56,909 nt of DNA, taken from NCBI GenBank assembly GCA_017454485.1, contig JAFTCX010000061.1:1-56909 (forward strand), in the 5' to 3' direction. The translations under genes were made by a program, and so were the position numbers. The notes below the pieces were generated by a model, which did not search any database, had not been told where the DNA came from, and saw only the letters and a program-made list of their open reading frames with translations. Origin of the DNA: Clostridia bacterium. GTDB taxonomy: Bacteria > Bacillota > Clostridia > Oscillospirales > Acutalibacteraceae. Below, piece by piece: positions 1-56,909 of the stretch (positions are counted from its first letter, which is position 1; the number at the start of each line of letters is the position of its first letter).

Positions 1-674
1 AGGATCATGAGAACCACGCCGATGATGATGCTGATTACGGGGATGCCGCCCACTTCACCGAGAATGGCGGGATCCTTGAAAAAGGCGGACTGCAGGTTCA
101 GGGTGATCTTGTTGACCTGGCCCATGTTGCCAATGCCGAAGGAGGCGAGCGCGGCACAAATTGCAAACAGCACGGCCAGCACCTTGCCCACGCCCTTCAT
201 GTGCTTTTTGCCGCCGAGGCCGTCCGCAAGGTAATACATTGCGCCGCCCGACCATTCGCCGTCACGGTTGCGGCGGCGGTAATAGATGCCCAGCACGTTT
301 TCGGAATAGTTGGTCATCATGCCCAAAAAGGCCGCGACCCACATCCAGAAAACAGCGCCCGGGCCGCCGAGCACGATGGCCGCGGAAACGCCCGCAATGT
401 TGCCGGTGCCGATGGTGGCGGCAAGGGCGGTGCAAAGCGCCTGAAACTGTGAAATGCTCTTTTTGTCGGTCTTCGCGCGTGAGGCGCTGCCTTTGCCGAA
501 AATGCTTCCGATGGTCTCCTTCCACCAGTGGCCGATGTGGGTCACCTGGAAGAAGCGGTTGCAGACTGTCATGATGACGCCGGTGCCGATCAGCAGGATC
601 AGACCGATCTTGACCCAGACAAAGCCGTTGATGGCGTCGTTGATCTCAGCGAGTCGTGTGAAAAAGTCTTCCAT
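1..674 (-). CDS. Alanine/glycine:Na+ symporter (AGCS family), 3' end outside window
   Basis: Sodium-coupled amino acid symporter of the AGCS (AlsT/AgcS) family in the cytoplasmic membrane, importing alanine or glycine. Reading from ATG at 674-672 gives MEDFFTRLAEINDAINGFVW, then hydrophobic segments and the family-typical run ALAATIGTGNIAGV, followed by GGPGAVFWMWVAAFLGMMTN and YYRRRNRDGEWSGGAMYYL. About 224 residues are present of roughly 450-500, because the frame runs off the left edge without a stop. A purine-rich ribosome site (gaaaggaa) lies just upstream. The gene sits behind a tandem glycine riboswitch and intrinsic terminator, which points to glycine as a substrate or signal. The family call is firm; the preferred substrate is inferred from the riboswitch. 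Confidence 0.93.
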   Translation of the reverse strand, partial: MEDFFTRLAEINDAINGFVWVKIGLILLIGTGVIMTVCNRFFQVTHIGHWWKETIGSIFGKGSASRAKTDKKSISQFQALCTALAATIGTGNIAGVSAAIVLGGPGAVFWMWVAAFLGMMTNYSENVLGIYYRRRNRDGEWSGGAMYYLADGLGGKKHMKGVGKVLAVLFAICAALASFGIGNMGQVNKITLNLQSAFFKDPAILGEVGGIPVISIIIGVVLMI

Positions 675-742
675 GGATTTCTTTCCTTTCGTGCGCATCT
701 GTGCGAATCATCGGTTACGATGCGCTTATTTATTAAAGTATA

Positions 743-773
743 ATAAAAACGAACCGCGCTTTTGCGTGGCTCG
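743..773 (-). terminator. Intrinsic terminator between glycine riboswitch and AGCS gene
   Basis: On the minus strand the arms CGAGCCACGC (773-764) and GCGCGGTTCG (759-750) pair with one mismatch and one G-U around an AAAA loop, followed directly by TTTTTATT. It lies between the second aptamer and the coding region, as expected for an expression platform working by transcription attenuation. Confidence 0.7.
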
Positions 774-825
774 CCCGGAAATCGACACAAAGTCTGCCAA
801 AGTCCGCCGGAGCGGTTCGACAGTA

Positions 826-1062
826 AACTCAACTTTGTCCTTTTGCCTGAGAGATTCACGCTTTGCGCTTTCACCTTCGGCACTGCGCGCCAAAAAAGGC
901 CGCAGCTTCTCCAAAGTCCCGTCCGCATGCAGTCCGGCCTGCGGCGGTTTCCCGCCGGTACAGGCACCTGAGAGTTTTTCTCCTTCGGTTGCGCAGGGTG
1001 CGCGATGATTCATTGATGCGTACCCCGTATGCATCTCCTGCATGCATCATACGGATTTCATT
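826..1062 (-). promoter_or_regulatory. Tandem glycine riboswitch (gcvT type)
   Basis: Two consecutive glycine aptamers are read on the minus strand. The first has the core ACCGAAGGAG followed by AACTCTCAGGTGCC (about 990-960). The second has TGCCGAAGGTG followed by TCTCTCAGGCAAAAGGACA (about 885-836). The repeated pair of a CCGAAGG loop and CTCTCAGG is diagnostic of the two-aptamer glycine riboswitch. It precedes an AGCS symporter gene, a common arrangement in Clostridia. An intrinsic terminator follows, so control is probably transcriptional. Whether glycine turns the gene on or off cannot be decided from sequence alone. Confidence 0.9.
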
Positions 1063-1075
1063 TTTATTTTCAGTT

Positions 1076-1104
1076 ATTATAGCATTGATGGACGAAGAAA
1101 TCAA
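1076..1104 (-). promoter_or_regulatory. Promoter for riboswitch-AGCS transcript
   Basis: Minus strand: -35 TTGATT (1104-1099) and -10 TATAAT (1081-1076) with a 17-base spacer, placed just ahead of the first glycine aptamer. Confidence 0.65.
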
Positions 1105-1140
1105 GAGGGAAAAGGGAAAAATTCGCAATCATTCCTTTCG

Positions 1141-1246
1141 TCACGGCTTTGCCGTGCCACTTTCCACAAAGGGGACAGTTGGGGTTTTCAGCAACTCTCT
1201 GAGCGTCCCCTTTGGGGAAGCTGTCGCCGCAGGCGGCTGAAGGGGC
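1141..1246. repeat. Palindromic intergenic repeat, MITE/REP-like
   Basis: The arms TTCCACAAAGGGGAC (1162-1176) and GTCCCCTTTGGGGAA (1205-1219) are inverted repeats with one mismatch around a 28-base loop. They are followed by a second small hairpin, GTCGCCGCAGGCGGC (1223-1237). This layout resembles the short interspersed palindromes common in Clostridia genomes (general recollection, not a search). It abuts the truncated end of the recombinase remnant. No coding content was seen. Confidence 0.5.
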
Positions 1247-1249
1247 AAA

Positions 1250-1609
1250 TCAAGCAAAAAAACACTTCACGGTTTCGCGCTCTCTGATTTGCGGAATGAT
1301 AACATCCGTCAATCCTTCCTTGCTGCACCAGAGCAGAAACGTGCGCAGCGAACGGACATAGGTCGCAACGGTGTTGTGCGCCAAGCCCGCATCACGCATT
1401 TTGCAAATCATTTCCTCCAGATGCCTCTTGGTCAGACTGCAAAGCGGCATATCAATGTCCAGATACTTGGAAACATTTTAAATTCTGTCCTTGTAGTTTT
1501 GGATGGTTGTTTCGGTGCATCCCTGCACTTTTCTTGAGAAAACGAATTCCTCATAGACCTCCCGTAAAGGCAGACTACATCTGGAATTCATCACAATTTT
1601 GGGTGCCAT
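1250..1609 (-). pseudogene. Tyrosine recombinase N-terminal remnant with in-frame stop
   Basis: Reading from ATG at 1609-1607 gives MAPKIVMNSRCSLPLREVYE and about 43 codons, then an in-frame TAA. The same frame continues with NVSKYLDIDMPLCSLTKRHL and on to VRSLRTFLLWCSKEGL. This is the core-binding (SAM-like) domain of phage/transposon integrases. The frame ends at 1250 after about 119 codons, so the catalytic domain with the R-H-R-Y residues is absent. The 3' end meets a palindromic repeat. It is therefore a relic, both nonsense-mutated and truncated, and the only trace of an integrating element in this part of the window. An intact longer protein is excluded by the stop and the missing domain. 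Confidence 0.75.
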
Positions 1610-1678
1610 AACTGACCACATCCCTACCTAAAATTTCAGCAAAAAAGGATGCGGTCAGCGGCACACACACAAACAACG

Positions 1679-1708
1679 AAAAAGCCCCGAAAACTCAGTG
1701 CTTTCGGG
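1679..1708 (-). terminator. Intrinsic terminator of tRNA-Thr
   Basis: Minus strand: CCCGAAA, an 8-base loop, then TTTCGGG followed by GCTTTTTC. It sits just downstream of the tRNA 3' end. Confidence 0.75.
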
Positions 1709-1712
1709 ACTT

Positions 1713-1788
1713 TGGAGCTGCTAACCGGATTTGAACCGGTGACCTCATCCTTACCAAGGATGCGCGCTACCAACTGCGCCATAGCAGC
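1713..1788 (-). tRNA. tRNA-Thr (GGT)
   Basis: A 76-base cloverleaf on the minus strand. The acceptor arms GCTGCTA and TAGCAGC are followed by T and an encoded CCA. The D arm contains GCGCAGTTGGTAGCGC. The anticodon stem CATCC/GGATG encloses the loop TTGGTAA with anticodon GGT. The T arm is CCGGTTCAAATCCGG. Anticodon GGT reads ACC/ACU threonine codons. It has its own consensus promoter and terminator. Confidence 0.96.
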
Positions 1789-1811
1789 ATGCTGTTTGCA
1801 ACAGCTTTGAT

Positions 1812-1840
1812 ATTATATCCTATCTTTGCCGGAATGTCAA
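1812..1840 (-). promoter_or_regulatory. tRNA-Thr promoter
   Basis: Minus strand: TTGACA (1840-1835), 17-base spacer, TATAAT (1817-1812). A perfect sigma-A consensus, about 24 bases upstream of the mature tRNA end. Confidence 0.85.
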
Positions 1841-1917
1841 CCTCTTTTTCAAAAAAAGTTCGATTCTGTGTGCCGGATGCGCGTTCATAGACAAATACCG
1901 CTTTTTGCCGAAAATAC

Positions 1918-1946
1918 TTGACCGCTTCCGAGGTTTCATGTATAAT
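1918..1946 (+). promoter_or_regulatory. Promoter of acyl-CoA ligase gene
   Basis: TTGACC (1918-1923), 17-base spacer, TATAAT (1941-1946), 42 bases before the chosen ATG. It also shows that an upstream in-frame start at 1905 cannot be used, since that lies before the promoter. Confidence 0.8.
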
Positions 1947-1988
1947 AACAAAAATAATGTAAAACACCGAAAGGAAAGGACAAAGGAT

Positions 1989-3629
1989 ATGGCAAAGAAA
2001 AAGTTCCCCAAGGGCGTCTTCATGGAGATTCCCCAATTCAAGACCGCCCGCGAGTTCATTGAATACGGCCACGAGAACGGCGGCGACCAAAAGCAGTACA
2101 TCTATATGGAGACTGCCAAAACCACCCGCACCAAGAGCTTCAACGAGGTGTGGTATGATACCATCGGTCTGGGCCAGTTCCTGTTCAAGCACGGCATGGA
2201 CGGCAAAAAGGTCGCCATCCTCAGCGAAAACAGCTATTACTGGATCATTTGCTTCTACTCGATTCTGACCGGCAACAACACGTCAATTCCCATGGACGCC
2301 AAGCTCATGGACGACGACATCATCGAAATCATGGTGCGTTCGGGCTGCGACGCCATCTACTACTCCAAAGATTTTGCCGGCACCATTGAAAAGATGAAGG
2401 CGAACGAGGACGTGAAGATCCAGCTTTACATGAAGATCGAGGACTTCTATGACATGATCGCCGAAGGCCATGCCGACCTCGACGCAGGGAACGAGAGCTA
2501 TCTCGACCATCCGCCCACGCCCGACACCATTGCCGCCATCGTCTACACCTCCGGCACCACAGGCCGCAGCAAGGGCGTCATGCTTTCGCACAAAAACGTG
2601 TGCGCCTCCGTTGTGGCGTCGCTGTCTGTGCTGCAAAGCAACCACGCCATCGGCTTTTTGCCGATGAACCACACCTTTGCCTGGGCGAGCGCCCTGTTTT
2701 CCTCCAACGTGATGATCGGCTGGGGCTACATCTGCCGCAGCCTGAAGGATATCCCGAACGACATGAAGACCTATCATCCCCAGAATATCGCCGGTGTGCC
2801 GCTTCTGGTGGAGACCATCTATAAGTCTATTTGGCGCACCGCCGAAAAGAGCGGTCAGGCCGACAAGCTCCGCAAGGGTCTCAAGCTCAGCAACGCTCTG
2901 CGCAAGATCGGCATCGACAAGCGCCGCAAAATTTTCAGCAAGATCATCGACGCCCTGGGCGGCGAACTGGAATATCTTGTCGTCGGCGGCGCCTACCTCG
3001 ACCCGAAGATTGAAAAGGGCATGTCCGATTTCGGCGTGGAGATTCTCACCGGTTACGGCACCACGGAATGCTCCCCGGGCATCACGCTTTCCACCCTGCA
3101 GGATCATAAGCTGGGCTCCTGCGGCAAGCCGATGAGCTGCTGCGAGGTCATCATCCACGAGCCCGACGAAGAGGGCGTGGGCGAGATCTGGGTCAAGGGC
3201 GACAACGTTATGGTCGGCTATTATGACGACCCCGAAGCCACCGCCTCCACCTTTGAGGGCGAATGGTACAAGACCGGCGACTACGGCCGCTTTGACGAGG
3301 ACGGCTTCCTGTTCTATGTGGGCCGCAAAAAGAACCTGATCGTGCTTTCCAACGGCAAAAACGTTTCGCCCGAAGAGATCGAAGACAAGATCATGATCAC
3401 CATTCCCTATGTCAAGGAGGTTGTGGTGTCTGACGAAGACGACATGATCGTTGCCGAGTTCTTCCTGGACGAAGAAGCCCAGCCCGACGCCAAAGAGCGC
3501 ATCAAGGCCGACGTGACCGAACTCAACCGTCAGCTTCCGGTCTACAAGCGCATTTTGCGCGTGAAGACCCGCGACACCGAGTTCCCGAAGACGACCTCAC
3601 TGAAGATCAAGCGCGTGTATAAAGACTGA
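1989..3629 (+). CDS. AMP-dependent acyl-CoA ligase (long-chain fatty acid CoA ligase-like)
   Basis: Adenylate-forming enzyme that activates a carboxylic acid, probably a fatty acid, with ATP and CoA. At 546 aa it is a normal full length for the ANL superfamily. Visible motifs in order: YTSGTTGRSKGVMLSHKN (P-loop/A3), GYGTTECSPGI (A5), YKTGDYGRFDEDGF (A7) and VGRKKNLIVLSNGKNVSPEE (hinge/A8); the C-terminal LKIKR segment supplies the usual catalytic lysine region. The start at 1989 follows a purine-rich site and a consensus promoter. It is monocistronic and ends at a strong terminator. No signal peptide or membrane segment is seen, so it is cytosolic. The acid substrate cannot be fixed from sequence. 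Confidence 0.93.
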   Translation: MAKKKFPKGVFMEIPQFKTAREFIEYGHENGGDQKQYIYMETAKTTRTKSFNEVWYDTIGLGQFLFKHGMDGKKVAILSENSYYWIICFYSILTGNNTSIPMDAKLMDDDIIEIMVRSGCDAIYYSKDFAGTIEKMKANEDVKIQLYMKIEDFYDMIAEGHADLDAGNESYLDHPPTPDTIAAIVYTSGTTGRSKGVMLSHKNVCASVVASLSVLQSNHAIGFLPMNHTFAWASALFSSNVMIGWGYICRSLKDIPNDMKTYHPQNIAGVPLLVETIYKSIWRTAEKSGQADKLRKGLKLSNALRKIGIDKRRKIFSKIIDALGGELEYLVVGGAYLDPKIEKGMSDFGVEILTGYGTTECSPGITLSTLQDHKLGSCGKPMSCCEVIIHEPDEEGVGEIWVKGDNVMVGYYDDPEATASTFEGEWYKTGDYGRFDEDGFLFYVGRKKNLIVLSNGKNVSPEEIEDKIMITIPYVKEVVVSDEDDMIVAEFFLDEEAQPDAKERIKADVTELNRQLPVYKRILRVKTRDTEFPKTTSLKIKRVYKD

Positions 3630-3653
3630 GTCGGTAGTCTGTAGTCATAAGTC
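3630..3653. repeat. Short heptanucleotide repeat tract
   Basis: Degenerate period-7 run (gtcggta gtctgta gtcataa gtc) immediately after the acyl-CoA ligase stop codon. It is the shortest of several intergenic heptamer tracts in the window. Confidence 0.6.
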
Positions 3654-3660
3654 AAATTGC

Positions 3661-3688
3661 AAGGGCGGTCTTTGGCCGCCCTTTTTTT
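3661..3688 (+). terminator. Intrinsic terminator after acyl-CoA ligase
   Basis: AAGGGCGGTC and GGCCGCCCTTTTTTT form a GC-rich stem with a T tract. Confidence 0.85.
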
Positions 3689-3795
3689 GCGCAATGCGCA
3701 ATGAATGGATGCGGCAAAAAAACGCAAAAAAGTTCCCTTCCTATATGGACAAATCGAAAATTGTATGTTACAATTAAGAAAATAGCAAGAAGGGG

Positions 3796-3849
3796 TTGAC
3801 ATCCGTGCTGCGTTTTGCGACAATGACTGTAGCAAGCAAGCAAGCAAGG
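3796..3849 (+). promoter_or_regulatory. Putative promoter and AGCA tetranucleotide tract
   Basis: TTGACA (3796-3801), 17-base spacer and a weak -10 GACAAT (3819-3824). These are followed by four AGCA units (3831-3849) at about the expected transcription start. This would leave a leader of roughly 215 bases before the secreted protein gene. No known riboswitch was recognised in the rest of the 3689-4045 gap. Confidence 0.45.
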
Positions 3850-4045
3850 ATAACTGCGCCCTTTTTACCGTTTCATCCGTAATCATAATGTCATAGATTG
3901 CCCAAGGGGTAACTATGGCGTTTTTCCTTGCCTGATATATTTCCAATCGAACATATGCGGTCAGCAGGCAAGCCGAATATTCACCAAACAAACCAAACAA
4001 ACTTTTACAAAAAAACAAAACACATTTTTAAAGGAGAAATAACAC

Positions 4046-5443
4046 ATGAAAAATTCCATGATTAAAAAACCCATCAGCATCCTTCTGTCCCTGCTCATGG
4101 TGCTGTCCGTCTTCGGCGGCATGGCGTTTACAGCAAGCGCGGAAAGCAGCGGCACCTATAACGGCTTCAGTTGGACACTTGGCGATGACGGCGCTTTGAG
4201 CATCACGGGCAGCGGCAGCATCGGCAGCAACGACCGGTGGCGCAGTAATGGCGAAATCACCAGCATTTCCGCCACCGGCGCGATCGAACAGATCGACAGA
4301 GACGCTTTCTTCGGCAACCAGAATGTGACATCCTACACCGTTGAAAGCACCACGGACCTCAAAATCAGCCAAGATGCGTTCTTTGTGTACCAAGGCTCAA
4401 AAATGGAAACAATCACCATTACCGCGCCGAAAATCACATTGACCAACAATCCGTATTATAACTATGATGAACCGATGGAGTTGATATTCAACGGAGATGT
4501 GTATTTGAACCCCGGTGCTTTTAGCGACATACTTACTTTGTCCGTACACTTCAACGACAACTTGTATGTAGTTATCCCGGCTGGTTACTATGTTTTCTCC
4601 GGCCCCGGAGCCGACGAACTGCAGAGTTGGTACAAAAGTATAGCAGAGGAACAGTTGAGCCATCCGGAACATCCGGACGATTATGAACAGCAATTGTCTG
4701 ATATCCTCGCCTATGCTGACGAACAGGGCTGCACCTATACGAAGTATGAAGAAGAAACCACGGAACTTGTCAACGAAGAAACCATCGGTCTGGTGTTTGG
4801 CAGCACGTATGTTGCGGCACAGCCGAACTGCGGTGCAAATGGCACCAAGGCGTATTATGTCGGAGCGGGTGTTTGGAACGACAGCGTCGGTGACTATGTC
4901 GATTCCTATTACTTGTATGAAAACGGAACCTACCGCTTAGTTACGGCTGACGACCTTGTGATGGCGCCCACCGGCGAACATGATTATACCGACGTCGAAT
5001 GGACGTTTTTTGATGCCGCGCGGCACGCACGCACCTGCACGGTCTGCGGCCAGACGGAATACGCAGCCCACGACGTGATCGTGAAGGGCGCAGGCGACGC
5101 AGATTGCACGAACGAGGGCTACACCGGCGACGAGTTCTGCTCCGTTTGCGGCGCAAAGCTGTCTGAAGGCACCATCATCCCGGCAAAGGGTCACACCACT
5201 GCGATCGTTGGCGCAAAAGAAGCGACCGCAACCGAAGACGGCTACACCGGCGATGAGGTTTGCACCGTTTGCGGCGAAACGATCAAGACCGGCAACGTGA
5301 TCCCTGCAACCGGCGAGCCTACACCCGATGAGCCGACCGACGAGCCGACCGACAACAACAAGGGCGGCAACGACTTCATCGGCAAGCTGTTCAACTGGCT
5401 GATTGAACTGTTCCGTATGTTCACCCGCTGGATTCAGAAATAA
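4046..5443 (+). CDS. Secreted BspA-like protein with CxxC repeats and amphipathic C-terminal tail
   Basis: Exported protein of unknown function, 465 aa. A signal peptide (about 1-31, ending TASAES) follows a clear aaaggaga ribosome site. The region YNGFSWTLGDDGALSITGSG and what follows resembles the start of BspA-type leucine-rich repeats (LRR_5 family). Residues 310-425 hold three CxxC-type units (CTVCGQTEY, CSVCGAKL, CTVCGETI). After a Pro/Thr/Asp linker the protein ends in an aromatic, amphipathic helix-like stretch, FIGKLFNWLIELFRMFTRWI. No LPXTG motif or typical membrane anchor is visible. It shares its CxxC repeat style and tail type with the giants at 42969-55763. A surface or adhesion role is inferred, not shown. 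Confidence 0.85.
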   Translation: MKNSMIKKPISILLSLLMVLSVFGGMAFTASAESSGTYNGFSWTLGDDGALSITGSGSIGSNDRWRSNGEITSISATGAIEQIDRDAFFGNQNVTSYTVESTTDLKISQDAFFVYQGSKMETITITAPKITLTNNPYYNYDEPMELIFNGDVYLNPGAFSDILTLSVHFNDNLYVVIPAGYYVFSGPGADELQSWYKSIAEEQLSHPEHPDDYEQQLSDILAYADEQGCTYTKYEEETTELVNEETIGLVFGSTYVAAQPNCGANGTKAYYVGAGVWNDSVGDYVDSYYLYENGTYRLVTADDLVMAPTGEHDYTDVEWTFFDAARHARTCTVCGQTEYAAHDVIVKGAGDADCTNEGYTGDEFCSVCGAKLSEGTIIPAKGHTTAIVGAKEATATEDGYTGDEVCTVCGETIKTGNVIPATGEPTPDEPTDEPTDNNKGGNDFIGKLFNWLIELFRMFTRWIQK

Positions 5444-5458
5444 ACCTGCATTCCATTG

Positions 5459-5489
5459 CCCGCCGTGGATTTCCGCGGCGGGTCTTTTC
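5459..5489 (+). terminator. Intrinsic terminator after BspA-like gene
   Basis: CCCGCCG and CGGCGGG arms around a 10-base loop, followed by TCTTTTCT. Confidence 0.8.
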
Positions 5490-5494
5490 TATCC

Positions 5495-5574
5495 GCTACC
5501 AGCTACCAGCTACCGACTACCAGCTACCGACTAACGACTAACGACTACCGACTAACGACTATCAACTATCAACT
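5495..5574. repeat. Heptanucleotide tandem repeat (CTAnCRR units)
   Basis: About eleven consecutive 7-base units of the form ctaccag, ctaccga, ctaacga, ctatcaa, in strict period 7, between a terminator and the ruvC promoter. It is noncoding in any sensible frame. The same unit family occurs at 39690-39748 (opposite orientation) and 39930-39998. Confidence 0.85.
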
Positions 5575-5600
5575 TCTCCATCATTTCCGCTCAAAAACCC

Positions 5601-5629
5601 TTGCCCTTTGGCATAATCTGTGCTATAAT
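5601..5629 (+). promoter_or_regulatory. ruvCAB promoter
   Basis: -35 TTGCCC (5601-5606), 17-base spacer and -10 TATAAT (5624-5629), 30 bases before the ruvC ATG. No LexA-type operator was recognised. Confidence 0.6.
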
Positions 5630-5659
5630 AAACTAATTCTATCATGAGGTCGTATATGC

Positions 5660-6175
5660 ATGAAAATCTTGGGGATCGATCCCGGCTACGCCATCATCGG
5701 CTACGGGGTGCTGGAATACCGCAACAATCACTTCACGGTGGTTGATTACGGCGCAATTACAACCGACGCCGGCGTGCCGTTCAACCGGCGGCTGGAGATC
5801 ATTTTTGACGAGCTGTCGGCGCTGTTGGAAAAGCACCGCCCGGACGCGATGAGCGTGGAAAAGGTCTTTTATAACAACAACGCAAAAACGGTCATCGACG
5901 TCAGTCAGGCGCGCGGGGTGATTATGCTTGCGGCGCAAAAGGCGCGCGTGCCCGTGTTTGAATATACGCCCCTGCAGGTCAAGCAAAGCGTGGTCGGCTA
6001 CGGCCGCGCGGAGAAAAAGCAGATTCAGGAGATGACAAGGCGCATTTTGAATCTGGACGAAGTGCCGAAGCCGGACGACACGGCGGACGCGCTCGCAATG
6101 GCCATCTGCCACGGACACACCGGCGCGTCGCAGCTCGGCGCGGGACGGACACTGCGTATTCGGGAGGGGATCTGA
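5660..6175 (+). CDS. ruvC: Crossover junction endodeoxyribonuclease RuvC
   Basis: Holliday junction resolvase that cuts four-way DNA junctions with RuvAB. At 171 aa it is the normal size. It begins MKILGIDPGYAIIGYG, giving catalytic D7; E67 lies in SVEKVFY, and D140 and D143 in KPDDTADALA, matching the RNase H-fold acidic tetrad. First gene of a ruvC-ruvA-ruvB operon with two-base and three-base gaps. The ATG follows a gaggt ribosome site. Confidence 0.97.
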   Translation: MKILGIDPGYAIIGYGVLEYRNNHFTVVDYGAITTDAGVPFNRRLEIIFDELSALLEKHRPDAMSVEKVFYNNNAKTVIDVSQARGVIMLAAQKARVPVFEYTPLQVKQSVVGYGRAEKKQIQEMTRRILNLDEVPKPDDTADALAMAICHGHTGASQLGAGRTLRIREGI

Positions 6176-6177
6176 CG

Positions 6178-6783
6178 ATGTTTTACAGTTTGACGGGCAA
6201 CGTGATTTTTTCCGATCTGAACTCGGTCGCGCTTTCGTGCGGCGGGGTGGGCTTTCGCTGCCAGACCACGGCAAACACGCTGCGGGATGTGCAAAACGGC
6301 AAGGAGCTCACGCTGTTTACCTACCTCAACGTCCGCGAGGACGCGCTCGATCTGTTCGGGTTTTCCACCACGTATGAGCTGGACTGGTTCAAGCTGCTCA
6401 TCGGCGTCACAGGCGTGGGCCCGAAAGCGGCGCTGGCAATCCTTTCCGAGCTTGTGCCGGAAAAGCTGGCGATGAGCATCTCCGCCGGCGACGTCAAGGC
6501 GATCACCCGGGCGCAGGGCGTGGGACCGAAGCTTGCCCAGCGTGTGATTCTGGAGCTCAAGGATAAGGCGAAATCCGCGCTTTCCGGCTCGGCGGACGCA
6601 GAAGACTATGCATCGGTCGCGGCGGCAAACGAAATGCCGAACACCAAGGAGGCCATCGCCGCGCTGACCATGCTCGGCTACAGCCAGACCGAGGCGAGTT
6701 CTGCCGTGGCGAAGCTCGATTCCTCGCTGCCCACGCAAACGCTCATCAAGCAGGCGCTCAAACTCCTTTCAAGGCAGGTGTAA
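6178..6783 (+). CDS. ruvA: Holliday junction branch migration subunit RuvA
   Basis: Tetrameric junction-binding protein that loads RuvB. At 201 aa it is standard length. The N-terminal OB-fold begins MFYSLTGNVIFSDLNSVAL. Helix-hairpin-helix motifs appear as LIGVTGVGPKAALAIL and RAQGVGPKLAQRVILEL. A flexible linker and the C-terminal domain III (KEAIAALTMLGYSQTEASSA), which contacts RuvB, follow. It starts two bases after ruvC with a gagggga ribosome site. Confidence 0.97.
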   Translation: MFYSLTGNVIFSDLNSVALSCGGVGFRCQTTANTLRDVQNGKELTLFTYLNVREDALDLFGFSTTYELDWFKLLIGVTGVGPKAALAILSELVPEKLAMSISAGDVKAITRAQGVGPKLAQRVILELKDKAKSALSGSADAEDYASVAAANEMPNTKEAIAALTMLGYSQTEASSAVAKLDSSLPTQTLIKQALKLLSRQV

Positions 6784-6786
6784 TCA

Positions 6787-7824
6787 ATGGCGGAAGCATT
6801 TGAAGAACGCTATGTCAGCGCGGAATTCACCTCGCGTGACAACGATATCGAAGCCTCGCTGCGGCCGCGGCTGATGCGCGACTACATCGGGCAGGATAAG
6901 GTCAAGGAAAACCTTGAAATTTATATTCAGGCGGCCATCGGGCGCGGCGAAAGTCTGGACCATGTGCTGCTGTACGGCCCGCCGGGACTCGGCAAAACGA
7001 CCCTTGCGGGCATCATCGCAAACGAAATGAACGTCAATTTGCGCGTGACGAGCGGCCCCGCGATTGAAAAGCAGGGCGACCTTGCGGCGCTGCTGACGAA
7101 CCTCAATGAGGGCGACGTGCTGTTTATTGACGAAATCCACCGCCTGAACCGCTCGGTGGAAGAGGTGCTGTATCCCGCGATGGAGGACAACGCGCTGGAT
7201 ATCATCATCGGCAAAGGCCCCTCGGCGCGCTCGATCCGGCTGGATTTGCCGAAGTTTACGCTTGTCGGCGCAACCACACGCGCCGGTCAGCTTTCCGCGC
7301 CGCTGCGCGACCGGTTCGGGGTGGTGCTGCGGCTGGAGATGTATACGCCCGAGCAGCTCTCGCAGATTGTGACGCGCTCGGCCGGCATTCTCGGCATTGA
7401 AATTGAACCCTACGGCGCACTGGAAATTGCGGCGCGTTCCCGCGGCACACCGCGTATTGCAAACCGGCTGCTCAAGCGTGCGCGCGATTTCGCGGACGTC
7501 ATGGGCGACGGCGTGATCACGGAGGAAACCGCCGACCTTGCGCTTTCACGCATGGAGATCGACCACCTCGGGCTGGACGCGATCGACCGCCGGCTGCTGA
7601 CGGCGATGATCCGCGGCTATAACGGCGGCCCGGTGGGCTTGGAAACGATCGCCGCCGCCATCGGGGAAGAGGCGGTGACGATTGAGGACGTGTATGAGCC
7701 GTATCTGATGCAGATCGGCTTTCTCGGACGCACGCCGCGCGGCCGCGTTGTGACCCGCGCCGCGTATGAACACCTCGGACTCCCCGCCCCGGAGGGCGGG
7801 ACAAAACAGCAGACGCTGTTTTGA
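6787..7824 (+). CDS. ruvB: Holliday junction branch migration ATPase RuvB
   Basis: Hexameric AAA+ motor for branch migration. At 345 aa it is the usual length. Walker A GPPGLGKT (64-71), Walker B with DEIH (114-117), sensor region [18 protein letters not shown] carrying the arginine finger, and a C-terminal winged helix ([14 protein letters not shown]). Last gene of the ruvCAB operon, three bases after ruvA. No clear terminator follows; a heptamer tract starts directly after the stop. Confidence 0.97.
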
Positions 7825-7827
7825 GTC

Positions 7828-7866
7828 AATGCGTAATTCGTAATGCGTAATGCGTAATGCGTAATT
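7828..7866. repeat. Heptanucleotide tandem repeat, left arm (AATGCGT)
   Basis: Five period-7 units (aatgcgt, aattcgt, aatgcgt x3). Together with the reverse-complementary tract at 8102-8140 it forms an inverted pair around a 235-base spacer between ruvB and glmM. Confidence 0.85.
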
Positions 7867-8101
7867 GCGGTCGCGGTTGATGTGCGGATGAAAAGAACGT
7901 ATGCGCCGCGGCAGGACGTGCGGTTGAAATGTATGCTCGTCAATTGTCATGCGGGTGAGGTTTGACGGCGCGGAGAACGACGATATATTCTGTTCGTGTG
8001 TTCCGCGTCGAAGGGCGTATTTCACTTCTTCTTCCGTAGATTATATCAATCAACTTTTCATTTATCATTTCTTTGGCGCATCGCCGCAGGCGGCGCCCCC
8101 C
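7867..8101. other. Spacer between inverted heptamer tracts; putative glmM promoter
   Basis: Noncoding by inspection. It holds a possible promoter, TTGACG (7962-7967), 16-base spacer, TATATT (7984-7989), and a small GC-rich hairpin near 8079-8100 (GCATCGCCGCAGGCGGCG). No RNA family was recognised. Confidence 0.4.
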
Positions 8102-8140
8102 AATTACGCATTACGCATTACGAATTACGAATTACGAATT
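8102..8140. repeat. Heptanucleotide tandem repeat, right arm (AATTACG/CATTACG)
   Basis: Period-7 units aattacg, cattacg x2, aattacg x2. This is the reverse complement of the 7828-7866 tract, so a transcript crossing both could fold into a long interrupted stem just upstream of the glmM ribosome site. Confidence 0.85.
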
Positions 8141-8178
8141 TAAAAAAAACACTTTCCTACAAAGGAGCACGTAAACTT

Positions 8179-9525
8179 ATGGGTAGATTATTCGGAACCG
8201 ATGGCGCGCGCGGCGTTGCCAACTCGGAGATTTCATGTGAACTTGCCATGCAGATCGGCAAAGCCGCGGCCATGGTGCTGACCGACCACGAGCGCCGTCC
8301 GAAGGTGCTCATCGGCACGGATACGCGCATTTCCAAGGATATGCTCGCGTCGGCGCTGGCGGCGGGGCTTTGCTCGGTCGGCGCGGATGTGATGACGCTC
8401 GGCGTGGTGCCGACGCCTGCCGTGGCGCATCTGGTGCGCTCCTACGGCTATGACGCGGCGGTGATGATCTCGGCGTCGCACAACCCCTGTGAATATAACG
8501 GGCTGAAAATTTTTCAATCCGACGGCTATAAGCTGCCGGACGCCTTGGAGGACGAGATCGAAGCGATCATCCTCGACGAGGTGGAGACCCCGCCGGTCAA
8601 GCTCGGCGGCGACGTGGGCAGCGTGCGCGTGTGCGAAAACACGGTACACGATTACATCGAATACTTGAAGAGCACGGTGGACTGCGATTTTTCCGGCATG
8701 GAGATCGCGCTCGATTGCGCAAACGGCAGCGCTTCGGTGACCGCTGAAAAGCTGTTCACGGATCTCGGCGCAAAGGTGCACATTCTTTCCGCGTCGCCCG
8801 ACGGCGTGAACATCAACGCGAACTGTGGCTCGACGCATATGGAAAACCTGCAGCGGTATGTCAAAGCGCATCGTCTCACCGCCGGCTTTGCCTTTGACGG
8901 TGACGCCGACCGGATGCTTGCCGTGGACGAAAACGGTGAAATTGTGGACGGCGACAAGATCATCGCCATCTGTGCGCGGCAAATGAAGGCGGAGGGCCGC
9001 TTGAAGGGCAACACCGCCGTTGTGACCGTGATGACCAACATGGGCTTTTACAAATTCTGCGGCGAGCACGGCATCGATTACACCGCCACCAAGGTCGGCG
9101 ACCGCTATGTGCTCGAGGAGATGCGCAAGCAGGGCTACGCCATCGGCGGCGAACAGTCCGGCCATGTGATCTTTCTCGATTACGCCACCACCGGCGACGG
9201 CCAGCTCACGGCGCTGCAGGTGCTCTCTGTGATGAAAAAGACCGGAAAGCCGCTTTCCGAGCTTGCGTCGCTGATGACGGTCTATCCGCAGACGATGATC
9301 AACGTGCACGTTTCAAAAATGGGCAAGGCGCGCTTTCATAACGACGCGGACATCGCCGACGCGATCCGTCAGGCGGAAAAACAGCTCGGCGACACCGGGC
9401 GCGTGCTGGTGCGCGTTTCCGGCACGGAGCCGCTGGTGCGTGTGATGCTGGAGGGCGAAAACAAAGCGCAGATTGAAACGCTTGCGCGTGAGATTGCCGA
9501 TGTGGTAAAGGAAAAACTGATCTGA
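8179..9525 (+). CDS. glmM: Phosphoglucosamine mutase GlmM
   Basis: Converts glucosamine-6-phosphate to glucosamine-1-phosphate for UDP-GlcNAc and peptidoglycan synthesis. 448 aa, full length. Start MGRLFGTDGARGVAN; phosphoserine loop MISASHNPCEYNGLK with S100; metal-binding loop FDGDADRMLAVD; sugar-binding loop GGEQSGHVIF; phosphate-binding RVSGTEPLVRVM near the C terminus. The start at 8179 is preferred over an upstream in-frame start at 7996, because aaaggag precedes it and the upstream extension is made of the heptamer tract. The methyltransferase gene follows after one base. Confidence 0.96.
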   Translation: MGRLFGTDGARGVANSEISCELAMQIGKAAAMVLTDHERRPKVLIGTDTRISKDMLASALAAGLCSVGADVMTLGVVPTPAVAHLVRSYGYDAAVMISASHNPCEYNGLKIFQSDGYKLPDALEDEIEAIILDEVETPPVKLGGDVGSVRVCENTVHDYIEYLKSTVDCDFSGMEIALDCANGSASVTAEKLFTDLGAKVHILSASPDGVNINANCGSTHMENLQRYVKAHRLTAGFAFDGDADRMLAVDENGEIVDGDKIIAICARQMKAEGRLKGNTAVVTVMTNMGFYKFCGEHGIDYTATKVGDRYVLEEMRKQGYAIGGEQSGHVIFLDYATTGDGQLTALQVLSVMKKTGKPLSELASLMTVYPQTMINVHVSKMGKARFHNDADIADAIRQAEKQLGDTGRVLVRVSGTEPLVRVMLEGENKAQIETLAREIADVVKEKLI

Positions 9526-9526
9526 T

Positions 9527-10390
9527 ATGAGAAAAGCCGAACACTGGAAGGATTATGAGCTGCTCGATTGCAGCGACGGCGAACGTCTGGAGCGCTGGGG
9601 CGATGTGATCCTGGTGCGCCCCGACCCGCAGGTGATTTGGAAAACGCCGAAAAAAGACGCGCGCTGGTTTGCGCCGGACGCGCATTATCACCGCTCCAAA
9701 AGCGGCGGCGGCGCGTGGGAAACGCGCAAAAAGCTGCCTGCCGCATGGCCGGTGCGGTTTGATGAGCTGACCTTCAACATCAAGCCGATGGGCTTCAAGC
9801 ATACCGGCCTGTTCCCCGAACAGGCGGTCAACTGGGAGCTGCTCATGCAAACCGTCCGCACTGCCGACCGTCCGCTCAAGGTGCTCAACCTGTTTGCCTA
9901 TACCGGCGGCGCAACCGTTGCCGCGCTGAAGGCGGGCGCGTCTGTGGTGCATGTGGACGCGAGCAAGGGCATGGTGCAATGGGCAAAGGAAAACGCGAAA
10001 GCCAGCGGGGTGGAGGACCGCCCGGTGCGCTGGATCGTGGACGACTGCATCAAATTCGTTCAGCGTGAGATTCGCCGCGGCAACACCTACGACATCATCA
10101 TTATGGACCCGCCGTCCTACGGGCGCGGTCCCGGCGGCGAGGTGTGGAAGCTGGAAGACGAGGTGTATCGCTTTGTGGAGCTTTGCGCCGAACTGCTTGA
10201 CCAAAACGCGCGCTTGATGCTCATCAACTCCTACACGACCGGCCTTTCGCCGTCTGTGATGCAATATATTTTATCGGTGCTTGTGCAGCCGAAGCTCGGC
10301 GGCACGGTCAGCTCGTCGGAAATCGGTCTGCCTGTGGCAAAGACGGACCGTGTGCTGCCCTGCGGCGCAACGGCGATCTGGAAAAAGTGA
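9527..10390 (+). CDS. Class I SAM-dependent methyltransferase, RlmI/RlmK-like
   Basis: Probable 23S rRNA cytosine-C5 methyltransferase-like enzyme, 287 aa. After a ~90-residue N-terminal part, the Rossmann core shows motif I VLNLFAYTGGATVAALKAGA, an acidic turn VVHVDASKGMVQWAKENAKA, and the catalytic-region motif IIMDPPSYGRGP. The core matches RlmI/RlmK family proteins, but no full PUA domain is seen, so the exact substrate is uncertain. It begins one base after the glmM stop and is presumably co-transcribed. No membrane segments. Confidence 0.88.
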   Translation: MRKAEHWKDYELLDCSDGERLERWGDVILVRPDPQVIWKTPKKDARWFAPDAHYHRSKSGGGAWETRKKLPAAWPVRFDELTFNIKPMGFKHTGLFPEQAVNWELLMQTVRTADRPLKVLNLFAYTGGATVAALKAGASVVHVDASKGMVQWAKENAKASGVEDRPVRWIVDDCIKFVQREIRRGNTYDIIIMDPPSYGRGPGGEVWKLEDEVYRFVELCAELLDQNARLMLINSYTTGLSPSVMQYILSVLVQPKLGGTVSSSEIGLPVAKTDRVLPCGATAIWKK

Positions 10391-10810
10391 CGCGCCGCAA
10401 TCTCGGCAGAAACAGAACCTGAAAAAAAGTCCCCCCATAATAAGGCCGGAAACGCCGTTTTGTTGCGCAAAACACGCGACAAATGGGGAAATCTTAATTA
10501 TTTTTAATTTTCTTCATCGCTCTCTCACGCGCGTGTGTGCGCGCGTAAAGATCTACGTCTGATATCTTTCTTTCTTCTTTCTATATTGTGTGCGCCCGTT
10601 GACCGGCTGCGGTTTTGCCAAAGTCCGGCTGTGGTCTGAAAATGCGTGCACTTTTCGCACCCCGCGTTTTTGCCTTCCCTTGTCCCACAAGGGAAAAAGC
10701 GGCAGTTTTTCGTGTGCAAAACGTGGTTCATTTTGCCTTTTTTGCACATCAATTTCCCTTTTTCGACTGCAGGGGCACACAAAAAACGATTCCTGTTCCA
10801 AGGTGTATTT
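10391..10810. other. 420-base intergenic region without a recognised gene
   Basis: Contains a 22-base alternating purine-pyrimidine tract (10526-10547), T-rich stretches around 10500, and a CCCTTGT/ACAAGGG hairpin at about 10678-10694. No convincing sigma-A promoter, riboswitch or conserved ORF was found. An in-frame extension of ecfA1 to 10646 lacks a ribosome site and was not accepted. Confidence 0.5.
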
Positions 10811-11659
10811 ATGAACGATTTTATCCGATTTGAAAACGTGTCCTTTGCCTATGAAATAGAAGGCGAAGCGGCAAAGCCGGTGCTGGAAAACTTCAGCCTG
10901 ACCGTGCATGAGGGCGAGTTTCTCGCCGTTCTCGGTCACAACGGCTGCGGCAAAAGCACCGTGGCAAAGCTGTGCAACGGCATTGAGTTTCCCCAAAAGG
11001 GCAGGGTGCTCGTGCGCGGACTTGACACCGCGAGCGAAGAGCATCTGCTTGCCATCCGTCAATGTGTCGGCATGGTGTTTCAGAACCCCGACAACCAGAT
11101 CGTCGCCACCATCGTGGAGGACGACGTCGCCTTCGGGCCGGAAAACCTCGGCGTGGAGCCTGCGGAAATCCGCAAAAGGGTGGATGCTGCGCTGCGGCGC
11201 GTCGGGATGTATGACTTTCGCCGCTTTGAGCCGCATAAGCTTTCCGGCGGACAAAAGCAGCGTGTGGCCATTGCCGGCGTGATTGCCATGCAGCCGGCGT
11301 GCATTGTGCTTGACGAGCCGACCGCCATGCTGGACCCGCGCGGCAGACGCGATGTGATGGACACCGTGAAAATGCTCAACCGCGAACAGGGCATCACCGT
11401 TGTGCTCATCACGCATTATATGGACGAGGCGGCGCAGGCCGACCGCGTGGTTGTGATGGATCACGGCAGGATTTTGCTGGACGACACGCCGCGCAGGGTG
11501 TTTGCGCAAACACAGACGCTGCTGCGCGCCGGGCTGGATGTTCCGCAGGCGACGGCGCTGGCCAAGGAGCTGCGCAAAAACGGCGTGGACGTTCCCGCCG
11601 ATGTGCTGACCGTGGACGAACTGGCAGACGCGCTCGTTCGCGCGGCACAGCAGAACTGA
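10811..11659 (+). CDS. ecfA1: Energy-coupling factor transporter ATPase EcfA1
   Basis: ATPase subunit of an ECF vitamin/micronutrient importer. 282 aa. Walker A GHNGCGKST, Q-loop VFQNPDNQIV, signature LSGGQKQRVAIAGV, Walker B CIVLDEPTAMLDP, and switch histidine in VLITHYMDEA. The ATG at 10811 follows aaggtg. It forms the conserved ecfA1-ecfA2-ecfT-truA cluster. No substrate-binding S component is in the window, so this is likely the shared group II module serving several S proteins encoded elsewhere. Confidence 0.96.
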   Translation: MNDFIRFENVSFAYEIEGEAAKPVLENFSLTVHEGEFLAVLGHNGCGKSTVAKLCNGIEFPQKGRVLVRGLDTASEEHLLAIRQCVGMVFQNPDNQIVATIVEDDVAFGPENLGVEPAEIRKRVDAALRRVGMYDFRRFEPHKLSGGQKQRVAIAGVIAMQPACIVLDEPTAMLDPRGRRDVMDTVKMLNREQGITVVLITHYMDEAAQADRVVVMDHGRILLDDTPRRVFAQTQTLLRAGLDVPQATALAKELRKNGVDVPADVLTVDELADALVRAAQQN

Positions 11660-11696
11660 TTCGGATTTTTGCTTTTTACATACAGGAGGCTCCGCT

Positions 11697-12566
11697 TTGG
11701 CAGATATCATCCTCGAAACAAAAAATCTCACCTATACCTATGCGCCGAAAACGGCGGGCGAGGTCACGGCGATCCGCGACGTTTCCGTTGCCATTGAGCG
11801 CGGCACGCTTGTCGGCATCATCGGGCACACCGGCTCGGGCAAAAGCACGCTCATTGAGCATTTCAACGGCCTGATGCGCGGCACAAGCGGCGTTGTGCTG
11901 CTGGACGGCAAGGATATTTGGGAAAATAAAAAGGAGATTCGCTCCGTGCGTTTTCGCGTCGGGGTGTGTTTTCAGTACCCGGAATATCAGCTTTTTGAGG
12001 AAACGGTCTATAAGGATGTGGCCTTCGGACCGAAAAACATGGGGCTTTCCGAAGAAGAGATCGACCGCCGCGTGCGGGAGGTGCTCTCTTTTGTCGGACT
12101 GGAAGAGCGCTATTTGGAGCTTTCTCCGTTCGATCTTTCCGGCGGTGAAAAGCGCCGCGTTGCAATCGCCGGCATCATGGCGATGGAGCCGCAGGTGCTT
12201 GTGCTGGACGAGCCGTGCGCCGGACTGGATCCGATCGGCCGCGCAACGGTGCTTTCCCTGATTCAAAACTATCAAAAAACCACGGGCAGTACGGTCATCA
12301 TTGTGACGCACAGCATGGAGGACGCCGCGCTGATTGCCGATCGCATCCTTGTGATGAATCAGGCGCGTCTGGCGTTTTACGGCACGGTGGAGGAGGTCTT
12401 TTCTCACGCCGGGGAGCTGCAGTCCATGGGGCTGGATATTCCGCAGATGATGCGCCTTTATCTGCTGCTGCGTGAAAAAGGACTGCCCGTTTCAAAGACG
12501 TTTTATACACTAGAGCAGGCGAAAAAGGCGATCCTTGCCTGCTTCAAAAAGGGGGAGAACGCATGA
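11697..12566 (+). CDS. ecfA2: Energy-coupling factor transporter ATPase EcfA2
   Basis: Second ECF ATPase, 289 aa, pairing with EcfA1 under EcfT. Walker A GHTGSGKST, Q-loop CFQYPEYQLFEETVY (the PEYQLF form typical of EcfA2), signature LSGGEKRRVAIAGI, Walker B VLVLDEPCAGLDP, and switch histidine VTHSMEDA. The start is TTG at 11697, seven bases after a perfect AGGAGG (11684-11689); no ATG lies nearby. The 3' end overlaps ecfT by four bases (ATGA). Confidence 0.96.
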   Translation: MADIILETKNLTYTYAPKTAGEVTAIRDVSVAIERGTLVGIIGHTGSGKSTLIEHFNGLMRGTSGVVLLDGKDIWENKKEIRSVRFRVGVCFQYPEYQLFEETVYKDVAFGPKNMGLSEEEIDRRVREVLSFVGLEERYLELSPFDLSGGEKRRVAIAGIMAMEPQVLVLDEPCAGLDPIGRATVLSLIQNYQKTTGSTVIIVTHSMEDAALIADRILVMNQARLAFYGTVEEVFSHAGELQSMGLDIPQMMRLYLLLREKGLPVSKTFYTLEQAKKAILACFKKGENA

Positions 12567-13378
12567 TTTCCGATATCACCATCGGCCAGTATTATTCCGG
12601 CACTTCCGTGCTGCACCGGCTGGATGCGCGCGTCAAAATTCTTTTGACCGTGCTGTTCATTGTGATCATCTTCCTTTGCAAAAACTTTTTGTCGCTGGCG
12701 CTGATGTTTGCGCTCACGGCGGTTTCCATTTTGCTTTCCGGGGTGCCGTTCCGGATGTTCTTCAAGAGCCTCAAGCCGATCTTGCCGATCATTCTGTTCA
12801 CGGCGGTGCTCAACATTTTCTATATCAAAAAGGGCACGGAGCTGCTGTCGTTCTGGGTCATCACGATCACGACCGGCGGTCTTGCCACTGCGTTTTTCAT
12901 GGCGGTGCGCATCATCTGCCTGATTATGTGCTCGTCCCTTTTGACCTATACCACCACGCCGACCGATTTGACCGACGCGATCGAACGGCTGCTTTCGCCG
13001 CTGAAGGTGCTGCACATTCAGGTGCACACGCTGGCGATGATGATGACGCTGGCGCTGCGGTTTATTCCGACGCTGATTGAAGAGATCGAGCGCATCACAA
13101 ACGCGCAAAAGGCGCGCGGCGCCGATTTTGAAAGCGGAAGGTTCATGCAGCGCGTGAAAGCGATGATCCCCGTGCTCGTGCCGCTGTTTGTTTCGGCGTT
13201 TCGCCGGGCATATGAGCTGTCGTTCGCCATGAGCTGCCGGTGCTATCACGGCGGCGAGGGGCGCACGCGGATGAAGCAGATGAAGCTGCATCTGTCCGAC
13301 GGCGTTTCGTTTTTGCTGTTTGCGCTCGTGCTCGCGGGCGTGATCGTGCTCAACCATTTTTTCGGAAAACTGATATGA
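12563..13378 (+). CDS. ecfT: Energy-coupling factor transporter transmembrane protein EcfT
   Basis: Membrane scaffold of the ECF importer, 271 aa. N-terminal GQYYSGTSVLHRLDARVKIL is typical of EcfT and is followed by several hydrophobic segments. Coupling-helix region ERITNAQKARGADFESG contains the A-R-G motif; a second one, SFAMSCRCYHGG, lies toward the C terminus. Start overlaps the ecfA2 stop by four bases; the end overlaps the truA start. Confidence 0.95.
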   Translation: MISDITIGQYYSGTSVLHRLDARVKILLTVLFIVIIFLCKNFLSLALMFALTAVSILLSGVPFRMFFKSLKPILPIILFTAVLNIFYIKKGTELLSFWVITITTGGLATAFFMAVRIICLIMCSSLLTYTTTPTDLTDAIERLLSPLKVLHIQVHTLAMMMTLALRFIPTLIEEIERITNAQKARGADFESGRFMQRVKAMIPVLVPLFVSAFRRAYELSFAMSCRCYHGGEGRTRMKQMKLHLSDGVSFLLFALVLAGVIVLNHFFGKLI

Positions 13379-14121
13379 GAAACATCAAACTGACCCTTTG
13401 CTACGACGGCAGCGCCTTTCACGGCTATCAGCAGCAGGACAATGCCGAAACGGTGGAGGCCGCGCTGAAAGCGGCGCTGCGCCGCCTGCTTGGGGAGGAC
13501 GTCAAGCCCGTTTCCTGCAGCCGCACGGACGCCGGCGTACACGCCGAAATGTTCGTATGCAATTTCAAAACCGAAACCGACCGCGAAAACGAAAAGCTGC
13601 TGCGCGGGCTGAACGCGCTGCTGCCGCCGACGGTCGCCGTGCAAAAATGCGAGGATGTGCCGCTTTCCTTCCATGCGCGCTATGACTGCGCCGGCAAGGA
13701 ATACCGCTATCTCATTTGGAACGCGCCGGTGCGCAATCCCTTTTCTGTCGGCCGTGCGGTGCATGTGCCGTATGCGCTGGACACGGAACGGATGGACAAA
13801 GCGGCAAAGCTGTTTTGCGGCACCCATGATTTTTCGGCCTATTGCGCGAGCGGCAGCGAGGTGAAAAGCAAGGTGCGCACGATCACGGCGTGCTCTGTTT
13901 GGCGAAACGGCGATCTTGTGGTCTTTTCCGTGCGCGGCAACGGCTTTCTTTATAACATGGTGCGCATCATGGCCGGCACGCTCCTGTCGCTTTCGGCGGG
14001 CGGGTTGACAGAGGAAGACATTTTGCGCTCGCTGAAAAGCGGAAAGCGCGCTGATGCAGGCCCGACCGCCAAGGCCGAGGGACTGTATTTACACGAAGTT
14101 TTTTACGAGGAGGGCAACTGA
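13375..14121 (+). CDS. truA: tRNA pseudouridine(38-40) synthase TruA
   Basis: Isomerises uridines 38-40 in the tRNA anticodon stem-loop. 248 aa. Start MRNIKLTLCYDGSAFHGYQQ; catalytic D52 in CSRTDAGVHA; RNA-binding YRYLIWNAPVRNPF and GNGFLYNMVRIMAGTLL are family hallmarks. The start at 13375 overlaps the ecfT stop. A longer reading from 13240 would run through ecfT and has no ribosome site. Confidence 0.96.
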   Translation: MRNIKLTLCYDGSAFHGYQQQDNAETVEAALKAALRRLLGEDVKPVSCSRTDAGVHAEMFVCNFKTETDRENEKLLRGLNALLPPTVAVQKCEDVPLSFHARYDCAGKEYRYLIWNAPVRNPFSVGRAVHVPYALDTERMDKAAKLFCGTHDFSAYCASGSEVKSKVRTITACSVWRNGDLVVFSVRGNGFLYNMVRIMAGTLLSLSAGGLTEEDILRSLKSGKRADAGPTAKAEGLYLHEVFYEEGN

Positions 14122-14122
14122 A

Positions 14123-15313
14123 ATGGAGGAAAAACGGATCGCGCCGGCGGAAAAAAGGACGCCGGACAAAAAACGCGTTTTGCTGTTTGCCGCAATCGGC
14201 GCGGCGGCGCTGCTTGTGCTGGCGCTGCTGGTTGTGATGGCTGTGCGCGGCAGATCCGCCGCACCGCAGACTCCGCAGGCAAACGAGGCGATTGCCGCGG
14301 CGGACGGGGAGACGCAGACCCGCACCGCAAGCGGGCGCAGCGGATTTCCGCTGGCGTTCTCCGGCGGAAGCATCCTCGATGTGAAAAGCGGCAGCGGCGG
14401 GCTGTTCACGCTGACGAAGGACGCGCTGTTTTTTGTGAGCACCACCGGCGCTTACCGCACGCCGTTTCTGCATTCCTATGCAAAGCCCGTGCTCAAGACC
14501 GGCGGCAAATATGCGCTTGTGTTTGACCGGCTGACCGGCGATTTCACACTTTGCGACGCGCGGCACAGCATCTCTTCCGGCCACAGCGAAAACGGGCAGC
14601 AGCTTTCCACCGCAGCGGTGAGCAAAAAGGGCGAAATTTTGCTTGCGGCAAAGGGCGGCAACTACGCGAGTCTGCTCTCCTATTACAACCGGCGCGGCGA
14701 ACTGCTGTTTTCCTGGGAGTGCGCCAGGGAATACATCGTTTCCGTGGCAATCGCCGAGAACCGCTCCGATCTGCTTTGCGCCGCCGTCGGCGCGAAGAAC
14801 GGCGAGATGTATACGAAGCTGTACTGGCTGAACATCGGCAAAATCGACACGGTCTGGGAAACAACGCTGACCGGCACGGCAGGCACCGAATGCGCCTTTG
14901 CCGGCGGCAACGATGTGCTGCTCGTTTGCGCAGACAAGCGCCTGCTGATCGACACCAAGGCGAAAAAAGAGCCGGTGAGAGAAGCGGCCTATCCCGCAGC
15001 CGCAGCGTTTTGCCACACCGCAAAGGGGATGACCGCCGTGGTCAACCAAAAGATCGGCACATTCGACACCTATGAGATCACCGTTTTGGGCAAAAACAAC
15101 AAAACGGTCGCTTTTGCGCAGACCGAGCAGCATCCGCTGTCTGTGTTCTGCAACGGCAAGCACGCCTTTCTTTTAACTGACACCGGTGTGTACCGTGTGA
15201 AACGAAACGGAAAGCTCAAGGAGATCTGTGCTCTTTCCGAAACGGAGCGCGGGCTTGTGATGGTCGGCGGCGACGCCTTCCATTATAACAAAAATACCCT
15301 TTCCAAAAATTGA
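14123..15313 (+). CDS. Membrane-anchored beta-propeller-like protein (DUF5711-like)
   Basis: Function unknown. 396 aa: a charged cytoplasmic N terminus (MEEKRIAPAEKRTPDKKR), one transmembrane segment (about 22-45), a linker, then an extracytoplasmic region of short beta-type repeats (SGGLFTLTKDALFFVSTTGA, LLCAAVGAKNGEMYTKLYWL) that suggests a WD40/PQQ-like propeller. The size, layout and position next to cvpA resemble DUF5711 proteins of Clostridia; that family name is from memory and not checked. It begins one base after the truA stop. Its own stop TGA lies inside the -35 box of the cvpA promoter. Confidence 0.75.
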   Translation: MEEKRIAPAEKRTPDKKRVLLFAAIGAAALLVLALLVVMAVRGRSAAPQTPQANEAIAAADGETQTRTASGRSGFPLAFSGGSILDVKSGSGGLFTLTKDALFFVSTTGAYRTPFLHSYAKPVLKTGGKYALVFDRLTGDFTLCDARHSISSGHSENGQQLSTAAVSKKGEILLAAKGGNYASLLSYYNRRGELLFSWECAREYIVSVAIAENRSDLLCAAVGAKNGEMYTKLYWLNIGKIDTVWETTLTGTAGTECAFAGGNDVLLVCADKRLLIDTKAKKEPVREAAYPAAAAFCHTAKGMTAVVNQKIGTFDTYEITVLGKNNKTVAFAQTEQHPLSVFCNGKHAFLLTDTGVYRVKRNGKLKEICALSETERGLVMVGGDAFHYNKNTLSKN

Positions 15314-15338
15314 CAAACCGCGCAGAGTGTGCTATACT
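15310..15338 (+). promoter_or_regulatory. cvpA-pgsA promoter overlapping upstream stop codon
   Basis: TTGACA (15310-15315), 17-base spacer and TATACT (15333-15338). The TGA stop of the upstream gene (15311-15313) is embedded in the -35 hexamer. Confidence 0.8.
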
Positions 15339-15428
15339 TGACTGCCTTGACAGACAGGGGACGATTAAGGCAATTTTAAAGTACAGTCTTATGATAGTGG
15401 TAAGGCTGTAAGTAAGGAGAGGGTAACC

Positions 15429-16139
15429 ATGCAGTATCTGCTTGACCTTGGCTTTCTGGCCGTTTTTGCGCTGACCGTGTTTATTTCGGCAAAGCGCGGC
15501 TTTTTCAAAACACTCATCGACCTCGCCGCCTATGTGATCTCGCTGGTTGCGGCAAAGGTCTTTTCCCAACAGCTTGCGCCGATGGTGTTCCACACCTCTT
15601 TTGAAACGCCGCTGCGCACACAGATCGGCGAAGCGATCGGCAAGGTCGGCGTGACAGATTACACCGCGCAGATCGAAACCACGCTGCGCTCGCTCCCGGA
15701 ATCCGTGAACGGGATGATGGAGCTGATCGGCATCAACAAGGAGCAGCTCATCACCCGGCTGACAAACAGTCCGCTGGCCGGAAAAAATGTGGTGAACAGC
15801 ATCATGGACACCGTGGCAACGCCTGTGGCGACGGCTGTGATCCGCACCGTGCTGTTCGTTGTGATCGCGCTCGTGCTCTCTGTTGTGCTGCGTGTGGTCT
15901 GCCTGTTTTTGGATAAGCTCATCAAAAAGCTGCCCGCCATCAAGCAGGTCAACACCGGCTTGGGTGTGCTGCTGGGCGTTTTACGCGGCGCGCTGGTCGT
16001 GTTTTTGACCGCGCTGCTGGTCGATCTGATCGCCGGTTTTGTTGCAAACCCCGATTTCATCGCGGCGGTGCAGGGTTCCATTGTTGAAAACGCTGTGCAG
16101 GGCTTCTTGAGCTCGATCAGCGGATTTGTAGCAAAATAA
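15429..16139 (+). CDS. CvpA family membrane protein
   Basis: Four-helix membrane protein of the CvpA (colicin V production) family, 236 aa. N-terminal LLDLGFLAVFALTVFISAKR-GFFKT matches the CvpA start (hydrophobic segment then K-R-G-F). Later hydrophobic segments lie near residues 135-160 and 175-205, with an extracytoplasmic loop between. The exact role is not established; the family affects envelope homeostasis. It follows an aaggagagg site and precedes pgsA by 17 bases. Confidence 0.85.
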   Translation: MQYLLDLGFLAVFALTVFISAKRGFFKTLIDLAAYVISLVAAKVFSQQLAPMVFHTSFETPLRTQIGEAIGKVGVTDYTAQIETTLRSLPESVNGMMELIGINKEQLITRLTNSPLAGKNVVNSIMDTVATPVATAVIRTVLFVVIALVLSVVLRVVCLFLDKLIKKLPAIKQVNTGLGVLLGVLRGALVVFLTALLVDLIAGFVANPDFIAAVQGSIVENAVQGFLSSISGFVAK

Positions 16140-16156
16140 CGAGGAGGATTTTCTTC

Positions 16157-16786
16157 ATGAAAGATTTATTCAAAGGTGCACTGACTGTGCCGAATTTTAT
16201 CACCTTCGCCCGCATCTGTCTGGTGCCCGTGTTCGCCGTGCTCTATCTCAAGGGCGAGCTGATCCCCGCGGTGATCGTGCTGGCAATTTCGGGACTGACC
16301 GACCTGGTTGACGGAAAGATCGCGCGGCGCTTTCATCAGGTTTCCGCGCTGGGCAAAATTCTGGATCCCGTGGCGGATAAGCTGACACAGATCACCGTTG
16401 CGATTTTGCTGCTCATCAAATTCCTGCACGCGCAAAGCCCCGTGATCCACGCGTTCGGCTATGTGTTCATCGTCTTTCTTGCCAAAGAGGGCTTCATGGT
16501 GCTCGGCGGACTTGCGATGCTGATCGTCGGCCTTCGTCCGGGCGCTGCGGAGATGCCGGGCAAGATTGCCACCGTGGTGTTCTATGTGGTGATGACGCTC
16601 ATTTTCGCGTTCGGCCCCGAGGTCGGCGCGCTGACCGGCCTCTTCACGCTGCCGGAGGTGCTTACGGGCATCCTTGTGGTGATCTCCGCCATTATGACGC
16701 TGATCGCCCTGGCGAGCTATGTGCCGGGCATCAAAAAGCAGGTCGGCGAATTCTTTGCCGAAAAGCGCGCGGCGAAAGGGAATTAA
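16157..16786 (+). CDS. pgsA: CDP-diacylglycerol-glycerol-3-phosphate 3-phosphatidyltransferase
   Basis: Makes phosphatidylglycerol phosphate from CDP-diacylglycerol, the committed step to phosphatidylglycerol. 209 aa, multi-pass membrane. N-terminal TVPNFITFARICLVPVFAVL is typical. The CDP-alcohol phosphotransferase signature D-G-x2-A-R-x8-G-x3-D-x3-D is complete (LVDGKIARRF ... LGKILDPVADK). GAGGAGG ribosome site. A related phosphatidyltransferase cannot be excluded, but the start motif favours PgsA. Confidence 0.93.
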   Translation: MKDLFKGALTVPNFITFARICLVPVFAVLYLKGELIPAVIVLAISGLTDLVDGKIARRFHQVSALGKILDPVADKLTQITVAILLLIKFLHAQSPVIHAFGYVFIVFLAKEGFMVLGGLAMLIVGLRPGAAEMPGKIATVVFYVVMTLIFAFGPEVGALTGLFTLPEVLTGILVVISAIMTLIALASYVPGIKKQVGEFFAEKRAAKGN

Positions 16787-16793
16787 AGTAACG

Positions 16794-16873
16794 AGGGGAT
16801 AAGGGATTAAGGGAATAAGGGAATAAGTGAAGGAACTCAATTCCACATTCCAAATTCCAAATTCCACATTCTC
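16794..16873. repeat. Two short tandem repeats upstream of clpE-like gene
   Basis: First an imperfect 8-base run (gggataa, gggattaa, gggaataa x2; 16794-16826), then a period-7 run (attccac, attccaa x2, attccac; 16839-16873). They fill the gap between pgsA and the ClpE-like gene; no promoter was clearly visible. Confidence 0.7.
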
Positions 16874-16917
16874 CTCAACGACTCCGCTCTTCAACATATT
16901 TTACCAAGGAGACAACT

Positions 16918-19236
16918 ATGAAACCAGTCACTTGCAGCAGATGCAAAAAGCGTCCCGCTGTGATCTTCATTTCAAAAATCATCGACGGAAAAACTGTGCC
17001 CGAAGGCCTGTGCCTGCAGTGCGCCATGGAAATGAACATCGGCCCCATCAAGCAGATGATGGATTCCATGGGCATCACCGAAGAGGACGTGGACGCTGTT
17101 TCCGAACAGTTTTCTTCGCTGTTCCCGAACGCGGACGAGGACGGCTCCTTTGAGGGCGGCGGTTCGCCGTCGCTGCCGTTCATGCAGGGTCTGTTCCAGG
17201 ACTTGCAGAACGGGCTGCAGAATATGCCGGAACAAACCAATCTTCCGCAGCAGGAGCATTCACATACCGCCGATTCCGCACCGTCCGGACGCAATGTGCG
17301 TCAAAAGAAAAAGGAGCAGAAAAAGCGCAAATTCCTGTCGCTGTACTGCACCGATCTGACTGCCCGCGCCCGCGACGGAAAGCTGGACGCGATCATCGGC
17401 CGCGATAAGGAAATTTCGCGCGTGGTGCAAATTCTTTGCCGCCGCAGCAAGAACAACCCCTGCCTGATCGGTGAACCCGGCGTCGGCAAAACCGCCATCG
17501 CCGAGGGCATCGCGCTGCGCATCGCTTCCGGCAATGTGCCCGCAAGGCTTGCGGACAAGGAGATTCATCTGCTTGACTTGACCGCGCTGGTGGCCGGTAC
17601 GCAGTTCCGCGGCCAGTTTGAAAGCCGCATCAAGAACCTCGTGGACGAGGTCAAGGACAACGGCAACATCATTTTGTTCATCGACGAGGTGCATAATCTT
17701 GTCGGCACCGGCGACGCCGAAGGCTCGATGAACGCCGCAAACATTCTGAAACCCGCGCTTTCCCGCGGTGAGATTCAGGTGATCGGCGCCACGACGTTCA
17801 ACGAATACCGCAAAAACATTGAAAAGGACGCCGCGCTGGAACGCCGCTTTCAGCCGGTGAAGGTGGAAGAGCCGTCGATTGACGACGCAACCGAAATTTT
17901 GCTCGGCATCCGCTCTTACTATGAAAACTTCCACCGTGTGCGCATCTCCGACGCGCTGGTGCGCCGCGCGGTCGTGCTCTCTGAGCGCTATATCACCGAC
18001 CGTTTTTTGCCCGACAAGGCCATTGACCTGCTCGACGAAGCCTGCACCTGCGCGAATTTGCGCAACAAGGCGATCTCCGAGCTGGAGATCGGCGAGCAGA
18101 AGCTCAAGGATTTGCAGGAGACCGAGGACGAGCTTGCCTCACAGACCGAAAACATCGATTACGAAGCGATTGCCAACATCAAAAGCGAGATCGTCAAATG
18201 CGAAAACGCAAACGCCGAACTCGCTGTGCGCGCCGCAGACAACGACGTCAAGGAAGAGGACATCGCCAAGGTGATCGAGCTGTGGACGGGCATTCCCGCC
18301 ACCAAGGTCATCGAAAGCGACCTGCGCCGTCTTGCCGGATTGGAGGAGCGGCTGAAATCGAAGATCATCGGTCAGGACGAAGCCGTTCATGTGATCTCCA
18401 ACGCCATCCGCCGCAGCCGTGTGCAGATCAGCCCGCGCCGCAGACCCGCGTCGTTCATCTTTGTGGGTCCCACCGGCGTCGGCAAGACCGAGCTGGTCAA
18501 GCAGCTTGCCAACGAGCTGTTCAATACGCCGGAGACGCTCATCCGCCTGGATATGTCCGAATTTATGGAAAAATTCAGCGTCTCGCGCATCATCGGCTCC
18601 CCGCCGGGCTATGTCGGCTATGACGAGGCCGGACAGCTCACCGAAAAGGTGCGCCGCAAGCCCTATTCCGTGATCCTCTTTGACGAGATCGAAAAAGCGC
18701 ATCCCGACGTGATGAACATCCTTTTGCAGATCCTCGACGAAGGCCGCATCACCGACGCGCAGGGCAGAACCGTGAACTTTGAAAACACCGTGATCGTGAT
18801 GACGAGCAACGCCGGCAGCGAAAAGAAAACCGGCGCACTCGGCTTCGGCAAGGAGGAAGGCGCCGCGAGCAGGGAGCGTGTGATGAAAGCGCTGTCCGAT
18901 TTCCTGCGGCCCGAATTCATCGGCCGTGTGGACGAGGTTGCCGTGTTCAATCCGCTTTCCGAAGACGACTTTGAAAAAATCGCCGTGCTGCTGCTGAACG
19001 AATTGAAGGATTCGCTGCAGGAAAAGCCGCTCACGTTCTCCTGGACCGACGATGTGCCGCGCTTGCTTGCAAAGGAATCCATCGGCGGCACCCGCGGCGC
19101 ACGCGATTTGCGCAACACGATCCGCCGCCAGGTCGAGGACGGCATCGCCGCGATCATCGTCGATCATGCCGACGAAAATGTGACAGCCGTCGCCGCAGCG
19201 GTCAAGGACGGAAAGATCGACCTGCAATATCTTTAA
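16918..19236 (+). CDS. ClpE-like AAA+ ATPase with N-terminal zinc finger
   Basis: Hsp100-type unfoldase that feeds proteins to ClpP. 772 aa. The N terminus has a zinc finger with C6/C9 and C32/C35 in place of a Clp_N repeat domain, as in ClpE. AAA-1 has Walker A GEPGVGKT near residue 183 and Walker [10 protein letters not shown] short coiled middle region ([18 protein letters not shown]) follows. AAA-2 has GPTGVGKTE near residue 515 and [11 protein letters not shown]. The loop GALGFG fits the ClpP-docking L-G-F motif. An aagga ribosome site precedes the ATG. ClpC is the alternative, but the zinc finger favours ClpE. No CtsR-type operator was seen. Confidence 0.9.
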
Positions 19237-19300
19237 TACCGATCTCGAATCAACCTTTGCTGTAAGAACGCCGTTTTTTCAAAAAAATTTCAATTTGTTA

Positions 19301-19329
19301 TTGACAAAATCAGGCGAAATCTATATAAT
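19301..19329 (+). promoter_or_regulatory. Consensus promoter of DUF177-rpmF operon
   Basis: TTGACA (19301-19306), 17-base spacer and TATAAT (19324-19329). A perfect sigma-A match, as expected for a ribosomal protein operon. Confidence 0.9.
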
Positions 19330-19354
19330 GTTATACGTTATTATGAGGTGAGTT

Positions 19355-19852
19355 ATGACGATTTCTCTGGAACGCCTGTTTTCGGGCGAAGAACATGAGA
19401 TTTTGCTGAACGAATCCTTTGATTTTTCCGATGAGCCGGTGCAGGATGCGTTTCCATTCGCCGCACCTGTGAAGCTGACGGGAAAAATCGAAGAACGAGC
19501 GCAGGTCGTTACACTGGAAGCCGAAGCCGACGTTTGCTATCACGCGTTTTGCGACCGTTGTGCCCGCGAGGCCGAACGGCGCTATCATGTGCCGGTGCGG
19601 CACGTTTTGGTGGAGGAACTCCAACACGAAGACGACGAGGACGATTACATCCTTGTGGAGGACCGGCAGCTTGATCTCGAACGGCTCACTTTAGAGGACA
19701 TCTATTTGTTCTTGCCGAGCAAATTTCTTTGCACGGACGACTGCAAGGGCATCTGTCCGCAGTGCGGAACAAATCTGAATGAGGCCTCCTGCAACTGTAA
19801 AAGGGAAGTGGATCCGCGTTTTGCGGCTCTGCTTGATATGCTGGAGGACTGA
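19355..19852 (+). CDS. DUF177 (YceD-like) protein
   Basis: 165 aa. Family members are encoded next to rpmF across bacteria and are linked to 23S rRNA/50S assembly. The central CYHAFCDRCAREAERRYHVP and the C-terminal cysteine cluster CTDDCKGICPQCGTNLNEASCNC are family hallmarks and may bind zinc. The ATG follows a gaggtga site. The downstream L32 gene starts 40 bases later and shares the promoter. The biochemical role is inferred from the family. Confidence 0.92.
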   Translation: MTISLERLFSGEEHEILLNESFDFSDEPVQDAFPFAAPVKLTGKIEERAQVVTLEAEADVCYHAFCDRCAREAERRYHVPVRHVLVEELQHEDDEDDYILVEDRQLDLERLTLEDIYLFLPSKFLCTDDCKGICPQCGTNLNEASCNCKREVDPRFAALLDMLED

Positions 19853-19892
19853 AAAGGGAATCATTATTTCAAAATAAGGAGGTGCCGGTTCG

Positions 19893-20078
19893 ATGGCAGT
19901 ACCGAAGAGAAGAGTTTCAAAGGCAAGGAGAGACAAACGCCGTTCCAACGTCTGGAAGCTGACCGCCCCCACCCTTGTGAGATGCAAGCAGTGCGGCGAA
20001 TACACCGTGCCGCATAAGGTTTGCGGAAACTGTGGTTATTACAACGGAAAGCTGATCGTTGCGAAGGACGAAGACTAA
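19893..20078 (+). CDS. rpmF: 50S ribosomal protein L32
   Basis: 61 aa. MAVPKRRVSKARRDKRRSNV is the conserved L32 start. Zinc ribbon cysteines in VRCKQCGEYTVPHKVCGNCG (two CxxC-type pairs) mark the zinc-binding form. Strong aggaggtg site. It ends just before the 208-bp tandem repeat that carries its terminator. Confidence 0.98.
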   Translation: MAVPKRRVSKARRDKRRSNVWKLTAPTLVRCKQCGEYTVPHKVCGNCGYYNGKLIVAKDED

Positions 20079-20131
20079 GACCTCGCGGTCGTATTTCGCG
20101 AAAACCGTCAAAGTCCCCACATGAAATGAAA

Positions 20132-20166
20132 AGAGATGGCAGAGGAAAAACCTGTCATCTCCTTTT
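20132..20166 (+). terminator. rpmF terminator, repeat copy 1
   Basis: GAGATGGCAG and CTGTCATCTC pair (one G-U) and are followed by CTTTTTC. Confidence 0.85.
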
Positions 20167-20339
20167 TCGTTCCCTTATATGGAACGCGCCGGGACTTTGA
20201 CTCGACGTTTTTTCGTCCTCGGCGTACCTTTGTACAGCCTTCGGCCGAAGAAAACGCCGTTTTCATCGAAATACGAATGCGGCGATTGCGGCAAGGCTGC
20301 TTTTCGCGAAAACCGTCAAAGTCCCCACATGAAATGAAA

Positions 20340-20374
20340 AGAGATGGCAGAGGGAAAACCTGTCATCTCCTTTT
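20340..20374 (+). terminator. rpmF terminator, repeat copy 2
   Basis: Same hairpin as copy 1, displaced by 208 bases. Confidence 0.8.
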
Positions 20375-20549
20375 TCGTTCCCTTATATGGCACGCGCCGG
20401 GACTTTGACTCGACGTTTTTTCGTCCTCGGCGTACCTTTGTACAGCCTTCGGCCGAAGAAAACGCCGTTTTCATCGAAATACGAATGTGGCGATTGCGGC
20501 AAGGCTGCTTTTCGCGAAAACCGTCAAAGTCCCGAATCACACATGAAAA

Positions 20550-20584
20550 GAGATGGCAGAGGAAAAACCTGTCATCTCCTTTTC
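20550..20584 (+). terminator. rpmF terminator, repeat copy 3
   Basis: Third copy of the GAGATGGCAG hairpin with a T-rich tail; the sequence just before it (gaatcacacatg) differs from copies 1 and 2. Confidence 0.8.
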
Positions 20585-20604
20585 TCTTTCGGGGAGCGCG
20601 ACCG

Positions 20605-20720
20605 CGCGGCGGCGAGCCCGCGCAACGCGCGGCAAGGAGCGCAGCCAAGCCGCCTTTTGTTTTTTCTGCGCCCGCGCTCCTTGTGTGCCGTGCGCCCACG
20701 CACGGCAGCTCGCCGCCGCG
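20605..20720. repeat. Nested GC-rich palindromic element
   Basis: Outer arms CGCGGCGGCGAGC (20605-20617) and GCTCGCCGCCGCG (20708-20720) are perfect inverted repeats. Inner arms CAAGGAGCGC (20633-20642) and GCGCTCCTTG (20674-20683) are nested within. It is noncoding and lies between the 208-bp array and the next promoter. Confidence 0.7.
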
Positions 20721-20811
20721 TCTTCACGGCCGTTGCCGAACGGAAAACAGCCTGTGCTTCTCCGTTTTACGGTTGCCTTCGGCAAATCTCCTTCTTTTGC
20801 CTGCGCGTATC

Positions 20812-20840
20812 TTGCATTTTTCGACAAAATATGCTATACT
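20812..20840 (+). promoter_or_regulatory. Promoter of CHAP/SH3 protein gene
   Basis: TTGCAT (20812-20817), 17-base spacer and TATACT (20835-20840), 64 bases before the ATG. Confidence 0.6.
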
Positions 20841-20903
20841 ATCCTTTGCTGATATTTTTCACCTATTTTGCCGCGCCGTTTTTGCGGCAGATTGGAGCTT
20901 CCT

Positions 20904-22835
20904 ATGCTGAAAAGATTGCTGAGTTTTTGCCTGTGCGTGCTGATGTTTGCGCTTGTGCTGACACCGGTTGCCGACGCGCACGCGGCCTCGGAAAATACAG
21001 TTCCGCAAGTGGTGCTGAAGCTGATGAAAAAGTTCCCGCATCTCGCCTATTGGAACCATGTCGGCTCGTCTGCGAACAATCCCGACGGTGTGACGAATTC
21101 TCCCTGCCCGACGCATGTGGGCTGCAGCTGGGAGCCGGGCGCGTGCTCGTGCAACAGCTTTTCCAACGCCATCCAGTGCATGGGCTTTGCCTATAAGGCC
21201 GGCTTTGAAATGGTCGGCTCCGACCCGCGTTCGTGGGAGATGAGCGACACGCTCGACGCGTCCAAGCTGCGCGTGGGCGACGTGATCCGCTACCGCGGCA
21301 ACCGCCATTCCCTCGCCGTGACCGGTGTCAAGGGCAACGTGATCTCGTTTGTGGACTGCAACTGGTACCCGATGTGCCAGATCCGCTGGAGCTCGATGAA
21401 CTTGAACGATATGCCGAGCTTCACCTATGTGCTGCACGACCCGAAAAACAACATGAAAAATAAAAACGTGACCTTCTTTGAAGGCGCGGTGCGTCAGTCT
21501 ACGTCGCCGTCGTCTCCTTCGCCGCAGTCGCCGACGCCGGAAGCGCCGGAGGGCGAAATCTGGCAGACAACGGGCAACATGAACCTGCGCCCGAACACCA
21601 CCACGGATTCCGCCGTAATCGGCACAGTGCCCGACGGCGCGCGTGTTGCCGTGGAAAAGAAAAAGCTCAACAACGGCTACCTGTGGGGCAAGGTGACCTA
21701 CGGACTGCAATCCGGCTGGATCGCGCTCGATCACTGCAACTATATTTCCGGCGCCGAGGATATGCCGCGCTTCAAGGTGTTCCCGACGGAAGTCGCGGCC
21801 AGTGTCGCCTTTGCTCTGGAATGGACGGGCGTGACCGGCGCGGATTCCTACACCGTTTCGATCTATAACAGCAACGGCAAGCGTGTGGAGCAAAAGAGCG
21901 TGACCGACGAAACGGCCAAGCTTTCGCTGAAAACCAAAGGCACCTACACAGCCGAGGTGCAGTCACACAGCAAGCACGCCGCATCGTGGGTGCTTTCCAG
22001 CGGCAAGATTCCCTTTGCGGTCAAGGCGGCAAAGGACATTCAGATTGAGAGCATTTCTTTGAACCAGACGGCGCTGCAATTGCAGATCGGTCAGACCGCG
22101 CGCCTGATTGCAAGCATTTTGCCCGAGGGCGCATCGACCGCGCATATCGGCATGTTCAGCGGCAACAACGCCGTGGCCATTGTGGACGCCAAGGGGCTTG
22201 TGCGTGCCGTCGGCGTGGGCGAAACGATGATCGCCTGTTCCGATACCAGATCCGGCCGCGCGGCAGTTTGCACGGTGAAGGTGACGCTCGGCGCACCGAA
22301 AAAGCTCATTCAATATATGTCAAAGCTGCGCGTGAACTCCATCACGCTGAAATGGACCGCTGTTCAGGGCGCCCAAAGCTATCAGATCTTCCGCAAGGAG
22401 GGCGGCACGTTCCGCCAGATTGCAACGTCGAAGGAAAACATCTTTGTCGATCAGAAGCTGAAAGCCGGAACGACCTATGTGTATAAGGTGCGTGCGGTTG
22501 CTCCCGGCGGACAGACGGGCGCCGACAGCCCGGTTTTGACCGCTTCCACCCGTCCCGAAGCCGCAAGCAAGGTGAAATTTGCAACCAAGGACGGCAAGGT
22601 GAAGGTCATCTGGACCGCGAACAAGAGCGCGTCTCATTATCTGGTATACCAGTCCGCAACCGGCAAGGCGAACACCTTCAAGAAGATTGCGACCGTCAAG
22701 GGCAAGAATAATTACCTGCTGCGGGGCAAAAAAGCAGGGACGACGCTGTATTTTAAGATCGTAACGGTCAAAACCTTAGACGGGAAGACCTTTGCGTCGC
22801 GCCTTTCCAAAACCGGAAAGGTCAAGGTAAAATAA
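20904..22835 (+). CDS. Secreted CHAP-like cysteine peptidase/amidase with SH3, Ig-like and FN3 domains
   Basis: 643 aa exported protein, probably a cell-wall hydrolase. Signal peptide about 1-27 (ends VADAHA). Residues 35-190 resemble CHAP/NlpC-type peptidases: cysteines in GACSCNSFSNAIQCMGF (C81, C83, C92), H135 in GNRHSLAVTGV, and SFVDCNWYPMCQIRW. A proline/serine linker leads to an SH3b domain (about 212-285, TGNMNLRPNTTTDSAVIGTV), an FN3-like unit, a BIG2 Ig-like domain (IESISLNQTALQLQIGQT) and two more FN3-like units (from about 470). The start at 20904 opens the signal peptide; the longer 20868 start does not. The exact bond cleaved and the identity of the nucleophilic Cys are inferred. 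Confidence 0.85.
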   Translation: MLKRLLSFCLCVLMFALVLTPVADAHAASENTVPQVVLKLMKKFPHLAYWNHVGSSANNPDGVTNSPCPTHVGCSWEPGACSCNSFSNAIQCMGFAYKAGFEMVGSDPRSWEMSDTLDASKLRVGDVIRYRGNRHSLAVTGVKGNVISFVDCNWYPMCQIRWSSMNLNDMPSFTYVLHDPKNNMKNKNVTFFEGAVRQSTSPSSPSPQSPTPEAPEGEIWQTTGNMNLRPNTTTDSAVIGTVPDGARVAVEKKKLNNGYLWGKVTYGLQSGWIALDHCNYISGAEDMPRFKVFPTEVAASVAFALEWTGVTGADSYTVSIYNSNGKRVEQKSVTDETAKLSLKTKGTYTAEVQSHSKHAASWVLSSGKIPFAVKAAKDIQIESISLNQTALQLQIGQTARLIASILPEGASTAHIGMFSGNNAVAIVDAKGLVRAVGVGETMIACSDTRSGRAAVCTVKVTLGAPKKLIQYMSKLRVNSITLKWTAVQGAQSYQIFRKEGGTFRQIATSKENIFVDQKLKAGTTYVYKVRAVAPGGQTGADSPVLTASTRPEAASKVKFATKDGKVKVIWTANKSASHYLVYQSATGKANTFKKIATVKGKNNYLLRGKKAGTTLYFKIVTVKTLDGKTFASRLSKTGKVKVK

Positions 22836-22857
22836 AGAAACACAGGGGGTGACACGC

Positions 22858-24714
22858 ATGGAAGCAGAAGAAAAGCGCAGAGAGCTGCGCGAAAAAGCCA
22901 TGCGGCTGCCGCTGCACCCCGGTGTGTATATCATGAAAAACAAGAGCGGCAAGATCATTTACATCGGCAAGGCCAAGGCGCTCAAAAACCGTGTGAGCCA
23001 GTATTTCGGTTCGCAGAACAACCATCCGCCGAAGGTGCGCAAGATGGTTGAAAATGTGGATCATTTCGATTACATTCTGACCGACAGCGAATTCGAAGCG
23101 CTGGTACTCGAATGCAGCCTCATCAAGCAAAACAAGCCGAAATACAACATCCTGCTCAAGGACGACAAGGGCTACAGCTATGTCAAAATTACGCCGAATC
23201 CCTGGGGCAACATCAGCGCCGCTTTTCGCAAGGACGACGAAAAAGCGACCTATCTCGGCCCCTACACCGGCAATTTTTCCGTGACCACGGCGGTCGATCA
23301 GGCGAAGGAGATCTTTCACCTGCCGACCTGCAACAAGGTCTTTCCGCGCGACATCGGCAAGGACCGCCCGTGCCTGAACTACTTTTTGAAGCGCTGCTGC
23401 GCCCCGTGTGCGGGCAAAATTTCACAGGAAGAATATGAACAGACGCTGGCCGCGGCGGTGGAATTCATCAAAGGCGGCAGCAAAACGGCGCTGCGCGAGA
23501 TGGAGCAGGAGATGCAGCAGGCAGCCGAAGCGCTTGATTTTGAACGCGCGGCAAAGCTGCGCGACCGCATCCGCGCCGTGCAGCGCATTGCAAACCGACA
23601 AAAGGTCGTCACTTCGCAGAGCCGGCAGCAGGACGTGTTTGCCCTTTCGGTGCAAAACGACAAGGCCTGCCTTGCGGTGCTGTGCTTTCGAAACGGATTG
23701 CTGTGCGCCACAGAGCACTTCATCGTCGATATCGACGACACGCCGGAACAAATGCGCCACACCCTGCTGCTTTCGTTTTACAGTATGGAGCGCGAGGTGC
23801 CGCCGCGCATCCTTGTGGACGGCGAAATCGAAAACGAAGCGCTGCTGCTGCGCTTTTTAGAGGAAAAACGCGGCAAGAAAACGGAGCTGCTCATTCCGCA
23901 AAAGGGCGAAGGGCTGCATCTTGTGCAGATGTGTCACAACAACGCGAGCGTGAAGCTCGGCGATTATTTCGGCCGCAAGGGGAACCAGACCACGGTGCTT
24001 GACGAGCTGCAGCAGATGCTGTCGCTGCCGAAATTGCCGGAATACATCGAATCCTACGATATTTCGCACACCGCCGGCGCGGACAATGTTGCCGGTATGG
24101 TGGTGTTCAAAAATGCACGTCCGCTGAAAAGCGCCTATCGGAAATTTGCCATCAAGGGCTTTTCCGGTCAGGACGATTACGGCTCCATGCGCGAGGTGCT
24201 CTCGCGCCGCTTCAACCGCTATATGGAGGAGCAGGAGACCGGCGAGGGCTTCGGCCGGCTGCCGGATCTGATTTTGCTTGACGGCGGCAGGGGACAGGTG
24301 AACGCTGTTTTGCCGGTGATCGAAGCGTTCGGGCTGGATGTGCCCGTGTTCGGCATGGTCAAAGACAACAAGCACCGCACCCGTGCCATCACCAGCGGCG
24401 GGGAGGAGATCGAAATCAAGGACGGGCGGCGTGTGTTCACCCTTGTTTCCACCATTCAGGAGGAGGTCCACCGCTTTTCCATCGGCTATCACAAGCAAAA
24501 GCACACCAAACACACGGTTTCAACCACGCTGACCGACATTCCCGGCATCGGCGAAAAAAAGGCAAAGCTGCTGCTCAAGACGTTTAAAACGATTACAAAG
24601 ATCAAAGAAGCCGATGCTGACACGCTTGCTGCGGTGCCCGGTATCAGCCGCCGCGACGCGCAGCAGATCAACGCGCATTTTCAACAAAAAAATGCACAGG
24701 AGGAAGCAACATGA
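22858..24714 (+). CDS. uvrC: UvrABC excinuclease subunit UvrC
   Basis: Makes both incisions in nucleotide excision repair. 618 aa. GIY-YIG nuclease at the N terminus (GVYIMKNKSGKIIYIGKAKA), UVR motif contacting UvrB (AAEALDFERAAKLRDRI), RNase H-like endonuclease core (YDISHTAGADNVAGMVVF, DLILLDGGRGQVNAVL), and C-terminal helix-hairpin-helix pair (LTDIPGIGEKKAKLLL, VPGISRRDAQQI). The ATG at 22858 is preferred because agggggt lies at the right distance; an in-frame GTG at 22849 overlaps that site. The stop overlaps the next gene (ATGA). Confidence 0.96.
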   Translation: MEAEEKRRELREKAMRLPLHPGVYIMKNKSGKIIYIGKAKALKNRVSQYFGSQNNHPPKVRKMVENVDHFDYILTDSEFEALVLECSLIKQNKPKYNILLKDDKGYSYVKITPNPWGNISAAFRKDDEKATYLGPYTGNFSVTTAVDQAKEIFHLPTCNKVFPRDIGKDRPCLNYFLKRCCAPCAGKISQEEYEQTLAAAVEFIKGGSKTALREMEQEMQQAAEALDFERAAKLRDRIRAVQRIANRQKVVTSQSRQQDVFALSVQNDKACLAVLCFRNGLLCATEHFIVDIDDTPEQMRHTLLLSFYSMEREVPPRILVDGEIENEALLLRFLEEKRGKKTELLIPQKGEGLHLVQMCHNNASVKLGDYFGRKGNQTTVLDELQQMLSLPKLPEYIESYDISHTAGADNVAGMVVFKNARPLKSAYRKFAIKGFSGQDDYGSMREVLSRRFNRYMEEQETGEGFGRLPDLILLDGGRGQVNAVLPVIEAFGLDVPVFGMVKDNKHRTRAITSGGEEIEIKDGRRVFTLVSTIQEEVHRFSIGYHKQKHTKHTVSTTLTDIPGIGEKKAKLLLKTFKTITKIKEADADTLAAVPGISRRDAQQINAHFQQKNAQEEAT

Positions 24715-25091
24715 AGCTGGAAGAACGCCTGCGGGAGATCCGCAAGGAGCATAAACTGACGCAGCAGGAGCTGGCAGAGGCGCTCGGCATTGACCGCACG
24801 GCCTACACCTATTATGAGATCGGCAAGACCATGCCTTCGCCGGTTCGGCTTTGCAAGCTCGCGCGCATCTACAATGTGACGGTGGGCTATCTGCTCGGCG
24901 TGGAGGACAACCGGCCGGAGCTCATCCGCAAGCAGGGCGCCAAGCTGCTTTCCGCCGCTGCGGATCCGATTGCGCTTCTTCCGAAGGAGGAGCGCAGAGT
25001 GCTGATGTGGTACCGTTTGCTCGATGAAAAGGAAAAGGAAAAGCTCGACGAGCTCATGCGCGACGGCTTTGAAAAGAAAGAGAAATCCTGA
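24711..25091 (+). CDS. XRE-family helix-turn-helix regulator
   Basis: 126 aa DNA-binding protein. Residues 5-60 form a Cro/C1-type HTH (LREIRKEHKLTQQELAEALG, then IDRTAYTYYEIGKTMPSPVR), with LARIYNVTVGYLLGVED at its end. The C-terminal 55 residues are charged and helical and may dimerise. It is translationally coupled to uvrC (four-base overlap). The target is unknown; nothing nearby shows an evident operator. Confidence 0.9.
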   Translation: MKLEERLREIRKEHKLTQQELAEALGIDRTAYTYYEIGKTMPSPVRLCKLARIYNVTVGYLLGVEDNRPELIRKQGAKLLSAAADPIALLPKEERRVLMWYRLLDEKEKEKLDELMRDGFEKKEKS

Positions 25092-25158
25092 GTTTTTGTA
25101 TGCATTGCCCAAAAGAAACGCATTTTTTTAAGACAAATGTGGATAAATTAAAAAATCA

Positions 25159-25187
25159 TTGACAAAACCGGAAAATCGTTATATACT
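25159..25187 (+). promoter_or_regulatory. Promoter of small secreted protein genes
   Basis: TTGACA (25159-25164), 17-base spacer and TATACT (25182-25187), 29 bases before the ATG at 25216. Probably also drives 25685-26188, since no separate promoter or terminator was seen between them. Confidence 0.85.
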
Positions 25188-25215
25188 TAAACTACAAAAT
25201 AAGGAGGTATATCTT

Positions 25216-25647
25216 ATGAAAAAAGTCATTTCTCTGTTCCTTGCGCTTTTGATGCTTTTCTCTGTTGCAACAGTTGCGTTTGCTGCAGGCAACGATACGG
25301 AAACGCCCGTTGCGGTGGGAGAATCTCAGAATAAAGCTGGAGAAACACCCGACACCCCGCCGGTGGACGCCCAGGACGAAGGCGCTGACAACACTGCGGA
25401 AGAACCCGCAAAAGAAGACACCGATGTGCTTGAGCAGATCAAGGACATTCCGGTCGGTCCCGCAAAGGCTGTTCTGAAGGTCGGCAAAATTGTGCTCAAG
25501 CTCGTGAAGGTTTTCGTGAAGCTCGGCCTGAAGTTCGGTCTGATCGATTCCGACGAGCTCATCAACACGGTTGCCGAAGCGTTCGGTCTGGATCCCGAAA
25601 CGGAGCTTCCTCCGGGAACTGCCGCCGCGATCATCACTTTGATTTGA
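25216..25647 (+). CDS. Small secreted protein with acidic region and lysine-rich amphipathic helix
   Basis: 143 aa, no recognised family. Signal peptide about 1-24 (MKKVISLFLALLMLFSVATV, then AFAA). Residues 25-77 are acidic and Pro/Glu/Asp-rich. Residues 82-108 form a helix with lysines at 84, 88, 91, 95, 98, 102 and 106 (i, i+3/i+4 spacing) and Val/Leu/Phe between them, a strongly amphipathic cationic helix. A short acidic end closes the protein. The prepro-like layout resembles membrane-active peptides, but a structural or envelope-binding role is equally possible. Strong aaggaggt site; the next gene follows after 37 bases. Confidence 0.8.
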   Translation: MKKVISLFLALLMLFSVATVAFAAGNDTETPVAVGESQNKAGETPDTPPVDAQDEGADNTAEEPAKEDTDVLEQIKDIPVGPAKAVLKVGKIVLKLVKVFVKLGLKFGLIDSDELINTVAEAFGLDPETELPPGTAAAIITLI

Positions 25648-25684
25648 CCTTAACGATTCTCTCCAATTGCAGGAGGCGATATTT

Positions 25685-26188
25685 ATGAAAAAAACAATAG
25701 CTTTGCTGCTTGCAACGCTGATGCTGATCTTCACGTTTGCCGTTTCGTTCGTTGTTTTTGCGGACGATACGCGCGTTGAGCTCAGCGAGAACCTCTGTGA
25801 GTTCTGTGGTCAGCCGCACACGTCTTATGACGAAGAAACCGGCACGATCGGTCTGTATTCCTGCAGATGCTGCCTGCAGTGCGACTATCTCGACAACACG
25901 GCGCTGACAAAATGCGCCAGAAACAACGAAGGTCATTACAGCGGCTTCAAATGCTGCAAGCAGTGCACCGGCTTCTTCCCGTGCCTTTGCAATGAAACGA
26001 ACCCCGATTGTGACTGCGTCTATTGCGGTGAAAAATCGCAGAAGCAGGATCAGGGCCCTGTGGAAGTGATTCCGCCGAAGGCGAAGAGCATCTTCAGCAA
26101 TGTTTTCACCAATGTCATGGGCAAGCTCTCCGAGGTGTTCACGAACCTTTTTAAAGTCATCTTCGCCATCTTCGGTGTGGAAGACTAA
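25685..26188 (+). CDS. Small secreted cysteine-rich protein with amphipathic tail
   Basis: 167 aa, unnamed family. Signal peptide about 1-26. The mature N-terminal half holds 15 cysteines in tight clusters (CEFCGQPH, SCRCCLQCDYL, KCCKQCTG, PCLC, DCDCVYCGE), a pattern suggesting metal binding or dense disulfides. After a QDQGP linker, the C-terminal 35 residues form a hydrophobic/aromatic amphipathic helix (AKSIFSNVFTNVMGKLSEVF, then TNLFKVIFAIFG). aggaggcg ribosome site. Likely in one operon with 25216-25647. The CxxC plus helical tail layout parallels the giant proteins at 42969-55763. Confidence 0.8.
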   Translation: MKKTIALLLATLMLIFTFAVSFVVFADDTRVELSENLCEFCGQPHTSYDEETGTIGLYSCRCCLQCDYLDNTALTKCARNNEGHYSGFKCCKQCTGFFPCLCNETNPDCDCVYCGEKSQKQDQGPVEVIPPKAKSIFSNVFTNVMGKLSEVFTNLFKVIFAIFGVED

Positions 26189-26207
26189 GTCCGATTGAAC
26201 AAACTGG

Positions 26208-26273
26208 AAAAGCTCCAAAGGGGTATTCTTGTAAGGATTTTCCTTACGGAAAGCGCCCCACCGGAGCTTTTTT
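26208..26273 (+). terminator. Intrinsic terminator after secreted protein pair
   Basis: Outer arms AAAGCTCC and GGAGCTTT are followed by a T tract; an inner GTAAGGA/TCCTTAC hairpin sits within the loop. Confidence 0.75.
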
Positions 26274-26319
26274 TGCGGCCAAAAACCGTGAATGATTTTG
26301 CAATGAAGGAAGAAAGAAA

Positions 26320-27243
26320 ATGAACTGGTTTGCTTTTTCGCTGATCACCATGCTCGCGTGGGGCGCAGCGGATCTCTTTTACAAAAAAGGCGCGGACGAA
26401 AACGACCGCTACAGCCACTTAAAGACCTCGGTCATGGTCGGCGTGGTGATGGGCATTCACGCGATCTATACGCTGATTTTCGGCGGCATCTCCTACAACC
26501 CGATCAACCTTGTGCTGTATCTGCCGGTTTCCGCGATGTACATTCTCTCCATGACGGTCGGCTATTTCGGTCTGCGGTATCTGGAGCTTTCCATCTCCTC
26601 GCCCATCCAAAACACATCCGGCGCCGTGGTCTGCATTCTTTGCGCGATCTTCCTGCATCAGCGCATGGAGCTGCCGCTCATTGCCGCTGTTGTGGTGATC
26701 TACATTGCCATTTTCCTGCTGGGTCTGATCGAAAAAAAGCAGGCCGACGCGCTGCGTGCCGCAGGCGACGAAAAATACCGCATCGGCTTCATCGCGTTTT
26801 TTATGCCGATCATCTATTGCGTGATCGACGCGCTGGGCACCTTCTTTGATGCTTATTACCTCGACGATGTGGCAACAACTCCGCTGCGCGGCGTGACGGA
26901 AGAAACGCTGGAAGCAGTCGCGAACACGTCTTATGAGCTGACGTTTTTGATCGTTGCGGTGATCCTGTTCCTCTATATGCGCTTTGTCAAAAAGGAAAAA
27001 ATGCCAATCAAACGCCAGGGCGCACGCACGGTTGCGGCGGTGTTTGAAACCCTTGGCCAGTTCACCTATGTTTACGCCATGAGCGATGAAGCGATTGTTG
27101 CCGCGCCGATGGTCGCGTGCTACAGCGTGGTTTCGATGATTCTTTCGCGCATTTTCCTCAAGGAGAAGCTGACGGCGAAGCAGTACGCCTGCATTGTGGT
27201 GGTCATGATCGGCATTGCGGTGCTTGGCGTGTATGACGTATAA
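26320..27243 (+). CDS. EamA/DMT-superfamily transporter
   Basis: 307 aa with about ten hydrophobic segments in two repeats, the drug/metabolite transporter layout. Repeat 1 begins MNWFAFSLITMLAWGAADLF and repeat 2 about residue 150 (RIGFIAFFMPIIYCVIDALG). The C-terminal MILSRIFLKEKLTAKQYACI segment is typical of EamA proteins. A soluble loop near residues 180-205 is longer than usual. Substrate unknown. It is monocistronic between two terminators. Confidence 0.88.
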   Translation: MNWFAFSLITMLAWGAADLFYKKGADENDRYSHLKTSVMVGVVMGIHAIYTLIFGGISYNPINLVLYLPVSAMYILSMTVGYFGLRYLELSISSPIQNTSGAVVCILCAIFLHQRMELPLIAAVVVIYIAIFLLGLIEKKQADALRAAGDEKYRIGFIAFFMPIIYCVIDALGTFFDAYYLDDVATTPLRGVTEETLEAVANTSYELTFLIVAVILFLYMRFVKKEKMPIKRQGARTVAAVFETLGQFTYVYAMSDEAIVAAPMVACYSVVSMILSRIFLKEKLTAKQYACIVVVMIGIAVLGVYDV

Positions 27244-27256
27244 AACTCCATATCAG

Positions 27257-27293
27257 AAACAGCGACGTTCACGGAAACGCCGCTGTTTTTTTG
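27257..27293 (+). terminator. Intrinsic terminator after DMT transporter
   Basis: ACAGCGACGTT and AACGCCGCTGT arms (one mismatch) followed by TTTTTT. Confidence 0.85.
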
Positions 27294-27312
27294 CAGCTCC
27301 GAGGACTTTGCC

Positions 27313-27514
27313 GCAGCTTTCCGCAACGCCGGTGGGCGGGACGCGCCGTGCGCAGCACGGCGCCAAGGCGCGTGTAAGCGCACCGATAAGATCAGGCGGC
27401 AGGAAAAGGGATCGTCCACGTATTTCTTTGCGTTTGTGCCGCGCGCCGCTGCCTGCGATTGGCTCCAAGGGGCACAATCGCAGGGTCCCGCCCGCCGGCG
27501 TTGCGGAAAGCTGC
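27313..27514. repeat. 202-bp element with 30-bp terminal inverted repeats (MITE-like)
   Basis: 27313-27342 and 27485-27514 are inverted copies of a 30-base sequence with a single mismatch (key part GCAGCTTTCCGCAACGCCGG). The interior contains further hairpins, including CTGCGATT/AATCGCAG (about 27452-27484). No transposase; the reading frames across it have no ribosome sites. It lies between two convergent genes. Confidence 0.75.
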
Positions 27515-27535
27515 TGTGTGCGCGTTCGCAAAAAT

Positions 27536-27571
27536 GCAGCGGAGCCGCCGAAGCGGCTCCGCTGCAAGGAG
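27536..27571 (-). terminator. Terminator of M28 peptidase gene
   Basis: Perfect 12-bp stem GCAGCGGAGCCG/CGGCTCCGCTGC; on the minus strand it is followed by ATTTTTG. Confidence 0.75.
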
Positions 27572-27592
27572 GGTTCATGAAACGGAATAAAT

Positions 27593-28828
27593 TTACTGTT
27601 TCGCGCCGTTGTCGAACATTTCAAGCGTCTTGACGGTGACTGCGAAGCAATCGGCAAGACCCTGCTCGTTCATGTTGTCATAGGTGTCACGGCGGGTATG
27701 ATAATAGTTCTCCAGCTTGTGGTTCAGTCCGGTGATGCCGGTGGCGCGGAAGCCGTATTTTGCAAACGCAGCGTCGTCCGTTGCGCCGCCCATCGGGGGA
27801 ACCATGCCTTTTTTGCAGAAGATGTTCAGCTCTTCGGCCGCTTCATAGAACAAATCGCCAACGTCCTTGTCGGTCTTGACGGTGCCGTTGAGGTTGCGGT
27901 AGTTGACCATGAGCTGCTTGGGATCGTGGATGGTGTCATAGGAGATGATGAACGTCGGAACGTCGTCATATTCGCCCTGGTGCTTCTGTGCCCAGGCCGT
28001 TGCGCCGCGCAGACCGGCCTCTTCGGAACCGGTGAGCAACACGCCGAGCTCGGTGTTTTCAAACTCGATGCCTTCGTCCTTGAGCATCTTGAGCAGCGTG
28101 ATGCCCATGTAGCAGCCGGACAGGTTGTCGTTTGCGCCGTCCACGATGCGCTTTTTGTTCCACATGAAGTACAGACCGATCCAGAACGGAACGAAAATCA
28201 GACCCCAGAGCGCGCATTTGCCGATCACCGAGGAAACCTCCGGACGGGCAAGGCCGTGGGTGCAGACCTGAATGATGGCGAGCGCAAGATAATAGAACGC
28301 GCCGGCAAAGCCGATGATCGCGTGGCTTTCAAAGCCAACGCCGCCGAGCGCATAGTTGACGGGCCATTCCCAGGCGGCGTCCACGTGACCGCAGAAGATG
28401 ATGCGGCGCTTGGTCTCGCCGGTGCACTTTTTGATCGCGGTGACGTTGTGGCCGGTCTTTTCGGGGAAGAGCTTGTCAACGAACTTGAAATACAAACCGA
28501 ACTGCAGCACTGCGGTCACAAGGCCGAAGGTGATCAGCGGGATGGCGACCACGGGCACAAAGAAGAACAGCGCCACGGAAACGAGCATGCACGTCAGCGT
28601 GATGTACAGCCAGCCGTAGAAGGAACCGGGGTTCTCTTTGAACGGTTCAATGACAGCGGAATCACAGCCGCAATCTTTTTTCAGCACGTCCGCCATATAT
28701 TCGCAGCCCTTGAGCTCGCCTTCGGAGCCGGGGTCACGTTTGGGGAGATTCTTACAGATGTGGGTGATTTCTTTGACCATGTACTTTGCAGCTTGGTCCT
28801 TTTTGCTGATGAGGGATTGAAGATTCAT
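27593..28828 (-). CDS. M28-family zinc peptidase with transmembrane insertions
   Basis: 411 aa di-zinc aminopeptidase-like protein. Ligand motifs in order: CGHVDAAWEW (H148, D150), GANDNLSG (D234), LLTGSEEAGLRG (E269/E270), a later Asp in SYDTIHDPKQ, and the final His in YYHTRRDTYDN. Unusually, hydrophobic pairs are inserted before the first motif (about 72-117) and between the H and second D motifs (about 168-222), so the enzyme is probably anchored by about four membrane segments with the active site at the membrane face. Start MNLQSLISKK follows aaggagg. Monocistronic, with its own promoter and terminator. Substrate unknown. Confidence 0.88.
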   Translation of the reverse strand: MNLQSLISKKDQAAKYMVKEITHICKNLPKRDPGSEGELKGCEYMADVLKKDCGCDSAVIEPFKENPGSFYGWLYITLTCMLVSVALFFFVPVVAIPLITFGLVTAVLQFGLYFKFVDKLFPEKTGHNVTAIKKCTGETKRRIIFCGHVDAAWEWPVNYALGGVGFESHAIIGFAGAFYYLALAIIQVCTHGLARPEVSSVIGKCALWGLIFVPFWIGLYFMWNKKRIVDGANDNLSGCYMGITLLKMLKDEGIEFENTELGVLLTGSEEAGLRGATAWAQKHQGEYDDVPTFIISYDTIHDPKQLMVNYRNLNGTVKTDKDVGDLFYEAAEELNIFCKKGMVPPMGGATDDAAFAKYGFRATGITGLNHKLENYYHTRRDTYDNMNEQGLADCFAVTVKTLEMFDNGAKQ

Positions 28829-28861
28829 GTTTTTGTGTACCTCCTTAAAAGCTATGTCACA

Positions 28862-28890
28862 ATTTTAACAAATTTGGGGCTTATTGTCAA
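28862..28890 (-). promoter_or_regulatory. Promoter of M28 peptidase gene
   Basis: Minus strand TTGACA (28890-28885), 17-base spacer and TAAAAT (28867-28862). Confidence 0.8.
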
Positions 28891-28957
28891 GGCGTTTTCG
28901 TGACTTTTGCGCGATTTCAAAGTTTGTTCACAGGTGAGGCGTCAAGCAATAATTCTC

Positions 28958-28987
28958 TTGACTTTCTACTGAAAAACGTGTTACTAT
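28958..28987 (+). promoter_or_regulatory. Promoter of patatin-tmcAL-GH5-GPH-GH130 operon
   Basis: TTGACT (28958-28963), 18-base spacer and TACTAT (28982-28987), 31 bases before the ATG. Confidence 0.65.
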
Positions 28988-29018
28988 AGAACCAACTGAA
29001 ACAGAAAGGCGGAGCCAT

Positions 29019-29870
29019 ATGAAAATCGGGATCATTGACGTTGGCGGCGGCCTGCGCGATATTTACGGCGCGGGCGTGTTTGACCGTTTGATGGATGACG
29101 GCGTAAAGCTGGATTATTGCCTCGGCGTGTCGGCCGGCAGCGCAAATATTGCGTCTTATCTTGCCGGGCAGCGCGGACGCAACTATCGCTTTTACATTGA
29201 ATATTCCGGGCGCAAAGAATACATCAGCACCGGAAACATTGCCAAAAAAGGCGCCATGCTGGACTTGCATTACATCTACGGCACGCTTTCCAATTCCGAC
29301 GGCGAAGACCCGCTGGACTATGACGCGCTGATGAACAACCCGGCCGAGTTCGTCGTGGTTGCAACCGATGCAACGACCGGCGCAATCCGTTATTTTACAA
29401 AAGCGGACATTGCGCGCGACGACTACCGTGTGCTGATGGCGTCGTCTGCGCTGCCTGTGGTAACGCGGTTTGAAAAAGTCGGTTCGTCCGTCTTTACCGA
29501 CGGCGGTGTGGGTGAACCGATTCCGCTCGAACGCGCGTTTGCCGACGGCTGCGACAAGGTGATTTTGCTTTTGACCACGCCCGACGCGCCGATGCAGGCG
29601 AAACGGCGCGACAAGGTCGGTTCCGTGGTGCTGCGCCGCAGCAACCCTGCGGTTGCCGAACTGCTGCGTGTGCGCCATGAGGTCTATAACCACCAGCGTG
29701 CGCTGGCGCACAAGCTCGCCGATGAGGGCAAGGTGCTGATTGTGGCGCCCGACCATACCTGCGGCATCAAAACGCTGACCAACGACACCGACGCGCTGCA
29801 GCGCCTGTATGAAAAGGGTTATGAGGACGGCGCGAAGATCACCGCCTATGTGCGCGGAGTGCGCGCATGA
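29019..29870 (+). CDS. Patatin-like phospholipase
   Basis: 283 aa lipid acyl hydrolase. Oxyanion glycine loop DVGGGLRDIYGAGVFD, nucleophile elbow GVSAG with S38, and catalytic D161 in TDGG give the Ser-Asp dyad. No signal peptide, so it acts in the cytosol on membrane lipids. It ends CxxC-free and overlaps tmcAL by four bases. First gene of a tight five-gene run that also holds an endoglycoceramidase-like GH5, a GPH transporter and a GH130 enzyme, which raises (but does not prove) a link to lipid or glycolipid turnover. Confidence 0.92.
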   Translation: MKIGIIDVGGGLRDIYGAGVFDRLMDDGVKLDYCLGVSAGSANIASYLAGQRGRNYRFYIEYSGRKEYISTGNIAKKGAMLDLHYIYGTLSNSDGEDPLDYDALMNNPAEFVVVATDATTGAIRYFTKADIARDDYRVLMASSALPVVTRFEKVGSSVFTDGGVGEPIPLERAFADGCDKVILLLTTPDAPMQAKRRDKVGSVVLRRSNPAVAELLRVRHEVYNHQRALAHKLADEGKVLIVAPDHTCGIKTLTNDTDALQRLYEKGYEDGAKITAYVRGVRA

Positions 29871-31048
29871 AAATCGCCGGCGTTGTCTGTGAATACAATC
29901 CCTTCCACAACGGCCACGCCTACCATTTGCAGCAAACGCGAAAAGAGGGCGCAACGCATATTGTCGCTGTGATGAGCGCCTGCTTTGTGCAGCGCGGCAC
30001 AGGCGCGTTTTGCGATCCGTTTGCGCGTGCAAGAGCCGCGGTGCGCTGCGGCGCTGATCTTGTGCTGGAGCTCGGCGTGCCGTATGCGTGCGCGAGCGCC
30101 GGGGTGTTTGCCTTCGGCGCGGTCGAAACATTGACGGCGTTCGGTGTGGACCTGCTTTCCTTCGGCGCGGAAACGCCGAACCCTGCACTGCTGCGCCAGG
30201 CGGCGGATGCGCTTTCCGACGACGCGCTGCAAAGCGAAATCGGAAAGCTCTGCGCCCAGGGGATCGGCTATCCGGCGGCGGCGCAGACGGTGCTGGAAAA
30301 CGCCTGCGGCACAGAGACTGCCGCCGTGCTGAAAACGCCGAACAATACCCTCGCTGTGGAATATATCAAAGCGGCAAAAAAAATCGGCGCGCCCCTTTCG
30401 TTTTTGCCGGTGCAGCGCGTCGGCGCCGCCCATGACGCGGCTTTGCCTGTGGGCAGGACCGTCAGCGCCAAAGCGCTGCGGGAAATGAAAAACAAAAACG
30501 AAATCCTTCCGTTTTTGCCGCCGGCGGCTGCGCGGGAGATCTTTGCGCCGCAGACGTTGTTCTTTGACGAAGCTGCGTTTGAAACCGCGCTTTTGTGCAC
30601 GCTGCGGCAACAGTCCGTTTCAGATATGGAGCGCTGCATCGCCGACGACAGCGCTCTTGCCGCGCGCTTATTTGCCGCGACCAAAACGGCAACAGACCTG
30701 CCGTCGCTGTTGAAAGCGGCGCAGACCAAAAGCGTCACCGCCGCAAAAGTGCGCCGCGCAGCGCTGCATTGCTTTTTGAACCTCGATGCATCGTGGCAGC
30801 GCACACGTCCGCCGTTTTTGCATGTGCTTGCGGCAAATGAGCGCGGACTTGAGCTGCTGCACAGCGCGTCGCCGACACTGCCGCTGATCACGAAGCACCG
30901 CGAAACCGCCGCGCTTTCCGAAACGGCCAAGGCGTTTTATGCGCTGCAGTGCCGTGTGACCGATGTGTATACCGCGCTTTGCCGCCCGCGCGGGCAGGCA
31001 GGGCTGCTGCAGCGGCACTCGATGGATGTGCTGCGCGAAGAAAGATAA
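29867..31048 (+). CDS. tmcAL: tRNA(Met) cytidine acetate ligase TmcAL
   Basis: Forms N4-acetylcytidine at the wobble base of elongator tRNA-Met from acetate and ATP (family formerly YlbM). 393 aa. Start MKIAGVVCEYNPFHNGHAYH with nucleotidyltransferase motif H14-N-G-H17; then QRGTGAFCDPFARARAAVRC and GADLVLELGVPYACASAGVF, all typical. The C-terminal helical part is present. The four-base overlap with the patatin gene implies coupled translation. Confidence 0.93.
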   Translation: MKIAGVVCEYNPFHNGHAYHLQQTRKEGATHIVAVMSACFVQRGTGAFCDPFARARAAVRCGADLVLELGVPYACASAGVFAFGAVETLTAFGVDLLSFGAETPNPALLRQAADALSDDALQSEIGKLCAQGIGYPAAAQTVLENACGTETAAVLKTPNNTLAVEYIKAAKKIGAPLSFLPVQRVGAAHDAALPVGRTVSAKALREMKNKNEILPFLPPAAAREIFAPQTLFFDEAAFETALLCTLRQQSVSDMERCIADDSALAARLFAATKTATDLPSLLKAAQTKSVTAAKVRRAALHCFLNLDASWQRTRPPFLHVLAANERGLELLHSASPTLPLITKHRETAALSETAKAFYALQCRVTDVYTALCRPRGQAGLLQRHSMDVLREER

Positions 31049-31064
31049 AAAAGGGGGATCATCC

Positions 31065-32543
31065 ATGGAAAGAATCCGGACGTGCGAGCTGCATTTCACC
31101 GACGAACACGGGCGGCTGCGCTTTTTCAACGGCATGAACATCGACGACAAGCAAATCGGCGATGTGTTTCGCTATCCGCTGGATCGCGCGTTTTTTGAAA
31201 GCTATGCGGCCAAGGGCTTCAACCTGATCCGCCTTGCCGTGACGTGGGCGAATCTGGAGCCGCAGATGGGCGTTTACAGCGAAAGCTATCTGCGCTCGCT
31301 CGATGAAATTTTTCGCCTTGCCGAGGAATTCGGCGTCTATATTCTGCTGGATATGCATCAGGATCTGTATTCCGGCTTTGACGGCGTGGGCGGCGGCGAC
31401 GGTGCGCCTGCGTGGGCGTGTCTGACCGACGGGAAGCGGCCGCGCGATTACCGCTTTGTTTGGGCGGAGGCTTACTTTTTCGGCCCGTGGGTGCACAACT
31501 GCTTCGATCATTTTTGGAACAACGACCCGGTCGGCGGCAGGGGACTGCAGGACCGCTACGCCGACTTGTGGCAGATGCTCGCGCGGCGCTACGGGGATAG
31601 CGAAGCGCTGTTCGGCTTTGATTTTCTCAACGAGCCTGCCCCCGGCGCCTATACAAAAACGCTGCTGGCGCACCTGCTCGGCAGCGCTGCGCTGCAATTT
31701 GCGTTCAGCCGCAAAATCAAGCGCCGCGTTTTGCTGCCGGCACTGCTGAAGGGCGATATGAAAACCGTGCTGGAAAACCTCCCCGGCGCCTTTGTTGAAG
31801 ACATCACGCAAAAACTTCCCAAGGCAGAAGCGCGCTTTGACCGCAATTCCTATCAGCCGTTTTTGAACAAAATGGCCGCCGCCGTGCGCGCAGTGACGCC
31901 AAACGGAATTTTGATGATGGAGCAGCCCTATCTTTGCAACACGGGCGTGCGCCTTTCGCTGGAACCGATCACCGTGAACGGCAAGCGCGAAGAAAACCAG
32001 TGCTTCGGTCCGCATGCCTATGACTTTACGGTGGACACGCCGCTTTATCAATATGCGAACGCCGACCGTGTGAAAGCCTTTTTCAACGAAATGCGGCGCT
32101 CTCAGCTGCGGCTCAATGTTCCGACAATCGTCGGCGAATGGGGCGGCTGCAGCAACAACAAGGACACCTCCTGGTTCCCGCACGCGAACGAGCTGCTCGA
32201 TTATTTCGATTCCAACGCGTGGGGCCAGCTTTATTGGGATTACCACGGCGACGATCTGGACGCGCCGCTGATGGAGATGCTCTCTCGCACGGTTCCCGTG
32301 GCGGTGGCGGGCACTTGTGTGCGCTTTTTCCGCAGCGCCGACAAAACGGCCTTTACGCTGCGCTACCGTGCAGACGGGAAAAATGAAACGCTGATCTATG
32401 CGCACAGGGCGTGCGAAATTGCAACCGCAGCGCGGGTGCGCACGGTCAAGGCTTTCAAAAACGGTGCGGCACTGCTCGGCGTTCAGGCGCAGGCGGGCGA
32501 ATGCAGCGTTGTTCTGCGTTTTACAAAAGGAGACGGCAGATGA
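31065..32543 (+). CDS. GH5 glycoside hydrolase, endoglycoceramidase-like
   Basis: 492 aa TIM-barrel hydrolase. Catalytic acid E190 in FDFLNEPAPG and nucleophile E358 in IVGEWGG fit GH5. The segment LLDMHQDLYSG followed by GDGAPAWA is characteristic of endoglycoceramidase-type GH5 members, and the C-terminal ~70 residues look like their beta-sandwich domain. There is no signal peptide, so it acts on imported glycans or internal glycolipids. aagggggat ribosome site, 16 bases after tmcAL; the stop overlaps the GPH gene. A beta-mannan/glucan oligosaccharidase is the main alternative given the GH130 neighbour. Confidence 0.87.
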   Translation: MERIRTCELHFTDEHGRLRFFNGMNIDDKQIGDVFRYPLDRAFFESYAAKGFNLIRLAVTWANLEPQMGVYSESYLRSLDEIFRLAEEFGVYILLDMHQDLYSGFDGVGGGDGAPAWACLTDGKRPRDYRFVWAEAYFFGPWVHNCFDHFWNNDPVGGRGLQDRYADLWQMLARRYGDSEALFGFDFLNEPAPGAYTKTLLAHLLGSAALQFAFSRKIKRRVLLPALLKGDMKTVLENLPGAFVEDITQKLPKAEARFDRNSYQPFLNKMAAAVRAVTPNGILMMEQPYLCNTGVRLSLEPITVNGKREENQCFGPHAYDFTVDTPLYQYANADRVKAFFNEMRRSQLRLNVPTIVGEWGGCSNNKDTSWFPHANELLDYFDSNAWGQLYWDYHGDDLDAPLMEMLSRTVPVAVAGTCVRFFRSADKTAFTLRYRADGKNETLIYAHRACEIATAARVRTVKAFKNGAALLGVQAQAGECSVVLRFTKGDGR

Positions 32544-34699
32544 AGCTTGTGCAAAGGGGCAAAGGACTGCTCAAAGATGTAAAAACCTATTGGAAAACGC
32601 CGCCGCAGGGCAAATATATGCCGTTTCGGGAAATTGCCGCGTATTCTGTGGGCGGCATGGGCGCGTATTCGATTTTTACAATGGCGCAGGCGCTGCTGCT
32701 TTCCACCACAAACGTCATCATCGGCAACACCATCGGCATCCAGCCGATGCATATGTATGTGATGTATCTCATCTCGGTCATCACGAACATTCCGCTGACG
32801 ATGGTGCGCGCAAATATGGTGGACAATGTGCGCTATTCCGGCGGCAAATACCGGCCGTATCTGCTGCGCACGGGCATCCCGACGGTGCTCATCTCGCTTG
32901 CGTTTGTGTATACGCCCTATCAGTCCATCGGCTACCTATGGCGCTGTGCGCTGATTTTCCTTTATAATTTCGGCTTGCAGTTTTACTATAACTTCTTCTT
33001 TGACGCGTATGAAAACCTGATTCATGTGCTCTCGCCCGATTCGCAGGAGCGCACGAACGCCACGGCGGTCAAGAGCATGATCTATTCGCTGTCGCCCACG
33101 GTGACAAATTTTGTCACACCGCTGATCGCGGGCAAGGTGGCCGACGGCAATATGTATGATCTGCGCGTGTATCAGTGGCTGTATCCGTTCATCGCAATCA
33201 CCGGCGTTGCGCTCATTTTCCTTGTGTATGCGCGTACCGAGGAAAAGATCGTGGTTGCCAAAACGCACCCGATGAAGATCCGTTTCACCGACGCGCTGCG
33301 CGAGGTGGCGAAAAACAAGTATTTCTGGATCATTTCCCTTGCCGGTTGGCTCGGCTTTTTGGAAACGTGCACCTACGTGATTTTGCAGTGGCTGTATAAT
33401 TACGCCCACTTGTGCACAGCCGAGCAGTACTCCTTCATCACGCTCATCCGCGGCACGGCTTACGCCTGGGGTATGCTGCTTGCACCGTTTGCAATCAAGC
33501 GCTGGGGCAAGAAAAAGGTGCTCATTGCAACGAATCTTGCAAACGTGCTCTTCCTTGCGCTGGTATATCCGCTGATGGGCTCCATCTGGACGGTGCTGCT
33601 GTGTATGTATTTCAACTCCATCGCCGATTCCTTCCTTGTGGTGCTCAACCCCGCCATTCAGGCGGATATCCGTGATTATCAGCACTACAAAAGCGGCGAG
33701 CGCATTGACGGCATGTTCGGCGCGGTGGCGCTGATCGGTTCGTTCGTGACGATGGCGACCTCCTCCGTGCTGCCGGCGGTCTATGAAAAATACGGCATCT
33801 TTGCCGGCAACGGCTATGAGAATATGTATGACATTCTCTATAACACCGAAACGCTGTTCAAGCTTGTGGGCGTGCTCGTGATCCTTTCCGCTGTGGGCGC
33901 GGCGCTGAACACGGTGCCCTACTTCTTCTATGATTTCACCGAAACGAAGCAAAAGGCGGTCATCCGCGTGCTGCAGCTTCGCGCAAATGTGGAGGATTAC
34001 GGCAACGGTGTGCTCTCCGATACGGATATGGCGCCGACGCTGGAAATGATTCAAAGCGCAAAGCAAACGCTGTTGCGCGGCAAAACCGATCTCAAAAAAA
34101 TGAAAGCGGACGGCGCTTCCCGCGCGGAACTTCGGCAGGCAAAGGCGGACAACGAGGAAACCGAAATCGCCGCCGTGCTGCTCGACGAGCTGGAACGCTT
34201 TGAGACCCCCGCAGGCAAAGCGCGGCTGGACTGGGCAGCAGGCGTGGCGGAACGCGGACTTTCCGGCATTTATGCGGTGACAGCGCAGGCGCTGCGGCAG
34301 GCTAAGGCGCTGCCGGACGGCACAAAGGAAGAGCGCGAAGAACGCAAGCAGGCAATCGCCGACGCGCGTCTTGCCCTGCGTTCACGCAAGGCGGCCGAAA
34401 AATATTTTCCAAATGGCTTGACAGAAGTCCGCGAGGACGAGCTGCAATCGCTCTTTGAAAAAGAGGCGTCGCTGAACGAACAGCGGCGAGCGCTGCTGGC
34501 AAACGGAGGCGCAAAAAGCGAACTCAAACAGCTTTCGGCAAAACAGAAGGAACTGAACAAACAGATCAAAACCGCCACGGTGCGGTATCAGCACTTCACC
34601 GAAAGCACAAAAGTATATACCGAAGCAAAAAAATATCTGGCGCAGGCGGCGTGCTATGAAAAATTCGGCGCGCTGCACAGCCGTATGCAGGAGGACTGA
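32540..34699 (+). CDS. GPH-family sugar:cation symporter with long C-terminal helical domain
   Basis: 719 aa. Residues 1-470 form a 12-segment glycoside-pentoside-hexuronide:cation symporter (FREIAAYSVGGMGAYSIFTM; RIDGMFGAVALIGSFVTMAT). Residues 472-719 are an unusual soluble extension rich in Lys/Glu/Ala/Arg with coiled-coil-like helices (KQTLLRGKTDLKKMKADGAS; KSELKQLSAKQKELNKQIKT); ordinary GPH proteins end near 450-500 aa. The extension is not a PTS IIA-like domain by eye, since no conserved His motif was seen. It starts by a four-base overlap with GH5, and GH130 follows after three bases, so it probably imports the oligosaccharide they process. Confidence 0.88.
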   Translation: MKLVQRGKGLLKDVKTYWKTPPQGKYMPFREIAAYSVGGMGAYSIFTMAQALLLSTTNVIIGNTIGIQPMHMYVMYLISVITNIPLTMVRANMVDNVRYSGGKYRPYLLRTGIPTVLISLAFVYTPYQSIGYLWRCALIFLYNFGLQFYYNFFFDAYENLIHVLSPDSQERTNATAVKSMIYSLSPTVTNFVTPLIAGKVADGNMYDLRVYQWLYPFIAITGVALIFLVYARTEEKIVVAKTHPMKIRFTDALREVAKNKYFWIISLAGWLGFLETCTYVILQWLYNYAHLCTAEQYSFITLIRGTAYAWGMLLAPFAIKRWGKKKVLIATNLANVLFLALVYPLMGSIWTVLLCMYFNSIADSFLVVLNPAIQADIRDYQHYKSGERIDGMFGAVALIGSFVTMATSSVLPAVYEKYGIFAGNGYENMYDILYNTETLFKLVGVLVILSAVGAALNTVPYFFYDFTETKQKAVIRVLQLRANVEDYGNGVLSDTDMAPTLEMIQSAKQTLLRGKTDLKKMKADGASRAELRQAKADNEETEIAAVLLDELERFETPAGKARLDWAAGVAERGLSGIYAVTAQALRQAKALPDGTKEEREERKQAIADARLALRSRKAAEKYFPNGLTEVREDELQSLFEKEASLNEQRRALLANGGAKSELKQLSAKQKELNKQIKTATVRYQHFTESTKVYTEAKKYLAQAACYEKFGALHSRMQED

Positions 34700-34702
34700 A
34701 CC

Positions 34703-35650
34703 ATGGCAACCATCATCGGCACAAGCATTCCCAACCTTCCCTGGCAGGATAAACCCGTCGGTTATCCCTATCCTGTTTGGCGCTTTGACGGCAACCCCAT
34801 CATCACACGCGACAATCTGCGGTTTGCAAACAGCATCTTCAATTCCGCTGTGGTGCCCTTCGGCGAAGGGTTTGCCGGTGTGTTCCGGGTGGATGACCGC
34901 ACACGCGACCAAAACATCGTTACCGGCTTCAGCGCCGACGCGATCCACTGGACGCTGGACGACACCGTGATTTTCAAGGGTTATGACCCGCGCATCTGCG
35001 AGATCGAGGGAAAGTATTATTTGAGCTGGGTCAATCTCACGCCGCACGGCACCACGATCGGCCTTGCCGTGACAGAGGATTTCAAGCACTGGACGCAGAT
35101 GGAGGACGCGACCTATCCCGTGGCGCGCAACGGCGTGCTGTTTCCGCGCAAGGTCGGCGGCGAATATCTGATGCTTGTGCGCCCGTGCGACCGCGGACAC
35201 ACGCCCTACGGCGACATCTTTTTGCAGCACAGCCGCGATCTGCAATATTGGGGCAAGTACCGCTTTGTGATGGGCCCGGTCAAAAACTGGGAGATGACCA
35301 AGGTCGGCGCGGGACCGACGCCGATTGAAACCGATGAGGGCTGGCTGCTGTTTTATCACGGCGTGATCACAAGCTGCAACGGCTTCACCTACAGCATGGG
35401 CGCCGCCATTCTGGACCGCGACGAACCGTGGAAGGTGCTGCACCGCGCAGACAGCTTCCTGCTTGCGCCGCATACGCTTTATGAGACCGTCGGCGATGTG
35501 CCGAACGTGGTGTTTCCGTGCGCTGCGCTCGCAGACGCGGCAACGGGACGGATTGCGATTTACTACGGCGCTGCGGACACGTCGGTTGCGCTCGCGTTCA
35601 CAACGGTGGACGAGACGCTGCGGTACATTCATGAACACGATCTGTGCTGA
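34703..35650 (+). CDS. GH130-family beta-mannoside phosphorylase-like enzyme
   Basis: 315 aa five-bladed beta-propeller. Members phosphorolyse or hydrolyse beta-mannosidic linkages, for example 4-O-beta-D-mannosyl-D-glucose or mannooligosaccharides. Catalytic general acid D95 in KGYDPRICEI; substrate and phosphate motifs YPVARNGVLFPRKV, GAGPTPIETDEGWLLFYHG and YYGAADTSVALAF are typical. No signal peptide. Last gene of the operon. Whether it is a phosphorylase or hydrolase depends on phosphate-binding residues that need alignment. Adjacent GPH and GH5 genes fit intracellular beta-mannoside catabolism. Confidence 0.93.
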   Translation: MATIIGTSIPNLPWQDKPVGYPYPVWRFDGNPIITRDNLRFANSIFNSAVVPFGEGFAGVFRVDDRTRDQNIVTGFSADAIHWTLDDTVIFKGYDPRICEIEGKYYLSWVNLTPHGTTIGLAVTEDFKHWTQMEDATYPVARNGVLFPRKVGGEYLMLVRPCDRGHTPYGDIFLQHSRDLQYWGKYRFVMGPVKNWEMTKVGAGPTPIETDEGWLLFYHGVITSCNGFTYSMGAAILDRDEPWKVLHRADSFLLAPHTLYETVGDVPNVVFPCAALADAATGRIAIYYGAADTSVALAFTTVDETLRYIHEHDLC

Positions 35651-35668
35651 ACAACTTGCGCAAAAATC

Positions 35669-35697
35669 TTGACAAGCAATGGAAAATATGGTAAACT
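35669..35697 (+). promoter_or_regulatory. Promoter of Mn2+ riboswitch-ATPase transcript
   Basis: TTGACA (35669-35674), 17-base spacer and TAAACT (35692-35697). Confidence 0.8.
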
Positions 35698-35719
35698 ATT
35701 TTCAACATCACCCGTTCGT

Positions 35720-35840
35720 TAGAGGGGAGTAGCTTAGAATTCGCAAATCAACAATCGCCTTACCGGCTGGTTTGCGAAGCATGGTTTATGTAAGCGAGAC
35801 CTTTAACATAGCCTTTTCGCGCTATGTTAGGGGTCTTTTG
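35720..35840 (+). promoter_or_regulatory. yybP-ykoY (manganese) riboswitch
   Basis: The 5' segment AGAGGGGAGTAGCT (35721-35734) and the later GCGAGACCTTTAAC (about 35798-35811) are the two conserved internal-loop regions of the yybP-ykoY Mn2+ aptamer. A helix closes around them and the sequence ends in a long hairpin with a T tail. It stands directly upstream of a P-type ATPase, one of the classic genes under this riboswitch, so Mn2+ should raise expression of the exporter. Confidence 0.82.
35800..35840 (+). terminator. Riboswitch expression-platform terminator
   Basis: AGACCTTTAACATAGC pairs with GCTATGTTAGGGGTCT, with two G-U pairs, followed by TTTTG. It overlaps the 3' conserved aptamer segment, so the two folds should be mutually exclusive. 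Confidence 0.65.
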
Positions 35841-35912
35841 AAATGAAGTGCGGCCGCTGCGCTTTGCGGCGACCGGACGAAAATGTAAACACACAAGGAA
35901 AGGATCGTTCGT

Positions 35913-38687
35913 ATGAAGCATTATCTCTCGCAGACACAGGACGTTCTCGCCGAAGTCAAAAGCTCGGAAAACGGCTTGACAAGCGCCGAGGCCGAAAAGC
36001 GGCTTGCGGAAAACGGCAAGAACAAGCTCAAAGAGGCAGAAAAGGACACGTTGTTCAAAAAGCTGATCAGCGCCCTTGCCGACCCGATGATCATCATGCT
36101 GATCGTTGCCGCCGCCATTCAGGGCATTGTGGCAGTTGTTCAGGCGCAGGGTCAGTTCAAATTTGAGGATTTTGCCGATGTGGCAGTCATCCTCGTTGTG
36201 GTCATCATCAACACCATTATGAGCCTTGTGCAGGAAAGCAAGGCCGAAGCTGCGATGGAAGCGCTCATGCAGATGACGGCGGCAACGTCCCATGTGCTGC
36301 GTGACGGCAAAATCGCCACCGTGAAGAGCGAAGATCTCGTGGTCGGCGATGTGGTCGTGCTTGAGGCCGGCGACGCCGTGCCCGCCGACTGCCGCATTCT
36401 GGAAAGCCATTCCATGAAAGTGGAAGAGGCCGCGCTGACCGGCGAAAGCGTGCCTGTGACGAAGATCATTGACGTGCTGCAGCTCAGAAAGGGCAGCGAA
36501 GATATAGCGCTGGGCGACCGCAAAAATATGCTTTACTCCGGCTCCACCGTCGTTTACGGCCGCGGCCGTGCGGTTGTGACCGACACCGGTATGGACACGG
36601 AAATGGGCAAGATCGCCGACGCGCTTTCGGAAGCGGAAGACGATCAGACCCCGCTGCAAAAGAAAATGGGCGAGCTGTCCAAGTTCTTGACCAAGCTCGT
36701 CATCGGCATCAGCGTGCTGGTGTTCGTCGTCGGCATTGTGGAAAGCCTTGTGACATCCACCGAACCGTTCTCCATGGCGCTGCTTGGCAATATTGCCTTG
36801 TCCACCTTTATCGCCGCAATCGCGCTGGCGGTTGCCGCCATTCCCGAAGGTCTGCCCGCCGTGGTTACGATCATCCTTTCCATCGGCGTGACCTCCATGA
36901 GCAAGCGGCAGGCGCTGATTCGCAAGCTCACCGCCGTGGAAACGCTCGGCTGCACGCAGATCATCTGCTCGGATAAAACCGGCACACTGACACAGAACAA
37001 GATGACCGTTGTCGACCATTACGGCGACGACGAAGCGCTGATTGCAACCGCGATGGCGCAGTGCTGCGACGCACACCTTGACGAAAACAACGAAGCTGTC
37101 GGCGAACCGACCGAGGCCGCGCTGGTCAATTACGCGTTCAAGCTCGGACTGCCGAAGCCGCAGCTCAGTGAAAAGCAGCCGCGTGTGGGCGAAGCGCCGT
37201 TTGATTCCGGCAGAAAGATGATGTCCACCGTTCACGAGACGACGGAAGGCTACATCCAGTACACAAAGGGTGCGCCGGATGAAATTCTCAAAAAGTGCAC
37301 GTCCGCCATCGTTGCCGGCAAAACCGTGCCGATGAACGACGACATCCGTGCCAGCATCCTCAAGGCAAACAAGGAAATGGCCGACCGCGCGCTGCGCGTG
37401 CTTGCCGTCTCTTTGCGTCAATATAAAAAGGAACCCGAAAGCTATGACGCCGCTGCGCTCGAACAGGAGCTGGTCTTTGTCGGTCTGACCGGCATGATCG
37501 ACCCGGTTCGTCCCGAAGTGAAGGCAGCGATCGAAGAATGCCGCGGCGCGGGCATCCGTCCGGTTATGATCACCGGCGACCACAAGGATACGGCGGTTGC
37601 CATCGGCAAAGAGCTCGGCATCATCCATAACCCCGAAGAAGCCATCGTCGGCGCGGAGCTCGACAAATTCACCGATGAAGAGCTGGTGGAAGAGGTCGTC
37701 AAGTATTCCGTTTACGCCCGCGTGCAGCCGGAGCATAAGACCCGCATCGTCAAGGCGTGGAAAGCGCGCGGCATGGTCACCGCCATGACCGGCGACGGCG
37801 TCAACGACGCACCGTCCATCAAGAGCGCCGATATCGGCATCGGCATGGGCATCACCGGCACCGACGTGACCAAGGGCGCATCCGACATGGTGCTTGCCGA
37901 CGACAACTTTGCAACGATCGTCAACGCCGTGGAAGAGGGACGCAAGATCTATGACAACGTCTGCAAGGTGCTGCAGTTCCAGCTTTCCACCAACATGAGC
38001 GAAGTCATCATCATGTTTGTGGCCTCCATCCTCAACTTCACGATTCTTTCCCCGGTGCACCTGCTCTGGGTGAACATGGTCACCGACTCGCTGCCGGGTC
38101 TTGCGCTCGGTATGGAAAAGGCCGAGGGCAACCTGATGCACCGCAAGCCGCGCGCTACGACCGATGGCATTTTCTCCGGCGGCGCAGGCTTTGACATGGT
38201 CTGGCAGGGCATCTACCTCGCAATCATTGAAATTGCAGCGTATCTTTTCGGTTTCTTTTATGCGAACCCCGGGCTTCCGTTCTGGGATACGATCAAGATG
38301 ATCTGGGGCGCGAACGAAGCGACCAACAACGCCTGCCTGAACGCAATGTGCATGGCCTTCCTCGCGGTCAACTTCGCCGAGATCTTCTGCGCGGTCAACA
38401 TGCGTTCCCGTATGGGCTCCATCATCAGCATCGGTATGTATAAGAACATGAACTGGTGGCTGGCCGGCGCGTTTGTGATCACAGTGGCCATGACGCTGCT
38501 GCCGATTTATGTGCCGTTCCTGCGCGATATCTTCTTCCCGCTTGGCGATACCGCCGGCGGCGTGGGTCATTTTGAACTCGATCCGCACGAACTGATCATC
38601 TCGTTCCTGCTTGCGGCGTCCACCGTGCCGGTCTTTGAAATCGGCAAAGCGATCCGCAGAGCGATCGCAAAGAAAAAGAACGCATAA
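35913..38687 (+). CDS. P-type cation-transporting ATPase (Ca2+/Mn2+ type)
   Basis: 924 aa P2-type pump in the cytoplasmic membrane. Actuator TGES loop ([13 protein letters not shown]), TM4 motif [12 protein letters not shown], phosphorylation site D354 in CSDKTGTLT, hinge [20 protein letters not shown], and ten hydrophobic segments overall, full length. The protein alone would be labelled a calcium pump. The yybP-ykoY riboswitch upstream suggests Mn2+ export as the physiological role, though Ca2+ cannot be excluded. Single gene, own promoter, strong terminator. ATG follows aggaaagga. Confidence 0.93.
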
Positions 38688-38692
38688 GTCTG

Positions 38693-38727
38693 AGAGGCTG
38701 CTTTGATAAAGCGGCCTCTTTTTTTGC
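38693..38727 (+). terminator. Intrinsic terminator after P-type ATPase
   Basis: GAGGCTGCTTT and AAAGCGGCCTC arms with a short loop and a long T tract. Confidence 0.85.
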
Positions 38728-38736
38728 GCGCGAGCC

Positions 38737-38765
38737 TTGCAAATCTGCGCAGTGAATGATATAAT
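38737..38765 (+). promoter_or_regulatory. Promoter of alpha/beta hydrolase gene
   Basis: TTGCAA (38737-38742), 17-base spacer and TATAAT (38760-38765). Confidence 0.7.
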
Positions 38766-38804
38766 CAAACTAAAGATGAGTGAACGCAGAAAGGGGCTTT
38801 TGTT

Positions 38805-39704
38805 ATGTCTATTGTTTTTCCGATCATGCGTGTGTTCTGGAACCACGTCAAGCACACCGATCAGGTGCGCCTTGCAACGCAAACCGAACCCGAGGGCATC
38901 GCCCGCGTCTATAATCTGCCGTATCTCGATACCGGCAACCCGTATCACACGATTGACGTCTATTATCCGATGGAGCATGACGGACCCATGCCGGTCATCA
39001 TCGATATCCACGGCGGCGGCTGGATGTACGGCGACAAAGAGCTGAACCGTATGTACTGCCTGAACCTTGCCAAGCGCGGCTATGTGGTGTTCAACATGAG
39101 CTATCGCCTTGTGCCGCAGGTGACGATCAAGGAGCAATTGCAGGACGTGATGGCGGCGATGTGCTGGATTGAAGCGCATATGGGCGACTACCCCTGCCGG
39201 AGCGAGCGCATCCTTTTGACCGGCGATTCCGCCGGTGCGCAGCTTGCGGCCTTTACGGCGGCGCTGCTGACCAGCAAAGAGCTGCGCGGCGTCTTTGAAG
39301 TGCCTGCGTGCGGACTGAAACTGACAGCGCTCGGTCTGGTTTCGCCTGTGATCTATCTGAACGCCGGCGGCTACATGGGCGTTTATACAACGCAGATGTG
39401 GGGCAAGAACTATAAAGAGTTGCCGACCTATCCGTTTATGAACATCGACGCGCTGCTTCCGTTTGCAAAAATGCCGCCGACGTTTTTGGTTTCCAGCAGC
39501 GGCGATTTTATGGCAAAGGATATGGCGCGCCGCGCCTATGCTGATTTTCAAAAGTTCGGCATCCCAGTGACGCTGATGGATTTCCCGACCTTTGAGGGCG
39601 AAGATCTGCCGCATGTGTTCAGTGTGATCTATCCGGAAAGCAAGGCCGGCGTCATGGCGATTGAGGGCATGCTTCAGGTTTTTGAGGATGCTGGTAGCTG
39701 TTAG
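38805..39704 (+). CDS. Alpha/beta hydrolase (HSL-type esterase/lipase family)
   Basis: 299 aa. Oxyanion motif HGGGW (about 68-72, in IIDIHGGGWMYGD) and nucleophile elbow GDSAG with S142 define the hormone-sensitive-lipase-like family; the catalytic His is expected in GEDLPHVFSV. No signal peptide. Substrate unknown, probably short acyl esters. The last codons (Gly-Ser-Cys and the TAG stop) are formed by the start of a heptanucleotide repeat tract, so the native C terminus may have been altered by repeat insertion. Monocistronic. Confidence 0.9.
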   Translation: MSIVFPIMRVFWNHVKHTDQVRLATQTEPEGIARVYNLPYLDTGNPYHTIDVYYPMEHDGPMPVIIDIHGGGWMYGDKELNRMYCLNLAKRGYVVFNMSYRLVPQVTIKEQLQDVMAAMCWIEAHMGDYPCRSERILLTGDSAGAQLAAFTAALLTSKELRGVFEVPACGLKLTALGLVSPVIYLNAGGYMGVYTTQMWGKNYKELPTYPFMNIDALLPFAKMPPTFLVSSSGDFMAKDMARRAYADFQKFGIPVTLMDFPTFEGEDLPHVFSVIYPESKAGVMAIEGMLQVFEDAGSC

Positions 39705-39748
39705 TCGGTAGTCGTTAGTCGTTAGTCGGTAGCTGCTAGCTGTTAGCG
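39690..39748. repeat. Heptanucleotide tandem repeat, left arm, overlapping a gene end
   Basis: About eight period-7 units (gctggta, gctgtta, gtcggta, gtcgtta x2, gtcggta, gctgcta, gctgtta). The first two units include the stop codon of the hydrolase gene. Reverse complement of the 39930-39998 tract. Confidence 0.88.
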
Positions 39749-39807
39749 ATCCTATAAGTTCAAGGGTCTGTTGCAAAATAGACGGTTCGAATATGTACAT
39801 AAAAAAG

Positions 39808-39851
39808 AAGACGCTTTCAGAGGCAAACACCGCTGAAAAGCGTCTTTTCTT
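39808..39851. terminator. Bidirectional terminator between convergent genes
   Basis: AAGACGCTTTCAG and CTGAAAAGCGTCTT arms with A and T runs on both sides, able to serve both the hydrolase gene (+) and the GPH transporter (-). Confidence 0.75.
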
Positions 39852-39929
39852 TGATTCGATCTTGAATTCTTTTTGCAATTTGCTATCGGTTTTCTTTTAT
39901 GCAGCAGATCCGACTTTTTTAGCAACTGA

Positions 39930-39998
39930 CCGCTAACGGCTAACAGCTAACAGCTATCGACTAACGACTAACGACTACCGACTCTAACAACTACCGAC
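39930..39998. repeat. Heptanucleotide tandem repeat, right arm
   Basis: Period-7 units (cgctaac, ggctaac, agctaac, agctatc, gactaac x2, gactacc) running up to the stop codon of the minus-strand GPH gene. Inverted relative to 39690-39748. Confidence 0.85.
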
Positions 39999-41828
39999 TC
40001 ATTCCGCCTGATTCCGCTTGGCATTCAGCTCGTCAAGAATGCGCGTGTGCTCCTTGTCGGTGAGCGGATAGTTCCAGGTGGGGATGGCAGCGAGCGCCAT
40101 GCCGATGGCCGGCGGCACCGAGATCAGGAAGAACATCGCAGCGGCAAAAATGCCGTCGTTGTAGGTCTTGAAGTCCGCGCCGTTGACAAGGGCGTTGTTG
40201 AGCAGCGCGACGTTTTTATCTGAGAAGTGAACGATTGCGTAAACTGCGCCGGAAATCAGCGAGGCGATGCCGGCGGAAAGCTTTGTGATGAAGCTCTGGC
40301 CGGAGAAGAACACGCCGTCCGGACGGATGCCGTTCGTATATTCCTCATAGTCCACGCAGTCGGCGATCATGACGGATTGCAGCACGTTCAGCGAACCCAT
40401 GGACGCGCCCGCCATGAAGAAGAGGATGCTCATAACGGCCATGCCGCCCCAGGTCAGCACATTGCCGCCGGAGATCAGGAAGAACACAAAGATCAGACCG
40501 AACGGGATTGCGCCGATGAGGGTGAAGAAGTTATAGAGCTTTTTCTTTTCAAATTTTTGAATCAGCTTCGGCACAAACAGCGGGAAGAAGATCATGCCGC
40601 CGAACAGACCGATGACAAGGATGACGACCTTGAGCACAAGCGCAACATTCAGCGCGCCGTCAACAAACAGGGTGCCGCCGATGTCGTTGTTGAAGAAGTA
40701 ATACATCACCAGCGTCATGGCAACGATGGAAAGCAGTTGGATCGGGCTTCTGAGAATGCCGGAGATCAAAATCTTGCGGAACGGCTTGTTGCCGAACATG
40801 ATTTTGAAGTTTTCGCTGATCGTGTAGGTCTTGGTGTTTTGCGGCGTGACCTTTTCCTTGACCGAGAAGCCGGCGAACTGGAAGAGGATCGACGCAAAGA
40901 CCGTCATCACAACCGCCAGCGTGATGTATGCCATGCGCAGCGAGTGCGCCTCGTCCATGCCCTGATTCTTGAAGATGCCCTGGAAGGCCGGCGCAATCAT
41001 CGTGAACAGCGTGCCGATCATGCCGACATTTGCAACGGCACGGGCAAGCGAAAGCGCTTTTGCGCGGTCGTTCTGGTCTTCGGTCATCAGCGAGGTGACG
41101 CCCCAAAGCGGAATGTCGCCGATGGTGTAGGTCATGCCCCAAAGGACATAGGAGATGGCTGCCCAGGCGATGATGAGAACGGCTTTGGCGCCGGTCTTTT
41201 TCTCAAAACCGAGTTCACTCTGGAATTCCTGCAGAATGGTTTCGGCCAGCGCCGTGTCTGTCACAGGCGCTTTGTCTGCGTCCGTATAGATCATGACCTT
41301 CGTCTTGATGATGTTGCCGTCGGCGTCCATCAGATGCTTGCCGTTTTCGTCCTTTTGCAGCTCCCAGGAGCCGCCGGCGGGAACAAACAGATATTTCACG
41401 CCGTCATATTCCAGCTCCTTGGTCAGTTCGCTCTCGCTGAACGCAACATACGCTGTCGGGTCCTGCAGCGCGACCTCGTGCAGGTCGTTGGGTTCGGCAT
41501 ACATGCCGTTGAGGAAGGGGAGGATCGTGGTGACCATGACAACGGCCGGGACGAACAGCAGATAAGGTTTGCATTTGCCCCATTTGGTGCGTGTTTTGTC
41601 AACGATGGTGCCCATCATCGGGTCGTTGATCGCGTCCCAGACGCGCGCCAGCGCAAAAATCAGCGAGCAGGCGATGGCGGGAAGGAAGATCACGCTTTGA
41701 AAATAAAAGGCAAGACCGGTCGCAATGATGTTGTAAATGATGTTTTGCCCGGCAAGACCCGTCAGATAACCGACAAGTTCTTTGCGCGAATACGTGATCG
41801 TATTGCGCGGCGGTGTTTGTTTGCTCAT
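39999..41828 (-). CDS. GPH-family (MFS) sugar:cation symporter with extracytoplasmic insertion
   Basis: 609 aa. Twelve hydrophobic segments with GPH hallmarks (ARVWDAINDPMMGTIVDKTR near residue 62-81; MIADCVDYEEYTNGIRPDGV). Between early membrane segments, residues about 130-225 form a soluble acidic insertion (FVPAGGSWELQKDENGKHLM region), predicted outside the cell. Typical members lack it. The stop codon directly abuts a heptamer tract. Single gene with its own promoter. Substrate unknown, likely a glycoside. Confidence 0.9.
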   Translation of the reverse strand: MSKQTPPRNTITYSRKELVGYLTGLAGQNIIYNIIATGLAFYFQSVIFLPAIACSLIFALARVWDAINDPMMGTIVDKTRTKWGKCKPYLLFVPAVVMVTTILPFLNGMYAEPNDLHEVALQDPTAYVAFSESELTKELEYDGVKYLFVPAGGSWELQKDENGKHLMDADGNIIKTKVMIYTDADKAPVTDTALAETILQEFQSELGFEKKTGAKAVLIIAWAAISYVLWGMTYTIGDIPLWGVTSLMTEDQNDRAKALSLARAVANVGMIGTLFTMIAPAFQGIFKNQGMDEAHSLRMAYITLAVVMTVFASILFQFAGFSVKEKVTPQNTKTYTISENFKIMFGNKPFRKILISGILRSPIQLLSIVAMTLVMYYFFNNDIGGTLFVDGALNVALVLKVVILVIGLFGGMIFFPLFVPKLIQKFEKKKLYNFFTLIGAIPFGLIFVFFLISGGNVLTWGGMAVMSILFFMAGASMGSLNVLQSVMIADCVDYEEYTNGIRPDGVFFSGQSFITKLSAGIASLISGAVYAIVHFSDKNVALLNNALVNGADFKTYNDGIFAAAMFFLISVPPAIGMALAAIPTWNYPLTDKEHTRILDELNAKRNQAE

Positions 41829-41875
41829 GCAAAAAGCCTCTTTTCATTTATAATGGACATGATGCCCTATGTAAT

Positions 41876-41904
41876 ATTATATCGAAAAACGGCGGCTGCG
41901 TCAA
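41876..41904 (-). promoter_or_regulatory. Promoter of GPH transporter gene
   Basis: Minus strand TTGACG (41904-41899), 17-base spacer and TATAAT (41881-41876). Confidence 0.8.
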
Positions 41905-41960
41905 GGAACCGAAAAATAGAAAAATATGCCTGAAATTGGTCATTGTGTACAAAGCGGACG

Positions 41961-41990
41961 TTGACAAGCGCCACCTCAACGTGGTAGAAT
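41961..41990 (+). promoter_or_regulatory. ispE promoter
   Basis: TTGACA (41961-41966), 18-base spacer and TAGAAT (41985-41990). Confidence 0.75.
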
Positions 41991-42033
41991 AAGGTGTCCA
42001 TCAGATACCCATTTTTTTGAACGGAGCATTTTT

Positions 42034-42903
42034 ATGAAACTGACAATGAAAGCAAACGCCAAGCTCAATTTGATGCTTGACATTTTATCGACGCTGCCGA
42101 ACGGCTATCATGAGCTGTTCATGGTCATGCAGTCGGTCGACCTCGCGGACGAAGTGACTGTTGCACTGACCGACGGCGACAAGATCACGCTCACCTGCAG
42201 CGATCCGCATCTTCCGACCGACGAGCGAAACCTCGCATACAAGGCGGCCGTCGCGTTTTTTGAACATTTCGACTTGCCGCAGCAGGGGCTTTCGATCCAC
42301 ATTGAAAAGCACATTCCCCAGGCGGCCGGGCTTGCCGGCGGCAGCGCGGATGCGGCTGCGGTGCTGCGCGCGCTGTTTGTGCTGTTTCAAAAAACGCCCG
42401 ATGTGCGCACAATCGCCGCGCTGGGCGCAAAAATCGGCTCCGACGTGCCGTTTTGTGCGCTCGGCGGTCTGATGCTCGCCCAGCACACCGGCACGCTCCT
42501 TTCGTTTTTGCCGGCGTTGCCGATCGGCACCTTCGTGCTTGTGACGCCGGAGCATCCGGTTTCGACCGCCGCAGCATACGCTGCGTTTGACACGGCCGGC
42601 CGGGTGCGTCATCCCGACCGCCGCGGTATGCTGGAAAGCATTTTGAACGGCGATGCTGACGGCGTTTGTGCGCGCGTGAACAATGTGTTCGAACAGTTCA
42701 TCGACGTGCCGGAGCGTGTGCAGATCAAAGCTGTGATGCGTGCGCACGGCGCAAAAGCGAGCTGTATGAGCGGCAGCGGACCGACGGTGTTCGGCGTGTT
42801 TGAAACCGACGAAGCGGCGCAGGCCGCTGCAGAAGCGTTGAAACGCGAGTTTCAAAATGTGTTTGTCTGCCGCGCGGCAGAGCAGGGGATTGAAATAATT
42901 TGA
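42034..42903 (+). CDS. ispE: 4-diphosphocytidyl-2-C-methyl-D-erythritol kinase
   Basis: GHMP kinase of the MEP isoprenoid pathway, 289 aa. Substrate-binding start KANAKLNLMLDILSTLPNGYHE; ATP-binding glycine loop IPQAAGLAGGSADAAAVLRA; C-terminal SCMSGSGPTVFGVF. All three GHMP motifs are intact. Single gene between a promoter and a terminator. Confidence 0.96.
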   Translation: MKLTMKANAKLNLMLDILSTLPNGYHELFMVMQSVDLADEVTVALTDGDKITLTCSDPHLPTDERNLAYKAAVAFFEHFDLPQQGLSIHIEKHIPQAAGLAGGSADAAAVLRALFVLFQKTPDVRTIAALGAKIGSDVPFCALGGLMLAQHTGTLLSFLPALPIGTFVLVTPEHPVSTAAAYAAFDTAGRVRHPDRRGMLESILNGDADGVCARVNNVFEQFIDVPERVQIKAVMRAHGAKASCMSGSGPTVFGVFETDEAAQAAAEALKREFQNVFVCRAAEQGIEII

Positions 42904-42908
42904 ATCCG

Positions 42909-42955
42909 AAGAAGAACCCCGGCTGTGGAGAAATGTTCCGCAGCCGGGGTGATTT
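42909..42955. terminator. Terminator between convergent ispE and giant gene
   Basis: ACCCCGGCTGTGG and CCGCAGCCGGGGT form a strong stem followed by GATTTTT on the plus strand. Confidence 0.85.
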
Positions 42956-42968
42956 TTATGTTTTGCGG

Positions 42969-45900
42969 TTATCTTGCCTGAACCGCGTGGATGATCATGT
43001 GGATGAACGCCACGATCCAGCCGATGACCGGGGTGTTCTCCCATTTTTCGTTGATATCGCACCAGGAGCAGCGGCGCGGTGTGGTGGGCGTTGTGCCGCC
43101 GTTGCCGGAATCGTCCGTGGTGGGCTGATCGGTCGGGGTTTCCTCTTCGGGTTCGGTCACAGGGGCGCCGGTCGTCGTCATTGTGCCGAAGCCGCCGCTG
43201 CCCGTGCCGTCGAAGTAGTTGAACTTGCCGTAGGATTTGCCTGTGCCGTCGTCGCCGCTGTAGTTGACAGTCAGCTCATACGCGCCGTCGGTGAAGTGGG
43301 ACGTAAACGCAACCTTGCCCTCACTGTCGGTGACGCCCTCTTCGCTCATGTCGTTGCCGGTCAGGCGGACCTTTGCGCCGGAGAGTGCGACGCCTTTGTC
43401 GTTGCGCACATACGCGGTGAACAGCGTGTAGCTTCTGCCGCAGCCGAACGAGCAGGTATAGACATCCCACTGAACGGATTGGTCAAAGACGTGGCCGCTG
43501 GCCGCCTCGTCGCGCACATAGTTGTGATCGACGATCGGAAGCGTCTGTTCGCCCTGAATAAAGCCGCAAACAGAGCATTGCTCATACGCTGCGTAGCCGG
43601 GTTCGCTGCAGGTCGGCTCCTTGCCGTCCTTTGCAACAAACTTGTGACCCGGTGCGGTGCCGTTGAAGGTTTCGTCGCTCTTTGCGCCGCAAACGCAGCT
43701 CTTGACATAGGTCGGCGGGGTTGTGCAATCGCCCGCGTCAATCATAAACGCATCGGTTGCAACCTCGGTGAATTCATGCGCGGCCGCGTTGCCGTAGGTG
43801 CCGCAGTTGTAGGTGCAGGCAAAGGAATGCGTACCGTCACCGTTGTCCTTGATTTCGCCCTCAAAGATGTGCGCAAGCTGAGCAATCACGACGTCTGCGA
43901 TCTCGTTGTGGCTTTCGTCAAAGTCCTTGCCGCAAACGGAGCAGTGGTAGTGGCCGAGGCTGCCGGGCGCGGTGCAGGACGTTTCCACCGCGGGGATCCA
44001 GGCGCTGTAAGCGTGGCCGGGGGACGGAATGACGTAGGTTTCGATCTCTTGTTTTGCTTCGCTGAAGTACTTGTGGCAGATGGAGCACTGATAATAGGCG
44101 ACGTTGCCGTCGGTTGTGCACGTTTCGGAAACCGCAGCGTGCAGCTCGCCGTAATCGTGGCCGGACGCGGACGCAACGATGGAGGTGACTTCCTCTTTCG
44201 CTTCGTTGAAATACGTTTCGCAGACCGGGCAGTAGTAATACGCAATGTTGCCGTCTTCGGTGCAGGACGCTGCCGTTGCGGGCACAAGCTCGCCGTATTG
44301 GTGGCCGAGCGCTTCGCCGGTGATCACATCGTTCGTGGCGGTTTTATCGCCGTAGGTCGCCGTGTAGGTCGTGTACGGCGCATCCGCGCAGGTTGCAGCG
44401 TGGTCCTCATGCGTCATCTGCGCATCTTCATAGATCACGTGCGCGCCGTCGTTTGCGCAAACCAGCTTGGCCTGCGCCGTTGTGCCGTCCTGTGACCAGA
44501 CAAATTCGCTGAACGCATAGGCGTGGCCGGTGGCGGGTTCACCATCGATGCGGTTCGTATCGGTGTGACCGTCGTAGCTTGCAATGTAATCGGTGTAGCC
44601 CGCCGCTTCGCATTCCGGTGCGTGAACGTCGGGCGTGATCGCCGCGTCGTAATAGGTTACATGGTTTGCATCCTTGCCGCAGACATATTTTGCTTTTGCG
44701 GTTTTGCCGTCTTCTGCCCAGACGAATTCGCTGAACGCGTAGGTGTGGCCGGTGGCCGTGCCTTCGTCCGTTACAGTTTTGCTGTCGGTGTTCGTGCCGT
44801 AGGTCGCCGTGTAAACCGTGTAAGCGTCGTCTTCGCAGGTCGCGGCGGTGAACACGCTGGACATTTCAGCGTCCACTTGCGTCGTGTGGTTCGCGTCGTT
44901 TTCGCAAACGAGGTTCACCTTTGCGGTCTTGTTGTCCGCCGCCCATGTGAAGGAGACGAACTTCCAAGCGTGGTCGGTGGCCGTGCCCGCATCCGTCACG
45001 GTCTTGCTTTCGGTGTGATCACCGTAAGTCGCGGTATATACCGTGTAGGCGTCGGCGGTGCAGGTCGCGGCGGTGAACGCGCTGGACATCGTCGCGTCCA
45101 CCTGTTTCGTGTGGTTCGCGTCGTTTTCGCAAACAAGGTTGACTTTCGCGGTCTTGTTGTCCTCTGCCCAGGTGAAGGAGGCGAACTTCCAAGCGTGGTC
45201 GGTGGCTGTGCCTTCGTCCGTTACAGTCTTGCTGTCGGTGTTCGTGCCGTAAGTCGCGGTGTAAACCGTGTAGGCGTCGTCTTCGCAGGTCGCAGCCGTG
45301 AACGCGCTGGACATCGTCGCGTCTACTTGTGTTGTGTGGTTTCCGTCATTTTTGCAAACGAGGTTGACCTTCGCGGTCGTGTTGTCCGCAGCCCAGGCGA
45401 AGGAGGAGAACTGCCAGTTGTGATCGGTCGCCGTACCTTCGTCCGTCACGGTCTTGCTGTCGGTGTTTGTGCCGTAGGTCGCGGTGTAGACCGTGTAAGC
45501 GTCGTCGGTGCAGGTCGCAGCCGTGAACGCGCTGGACATCGTTGCATCCACCTGCTTCGTGTGGCTCGCTTCGTTTCCGCAAACGAGGTTGACCTTTGCG
45601 GTCTTGTTGTCCGCCGCCCATTCGAAGGAGACGAACTTCCAAGCGTGGTCGGTGGCTGTGCCTGCATCCGTCACAGTCTTGCTTTCGGTGTTCGTGCCGT
45701 AAGTCGCGGTGTAAACCGTGTAGGCGTCGTCGTCACAGGTCGCGGCGGTAAACGCGCTGGACATCGTCGCATCTACCTGCGTCGTGTGGCTGTTGTCATG
45801 GCCGCAGACGAGGTTCACTTGCGCGGTCGTGTTATCCGCAGCCCAAGCGAAGGAATCAAACCGCCAATCGTGCTCGAGGGCCGTGCCGGTATAGATGATC

Positions 45901-48557
45901 TGGGTCGTTGTGGTGTAGGTCGTGCCGTTATTCACAACGCTTGCGGTATAGACGGTGTAGCCGTCATGCTCGCAAACTGCGGCCGTATCAGCCGAGGTGA
46001 CCGTCACTTCCGGTGTGATCGTATGATCGCAGCCGTCGCACTTGAACGTTGCAGTGATCTTGTTGTCCGCCGTCCAGGTGCCCCAGGTGGGTTCGCCGGT
46101 GTAGGTGTGCGCGGTGATGGCGTTTGTGGCGTTGCAGTTTGCGCACTTGTTCCAGTGGTTATTATCGTCATATTGCGGAACGGTAAACTCGTGTGCGCCG
46201 GTCGCTTCAACCTCTTGGGTGTAGGTCGCGCCGCAGCCGTCCGTTTGGCAGGTATAGGTCTTCACGCCTGTGGTGGCGCAGCCGGGTTGCACGGTCACTT
46301 CGCCGCTGTTCCAGTTATGCGTCACAGCGCCGCCGTAGGTGCCGCAGCCGTTTTTGCAAAGGAAGGAGTGCGTTGCGTTTTGGCCGTTGCCGTCGCTTCT
46401 GACCGCGCCGGTGAAGTCGTGGCCACCCTCGGTGTCCACTGCGCCGTAGCTTTCGCCGCAGGTGGCGCAGGTTGCCCGTTTGGTGCAGGTCGCCGTGCCG
46501 CCGGAGCAGTCTTCCACACCGACGTTGACTTCCAGCTTGCCGCCGATCTTACCAGCCAAAATGCTGACCGTGGACTCGGTTTTGCCAAAGCTGAACGTGT
46601 AATCCGTGTCTTTCACCAGTGTCGTGCTGCCCGCCTTGACCGTGATGTTGTTCGTCAGGTGGTGATCTACTATGGGAGTCACTTTGATTGTAATTGCCGC
46701 CGCACCGTTCACGTTGGGCTGGTCGCCCGTTGTGTTGTCAGCGTAGTCAATCGTATAATTATCGCGGGTCCAGTTGGCGTAAAGCTGGATGGCCTTGTTC
46801 GTGCCGAGCTGGTTATACAAATTACTGCTCGTGAACGCGCCGTTTTTGTCAATAAACTGGACACCGGCGCCGCTCGGTCTTTCGTAATAGCCCTGGAAAG
46901 TATAGCCCACGCGGGTGGGAATGACGACAGAGGGCAAAGACGTTGCGCAGGCACTGTCGCTGTAGTAGCCGTTCTGCTGGTATTTATAATAGACCGTATC
47001 TGTGCCGCCGGTGCCATTGATTTTGTCGAGCGTGGCGGTGATTACATGCGGTGTCCACTGCGCCGTCATGGACGGTGAACCGAATTTTCCGGTCAGGGAC
47101 GTGTCCTTTGCGTAGGTTGTGGATGCAGACCAGTTGCCGACGTTTGCGGTCGGTTTCCAGCCGGAGAAGTCATAACCCGTCTTGGTGGAGCCGGGGAGCT
47201 TTGCTGTGCTTTCAATGTTATAGGTGGTGTTGCTGACTGCGCTGCCGCCGTCGGTGTCATAGGTGATGGTGTAATTTGTAGGCGTATAATAAGCGTATAG
47301 TTCGCCGGCAGCAAAGTCTGCAACATGAGCTGAGGTCCCATTCGCGTTGATATATTTGGTTCCTGCGCCGTTTGTGCCGGAATAGTAACCCTGAAAATCG
47401 TAGGCGGTCTTTGTGGGAGGCGTAATGGTCGGCATAGCGTTACCAACCGTCACGTTATACACGGTTGAAGTGGAAGAAGCAGGGGTTGAAGCATCCATCT
47501 GATTCAGGAAGGCCGCAGAAGTCGTGAACGGCGCAATCTTGCTGTCTTCATGCGCAAGACTGTAAAGGACAAAGCCGTTGCCGCCCGCCGTGCCGTGGCT
47601 GCCGCCACTGCCGCCGCTGGCGTTGCCATCAGACCAACCGCCGACGCTTCCGCCTTGACTTCCGGAGAGGCCGTTATCATTTCCGCCGCTGCCACCGTAG
47701 CCGATGGGGCACTGGCGTCCGGAACTCTTCCATCTGACGCCGCCAGAGGCGCCGCCGCCGCCACCGCCGCCCCCATAGCCGCCGCCGCCAACATTAGCGC
47801 CGGAAGAACCGGCACCACCGCCGCCACCGCCGCCGCCGCCGGAGGCATTATAGTTGAAACTCCAACCAGAACCGCTGTCATCGGCGCCGGAACCGCCGCT
47901 GCCGCCGCTGCCTCTTGCTCCGCCAGCGCCGCCCACTGCGTTCAACGAAATTGACGCGCCAAAGTATACGTTACCGCCTGCGCCGCCGTTGCCGCCCGTG
48001 CTTCCGCTTTTACCAGCGTTTGATTTGTGGTCATCTCTTTCGTCAACATCCTCGTCAGCATAAGCTTCAGTGGTTCCGCCGCCTGCGCCGCCTGCGCCGC
48101 CGTTGCCGCCGATGCCTGCGCCGCCGCCGCCGGCTCCTGTTCCGCCGGCACCGCCGGTTCCGCCGCGCCATCTTTCGCTGGATATGTTCACATAGCCATT
48201 CGAACCGTTGCCGCCGTTGCTGGCGCTGCCGCCGGCACCACCGTAAACGTTCAAAGTGCCGCTGCCGACAACGATTAAAGCTGATGATGTGGGAACATAA
48301 ATGCCGGACTTACCGCCCTGATTGGCTGAGCCCGCGCCGCCGTACACCGTCAGGGTGACACCGGCGGGAATGTGGATCGTTGCAACAGAATTGTTCGCAA
48401 CCACCAGACCGTTCTGGCCGGTTCCGGCGTTGATCGTCGTATTGCTCGAAACCGTGTAGATCGTGTCGTGGGAAAGGGTGCTTCCCGCAGCGGTTGGAAG
48501 GGCAGTCACGGTGACCGCCTGCCCGGCGTTCTTTGTTCCGCCAACATCATTATTCAC
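42969..48557 (-). CDS. Giant secreted repeat protein, C-terminal part (separated by in-frame stop)
   Basis: 1,862 codons. The only possible local start, a GTG at 48557, has no ribosome site, and the frame is open back to 48680 where it meets the TGA ending the N-terminal ORF in the same frame. It is therefore best seen as the body of one gene (42969-49337). In order: glycine-rich segment (about 105-330), InlB/Listeria-Bacteroides-type repeats (about 370-640, e.g. TKTGYDFSGWKP), CxxC units, seven ~75-aa repeats (about 877-1345, AWKFVSFEWAADNKTAKVNL type), more CxxC units (CPVCETYFNEAKEEV), a carboxypeptidase-regulatory-like domain (GVALSGAKVRLTGND), a Thr/Glu linker and the tail CSWC ... GWIVAFIHMIIHAVQAR. 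Likely a cell-surface protein; function unknown. Confidence 0.75.
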   Translation of the reverse strand: MNNDVGGTKNAGQAVTVTALPTAAGSTLSHDTIYTVSSNTTINAGTGQNGLVVANNSVATIHIPAGVTLTVYGGAGSANQGGKSGIYVPTSSALIVVGSGTLNVYGGAGGSASNGGNGSNGYVNISSERWRGGTGGAGGTGAGGGGAGIGGNGGAGGAGGGTTEAYADEDVDERDDHKSNAGKSGSTGGNGGAGGNVYFGASISLNAVGGAGGARGSGGSGGSGADDSGSGWSFNYNASGGGGGGGGGAGSSGANVGGGGYGGGGGGGGASGGVRWKSSGRQCPIGYGGSGGNDNGLSGSQGGSVGGWSDGNASGGSGGSHGTAGGNGFVLYSLAHEDSKIAPFTTSAAFLNQMDASTPASSTSTVYNVTVGNAMPTITPPTKTAYDFQGYYSGTNGAGTKYINANGTSAHVADFAAGELYAYYTPTNYTITYDTDGGSAVSNTTYNIESTAKLPGSTKTGYDFSGWKPTANVGNWSASTTYAKDTSLTGKFGSPSMTAQWTPHVITATLDKINGTGGTDTVYYKYQQNGYYSDSACATSLPSVVIPTRVGYTFQGYYERPSGAGVQFIDKNGAFTSSNLYNQLGTNKAIQLYANWTRDNYTIDYADNTTGDQPNVNGAAAITIKVTPIVDHHLTNNITVKAGSTTLVKDTDYTFSFGKTESTVSILAGKIGGKLEVNVGVEDCSGGTATCTKRATCATCGESYGAVDTEGGHDFTGAVRSDGNGQNATHSFLCKNGCGTYGGAVTHNWNSGEVTVQPGCATTGVKTYTCQTDGCGATYTQEVEATGAHEFTVPQYDDNNHWNKCANCNATNAITAHTYTGEPTWGTWTADNKITATFKCDGCDHTITPEVTVTSADTAAVCEHDGYTVYTASVVNNGTTYTTTTQIIYTGTALEHDWRFDSFAWAADNTTAQVNLVCGHDNSHTTQVDATMSSAFTAATCDDDAYTVYTATYGTNTESKTVTDAGTATDHAWKFVSFEWAADNKTAKVNLVCGNEASHTKQVDATMSSAFTAATCTDDAYTVYTATYGTNTDSKTVTDEGTATDHNWQFSSFAWAADNTTAKVNLVCKNDGNHTTQVDATMSSAFTAATCEDDAYTVYTATYGTNTDSKTVTDEGTATDHAWKFASFTWAEDNKTAKVNLVCENDANHTKQVDATMSSAFTAATCTADAYTVYTATYGDHTESKTVTDAGTATDHAWKFVSFTWAADNKTAKVNLVCENDANHTTQVDAEMSSVFTAATCEDDAYTVYTATYGTNTDSKTVTDEGTATGHTYAFSEFVWAEDGKTAKAKYVCGKDANHVTYYDAAITPDVHAPECEAAGYTDYIASYDGHTDTNRIDGEPATGHAYAFSEFVWSQDGTTAQAKLVCANDGAHVIYEDAQMTHEDHAATCADAPYTTYTATYGDKTATNDVITGEALGHQYGELVPATAASCTEDGNIAYYYCPVCETYFNEAKEEVTSIVASASGHDYGELHAAVSETCTTDGNVAYYQCSICHKYFSEAKQEIETYVIPSPGHAYSAWIPAVETSCTAPGSLGHYHCSVCGKDFDESHNEIADVVIAQLAHIFEGEIKDNGDGTHSFACTYNCGTYGNAAAHEFTEVATDAFMIDAGDCTTPPTYVKSCVCGAKSDETFNGTAPGHKFVAKDGKEPTCSEPGYAAYEQCSVCGFIQGEQTLPIVDHNYVRDEAASGHVFDQSVQWDVYTCSFGCGRSYTLFTAYVRNDKGVALSGAKVRLTGNDMSEEGVTDSEGKVAFTSHFTDGAYELTVNYSGDDGTGKSYGKFNYFDGTGSGGFGTMTTTGAPVTEPEEETPTDQPTTDDSGNGGTTPTTPRRCSWCDINEKWENTPVIGWIVAFIHMIIHAVQAR
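44525..45925 (-). repeat. 225-bp direct repeats within giant gene (seven 75-aa units)
   Basis: Start points of the recurring GAAGGAG...GAACT segment lie near 44950, 45175, 45400, 45625 and 45850, an exact 225-base step; two more diverged units lie toward 44525. The units encode HxWxFxSFxWAxDNxTAxVNLVC, then MSSAFTAATC and YTVYTATYG. High nucleotide identity makes recombination or misassembly possible here. Confidence 0.9.
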
Positions 48558-48680
48558 ATAACTGCCGTTGGATTGCCTCGTCCAATTTCCGGCGAATGCA
48601 TTTATGCTTTGTCCGTACCCGGAGCCCGAATTGTTCAGGTTATTCCAAGCGTAAATGTGAGTGGAATAACTTCCGCCTTC

Positions 48681-49337
48681 TCAGTGGTGATCGCTGTAGG
48701 GAACATAATACCTGTAGTTATAGGACTGACCGTTTACAGAATAGGAGCCGCGAACGCCGTCGTACCAGATCAGATCGTCCTGACCATTGTAAGAGGACCA
48801 GGTCGGGAACTGCATGGTCTGAACGGGGTAGTGGCTGGTGACCTGCGCGTAGACATAGTAGCCCCGCTTTGCGTCCCGCACATAGGTCGCACGGTCGATA
48901 GAGGGCGTTTGATTGATGGTATAAGAAGTTCCCGCAAAGCTACTCCACGAAGTGCCATTGCCCTCTCCGTAAACATGGGTGATATAAGTGCCGCCCTCAT
49001 TGTTGTGATCGCTGAGCGGAAAAGTTACAGCATAGTTATAATAGTGACCGCCAAGATTCCAATCTCCGCGCCAGCCGGTATACCAAATCAAATCATCCTG
49101 ACCATTTGCGTTCGTCCAAGTTGGAAACTGAACCTTGGTCAGGTTATTATTGCTGTTATAGGTGTACACAGCGACCGTGCCGCCGCTATCATAAACCTCT
49201 ACACAAATTGAACTATCGCAAACAAGCAAAACTGCGTCTGCTTTCACAGGTGCAACGAACACCCACGCGCTCATGACCATCAGCACAGTCATCAGCACAG
49301 CGAGCGGTCGCCGCAGGTTGATTGATTTGTGTTTCAT
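48681..49337 (-). CDS. Giant secreted repeat protein, N-terminal part ending at in-frame TGA
   Basis: 218 codons. Signal peptide (LMTVLMVMSAWVFVAPVKA), then two GBS Bsp-like repeats: VQFPTWTNANGQDDLIWYTG and MQFPTWSSYNGQDDLIWYDG. Repeat 1 continues SDHNNEGGTYITHVY; repeat 2 reads SDHH, then TGA (48683-48681), then EGGSYSTHIYA in the same frame. The stop thus replaces a conserved Asn/Asp position in the middle of the second repeat. ATG at 49337 follows aaggagg and a promoter. As it stands, translation would yield a short secreted fragment without the C-terminal tail. A sequencing error, a recent nonsense mutation or readthrough are all possible. Confidence 0.85.
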   Translation of the reverse strand: MKHKSINLRRPLAVLMTVLMVMSAWVFVAPVKADAVLLVCDSSICVEVYDSGGTVAVYTYNSNNNLTKVQFPTWTNANGQDDLIWYTGWRGDWNLGGHYYNYAVTFPLSDHNNEGGTYITHVYGEGNGTSWSSFAGTSYTINQTPSIDRATYVRDAKRGYYVYAQVTSHYPVQTMQFPTWSSYNGQDDLIWYDGVRGSYSVNGQSYNYRYYVPYSDHH

Positions 49338-49379
49338 AGAAAAAACCCTCCTTATAATTGTATAAATTTATACATATTT

Positions 49380-49408
49380 ATTTTATAACGTTTCGCGCTG
49401 TTTTGCAA
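49380..49408 (-). promoter_or_regulatory. Promoter of minus-strand giant gene
   Basis: Minus strand TTGCAA (49408-49403), 17-base spacer and TAAAAT (49385-49380). Confidence 0.65.
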
Positions 49409-49548
49409 TCGTGCTTTTCAATAAAAAATGTGTGATCGGTTTGTCTATTTTTACAATATACAATTATATATATTCCAAATCGGAATCATCTGCTCTTTTT
49501 TGCACAAAACGGAGCCTGTTTTTTTGTGTATGTTTTCAAAAAAATTGC
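49409..49548. other. AT-rich divergent intergenic region
   Basis: AT-rich, unlike the surrounding genes, between the two giant-gene promoters. It contains a small perfect inverted repeat, ATTCC-aaatc-GGAAT (49472-49486), which could be an operator; this is speculative. No gene was seen. Confidence 0.4.
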
Positions 49549-49577
49549 TTGACGTTTTTGTCTTTTTCATGTAGAAT
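49549..49577 (+). promoter_or_regulatory. Promoter of plus-strand giant gene
   Basis: TTGACG (49549-49554), 17-base spacer and TAGAAT (49572-49577). Confidence 0.75.
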
Positions 49578-49634
49578 AATCATGTAGGAATCTATAACCC
49601 GCAATATAAACATATGTTTGCAGGAGGTATTTTT

Positions 49635-52600
49635 ATGGTAAGCAAAATCAAACGCGGATCGCGGCGCTGTTTTGCGGTCGCACTTTCGGTGCTCATGCTC
49701 TTGAGCGCCTGGGTGTTCGTTGCGCCGGAGAAAGCAGCAGCAGCGGCGGTAAAGTACACATGGCGTGTTTACGTGTATTCCAGAAATGACACCGGAGGCT
49801 GGAATAGTGAACAAATGATTGTCAGGGGCAAGCCAAACAATGGCACCGGGTCGCAGTCAGATCTTCTTACGGTTAATAACTGGAAAATTGATTTCAACGG
49901 AGAGAGAACCAACACTTTTGGTAAAGGTGACCAAACGACGAGTCAGTTCCCGACGCAGCTATATTACTACTACAGTTTCGGCGGCGGTTGGACAAAGAGA
50001 AAGATCGACGCGGATATTTACTTGCAGTTATATTATAATGGTGATTGGCATACGATTGCAGGCGGTAATGTATATTCCAACAATAGCGGGACCAATAAAG
50101 GCAGCAAAACGTGGGATGTACCTGCGGATAAATATCCCAAAGAACAGTTAAATGCAATCTCCGGCGGCACATCATCTGTTAGTGTGCCGACGGATGGAAC
50201 AACGACAAATAAAACTGACGCGTTCACGCTTCCGAATACCGGTACAACGTATTCTGCAGGAAACGATGTTGCAGTTTATGATCAGTATGGCATTCAGTGG
50301 TATCAGAATGCCAGTTATAAAGTTGACAGTCATACAGGTGTATCTTTGACATCGGATAAAAAAGTTGCTGTGACACACACTGCGAACGCCAAGGAAAATT
50401 ACGATGTGTATGTCAGGCAATATCTTGGCGGCACGGAAAAGAGCTCTTCAAAAGTTACCGTCAAAACCTTTGATTACAAGGTTCAATGGTTTGACGAAAA
50501 TGGAACAACAAGCCTTGGTACGAATACAGTGGATTATGGCGACAGTGCAACGCCGCCTTCTCCGACAAAGGATCCAGACGCAACAAACCACTATGCGTTT
50601 AAATCGTGGGTCGCTATGGATTCGGATACCAGCTATTCTACGATTAAGACGGGCGCACAAACAAGGAGATTTAAAGCCAGCTACACAGCCACGGCGCATA
50701 GCGTGCAGTCGGATTATTCCCAAAATGCTGATGAGCACTGGAAGAAGTGTACGGTATGCGGTTATACCACATGGGGTCCGAACAGCCACACACCGAAGAG
50801 TACTTTTGAGACGAATTCCTCTCAGCACTGGAAGCTTTGCTCCACTTGTGGCAGAGAAATCACAGGCTCCAGAGGCGCCCATACCGCGAGCGGCTGGAAG
50901 CACGATGCGGATGGCGACTGGAAAGAATGTACCACCTGTAAATATTATACGACCGCTAAGACAGCGCACACATGGAAATATGATGAAGCTGTGTTCAACT
51001 GGTCTGATTATGAGTGTGAAACCGCAACGTTGACCTGCTCCAAGTGCGGCAGAACCAAAACGGTGAATACGACGGTTTCCGTTGTCAACACACCTTCCAC
51101 CTGCGAAGTCGGCGGCAGCAATGTTTATACCGCATCCTTTACAGATGGCGGTACGACGAAGACAGCGACTAAGACTGAACAGCTTGACCCGCTCGGTCAT
51201 AACTACACCGGCGCATATCACGCGCTGGCCGACAACAAACACAACCGCGCTTGCGTCAACAGTTGCAACTGCGGCACGTTCGGCTTGAACGGTGAAAAGA
51301 ATGCGTCCGAAGCCTGTACGCCGGCTGACAACTTTGTTGTCGCTGATTACTTGAAGGACGAGAATGAGCACTGGGTCAAATGTCAGTATTGCGACAACTT
51401 GACGTTGAACAAGACCGGCCACGAATGGGATTATGCAAACGCAGTGTTCAACTGGGACGGCTATGCATGCCCGAACGCGACGGTAACCTGCCCGATCTGC
51501 GAACAAACGAAAACGATTACAACAACCGTATCAAATGAAATTACCGTTCCGACAGCGTGCTTAACAGACGGAACCAAGGTCTATACCGCAAAGTTTACTG
51601 TGGGTGGAACCGACTATACCGGAACGAAAGAGGAGGTCCTCGGAAAGCTCGGCCACGATTGGGGAACTGTGACGTACACATGGAGTGCGGAAAATGATTC
51701 TGTGACTGCAAGACGCGAGTGCGCACGTTGCCATGCTGTTGAAACAGAACAGAAAGGTACCACGAATGTAGTCACCGTGATTCCGACTTGTACCACAGAA
51801 GGTGAGCGCGTTTTCACAAGCGCTGAATTTGAAAACGAAGCGTTCGAAGTGCAAACGAAGCCCGTCACTCTTGCAGAAGACCTCGACAACCACGACTTCA
51901 CCGTGCAAAACGACGGTGCGGCATATTTGAAGAGTGCCGCGACCTGCGAAGACAACGAGGTTTACTATCTCAAGTGCTCCCGCTGCGAAAAATGCACCAA
52001 CGACAATAAGGTGAACAGCGACGGCACTTACGGCGGCGCGACTTGGACGAAGGAAAATACCGCGCTCGGTCACGAATTCACCGGTGAAGCTGTCAACGCC
52101 GCAGCCGACAAGCACTTCTATAAGTGTGTACGCTTTGATGATTGCGAATCCTACGGTGTGAAGAAGGACGGCGTTTGGACAAAGAACGCAACTGAGAGCT
52201 GCTCCGGCGGCGAAGCGACCTGCACGGATAAAGCGGTCTGCGACAAGTGCAGAACTGTATACGGCAGCAGAGATCCTGACAATCACAAGTTCACTTCGGA
52301 AAGCACCGCGGCGACCTATCTGAAGACGGCCGCAACCTGCGAAGACGACGCTGTATACTATTACAAGTGCGAACGCTGCACAAAGAGCACCAATGACGAT
52401 AAGGTGAACGGAGAAGGCACCTATGGCGGCGCCTATTGGACCAAAACCGGTACCGCCAGGGGTCATAAGTATACCGGCGATTACAACGCGCTTGTGGTAG
52501 ACGGTGAACTCAAGCACAACCGCGCCTGCCTCAACGGCTGCGGAACCTTCGGCCTTGTGGTGGACGGCGTTCAGAAGAAGAACGCTTCCGAAGCCTGTAC

Positions 52601-55600
52601 GGCGGGCGATATGCAGTATGATGAAACCGGCCACTGGGTACAGTGCGTCTACTGCAGCAACTACACCACGCCGAAAGCGCAGCACGATTCCGTCAGTGAC
52701 ACCCCGTACACCACGGATAACAACCAGCACTGGAAGAACTGCTCCGTCTGCGGATGGTTCATTGAAGCGGCGGGCGACCACAGTTTAGAATGGGTTGTTG
52801 ACAGGGAAGCGACCTGCACCGAGGACGGCCTTCGTCACAGAGAGTGCCCGGTCTGCCACCTGAAGAAGCAGGAAGGCACAGTCATTCCGAAGCTCGACCA
52901 CGATTGGAGCGATGTGACCTACACCTGGAATGAGGATAACACCCAGGTCACGGCAACGCGTACCTGCAAGCGTGATGCGAACCATGTGGAAACCGAAACC
53001 GTTGCTGTCAGCAAGACAACCAAGAATCCGACCTGCGTTGCAACAGGCTCCATCACTTACACGAGCAAGAGCTTCACAAACAGTGCATTCACCGTTCAGG
53101 CGAAAACAGTGACGCTCGAGATCAATCCGCTGAACCACAACAACAAGATCGGTCCCGTTGCGCTCAAGAAAGCGACCTGCACCGTGGACGGCGTGAAAGC
53201 GCACTACTACTGCTCGGCGTGTAAGAAGAACTTCTCCGATGCTGACGGCACAGAGGTGGTCAGCGAAGAAGATCTGAAAATCACCGCGCGCGGTCACGCT
53301 TGGGACGAAGGCACTGTCACAAAGGAAGCGACCTGCGCCGCACCCGGCGTTATGACATACAAGTGCCAGAACACCACAGCGACAGAGTTCTATGCGGCAT
53401 GTCACGAATCTTACACCGAAGAGATCGAGATCAACCCGGCGAACCATGACGGACATCTCGTTTATGTGGAAATCGTGAAGGCAAGCTGCTTCGCACCCGG
53501 CGTGAAAGCGCATTGGTACTGCGACGCCTGCAACACGAAGTTCAGCGATGAACAAGGCACGCAGGCAACCACGGATGAAGCGCTGGCGATTGCGCAGCGT
53601 GCACACGTTTGGGACGAAGGCACTGTCACGAAGGAAGCGACCTGCGCCGAGACCGGTTTGAAGGTTTACACCTGCACCTGTGCGGCAGACGATGAACACG
53701 TTGCCTGCACCGAGACAAAGGAAGAAACCCTTGAAAAGGACGCAAACAACCATGTCGGCGTGATCGATCCCGAAAACATGAGCGAACTTCGGAATTACGT
53801 CCGTGAGAGCTGCTCGGCTCCCGGCTATTCCGGCGACCGCTACTGCCTTGGCTGCGGTGAACTGCTTGAGCAGGGTCATGATATTCCGAAGCAGCCGCAC
53901 ACCTACACGGCGGAAGATATTAACGTTGAAAACGCGTTCGTGAGCGCTGCAACCTGCGTCAGCCCGGCGATCTATGTCAAGAGCTGTACGTACTGCGGCA
54001 AGCTGGATGACGACAGAACCAACACCTTCACCTACGGCGAAATCAATCCCGCAAACCATGCGCAGGAACTGACCTTCACCGAGTATAAAGCTGCGACCTG
54101 CCTTGCCGACGGTAACGAAGCGTATTACACCTGCCCGGCGTGTACGTTCAACTTCTCCGATGCAGCCGGTCTTGACAAGATGGACAACGTAGTGATCGCC
54201 CAGCTTGCGCACAGCTACACCGGCGAAGCAGCCGATCAGGGCGACGGCACCCACAAGTGCCTGTGCGTCAACGGCTGCAACGAATACGGCCCGGCAGTTG
54301 AACACACCTGGAGCGAACCGACGACGGTTGAACCGACCTGCACCAAGGACGGCTCCGCCGATTACACCTGCACAGCGCCTGGCTGCGCGGCAACGAAGCA
54401 CGATGTGCTGCAGAAGCTCGGCCACGACTGGCAGAAGCCGACCTATAAGTGGGCGGATGATTGCTCCTATTGTATCGGTACAAAGATTTGCGCGAATGAC
54501 CTCAAGGGCGACGGCACCGCAGATCACACCATCACCGAAAAGGTGGAAAACATTGTTCGCACATCACCCGAACAGCCGACTTGCCAGAAGGGCGGCAGAT
54601 ATGTTTACACTGCGACCTTCACCAATTCGGCGTTCACCGAACAGTACACCTCCGAAGTCATCCCGATGGGCACACATGTGCTTGTGAAGATCGACGCGGT
54701 TGCGCCGACCTGCTCCGAGGACGGCAGCATCCAATACTGGATCTGCTCCGCCTGCCGCCACTACTTCTCAGATGCTCAAGGCGTCAACGAGATCACGCTG
54801 GCCTCCACCTTCGTTCCCAGAGTCGGCCACGATTACAGCGGCGCGGTGAAGGACAACAAGGACGGCACGCACAGCTACGCCTGCATCTATGAATGCGGCT
54901 CCTACGGCAAGAAGAGTGCGCACGCGTTCAACCGCGAAATTGCAAGCGATCAATACCTTGACGTTGCAAGCGACTGCGTGACACCGGCCACCTACTTCTA
55001 TAGCTGCGAATGCGGCGCCAAGGGCACCAGCACCTTTGAAGGCACCCCGCTCGGCCACAACTTCGTGGATCACGAGGGCAAAGACCCGACCTGCACCGAA
55101 CCCGGTTACACGGCACACAAGGCCTGCACACGCTGCGATGCAACGGAAGGCAAGAGCGAAATCCTCGCGCTTGGCCACGGCAAATATCTGTTCGATCATG
55201 AAAGATCCGGCAGAGTGTATGACGGTTCCTTCGAATGGGCGACCTATAGCTGCTCAAGAGGCTGCGGCGACAGCTACACCTTGTTCACGATCCATGCCAA
55301 GGATGCCAACGGCAAGCCGATCGTCGGCGCGAATGTCACGATCGATGACGGCAACGGAACAACAGCGACCGGCATCACCGGCAACGACGGTTCCTTCACG
55401 TCTGACGTCCATTTCCAAGACGGTGAATACAAGGTCAGCATGAGCTACACCAGCGGCGATTCCGTGATGACCACCAGCGGCGACGTTCGCGTGGTCGGCG
55501 GTAAGGGCAGCGGCGGAACCGGCGCTCTGGTGCCGACCAACTCCGGCGATTCCTCCGGCTCCGGTTCGGGCTCCGGCTCCGGTTCCGGCTCGACCACACC

Positions 55601-55763
55601 GACGAATCCGTCCGGTGGTAATTCCGGCGGAAACTCCGGCGGTTCCGGTGACTCTTCCGGCTCCTCCGGCGCCTGCCGTTATTGCGGCGAGACGCACAGC
55701 GGACCATTCGGCTGGCTGATTCAGCTTATCCACAACATCCTGGCTGCCTTCAGTGGCAAATAA
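49635..55763 (+). CDS. Giant secreted CxxC-repeat protein with amphipathic C-terminal tail
   Basis: 2,042 aa, function unknown. Start at 49635 follows AGGAGG by seven bases; an earlier in-frame start at 49614 precedes that site. Signal peptide core LSVLMLLSAWVFVAPEKA nearly matches the divergent giant. Residues 35-275 are an unrecognised beta-rich region; 275-355 an InlB-like repeat (VDYGDSATPPSPTKDPDATN); 355-1865 a long array with about twenty CxxC pairs in units such as HWKKCTVCGYTT and YYCSACKKNFSDADGTEV, often followed by GH or NH motifs; 1884-1960 a carboxypeptidase-regulatory-like domain (GKPIVGANVTIDDGNGTTAT); a Ser/Gly linker; then CRYCGETHSGP and GWLIQLIHNILAAFSGK. No LPXTG. Zinc binding by the CxxC units and a surface location are inferred. 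Confidence 0.9.
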   Translation: MVSKIKRGSRRCFAVALSVLMLLSAWVFVAPEKAAAAAVKYTWRVYVYSRNDTGGWNSEQMIVRGKPNNGTGSQSDLLTVNNWKIDFNGERTNTFGKGDQTTSQFPTQLYYYYSFGGGWTKRKIDADIYLQLYYNGDWHTIAGGNVYSNNSGTNKGSKTWDVPADKYPKEQLNAISGGTSSVSVPTDGTTTNKTDAFTLPNTGTTYSAGNDVAVYDQYGIQWYQNASYKVDSHTGVSLTSDKKVAVTHTANAKENYDVYVRQYLGGTEKSSSKVTVKTFDYKVQWFDENGTTSLGTNTVDYGDSATPPSPTKDPDATNHYAFKSWVAMDSDTSYSTIKTGAQTRRFKASYTATAHSVQSDYSQNADEHWKKCTVCGYTTWGPNSHTPKSTFETNSSQHWKLCSTCGREITGSRGAHTASGWKHDADGDWKECTTCKYYTTAKTAHTWKYDEAVFNWSDYECETATLTCSKCGRTKTVNTTVSVVNTPSTCEVGGSNVYTASFTDGGTTKTATKTEQLDPLGHNYTGAYHALADNKHNRACVNSCNCGTFGLNGEKNASEACTPADNFVVADYLKDENEHWVKCQYCDNLTLNKTGHEWDYANAVFNWDGYACPNATVTCPICEQTKTITTTVSNEITVPTACLTDGTKVYTAKFTVGGTDYTGTKEEVLGKLGHDWGTVTYTWSAENDSVTARRECARCHAVETEQKGTTNVVTVIPTCTTEGERVFTSAEFENEAFEVQTKPVTLAEDLDNHDFTVQNDGAAYLKSAATCEDNEVYYLKCSRCEKCTNDNKVNSDGTYGGATWTKENTALGHEFTGEAVNAAADKHFYKCVRFDDCESYGVKKDGVWTKNATESCSGGEATCTDKAVCDKCRTVYGSRDPDNHKFTSESTAATYLKTAATCEDDAVYYYKCERCTKSTNDDKVNGEGTYGGAYWTKTGTARGHKYTGDYNALVVDGELKHNRACLNGCGTFGLVVDGVQKKNASEACTAGDMQYDETGHWVQCVYCSNYTTPKAQHDSVSDTPYTTDNNQHWKNCSVCGWFIEAAGDHSLEWVVDREATCTEDGLRHRECPVCHLKKQEGTVIPKLDHDWSDVTYTWNEDNTQVTATRTCKRDANHVETETVAVSKTTKNPTCVATGSITYTSKSFTNSAFTVQAKTVTLEINPLNHNNKIGPVALKKATCTVDGVKAHYYCSACKKNFSDADGTEVVSEEDLKITARGHAWDEGTVTKEATCAAPGVMTYKCQNTTATEFYAACHESYTEEIEINPANHDGHLVYVEIVKASCFAPGVKAHWYCDACNTKFSDEQGTQATTDEALAIAQRAHVWDEGTVTKEATCAETGLKVYTCTCAADDEHVACTETKEETLEKDANNHVGVIDPENMSELRNYVRESCSAPGYSGDRYCLGCGELLEQGHDIPKQPHTYTAEDINVENAFVSAATCVSPAIYVKSCTYCGKLDDDRTNTFTYGEINPANHAQELTFTEYKAATCLADGNEAYYTCPACTFNFSDAAGLDKMDNVVIAQLAHSYTGEAADQGDGTHKCLCVNGCNEYGPAVEHTWSEPTTVEPTCTKDGSADYTCTAPGCAATKHDVLQKLGHDWQKPTYKWADDCSYCIGTKICANDLKGDGTADHTITEKVENIVRTSPEQPTCQKGGRYVYTATFTNSAFTEQYTSEVIPMGTHVLVKIDAVAPTCSEDGSIQYWICSACRHYFSDAQGVNEITLASTFVPRVGHDYSGAVKDNKDGTHSYACIYECGSYGKKSAHAFNREIASDQYLDVASDCVTPATYFYSCECGAKGTSTFEGTPLGHNFVDHEGKDPTCTEPGYTAHKACTRCDATEGKSEILALGHGKYLFDHERSGRVYDGSFEWATYSCSRGCGDSYTLFTIHAKDANGKPIVGANVTIDDGNGTTATGITGNDGSFTSDVHFQDGEYKVSMSYTSGDSVMTTSGDVRVVGGKGSGGTGALVPTNSGDSSGSGSGSGSGSGSTTPTNPSGGNSGGNSGGSGDSSGSSGACRYCGETHSGPFGWLIQLIHNILAAFSGK

Positions 55764-55790
55764 GCCTAAAGCAAAAACGACCAAATAAAA

Positions 55791-55832
55791 AGCAACACCT
55801 CTGCGCGAGATGCGCGGAGGTGTTTGCTTTTT
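55791..55832 (+). terminator. Terminator of plus-strand giant gene
   Basis: AACACCTCTGCGC and GCGCGGAGGTGTT form a 13-bp stem (one G-U) followed by TGCTTTTT. Confidence 0.85.
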
Positions 55833-55849
55833 CAGTTGTTAGCCGTTAG
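55833..55849. repeat. Short heptamer tract at MITE border
   Basis: About two and a half period-7 units (agttgtt, agccgtt, ag) directly before the element at 55850; a similar short tract (gctgtta x1.5) lies at 56011-56024 on the other side. Confidence 0.45.
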
Positions 55850-56010
55850 GTACCCACTGATTAACTCGAATTCGCAAACATTGACGGTAAATTTTCCGTC
55901 ATTTTGCACAGAAATCGCTTGCAAACCGTCAGGTTGGCTGCGCGATTTCTGTTACATCTGACAAAAAATTTCCTCGCCAATCTTTACACATCGAATTAAT
56001 CAGCGGGTAC
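55850..56010 (+). mobile_element. 161-bp palindromic MITE-like element, copy 1
   Basis: Terminal inverted repeats of 20 bases with two differences: GTACCCACTGATTAACTCGA (55850-55869) and the inverse at 55991-56010. Internally, perfect 11-bp arms ACAGAAATCGC (55908-55918) and GCGATTTCTGT (55942-55952), and GACGG/CCGTC (55883-55900). No coding capacity. An inverted, partly visible second copy lies at 56769-56909. Confidence 0.85.
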
Positions 56011-56026
56011 TTAGCTGTTAGCTGTG

Positions 56027-56039
56027 AATCAGTGGGTAC
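56027..56039. repeat. Isolated 13-base terminal-repeat remnant
   Basis: AATCAGTGGGTAC is the inverse of the first 13 bases of the MITE-like terminal repeat. It directly abuts the TAA stop of the YitT-like gene (56042-56040). Confidence 0.7.
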
Positions 56040-56738
56040 TTAGATTTTAAACCATGCCTCCACCTTCGGAAACAACGCAGGAAAGCGGAAGAACCGATCA
56101 AGCAATTTGCCGAACAGTCCGATCAGCAGCCCGTTCAACGCCGTCATAATCAGCGTGCCGACGCCGATGCCGTGAAAACCATGGAAAAAGAGCAGCGTCA
56201 GCGAGACGGCAACCAGCAAACAGCAGACGTCAAAGCCGATCTTGAATTTGTTGCGGTTCAGCGGGTAGCGGTCGCAGACAGCCTTGACAAAGAAATCGTA
56301 GACCTGCGGATAAAGATAGGTGCGATAAAACAACGCGACGGAAAACGCTGTCAGCAGCATTCCGCCCGCAAACAGCAGACACCGCGCCCAAAACGCCATG
56401 CTGCCCGGCGGAGTAACGGTCGGATTGAACACGGGGATCACCTTGCGCCAAAGGTCCAGCACCGCGCCATAGATCAGGCAGGTGGCGAAGGAGAAAAAGT
56501 AAGGCAGGCGCACTCGTTTCAGAATGACGCACAGCGCAGCAAAGAGGATCGCCTGCACAATGTATTCGCTTTGCCCAAACGTGAGCGCGTCCACGCGCAG
56601 CGAAACGATATAGGCCGGCGCGACGACCATGGAAACGCCGAAATTTGCGCTTGCAACCATAGCGACCGCGAACGACAGCAGCAGCACGGCGGCGAGATAG
56701 ACGAGCTCGGACGGGAGAGAGATCTTCTTTTCTTTCAT
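56040..56738 (-). CDS. YitT/YczE-like multi-pass membrane protein
   Basis: 232 aa with about five to six hydrophobic segments; function unknown. Start MKEKKISLPSELVYLAAVLL; the segment ANFGVSMVVAPAYIVSLRVD followed by LTFGQSEYIVQAIL resembles the N-terminal half of YczE/YyaS/YitT-type proteins (possibly the DUF6198 group, from memory). A soluble cytoplasmic stretch (FFVKAVCDRYPLNRNKFKIG) lies before two final hydrophobic segments. It sits alone between inverted copies of a palindromic element, which raises the question of mobilisation. The family call is moderate; substrate unknown. Confidence 0.75.
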   Translation of the reverse strand: MKEKKISLPSELVYLAAVLLLSFAVAMVASANFGVSMVVAPAYIVSLRVDALTFGQSEYIVQAILFAALCVILKRVRLPYFFSFATCLIYGAVLDLWRKVIPVFNPTVTPPGSMAFWARCLLFAGGMLLTAFSVALFYRTYLYPQVYDFFVKAVCDRYPLNRNKFKIGFDVCCLLVAVSLTLLFFHGFHGIGVGTLIMTALNGLLIGLFGKLLDRFFRFPALFPKVEAWFKI

Positions 56739-56768
56739 GCAATCACCTTTTTTGAATCAGATAGCTAA

Positions 56769-56909
56769 GTACCCGCTGATTAACTCGGTGCGTGAAGATT
56801 GGCGAGGAAATTTTTCGTCAGATGTAACAGAAATCGCGCAGCCAACCTGACGGTTTGCAAGCGATTTCTGTGCAAAATGACGGAAAATTTACCGTCAAGA
56901 TTTGCGCAT
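56769..56909 (-). mobile_element. MITE-like element, copy 2, inverted, cut by window edge
   Basis: Begins GTACCCGCTGATTAACTCGG and continues as the reverse complement of copy 1 at 55850-56010, including the same ACAGAAATCGC/GCGATTTCTGT arms in opposite order. At least 141 bases are present; the distal terminal repeat lies beyond the window. Confidence 0.82.

What the first reader, a model, noticed from the sequence alone, without database searches (positions are those of the whole stretch)
42969..55763. Divergent pair of giant secreted proteins sharing a signal peptide, CxxC arrays and a novel-looking C-terminal tail
Seen: two ~2,000-codon genes read outward from one AT-rich region. Signal peptides share SAWVFVAP. 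Both end with a carboxypeptidase-regulatory-like domain, a flexible linker, a CxxC pair (CSWC; CRYC) and a matched amphipathic tail (GWIVAFIHMIIHAVQAR; GWLIQLIHNILAAFSGK). No LPXTG, SLH, choline-binding or LysM motif is visible. Inference: the CxxC plus GW..xIHxI..A tail may be an undescribed surface-retention signal, with an unknown partner, and the pair may form a co-regulated surface structure.
Basis: partly seen in the sequence, partly recalled or inferred. Interest (0 to 1): 0.8.

Follow-up and report, generated by a model that had tools for sequence, protein, structure and literature searches.

The report
Swappable surface-anchor tails on secreted proteins
A group of rumen bacteria puts the same short tail, a pair of cysteines and histidines followed by a greasy one-sided helix, on dozens of unrelated secreted proteins, probably to keep them at the cell surface, and close relatives use a different tail of the same build.

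Summary
The + strand tail (type A: CxYCGxxHxG..G..I.ffH.IL..F) gives 31 profile matches in this genome. In 24 of 26 loci read out it lies at the C terminus, on unrelated secreted domains. The - strand tail is another type (B). Relatives use type C (C.C.CH-helix-C.CG..HY) and a type D without knuckle. In this rumen Ruminococcaceae genus 10 of 34 genomes have 15-39 type A and 1-4 type C matches; the other 24 have 0-2 and 3-24. Eight of the ten are in a Clp-protein tree and group together. Related upstream domains carry different tails. All four types look like amphipathic helices. In 4 of 4 secreted phosphoesterases the type A motif sits just after the signal peptide; 11 of 11 relatives without a signal peptide lack it. 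That argues against a cleaved C-terminal signal. Best reading: an uncleaved module, a metal-binding Cys/His knuckle plus in-plane amphipathic helix, holding secreted proteins at the membrane, as the PBP5 helix does. Metal, membrane binding and any partner are inferred.

The parts
49635..55763 (+). giant secreted protein, 2042 aa (2049 aa from 49614): signal peptide, Cys/His repeat array, CarboxypepD_reg/Ig-like domain, Gly/Ser/Asn linker, type A tail
49635..49745 (+). signal peptide (approximate; by eye)
   Evidence: sequence printed
55299..55475 (+). CarboxypepD_reg-like domain (Pfam E 6e-6, below the curated cut-off)
55674..55760 (+). type A tail CRYCGETHSGPFGWLIQLIHNILAAFSGK
42969..49337 (-). 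second giant secreted protein; one frame broken by a single in-frame TGA
49239..49337 (-). signal peptide of the - strand gene (approximate; by eye)
48681..48683 (-). in-frame TGA stop between the signal peptide/GBS_Bsp-like part and the rest
48927..49178 (-). GBS_Bsp-like repeat (Pfam PF08481, best stretch)
42972..43070 (-). type B tail CSWCDINEKWENTPVIGWIVAFIHMIIHAVQAR
49338..49634 (.). AT-rich divergent spacer (71% AT)
5369..5440 (+). amphipathic-looking C-terminal tail without knuckle (type D-like), NDFIGKLFNWLIELFRMFTRWIQK, of another secreted protein in the window (4046-5443)

Best explanation
The tail is a portable, uncleaved surface-retention module of about 30-40 residues. A Cys/His knuckle (type A: C1, C4, H8, H20; type B: C1, C4, H24, H28; type C: a C.C.CH cluster plus C.CG..H) probably holds a metal ion, most likely zinc, and fixes the start or end of an amphipathic helix. 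After Sec export the helix lies in the outer face of the cytoplasmic membrane and holds the protein there, while long linkers and repeat arrays carry the working domains (lectins, peptidoglycan hydrolases, proteases, LRR and giant repeat proteins) outward. Supported by computation: the modular distribution, the link to signal peptides, the Cys/His pattern, the amphipathicity, different tail types on related domains, and tolerance of an N-terminal position. Inferred: metal binding, the membrane as target, absence of cleavage.
For: Distribution: 239 matches to the type A profile in 10 genomes of the genus, some type B included. Of 60 fetched hits, the better-scoring ones (21 of 26 in G004, 28 of 34 in G019, 10 of 21 in G001, 1 of 39 in G020), the motif starts within 41 residues of the stop in 60 of 60. 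Signal-peptide heuristic: 45 of the 54 whose upstream frame is not cut by the fetched stretch. Of the nine misses, three continue upstream in another frame (L158, L166, L181), three are 34-48-codon remnants (L149, L162, L200), three are unresolved (L143, L188, L195). Type C: 40 fetched of 272 matches; 40 of 40 start within 51 residues of the stop, signal peptide in 37 of 37 uncut frames. Architectures: M6, Lectin_C, CHAP, RicinB, transglutaminase, GH25, Metallophos, LRR_5, Peptidase_C1; type C: LRR_5, DUF6273, Lectin_C, rhamnosidase, Metallophos and others. Swap: relatives of the CarboxypepD-like end of the plus protein carry type A, B, or, in two weak matches (L124, L141), type C; L278 (C) and L189 (A) are 49% identical over 346 aa from residue 3. 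Helix: column hydrophobicity peaks at 100 degrees in 4 of 4 types (type D from 4 sequences), permutation p 0.0002-0.0024. Ligands: helix His 16-17 residues after C4 in 90 of 91 type A tails; His four residues later in 0 of 91 of A but in 13 of 13 rows of the B alignment. Position: 4 of 4 secreted phosphoesterases have the full motif just after the signal peptide, 11 of 11 relatives without a signal peptide lack it.
Against: No structure could be predicted (tool off), and no metal or membrane test was possible. Types A and B are hydrophobic enough that some could span the membrane (best Kyte-Doolittle window of 19 at 1.6 or more in 30 of 91 A and 12 of 17 B, but 1 of 39 C and 0 of 4 D). The A-rich genomes group together in the tree (8 of 10 placed), so co-occurrence arguments may rest on a single event. 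Few sampled genomes outside the genus have it, which is odd for a generic membrane helix and could point to a lineage-specific partner. The CxxC and H8 counts are biased because profile and pattern were built on them. The signal-peptide heuristic is loose: 9 of 30 other window ORFs also pass.
Confidence: 0.5

Rival explanations
1. A processed C-terminal sorting signal like MYXO-CTERM or LPXTG: an enzyme cleaves near the cysteines and joins the protein to lipid or wall.
For: Signature with cysteines, then a hydrophobic stretch, often ending in basic residues, on dozens of secreted proteins; the MYXO-CTERM abstract describes an invariant Cys, TM helix and Arg-rich end (PMC11980579 abstract). Many-or-few distribution in the genus.
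Against: 4 of 4 secreted phosphoesterases carry the motif N-terminal to their catalytic domain with the same C, C, H, H spacing, so cutting there would release the enzyme. A helix His is conserved. The helix is amphipathic in all types, and types C and D mostly fall short of membrane-spanning hydrophobicity. No enzyme was looked for genome-wide, so its absence is not shown.
Confidence: 0.2
2. A docking module: the knuckle plus helix binds a protein receptor at the surface, as a dockerin binds a cohesin.
For: Enzymes, lectins and proteases share one module; it is found at either end; helix His and neighbouring positions are strongly conserved; narrow taxonomic range in the samples; two or more types in one genome could address two receptors.
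Against: No receptor candidate seen, though none was searched for. Type D lacks the knuckle yet sits on the same kind of secreted protein. Lone tailed proteins occur in A-poor genomes. The tails are single 30-40 residue units, unlike the duplicated calcium-binding repeats of dockerins (recalled definition).
Confidence: 0.25
3. No targeting role: a small zinc or disulfide module spread by domain duplication in paralogous secreted proteins.
For: The window proteins and many relatives also carry CxxC repeat arrays, and recombination among them would spread a common 3' end; orphan tail fragments exist.
Against: It sits on unrelated domains (GH25, Lectin_C, M6, LRR), keeps its anatomy across types, is abundant where type C is scarce, and is missing from related proteins without a signal peptide.
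Confidence: 0.05

Closest known systems
C-terminal amphipathic membrane anchor of PBP5 (DacA), E. coli
   Same: Exported enzyme attached to the membrane by a short C-terminal amphipathic helix; the form lacking the last 18 residues is soluble (PMC2909392, passages only).
   Different: No Cys/His knuckle is mentioned in the passages read; it anchors one enzyme family, not dozens of unrelated proteins; here the module can also be N-terminal and comes in exchangeable types.
MYXO-CTERM / myxosortase (MrtX)
   Same: Short C-terminal tag with invariant cysteine, hydrophobic helix and basic end on dozens of secreted proteins (PMC11980579, abstract and outline).
   Different: That tag has a transmembrane helix and is cleaved; here the helix is amphipathic, histidines are conserved, and 4 proteins carry the motif near the N terminus.
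LPXTG / sortase signals
   Same: C-terminal tag, hydrophobic stretch, basic end (PMC5817068, passages only).
   Different: No C-terminal LPxTG or NPxT in the window pair; the signature is Cys/His based.
C2H2 zinc fingers
   Same: Type B has C-x2-C ... H-x3-H with the histidines on the predicted helix.
   Different: 19 residues between C4 and the first His against about 12 in the classical finger (recalled); hydrophobic helix; secreted; no PDB sequence match at E<=10.

Membership tests
LPXTG/sortase substrates | C-terminal LPXTG-like motif before a hydrophobic stretch | tested here: not met
   window pair only (one internal LPxTG at residue 199 of the plus protein)
MYXO-CTERM | invariant Cys motif, hydrophobic helix, basic end at the extreme C terminus | tested here: inconclusive
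   anatomy similar, but amphipathic and near the N terminus in 4 phosphoesterases
MYXO-CTERM | cleavage by a CPBP-family protease | not tested
PBP5-like monotopic anchor | amphipathic helix at the end of an exported protein | tested here: met
   by sequence only:
PBP5-like monotopic anchor | membrane fraction and loss of it on deletion | not testable with these tools
   needs experiment
C2H2 zinc finger | two Cys and two His conserved as ligands, with helix | tested here: inconclusive
   pattern met in types A and B; spacing differs; metal not tested; no meaningful PDB sequence match
any Pfam-A / NCBIfam model | score above curated cut-off | tested here: not met
   24 type A tails and 1 type B tail: (best E 0.24 and 0.077, unrelated families); 8 type C tails, Pfam only: (none at E<=1); types B (12 further rows) and D not scanned

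The most novel reading that the evidence does not exclude
A new class of surface targeting in Clostridia: position-independent, uncleaved, metal-clipped amphipathic anchors in interchangeable types, where one clade has replaced the ancestral type C by type A across much of its surface proteome, as if the whole set of surface proteins had been re-addressed, perhaps together with a co-evolving receptor or a change of envelope.
Probability: 0.35. Interest if true: 0.85.

Novelty: new variant of a known kind. Interest (0 to 1): 0.7.

Why it matters
If the reading is right, a defined 30-40 residue module explains how dozens of exported proteins per genome, many of them very large and without a recognised anchor, are kept at the surface of these rumen Clostridia. 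It gives a sequence rule to predict surface proteins and a fusion tag to test. The contrast between type A and type C within one genus is unusual and can be tested directly.

Tried and rejected
Considered the tail as a cleaved sorting signal; not first choice because of the N-terminal copies. Considered it specific to orthologues of the window pair; rejected. Considered the two window tails as one motif; rejected. Looked for the tails in Pfam and NCBIfam; in the PDB by sequence (only Sec61 gamma hits over 11 positions for type A, E 1.2 to 5.7; none for B and C); in plasmids (type C: none) and phages (type C: one record; type A: none). One viral-contig scan gave no relative, one gave a single locus. 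Literature: the searches aimed at these tails or at such signals list no paper that, by title and start of abstract, describes them; one search looked for six sequence strings in 5.39 million open papers and found 0. Searches were for comparison systems. Papers other than PMC11980579 (abstract, outline), PMC2909392 and PMC5817068 (passages) were seen as listings only. The order and phylum searches scored at most about 20 candidates per genome, so absence there is weak evidence. A partner gene was not found: the phosphoesterase family occurs in exactly the 10 A-rich genomes, but any clade-specific gene would. The rank test of type C counts (p 1e-5) treats genomes as independent, which they are not.
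Full report
What is there. The window ends with two giant secreted-protein genes that read away from an AT-rich spacer (49338-49634, 71% AT). The plus gene (49635 or 49614 to 55763) is intact. The minus gene (49337 to 42969) is one frame with a single in-frame TGA at 48681-48683, so in this assembly it is broken, or the base is an error. In G019 contig 12 the same divergent pair is found: the minus relative has an open frame of 2199 codons with a SAWVFVAP signal peptide and a type B tail (79% identical over residues 429-1862 of my 1862-aa piece); the plus relative is 84% identical over residues 518-2042 and has the type A tail, but its open frame shows no signal peptide at its start, so its 5' end is unresolved. 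Promoter-like sites in the spacer region are at chance level.

The plus tail is a genome-wide module. The 29-residue tail alone finds 27 places in the 2.42-Mb genome, its own included; a 25-row profile (24 type A, 1 type B) finds 31 at E<=0.01, the window's type B tail among them. I read out the 26 loci other than the window's own: in 24 the motif starts within 37 residues of the stop; T07 has 62 residues after it, close to a contig end; T23 has it near the N terminus. A signal-peptide heuristic is met by 25 of 26 (T04 is cut by its contig end, and the start chosen for T06 is doubtful). The heuristic is loose: 9 of 30 other window ORFs pass, some of them membrane proteins by my reading. Pfam on 24 of these 26 proteins and three window pieces gives unrelated domains: Peptidase_M6, Lectin_C, CHAP, ricin lectin, transglutaminase, GH25, Metallophos, LRR_5, Peptidase_C1, Flg_new; five of the 24 have no family at E<=0.001 (T04 and T06 not scanned). 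No Pfam or NCBIfam model matches the 25 tails better than E 0.07.

Taxon. Named relatives with the tail are rumen MAGs (RUG series) called Ruminococcaceae bacterium RUG11928, RUG13829 and RUG13427, and uncultured Clostridia bins. Equal contig lengths indicate that G004 and G019 are RUG11928 and RUG13829. In the genus, 10 of 34 genomes have 15 to 39 matches to the type A profile and 24 have 0 to 2, some of those few being other tail types. In samples of the order and phylum, 1 of 393 and 0 of 397 other genomes matched at E<=1e-4, with limited sensitivity.

More tail types. The minus tail belongs to type B, with C1, C4, P14, H24 and H28 invariant in 13 rows. Relatives of the end region of the window proteins (query without the tail) carry type A or type B tails, and L124 and L141, weaker matches that cover the CarboxypepD-like part, carry a third type, C: C.C.CH, an amphipathic stretch, then C.CG..HY or a variant. 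Other type C proteins in that list (L125, L126, L129) match mainly in the Cys/His repeats. Type C is in 34 of 34 genomes of the genus, 1 to 4 matches in the A-rich and 3 to 24 in the others. In a tree of a Clp ATPase from 30 of the 34 genomes, the 8 A-rich genomes present (G001 and G010 are missing) lie on one side of a branch (support 99/97; unrooted). So type A probably expanded once, in a group where type C is scarce. Forty type C loci were fetched of 272 matches, mostly from G017 (14) and G030 (17): in 40 of 40 the motif starts within 51 residues of the stop, and 37 of 37 with an uncut frame pass the signal-peptide heuristic. They too carry varied domains (35 of the 40). Several are homologous to type A proteins outside the tail, for instance L278 and L189, 49% over 346 aa (many weaker matches there reflect the shared Cys/His repeats). 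A type D without the knuckle occurs on a GH3-like protein (L220, my reading), on L078, L081 and L086 (these have a CxxC a dozen residues upstream) and, in this window, on the secreted protein at 4046-5443.

Common anatomy. Column hydrophobicity in the tail helix peaks at 100 degrees in types A, B, C and D (permutation p 0.001, 0.0002, 0.0016, 0.0024; type D from 4 sequences). Single tails reach the top 5% of their own shuffles in 61 of 72, 15 of 17, 31 of 38 and 4 of 4. Net charge is positive on average. Types C and D are mostly too polar for a normal membrane span; A and B are borderline. Types A and B each keep two Cys and two His, but the fourth one moves: H8 in the loop in A, a second helix His in B. 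His four residues after the helix His is seen in 0 of 91 unique A tails and in all 13 B rows. H8 was part of the pattern used, so its 91 of 91 is not evidence; the helix His at 16 or 17 after C4 in 90 of 91 was free to vary in the pattern, though not in the profile that found most of them. Type C repeats the C.CG..H knuckle of type A on the other side of the helix. This looks like one metal site plus one amphipathic helix, built in several ways. Metal is inferred.

A natural test of processing. T23 is a secreted calcineurin-like phosphoesterase (Pfam Metallophos) with the type A motif directly after the signal peptide and before the enzyme. At E<=1e-12 its family is found in exactly the 10 A-rich genomes. 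All 4 members with a signal peptide (G000, G001, two in G020; 50-51% identical to T23) keep the motif, helix His included, in that place, and 11 of 11 examined members without a signal peptide lack it anywhere in their frame (three partial matches were not examined). So the module goes with export, occurs at either end, and need not be cleaved.

Mechanism. The simplest model is an uncleaved in-plane membrane anchor, as reported for the C-terminal helix of PBP5 (PMC2909392, passages), with a metal knuckle as a clip. Rivals are a processed signal like MYXO-CTERM (PMC11980579, abstract) and a dockerin-like docking module. The narrow range in the samples and the contrast between A-rich and A-poor genomes keep the docking idea alive. 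I found no partner and tested no candidate enzyme or receptor family.

Outside the genus. A type C tail ends a 1235-aa protein with a signal peptide (by eye) and Cys/His repeats at the very end of an Oscillospirales phage record from human feces (PV036458.1). It may be a phage-carried surface gene or host flank. One similar IMG/VR contig was found, possibly the same virus. G050, another family of the order, has one related tail.

Novelty. I know of no description of these tails, and the aimed literature searches list none. As a kind, surface retention by a terminal tag is known; the uncleaved, position-independent, Cys/His-bearing, exchangeable form is not, as far as I could search. I therefore file it as a new variant of a known kind.

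Noticed in passing
window 48681-48683 (-): Single in-frame TGA splits the minus-strand giant gene after the GBS_Bsp-like part; a near relative has an open frame.
   Followed up: partly
window 4046-5443 (+): Another secreted protein of the window ends in an amphipathic-looking tail without knuckle, after a Pro/Thr/Asp/Glu linker.
   Followed up: partly
window 25667-26188 (+): Small secreted protein with a cluster of cysteines followed by a long, amphipathic-looking C terminus.
   Followed up: no
L149, L162, L200, L181 (G004, G001, G019): Short open frames of 34-48 codons that hold little more than a type A tail; L181 is the 3' end of a frame-disrupted relative of T05/L153, the others look like orphan tail remnants.
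   Followed up: partly
L311 (PV036458.1 71605-75312): Gene at the end of an Oscillospirales phage record encodes a secreted-looking protein with a type C tail: possible lysogenic conversion or host flank.
   Followed up: partly
L305, L298, L299 and others: A phosphoesterase family, most members without signal peptide, found only in the 10 A-rich genomes of the 34 in the genus; a clade marker or a possible partner.
   Followed up: partly
L208, L209 (G006, G005): Lone type A tails in otherwise A-poor genomes sit on an alkaline-phosphatase-like hydrolase (my reading of the sequence).
   Followed up: no
L054 (G050, another family of the order): A related tail CSYCGQVHPKTFVGFLIYIFHMLASIIQ after a Cys/His repeat array.
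   Followed up: no
L314 (G019 contig 12, 22866 onward): The plus relative's open frame begins without a signal peptide, in Arg-rich residues that look out of frame.
   Followed up: no
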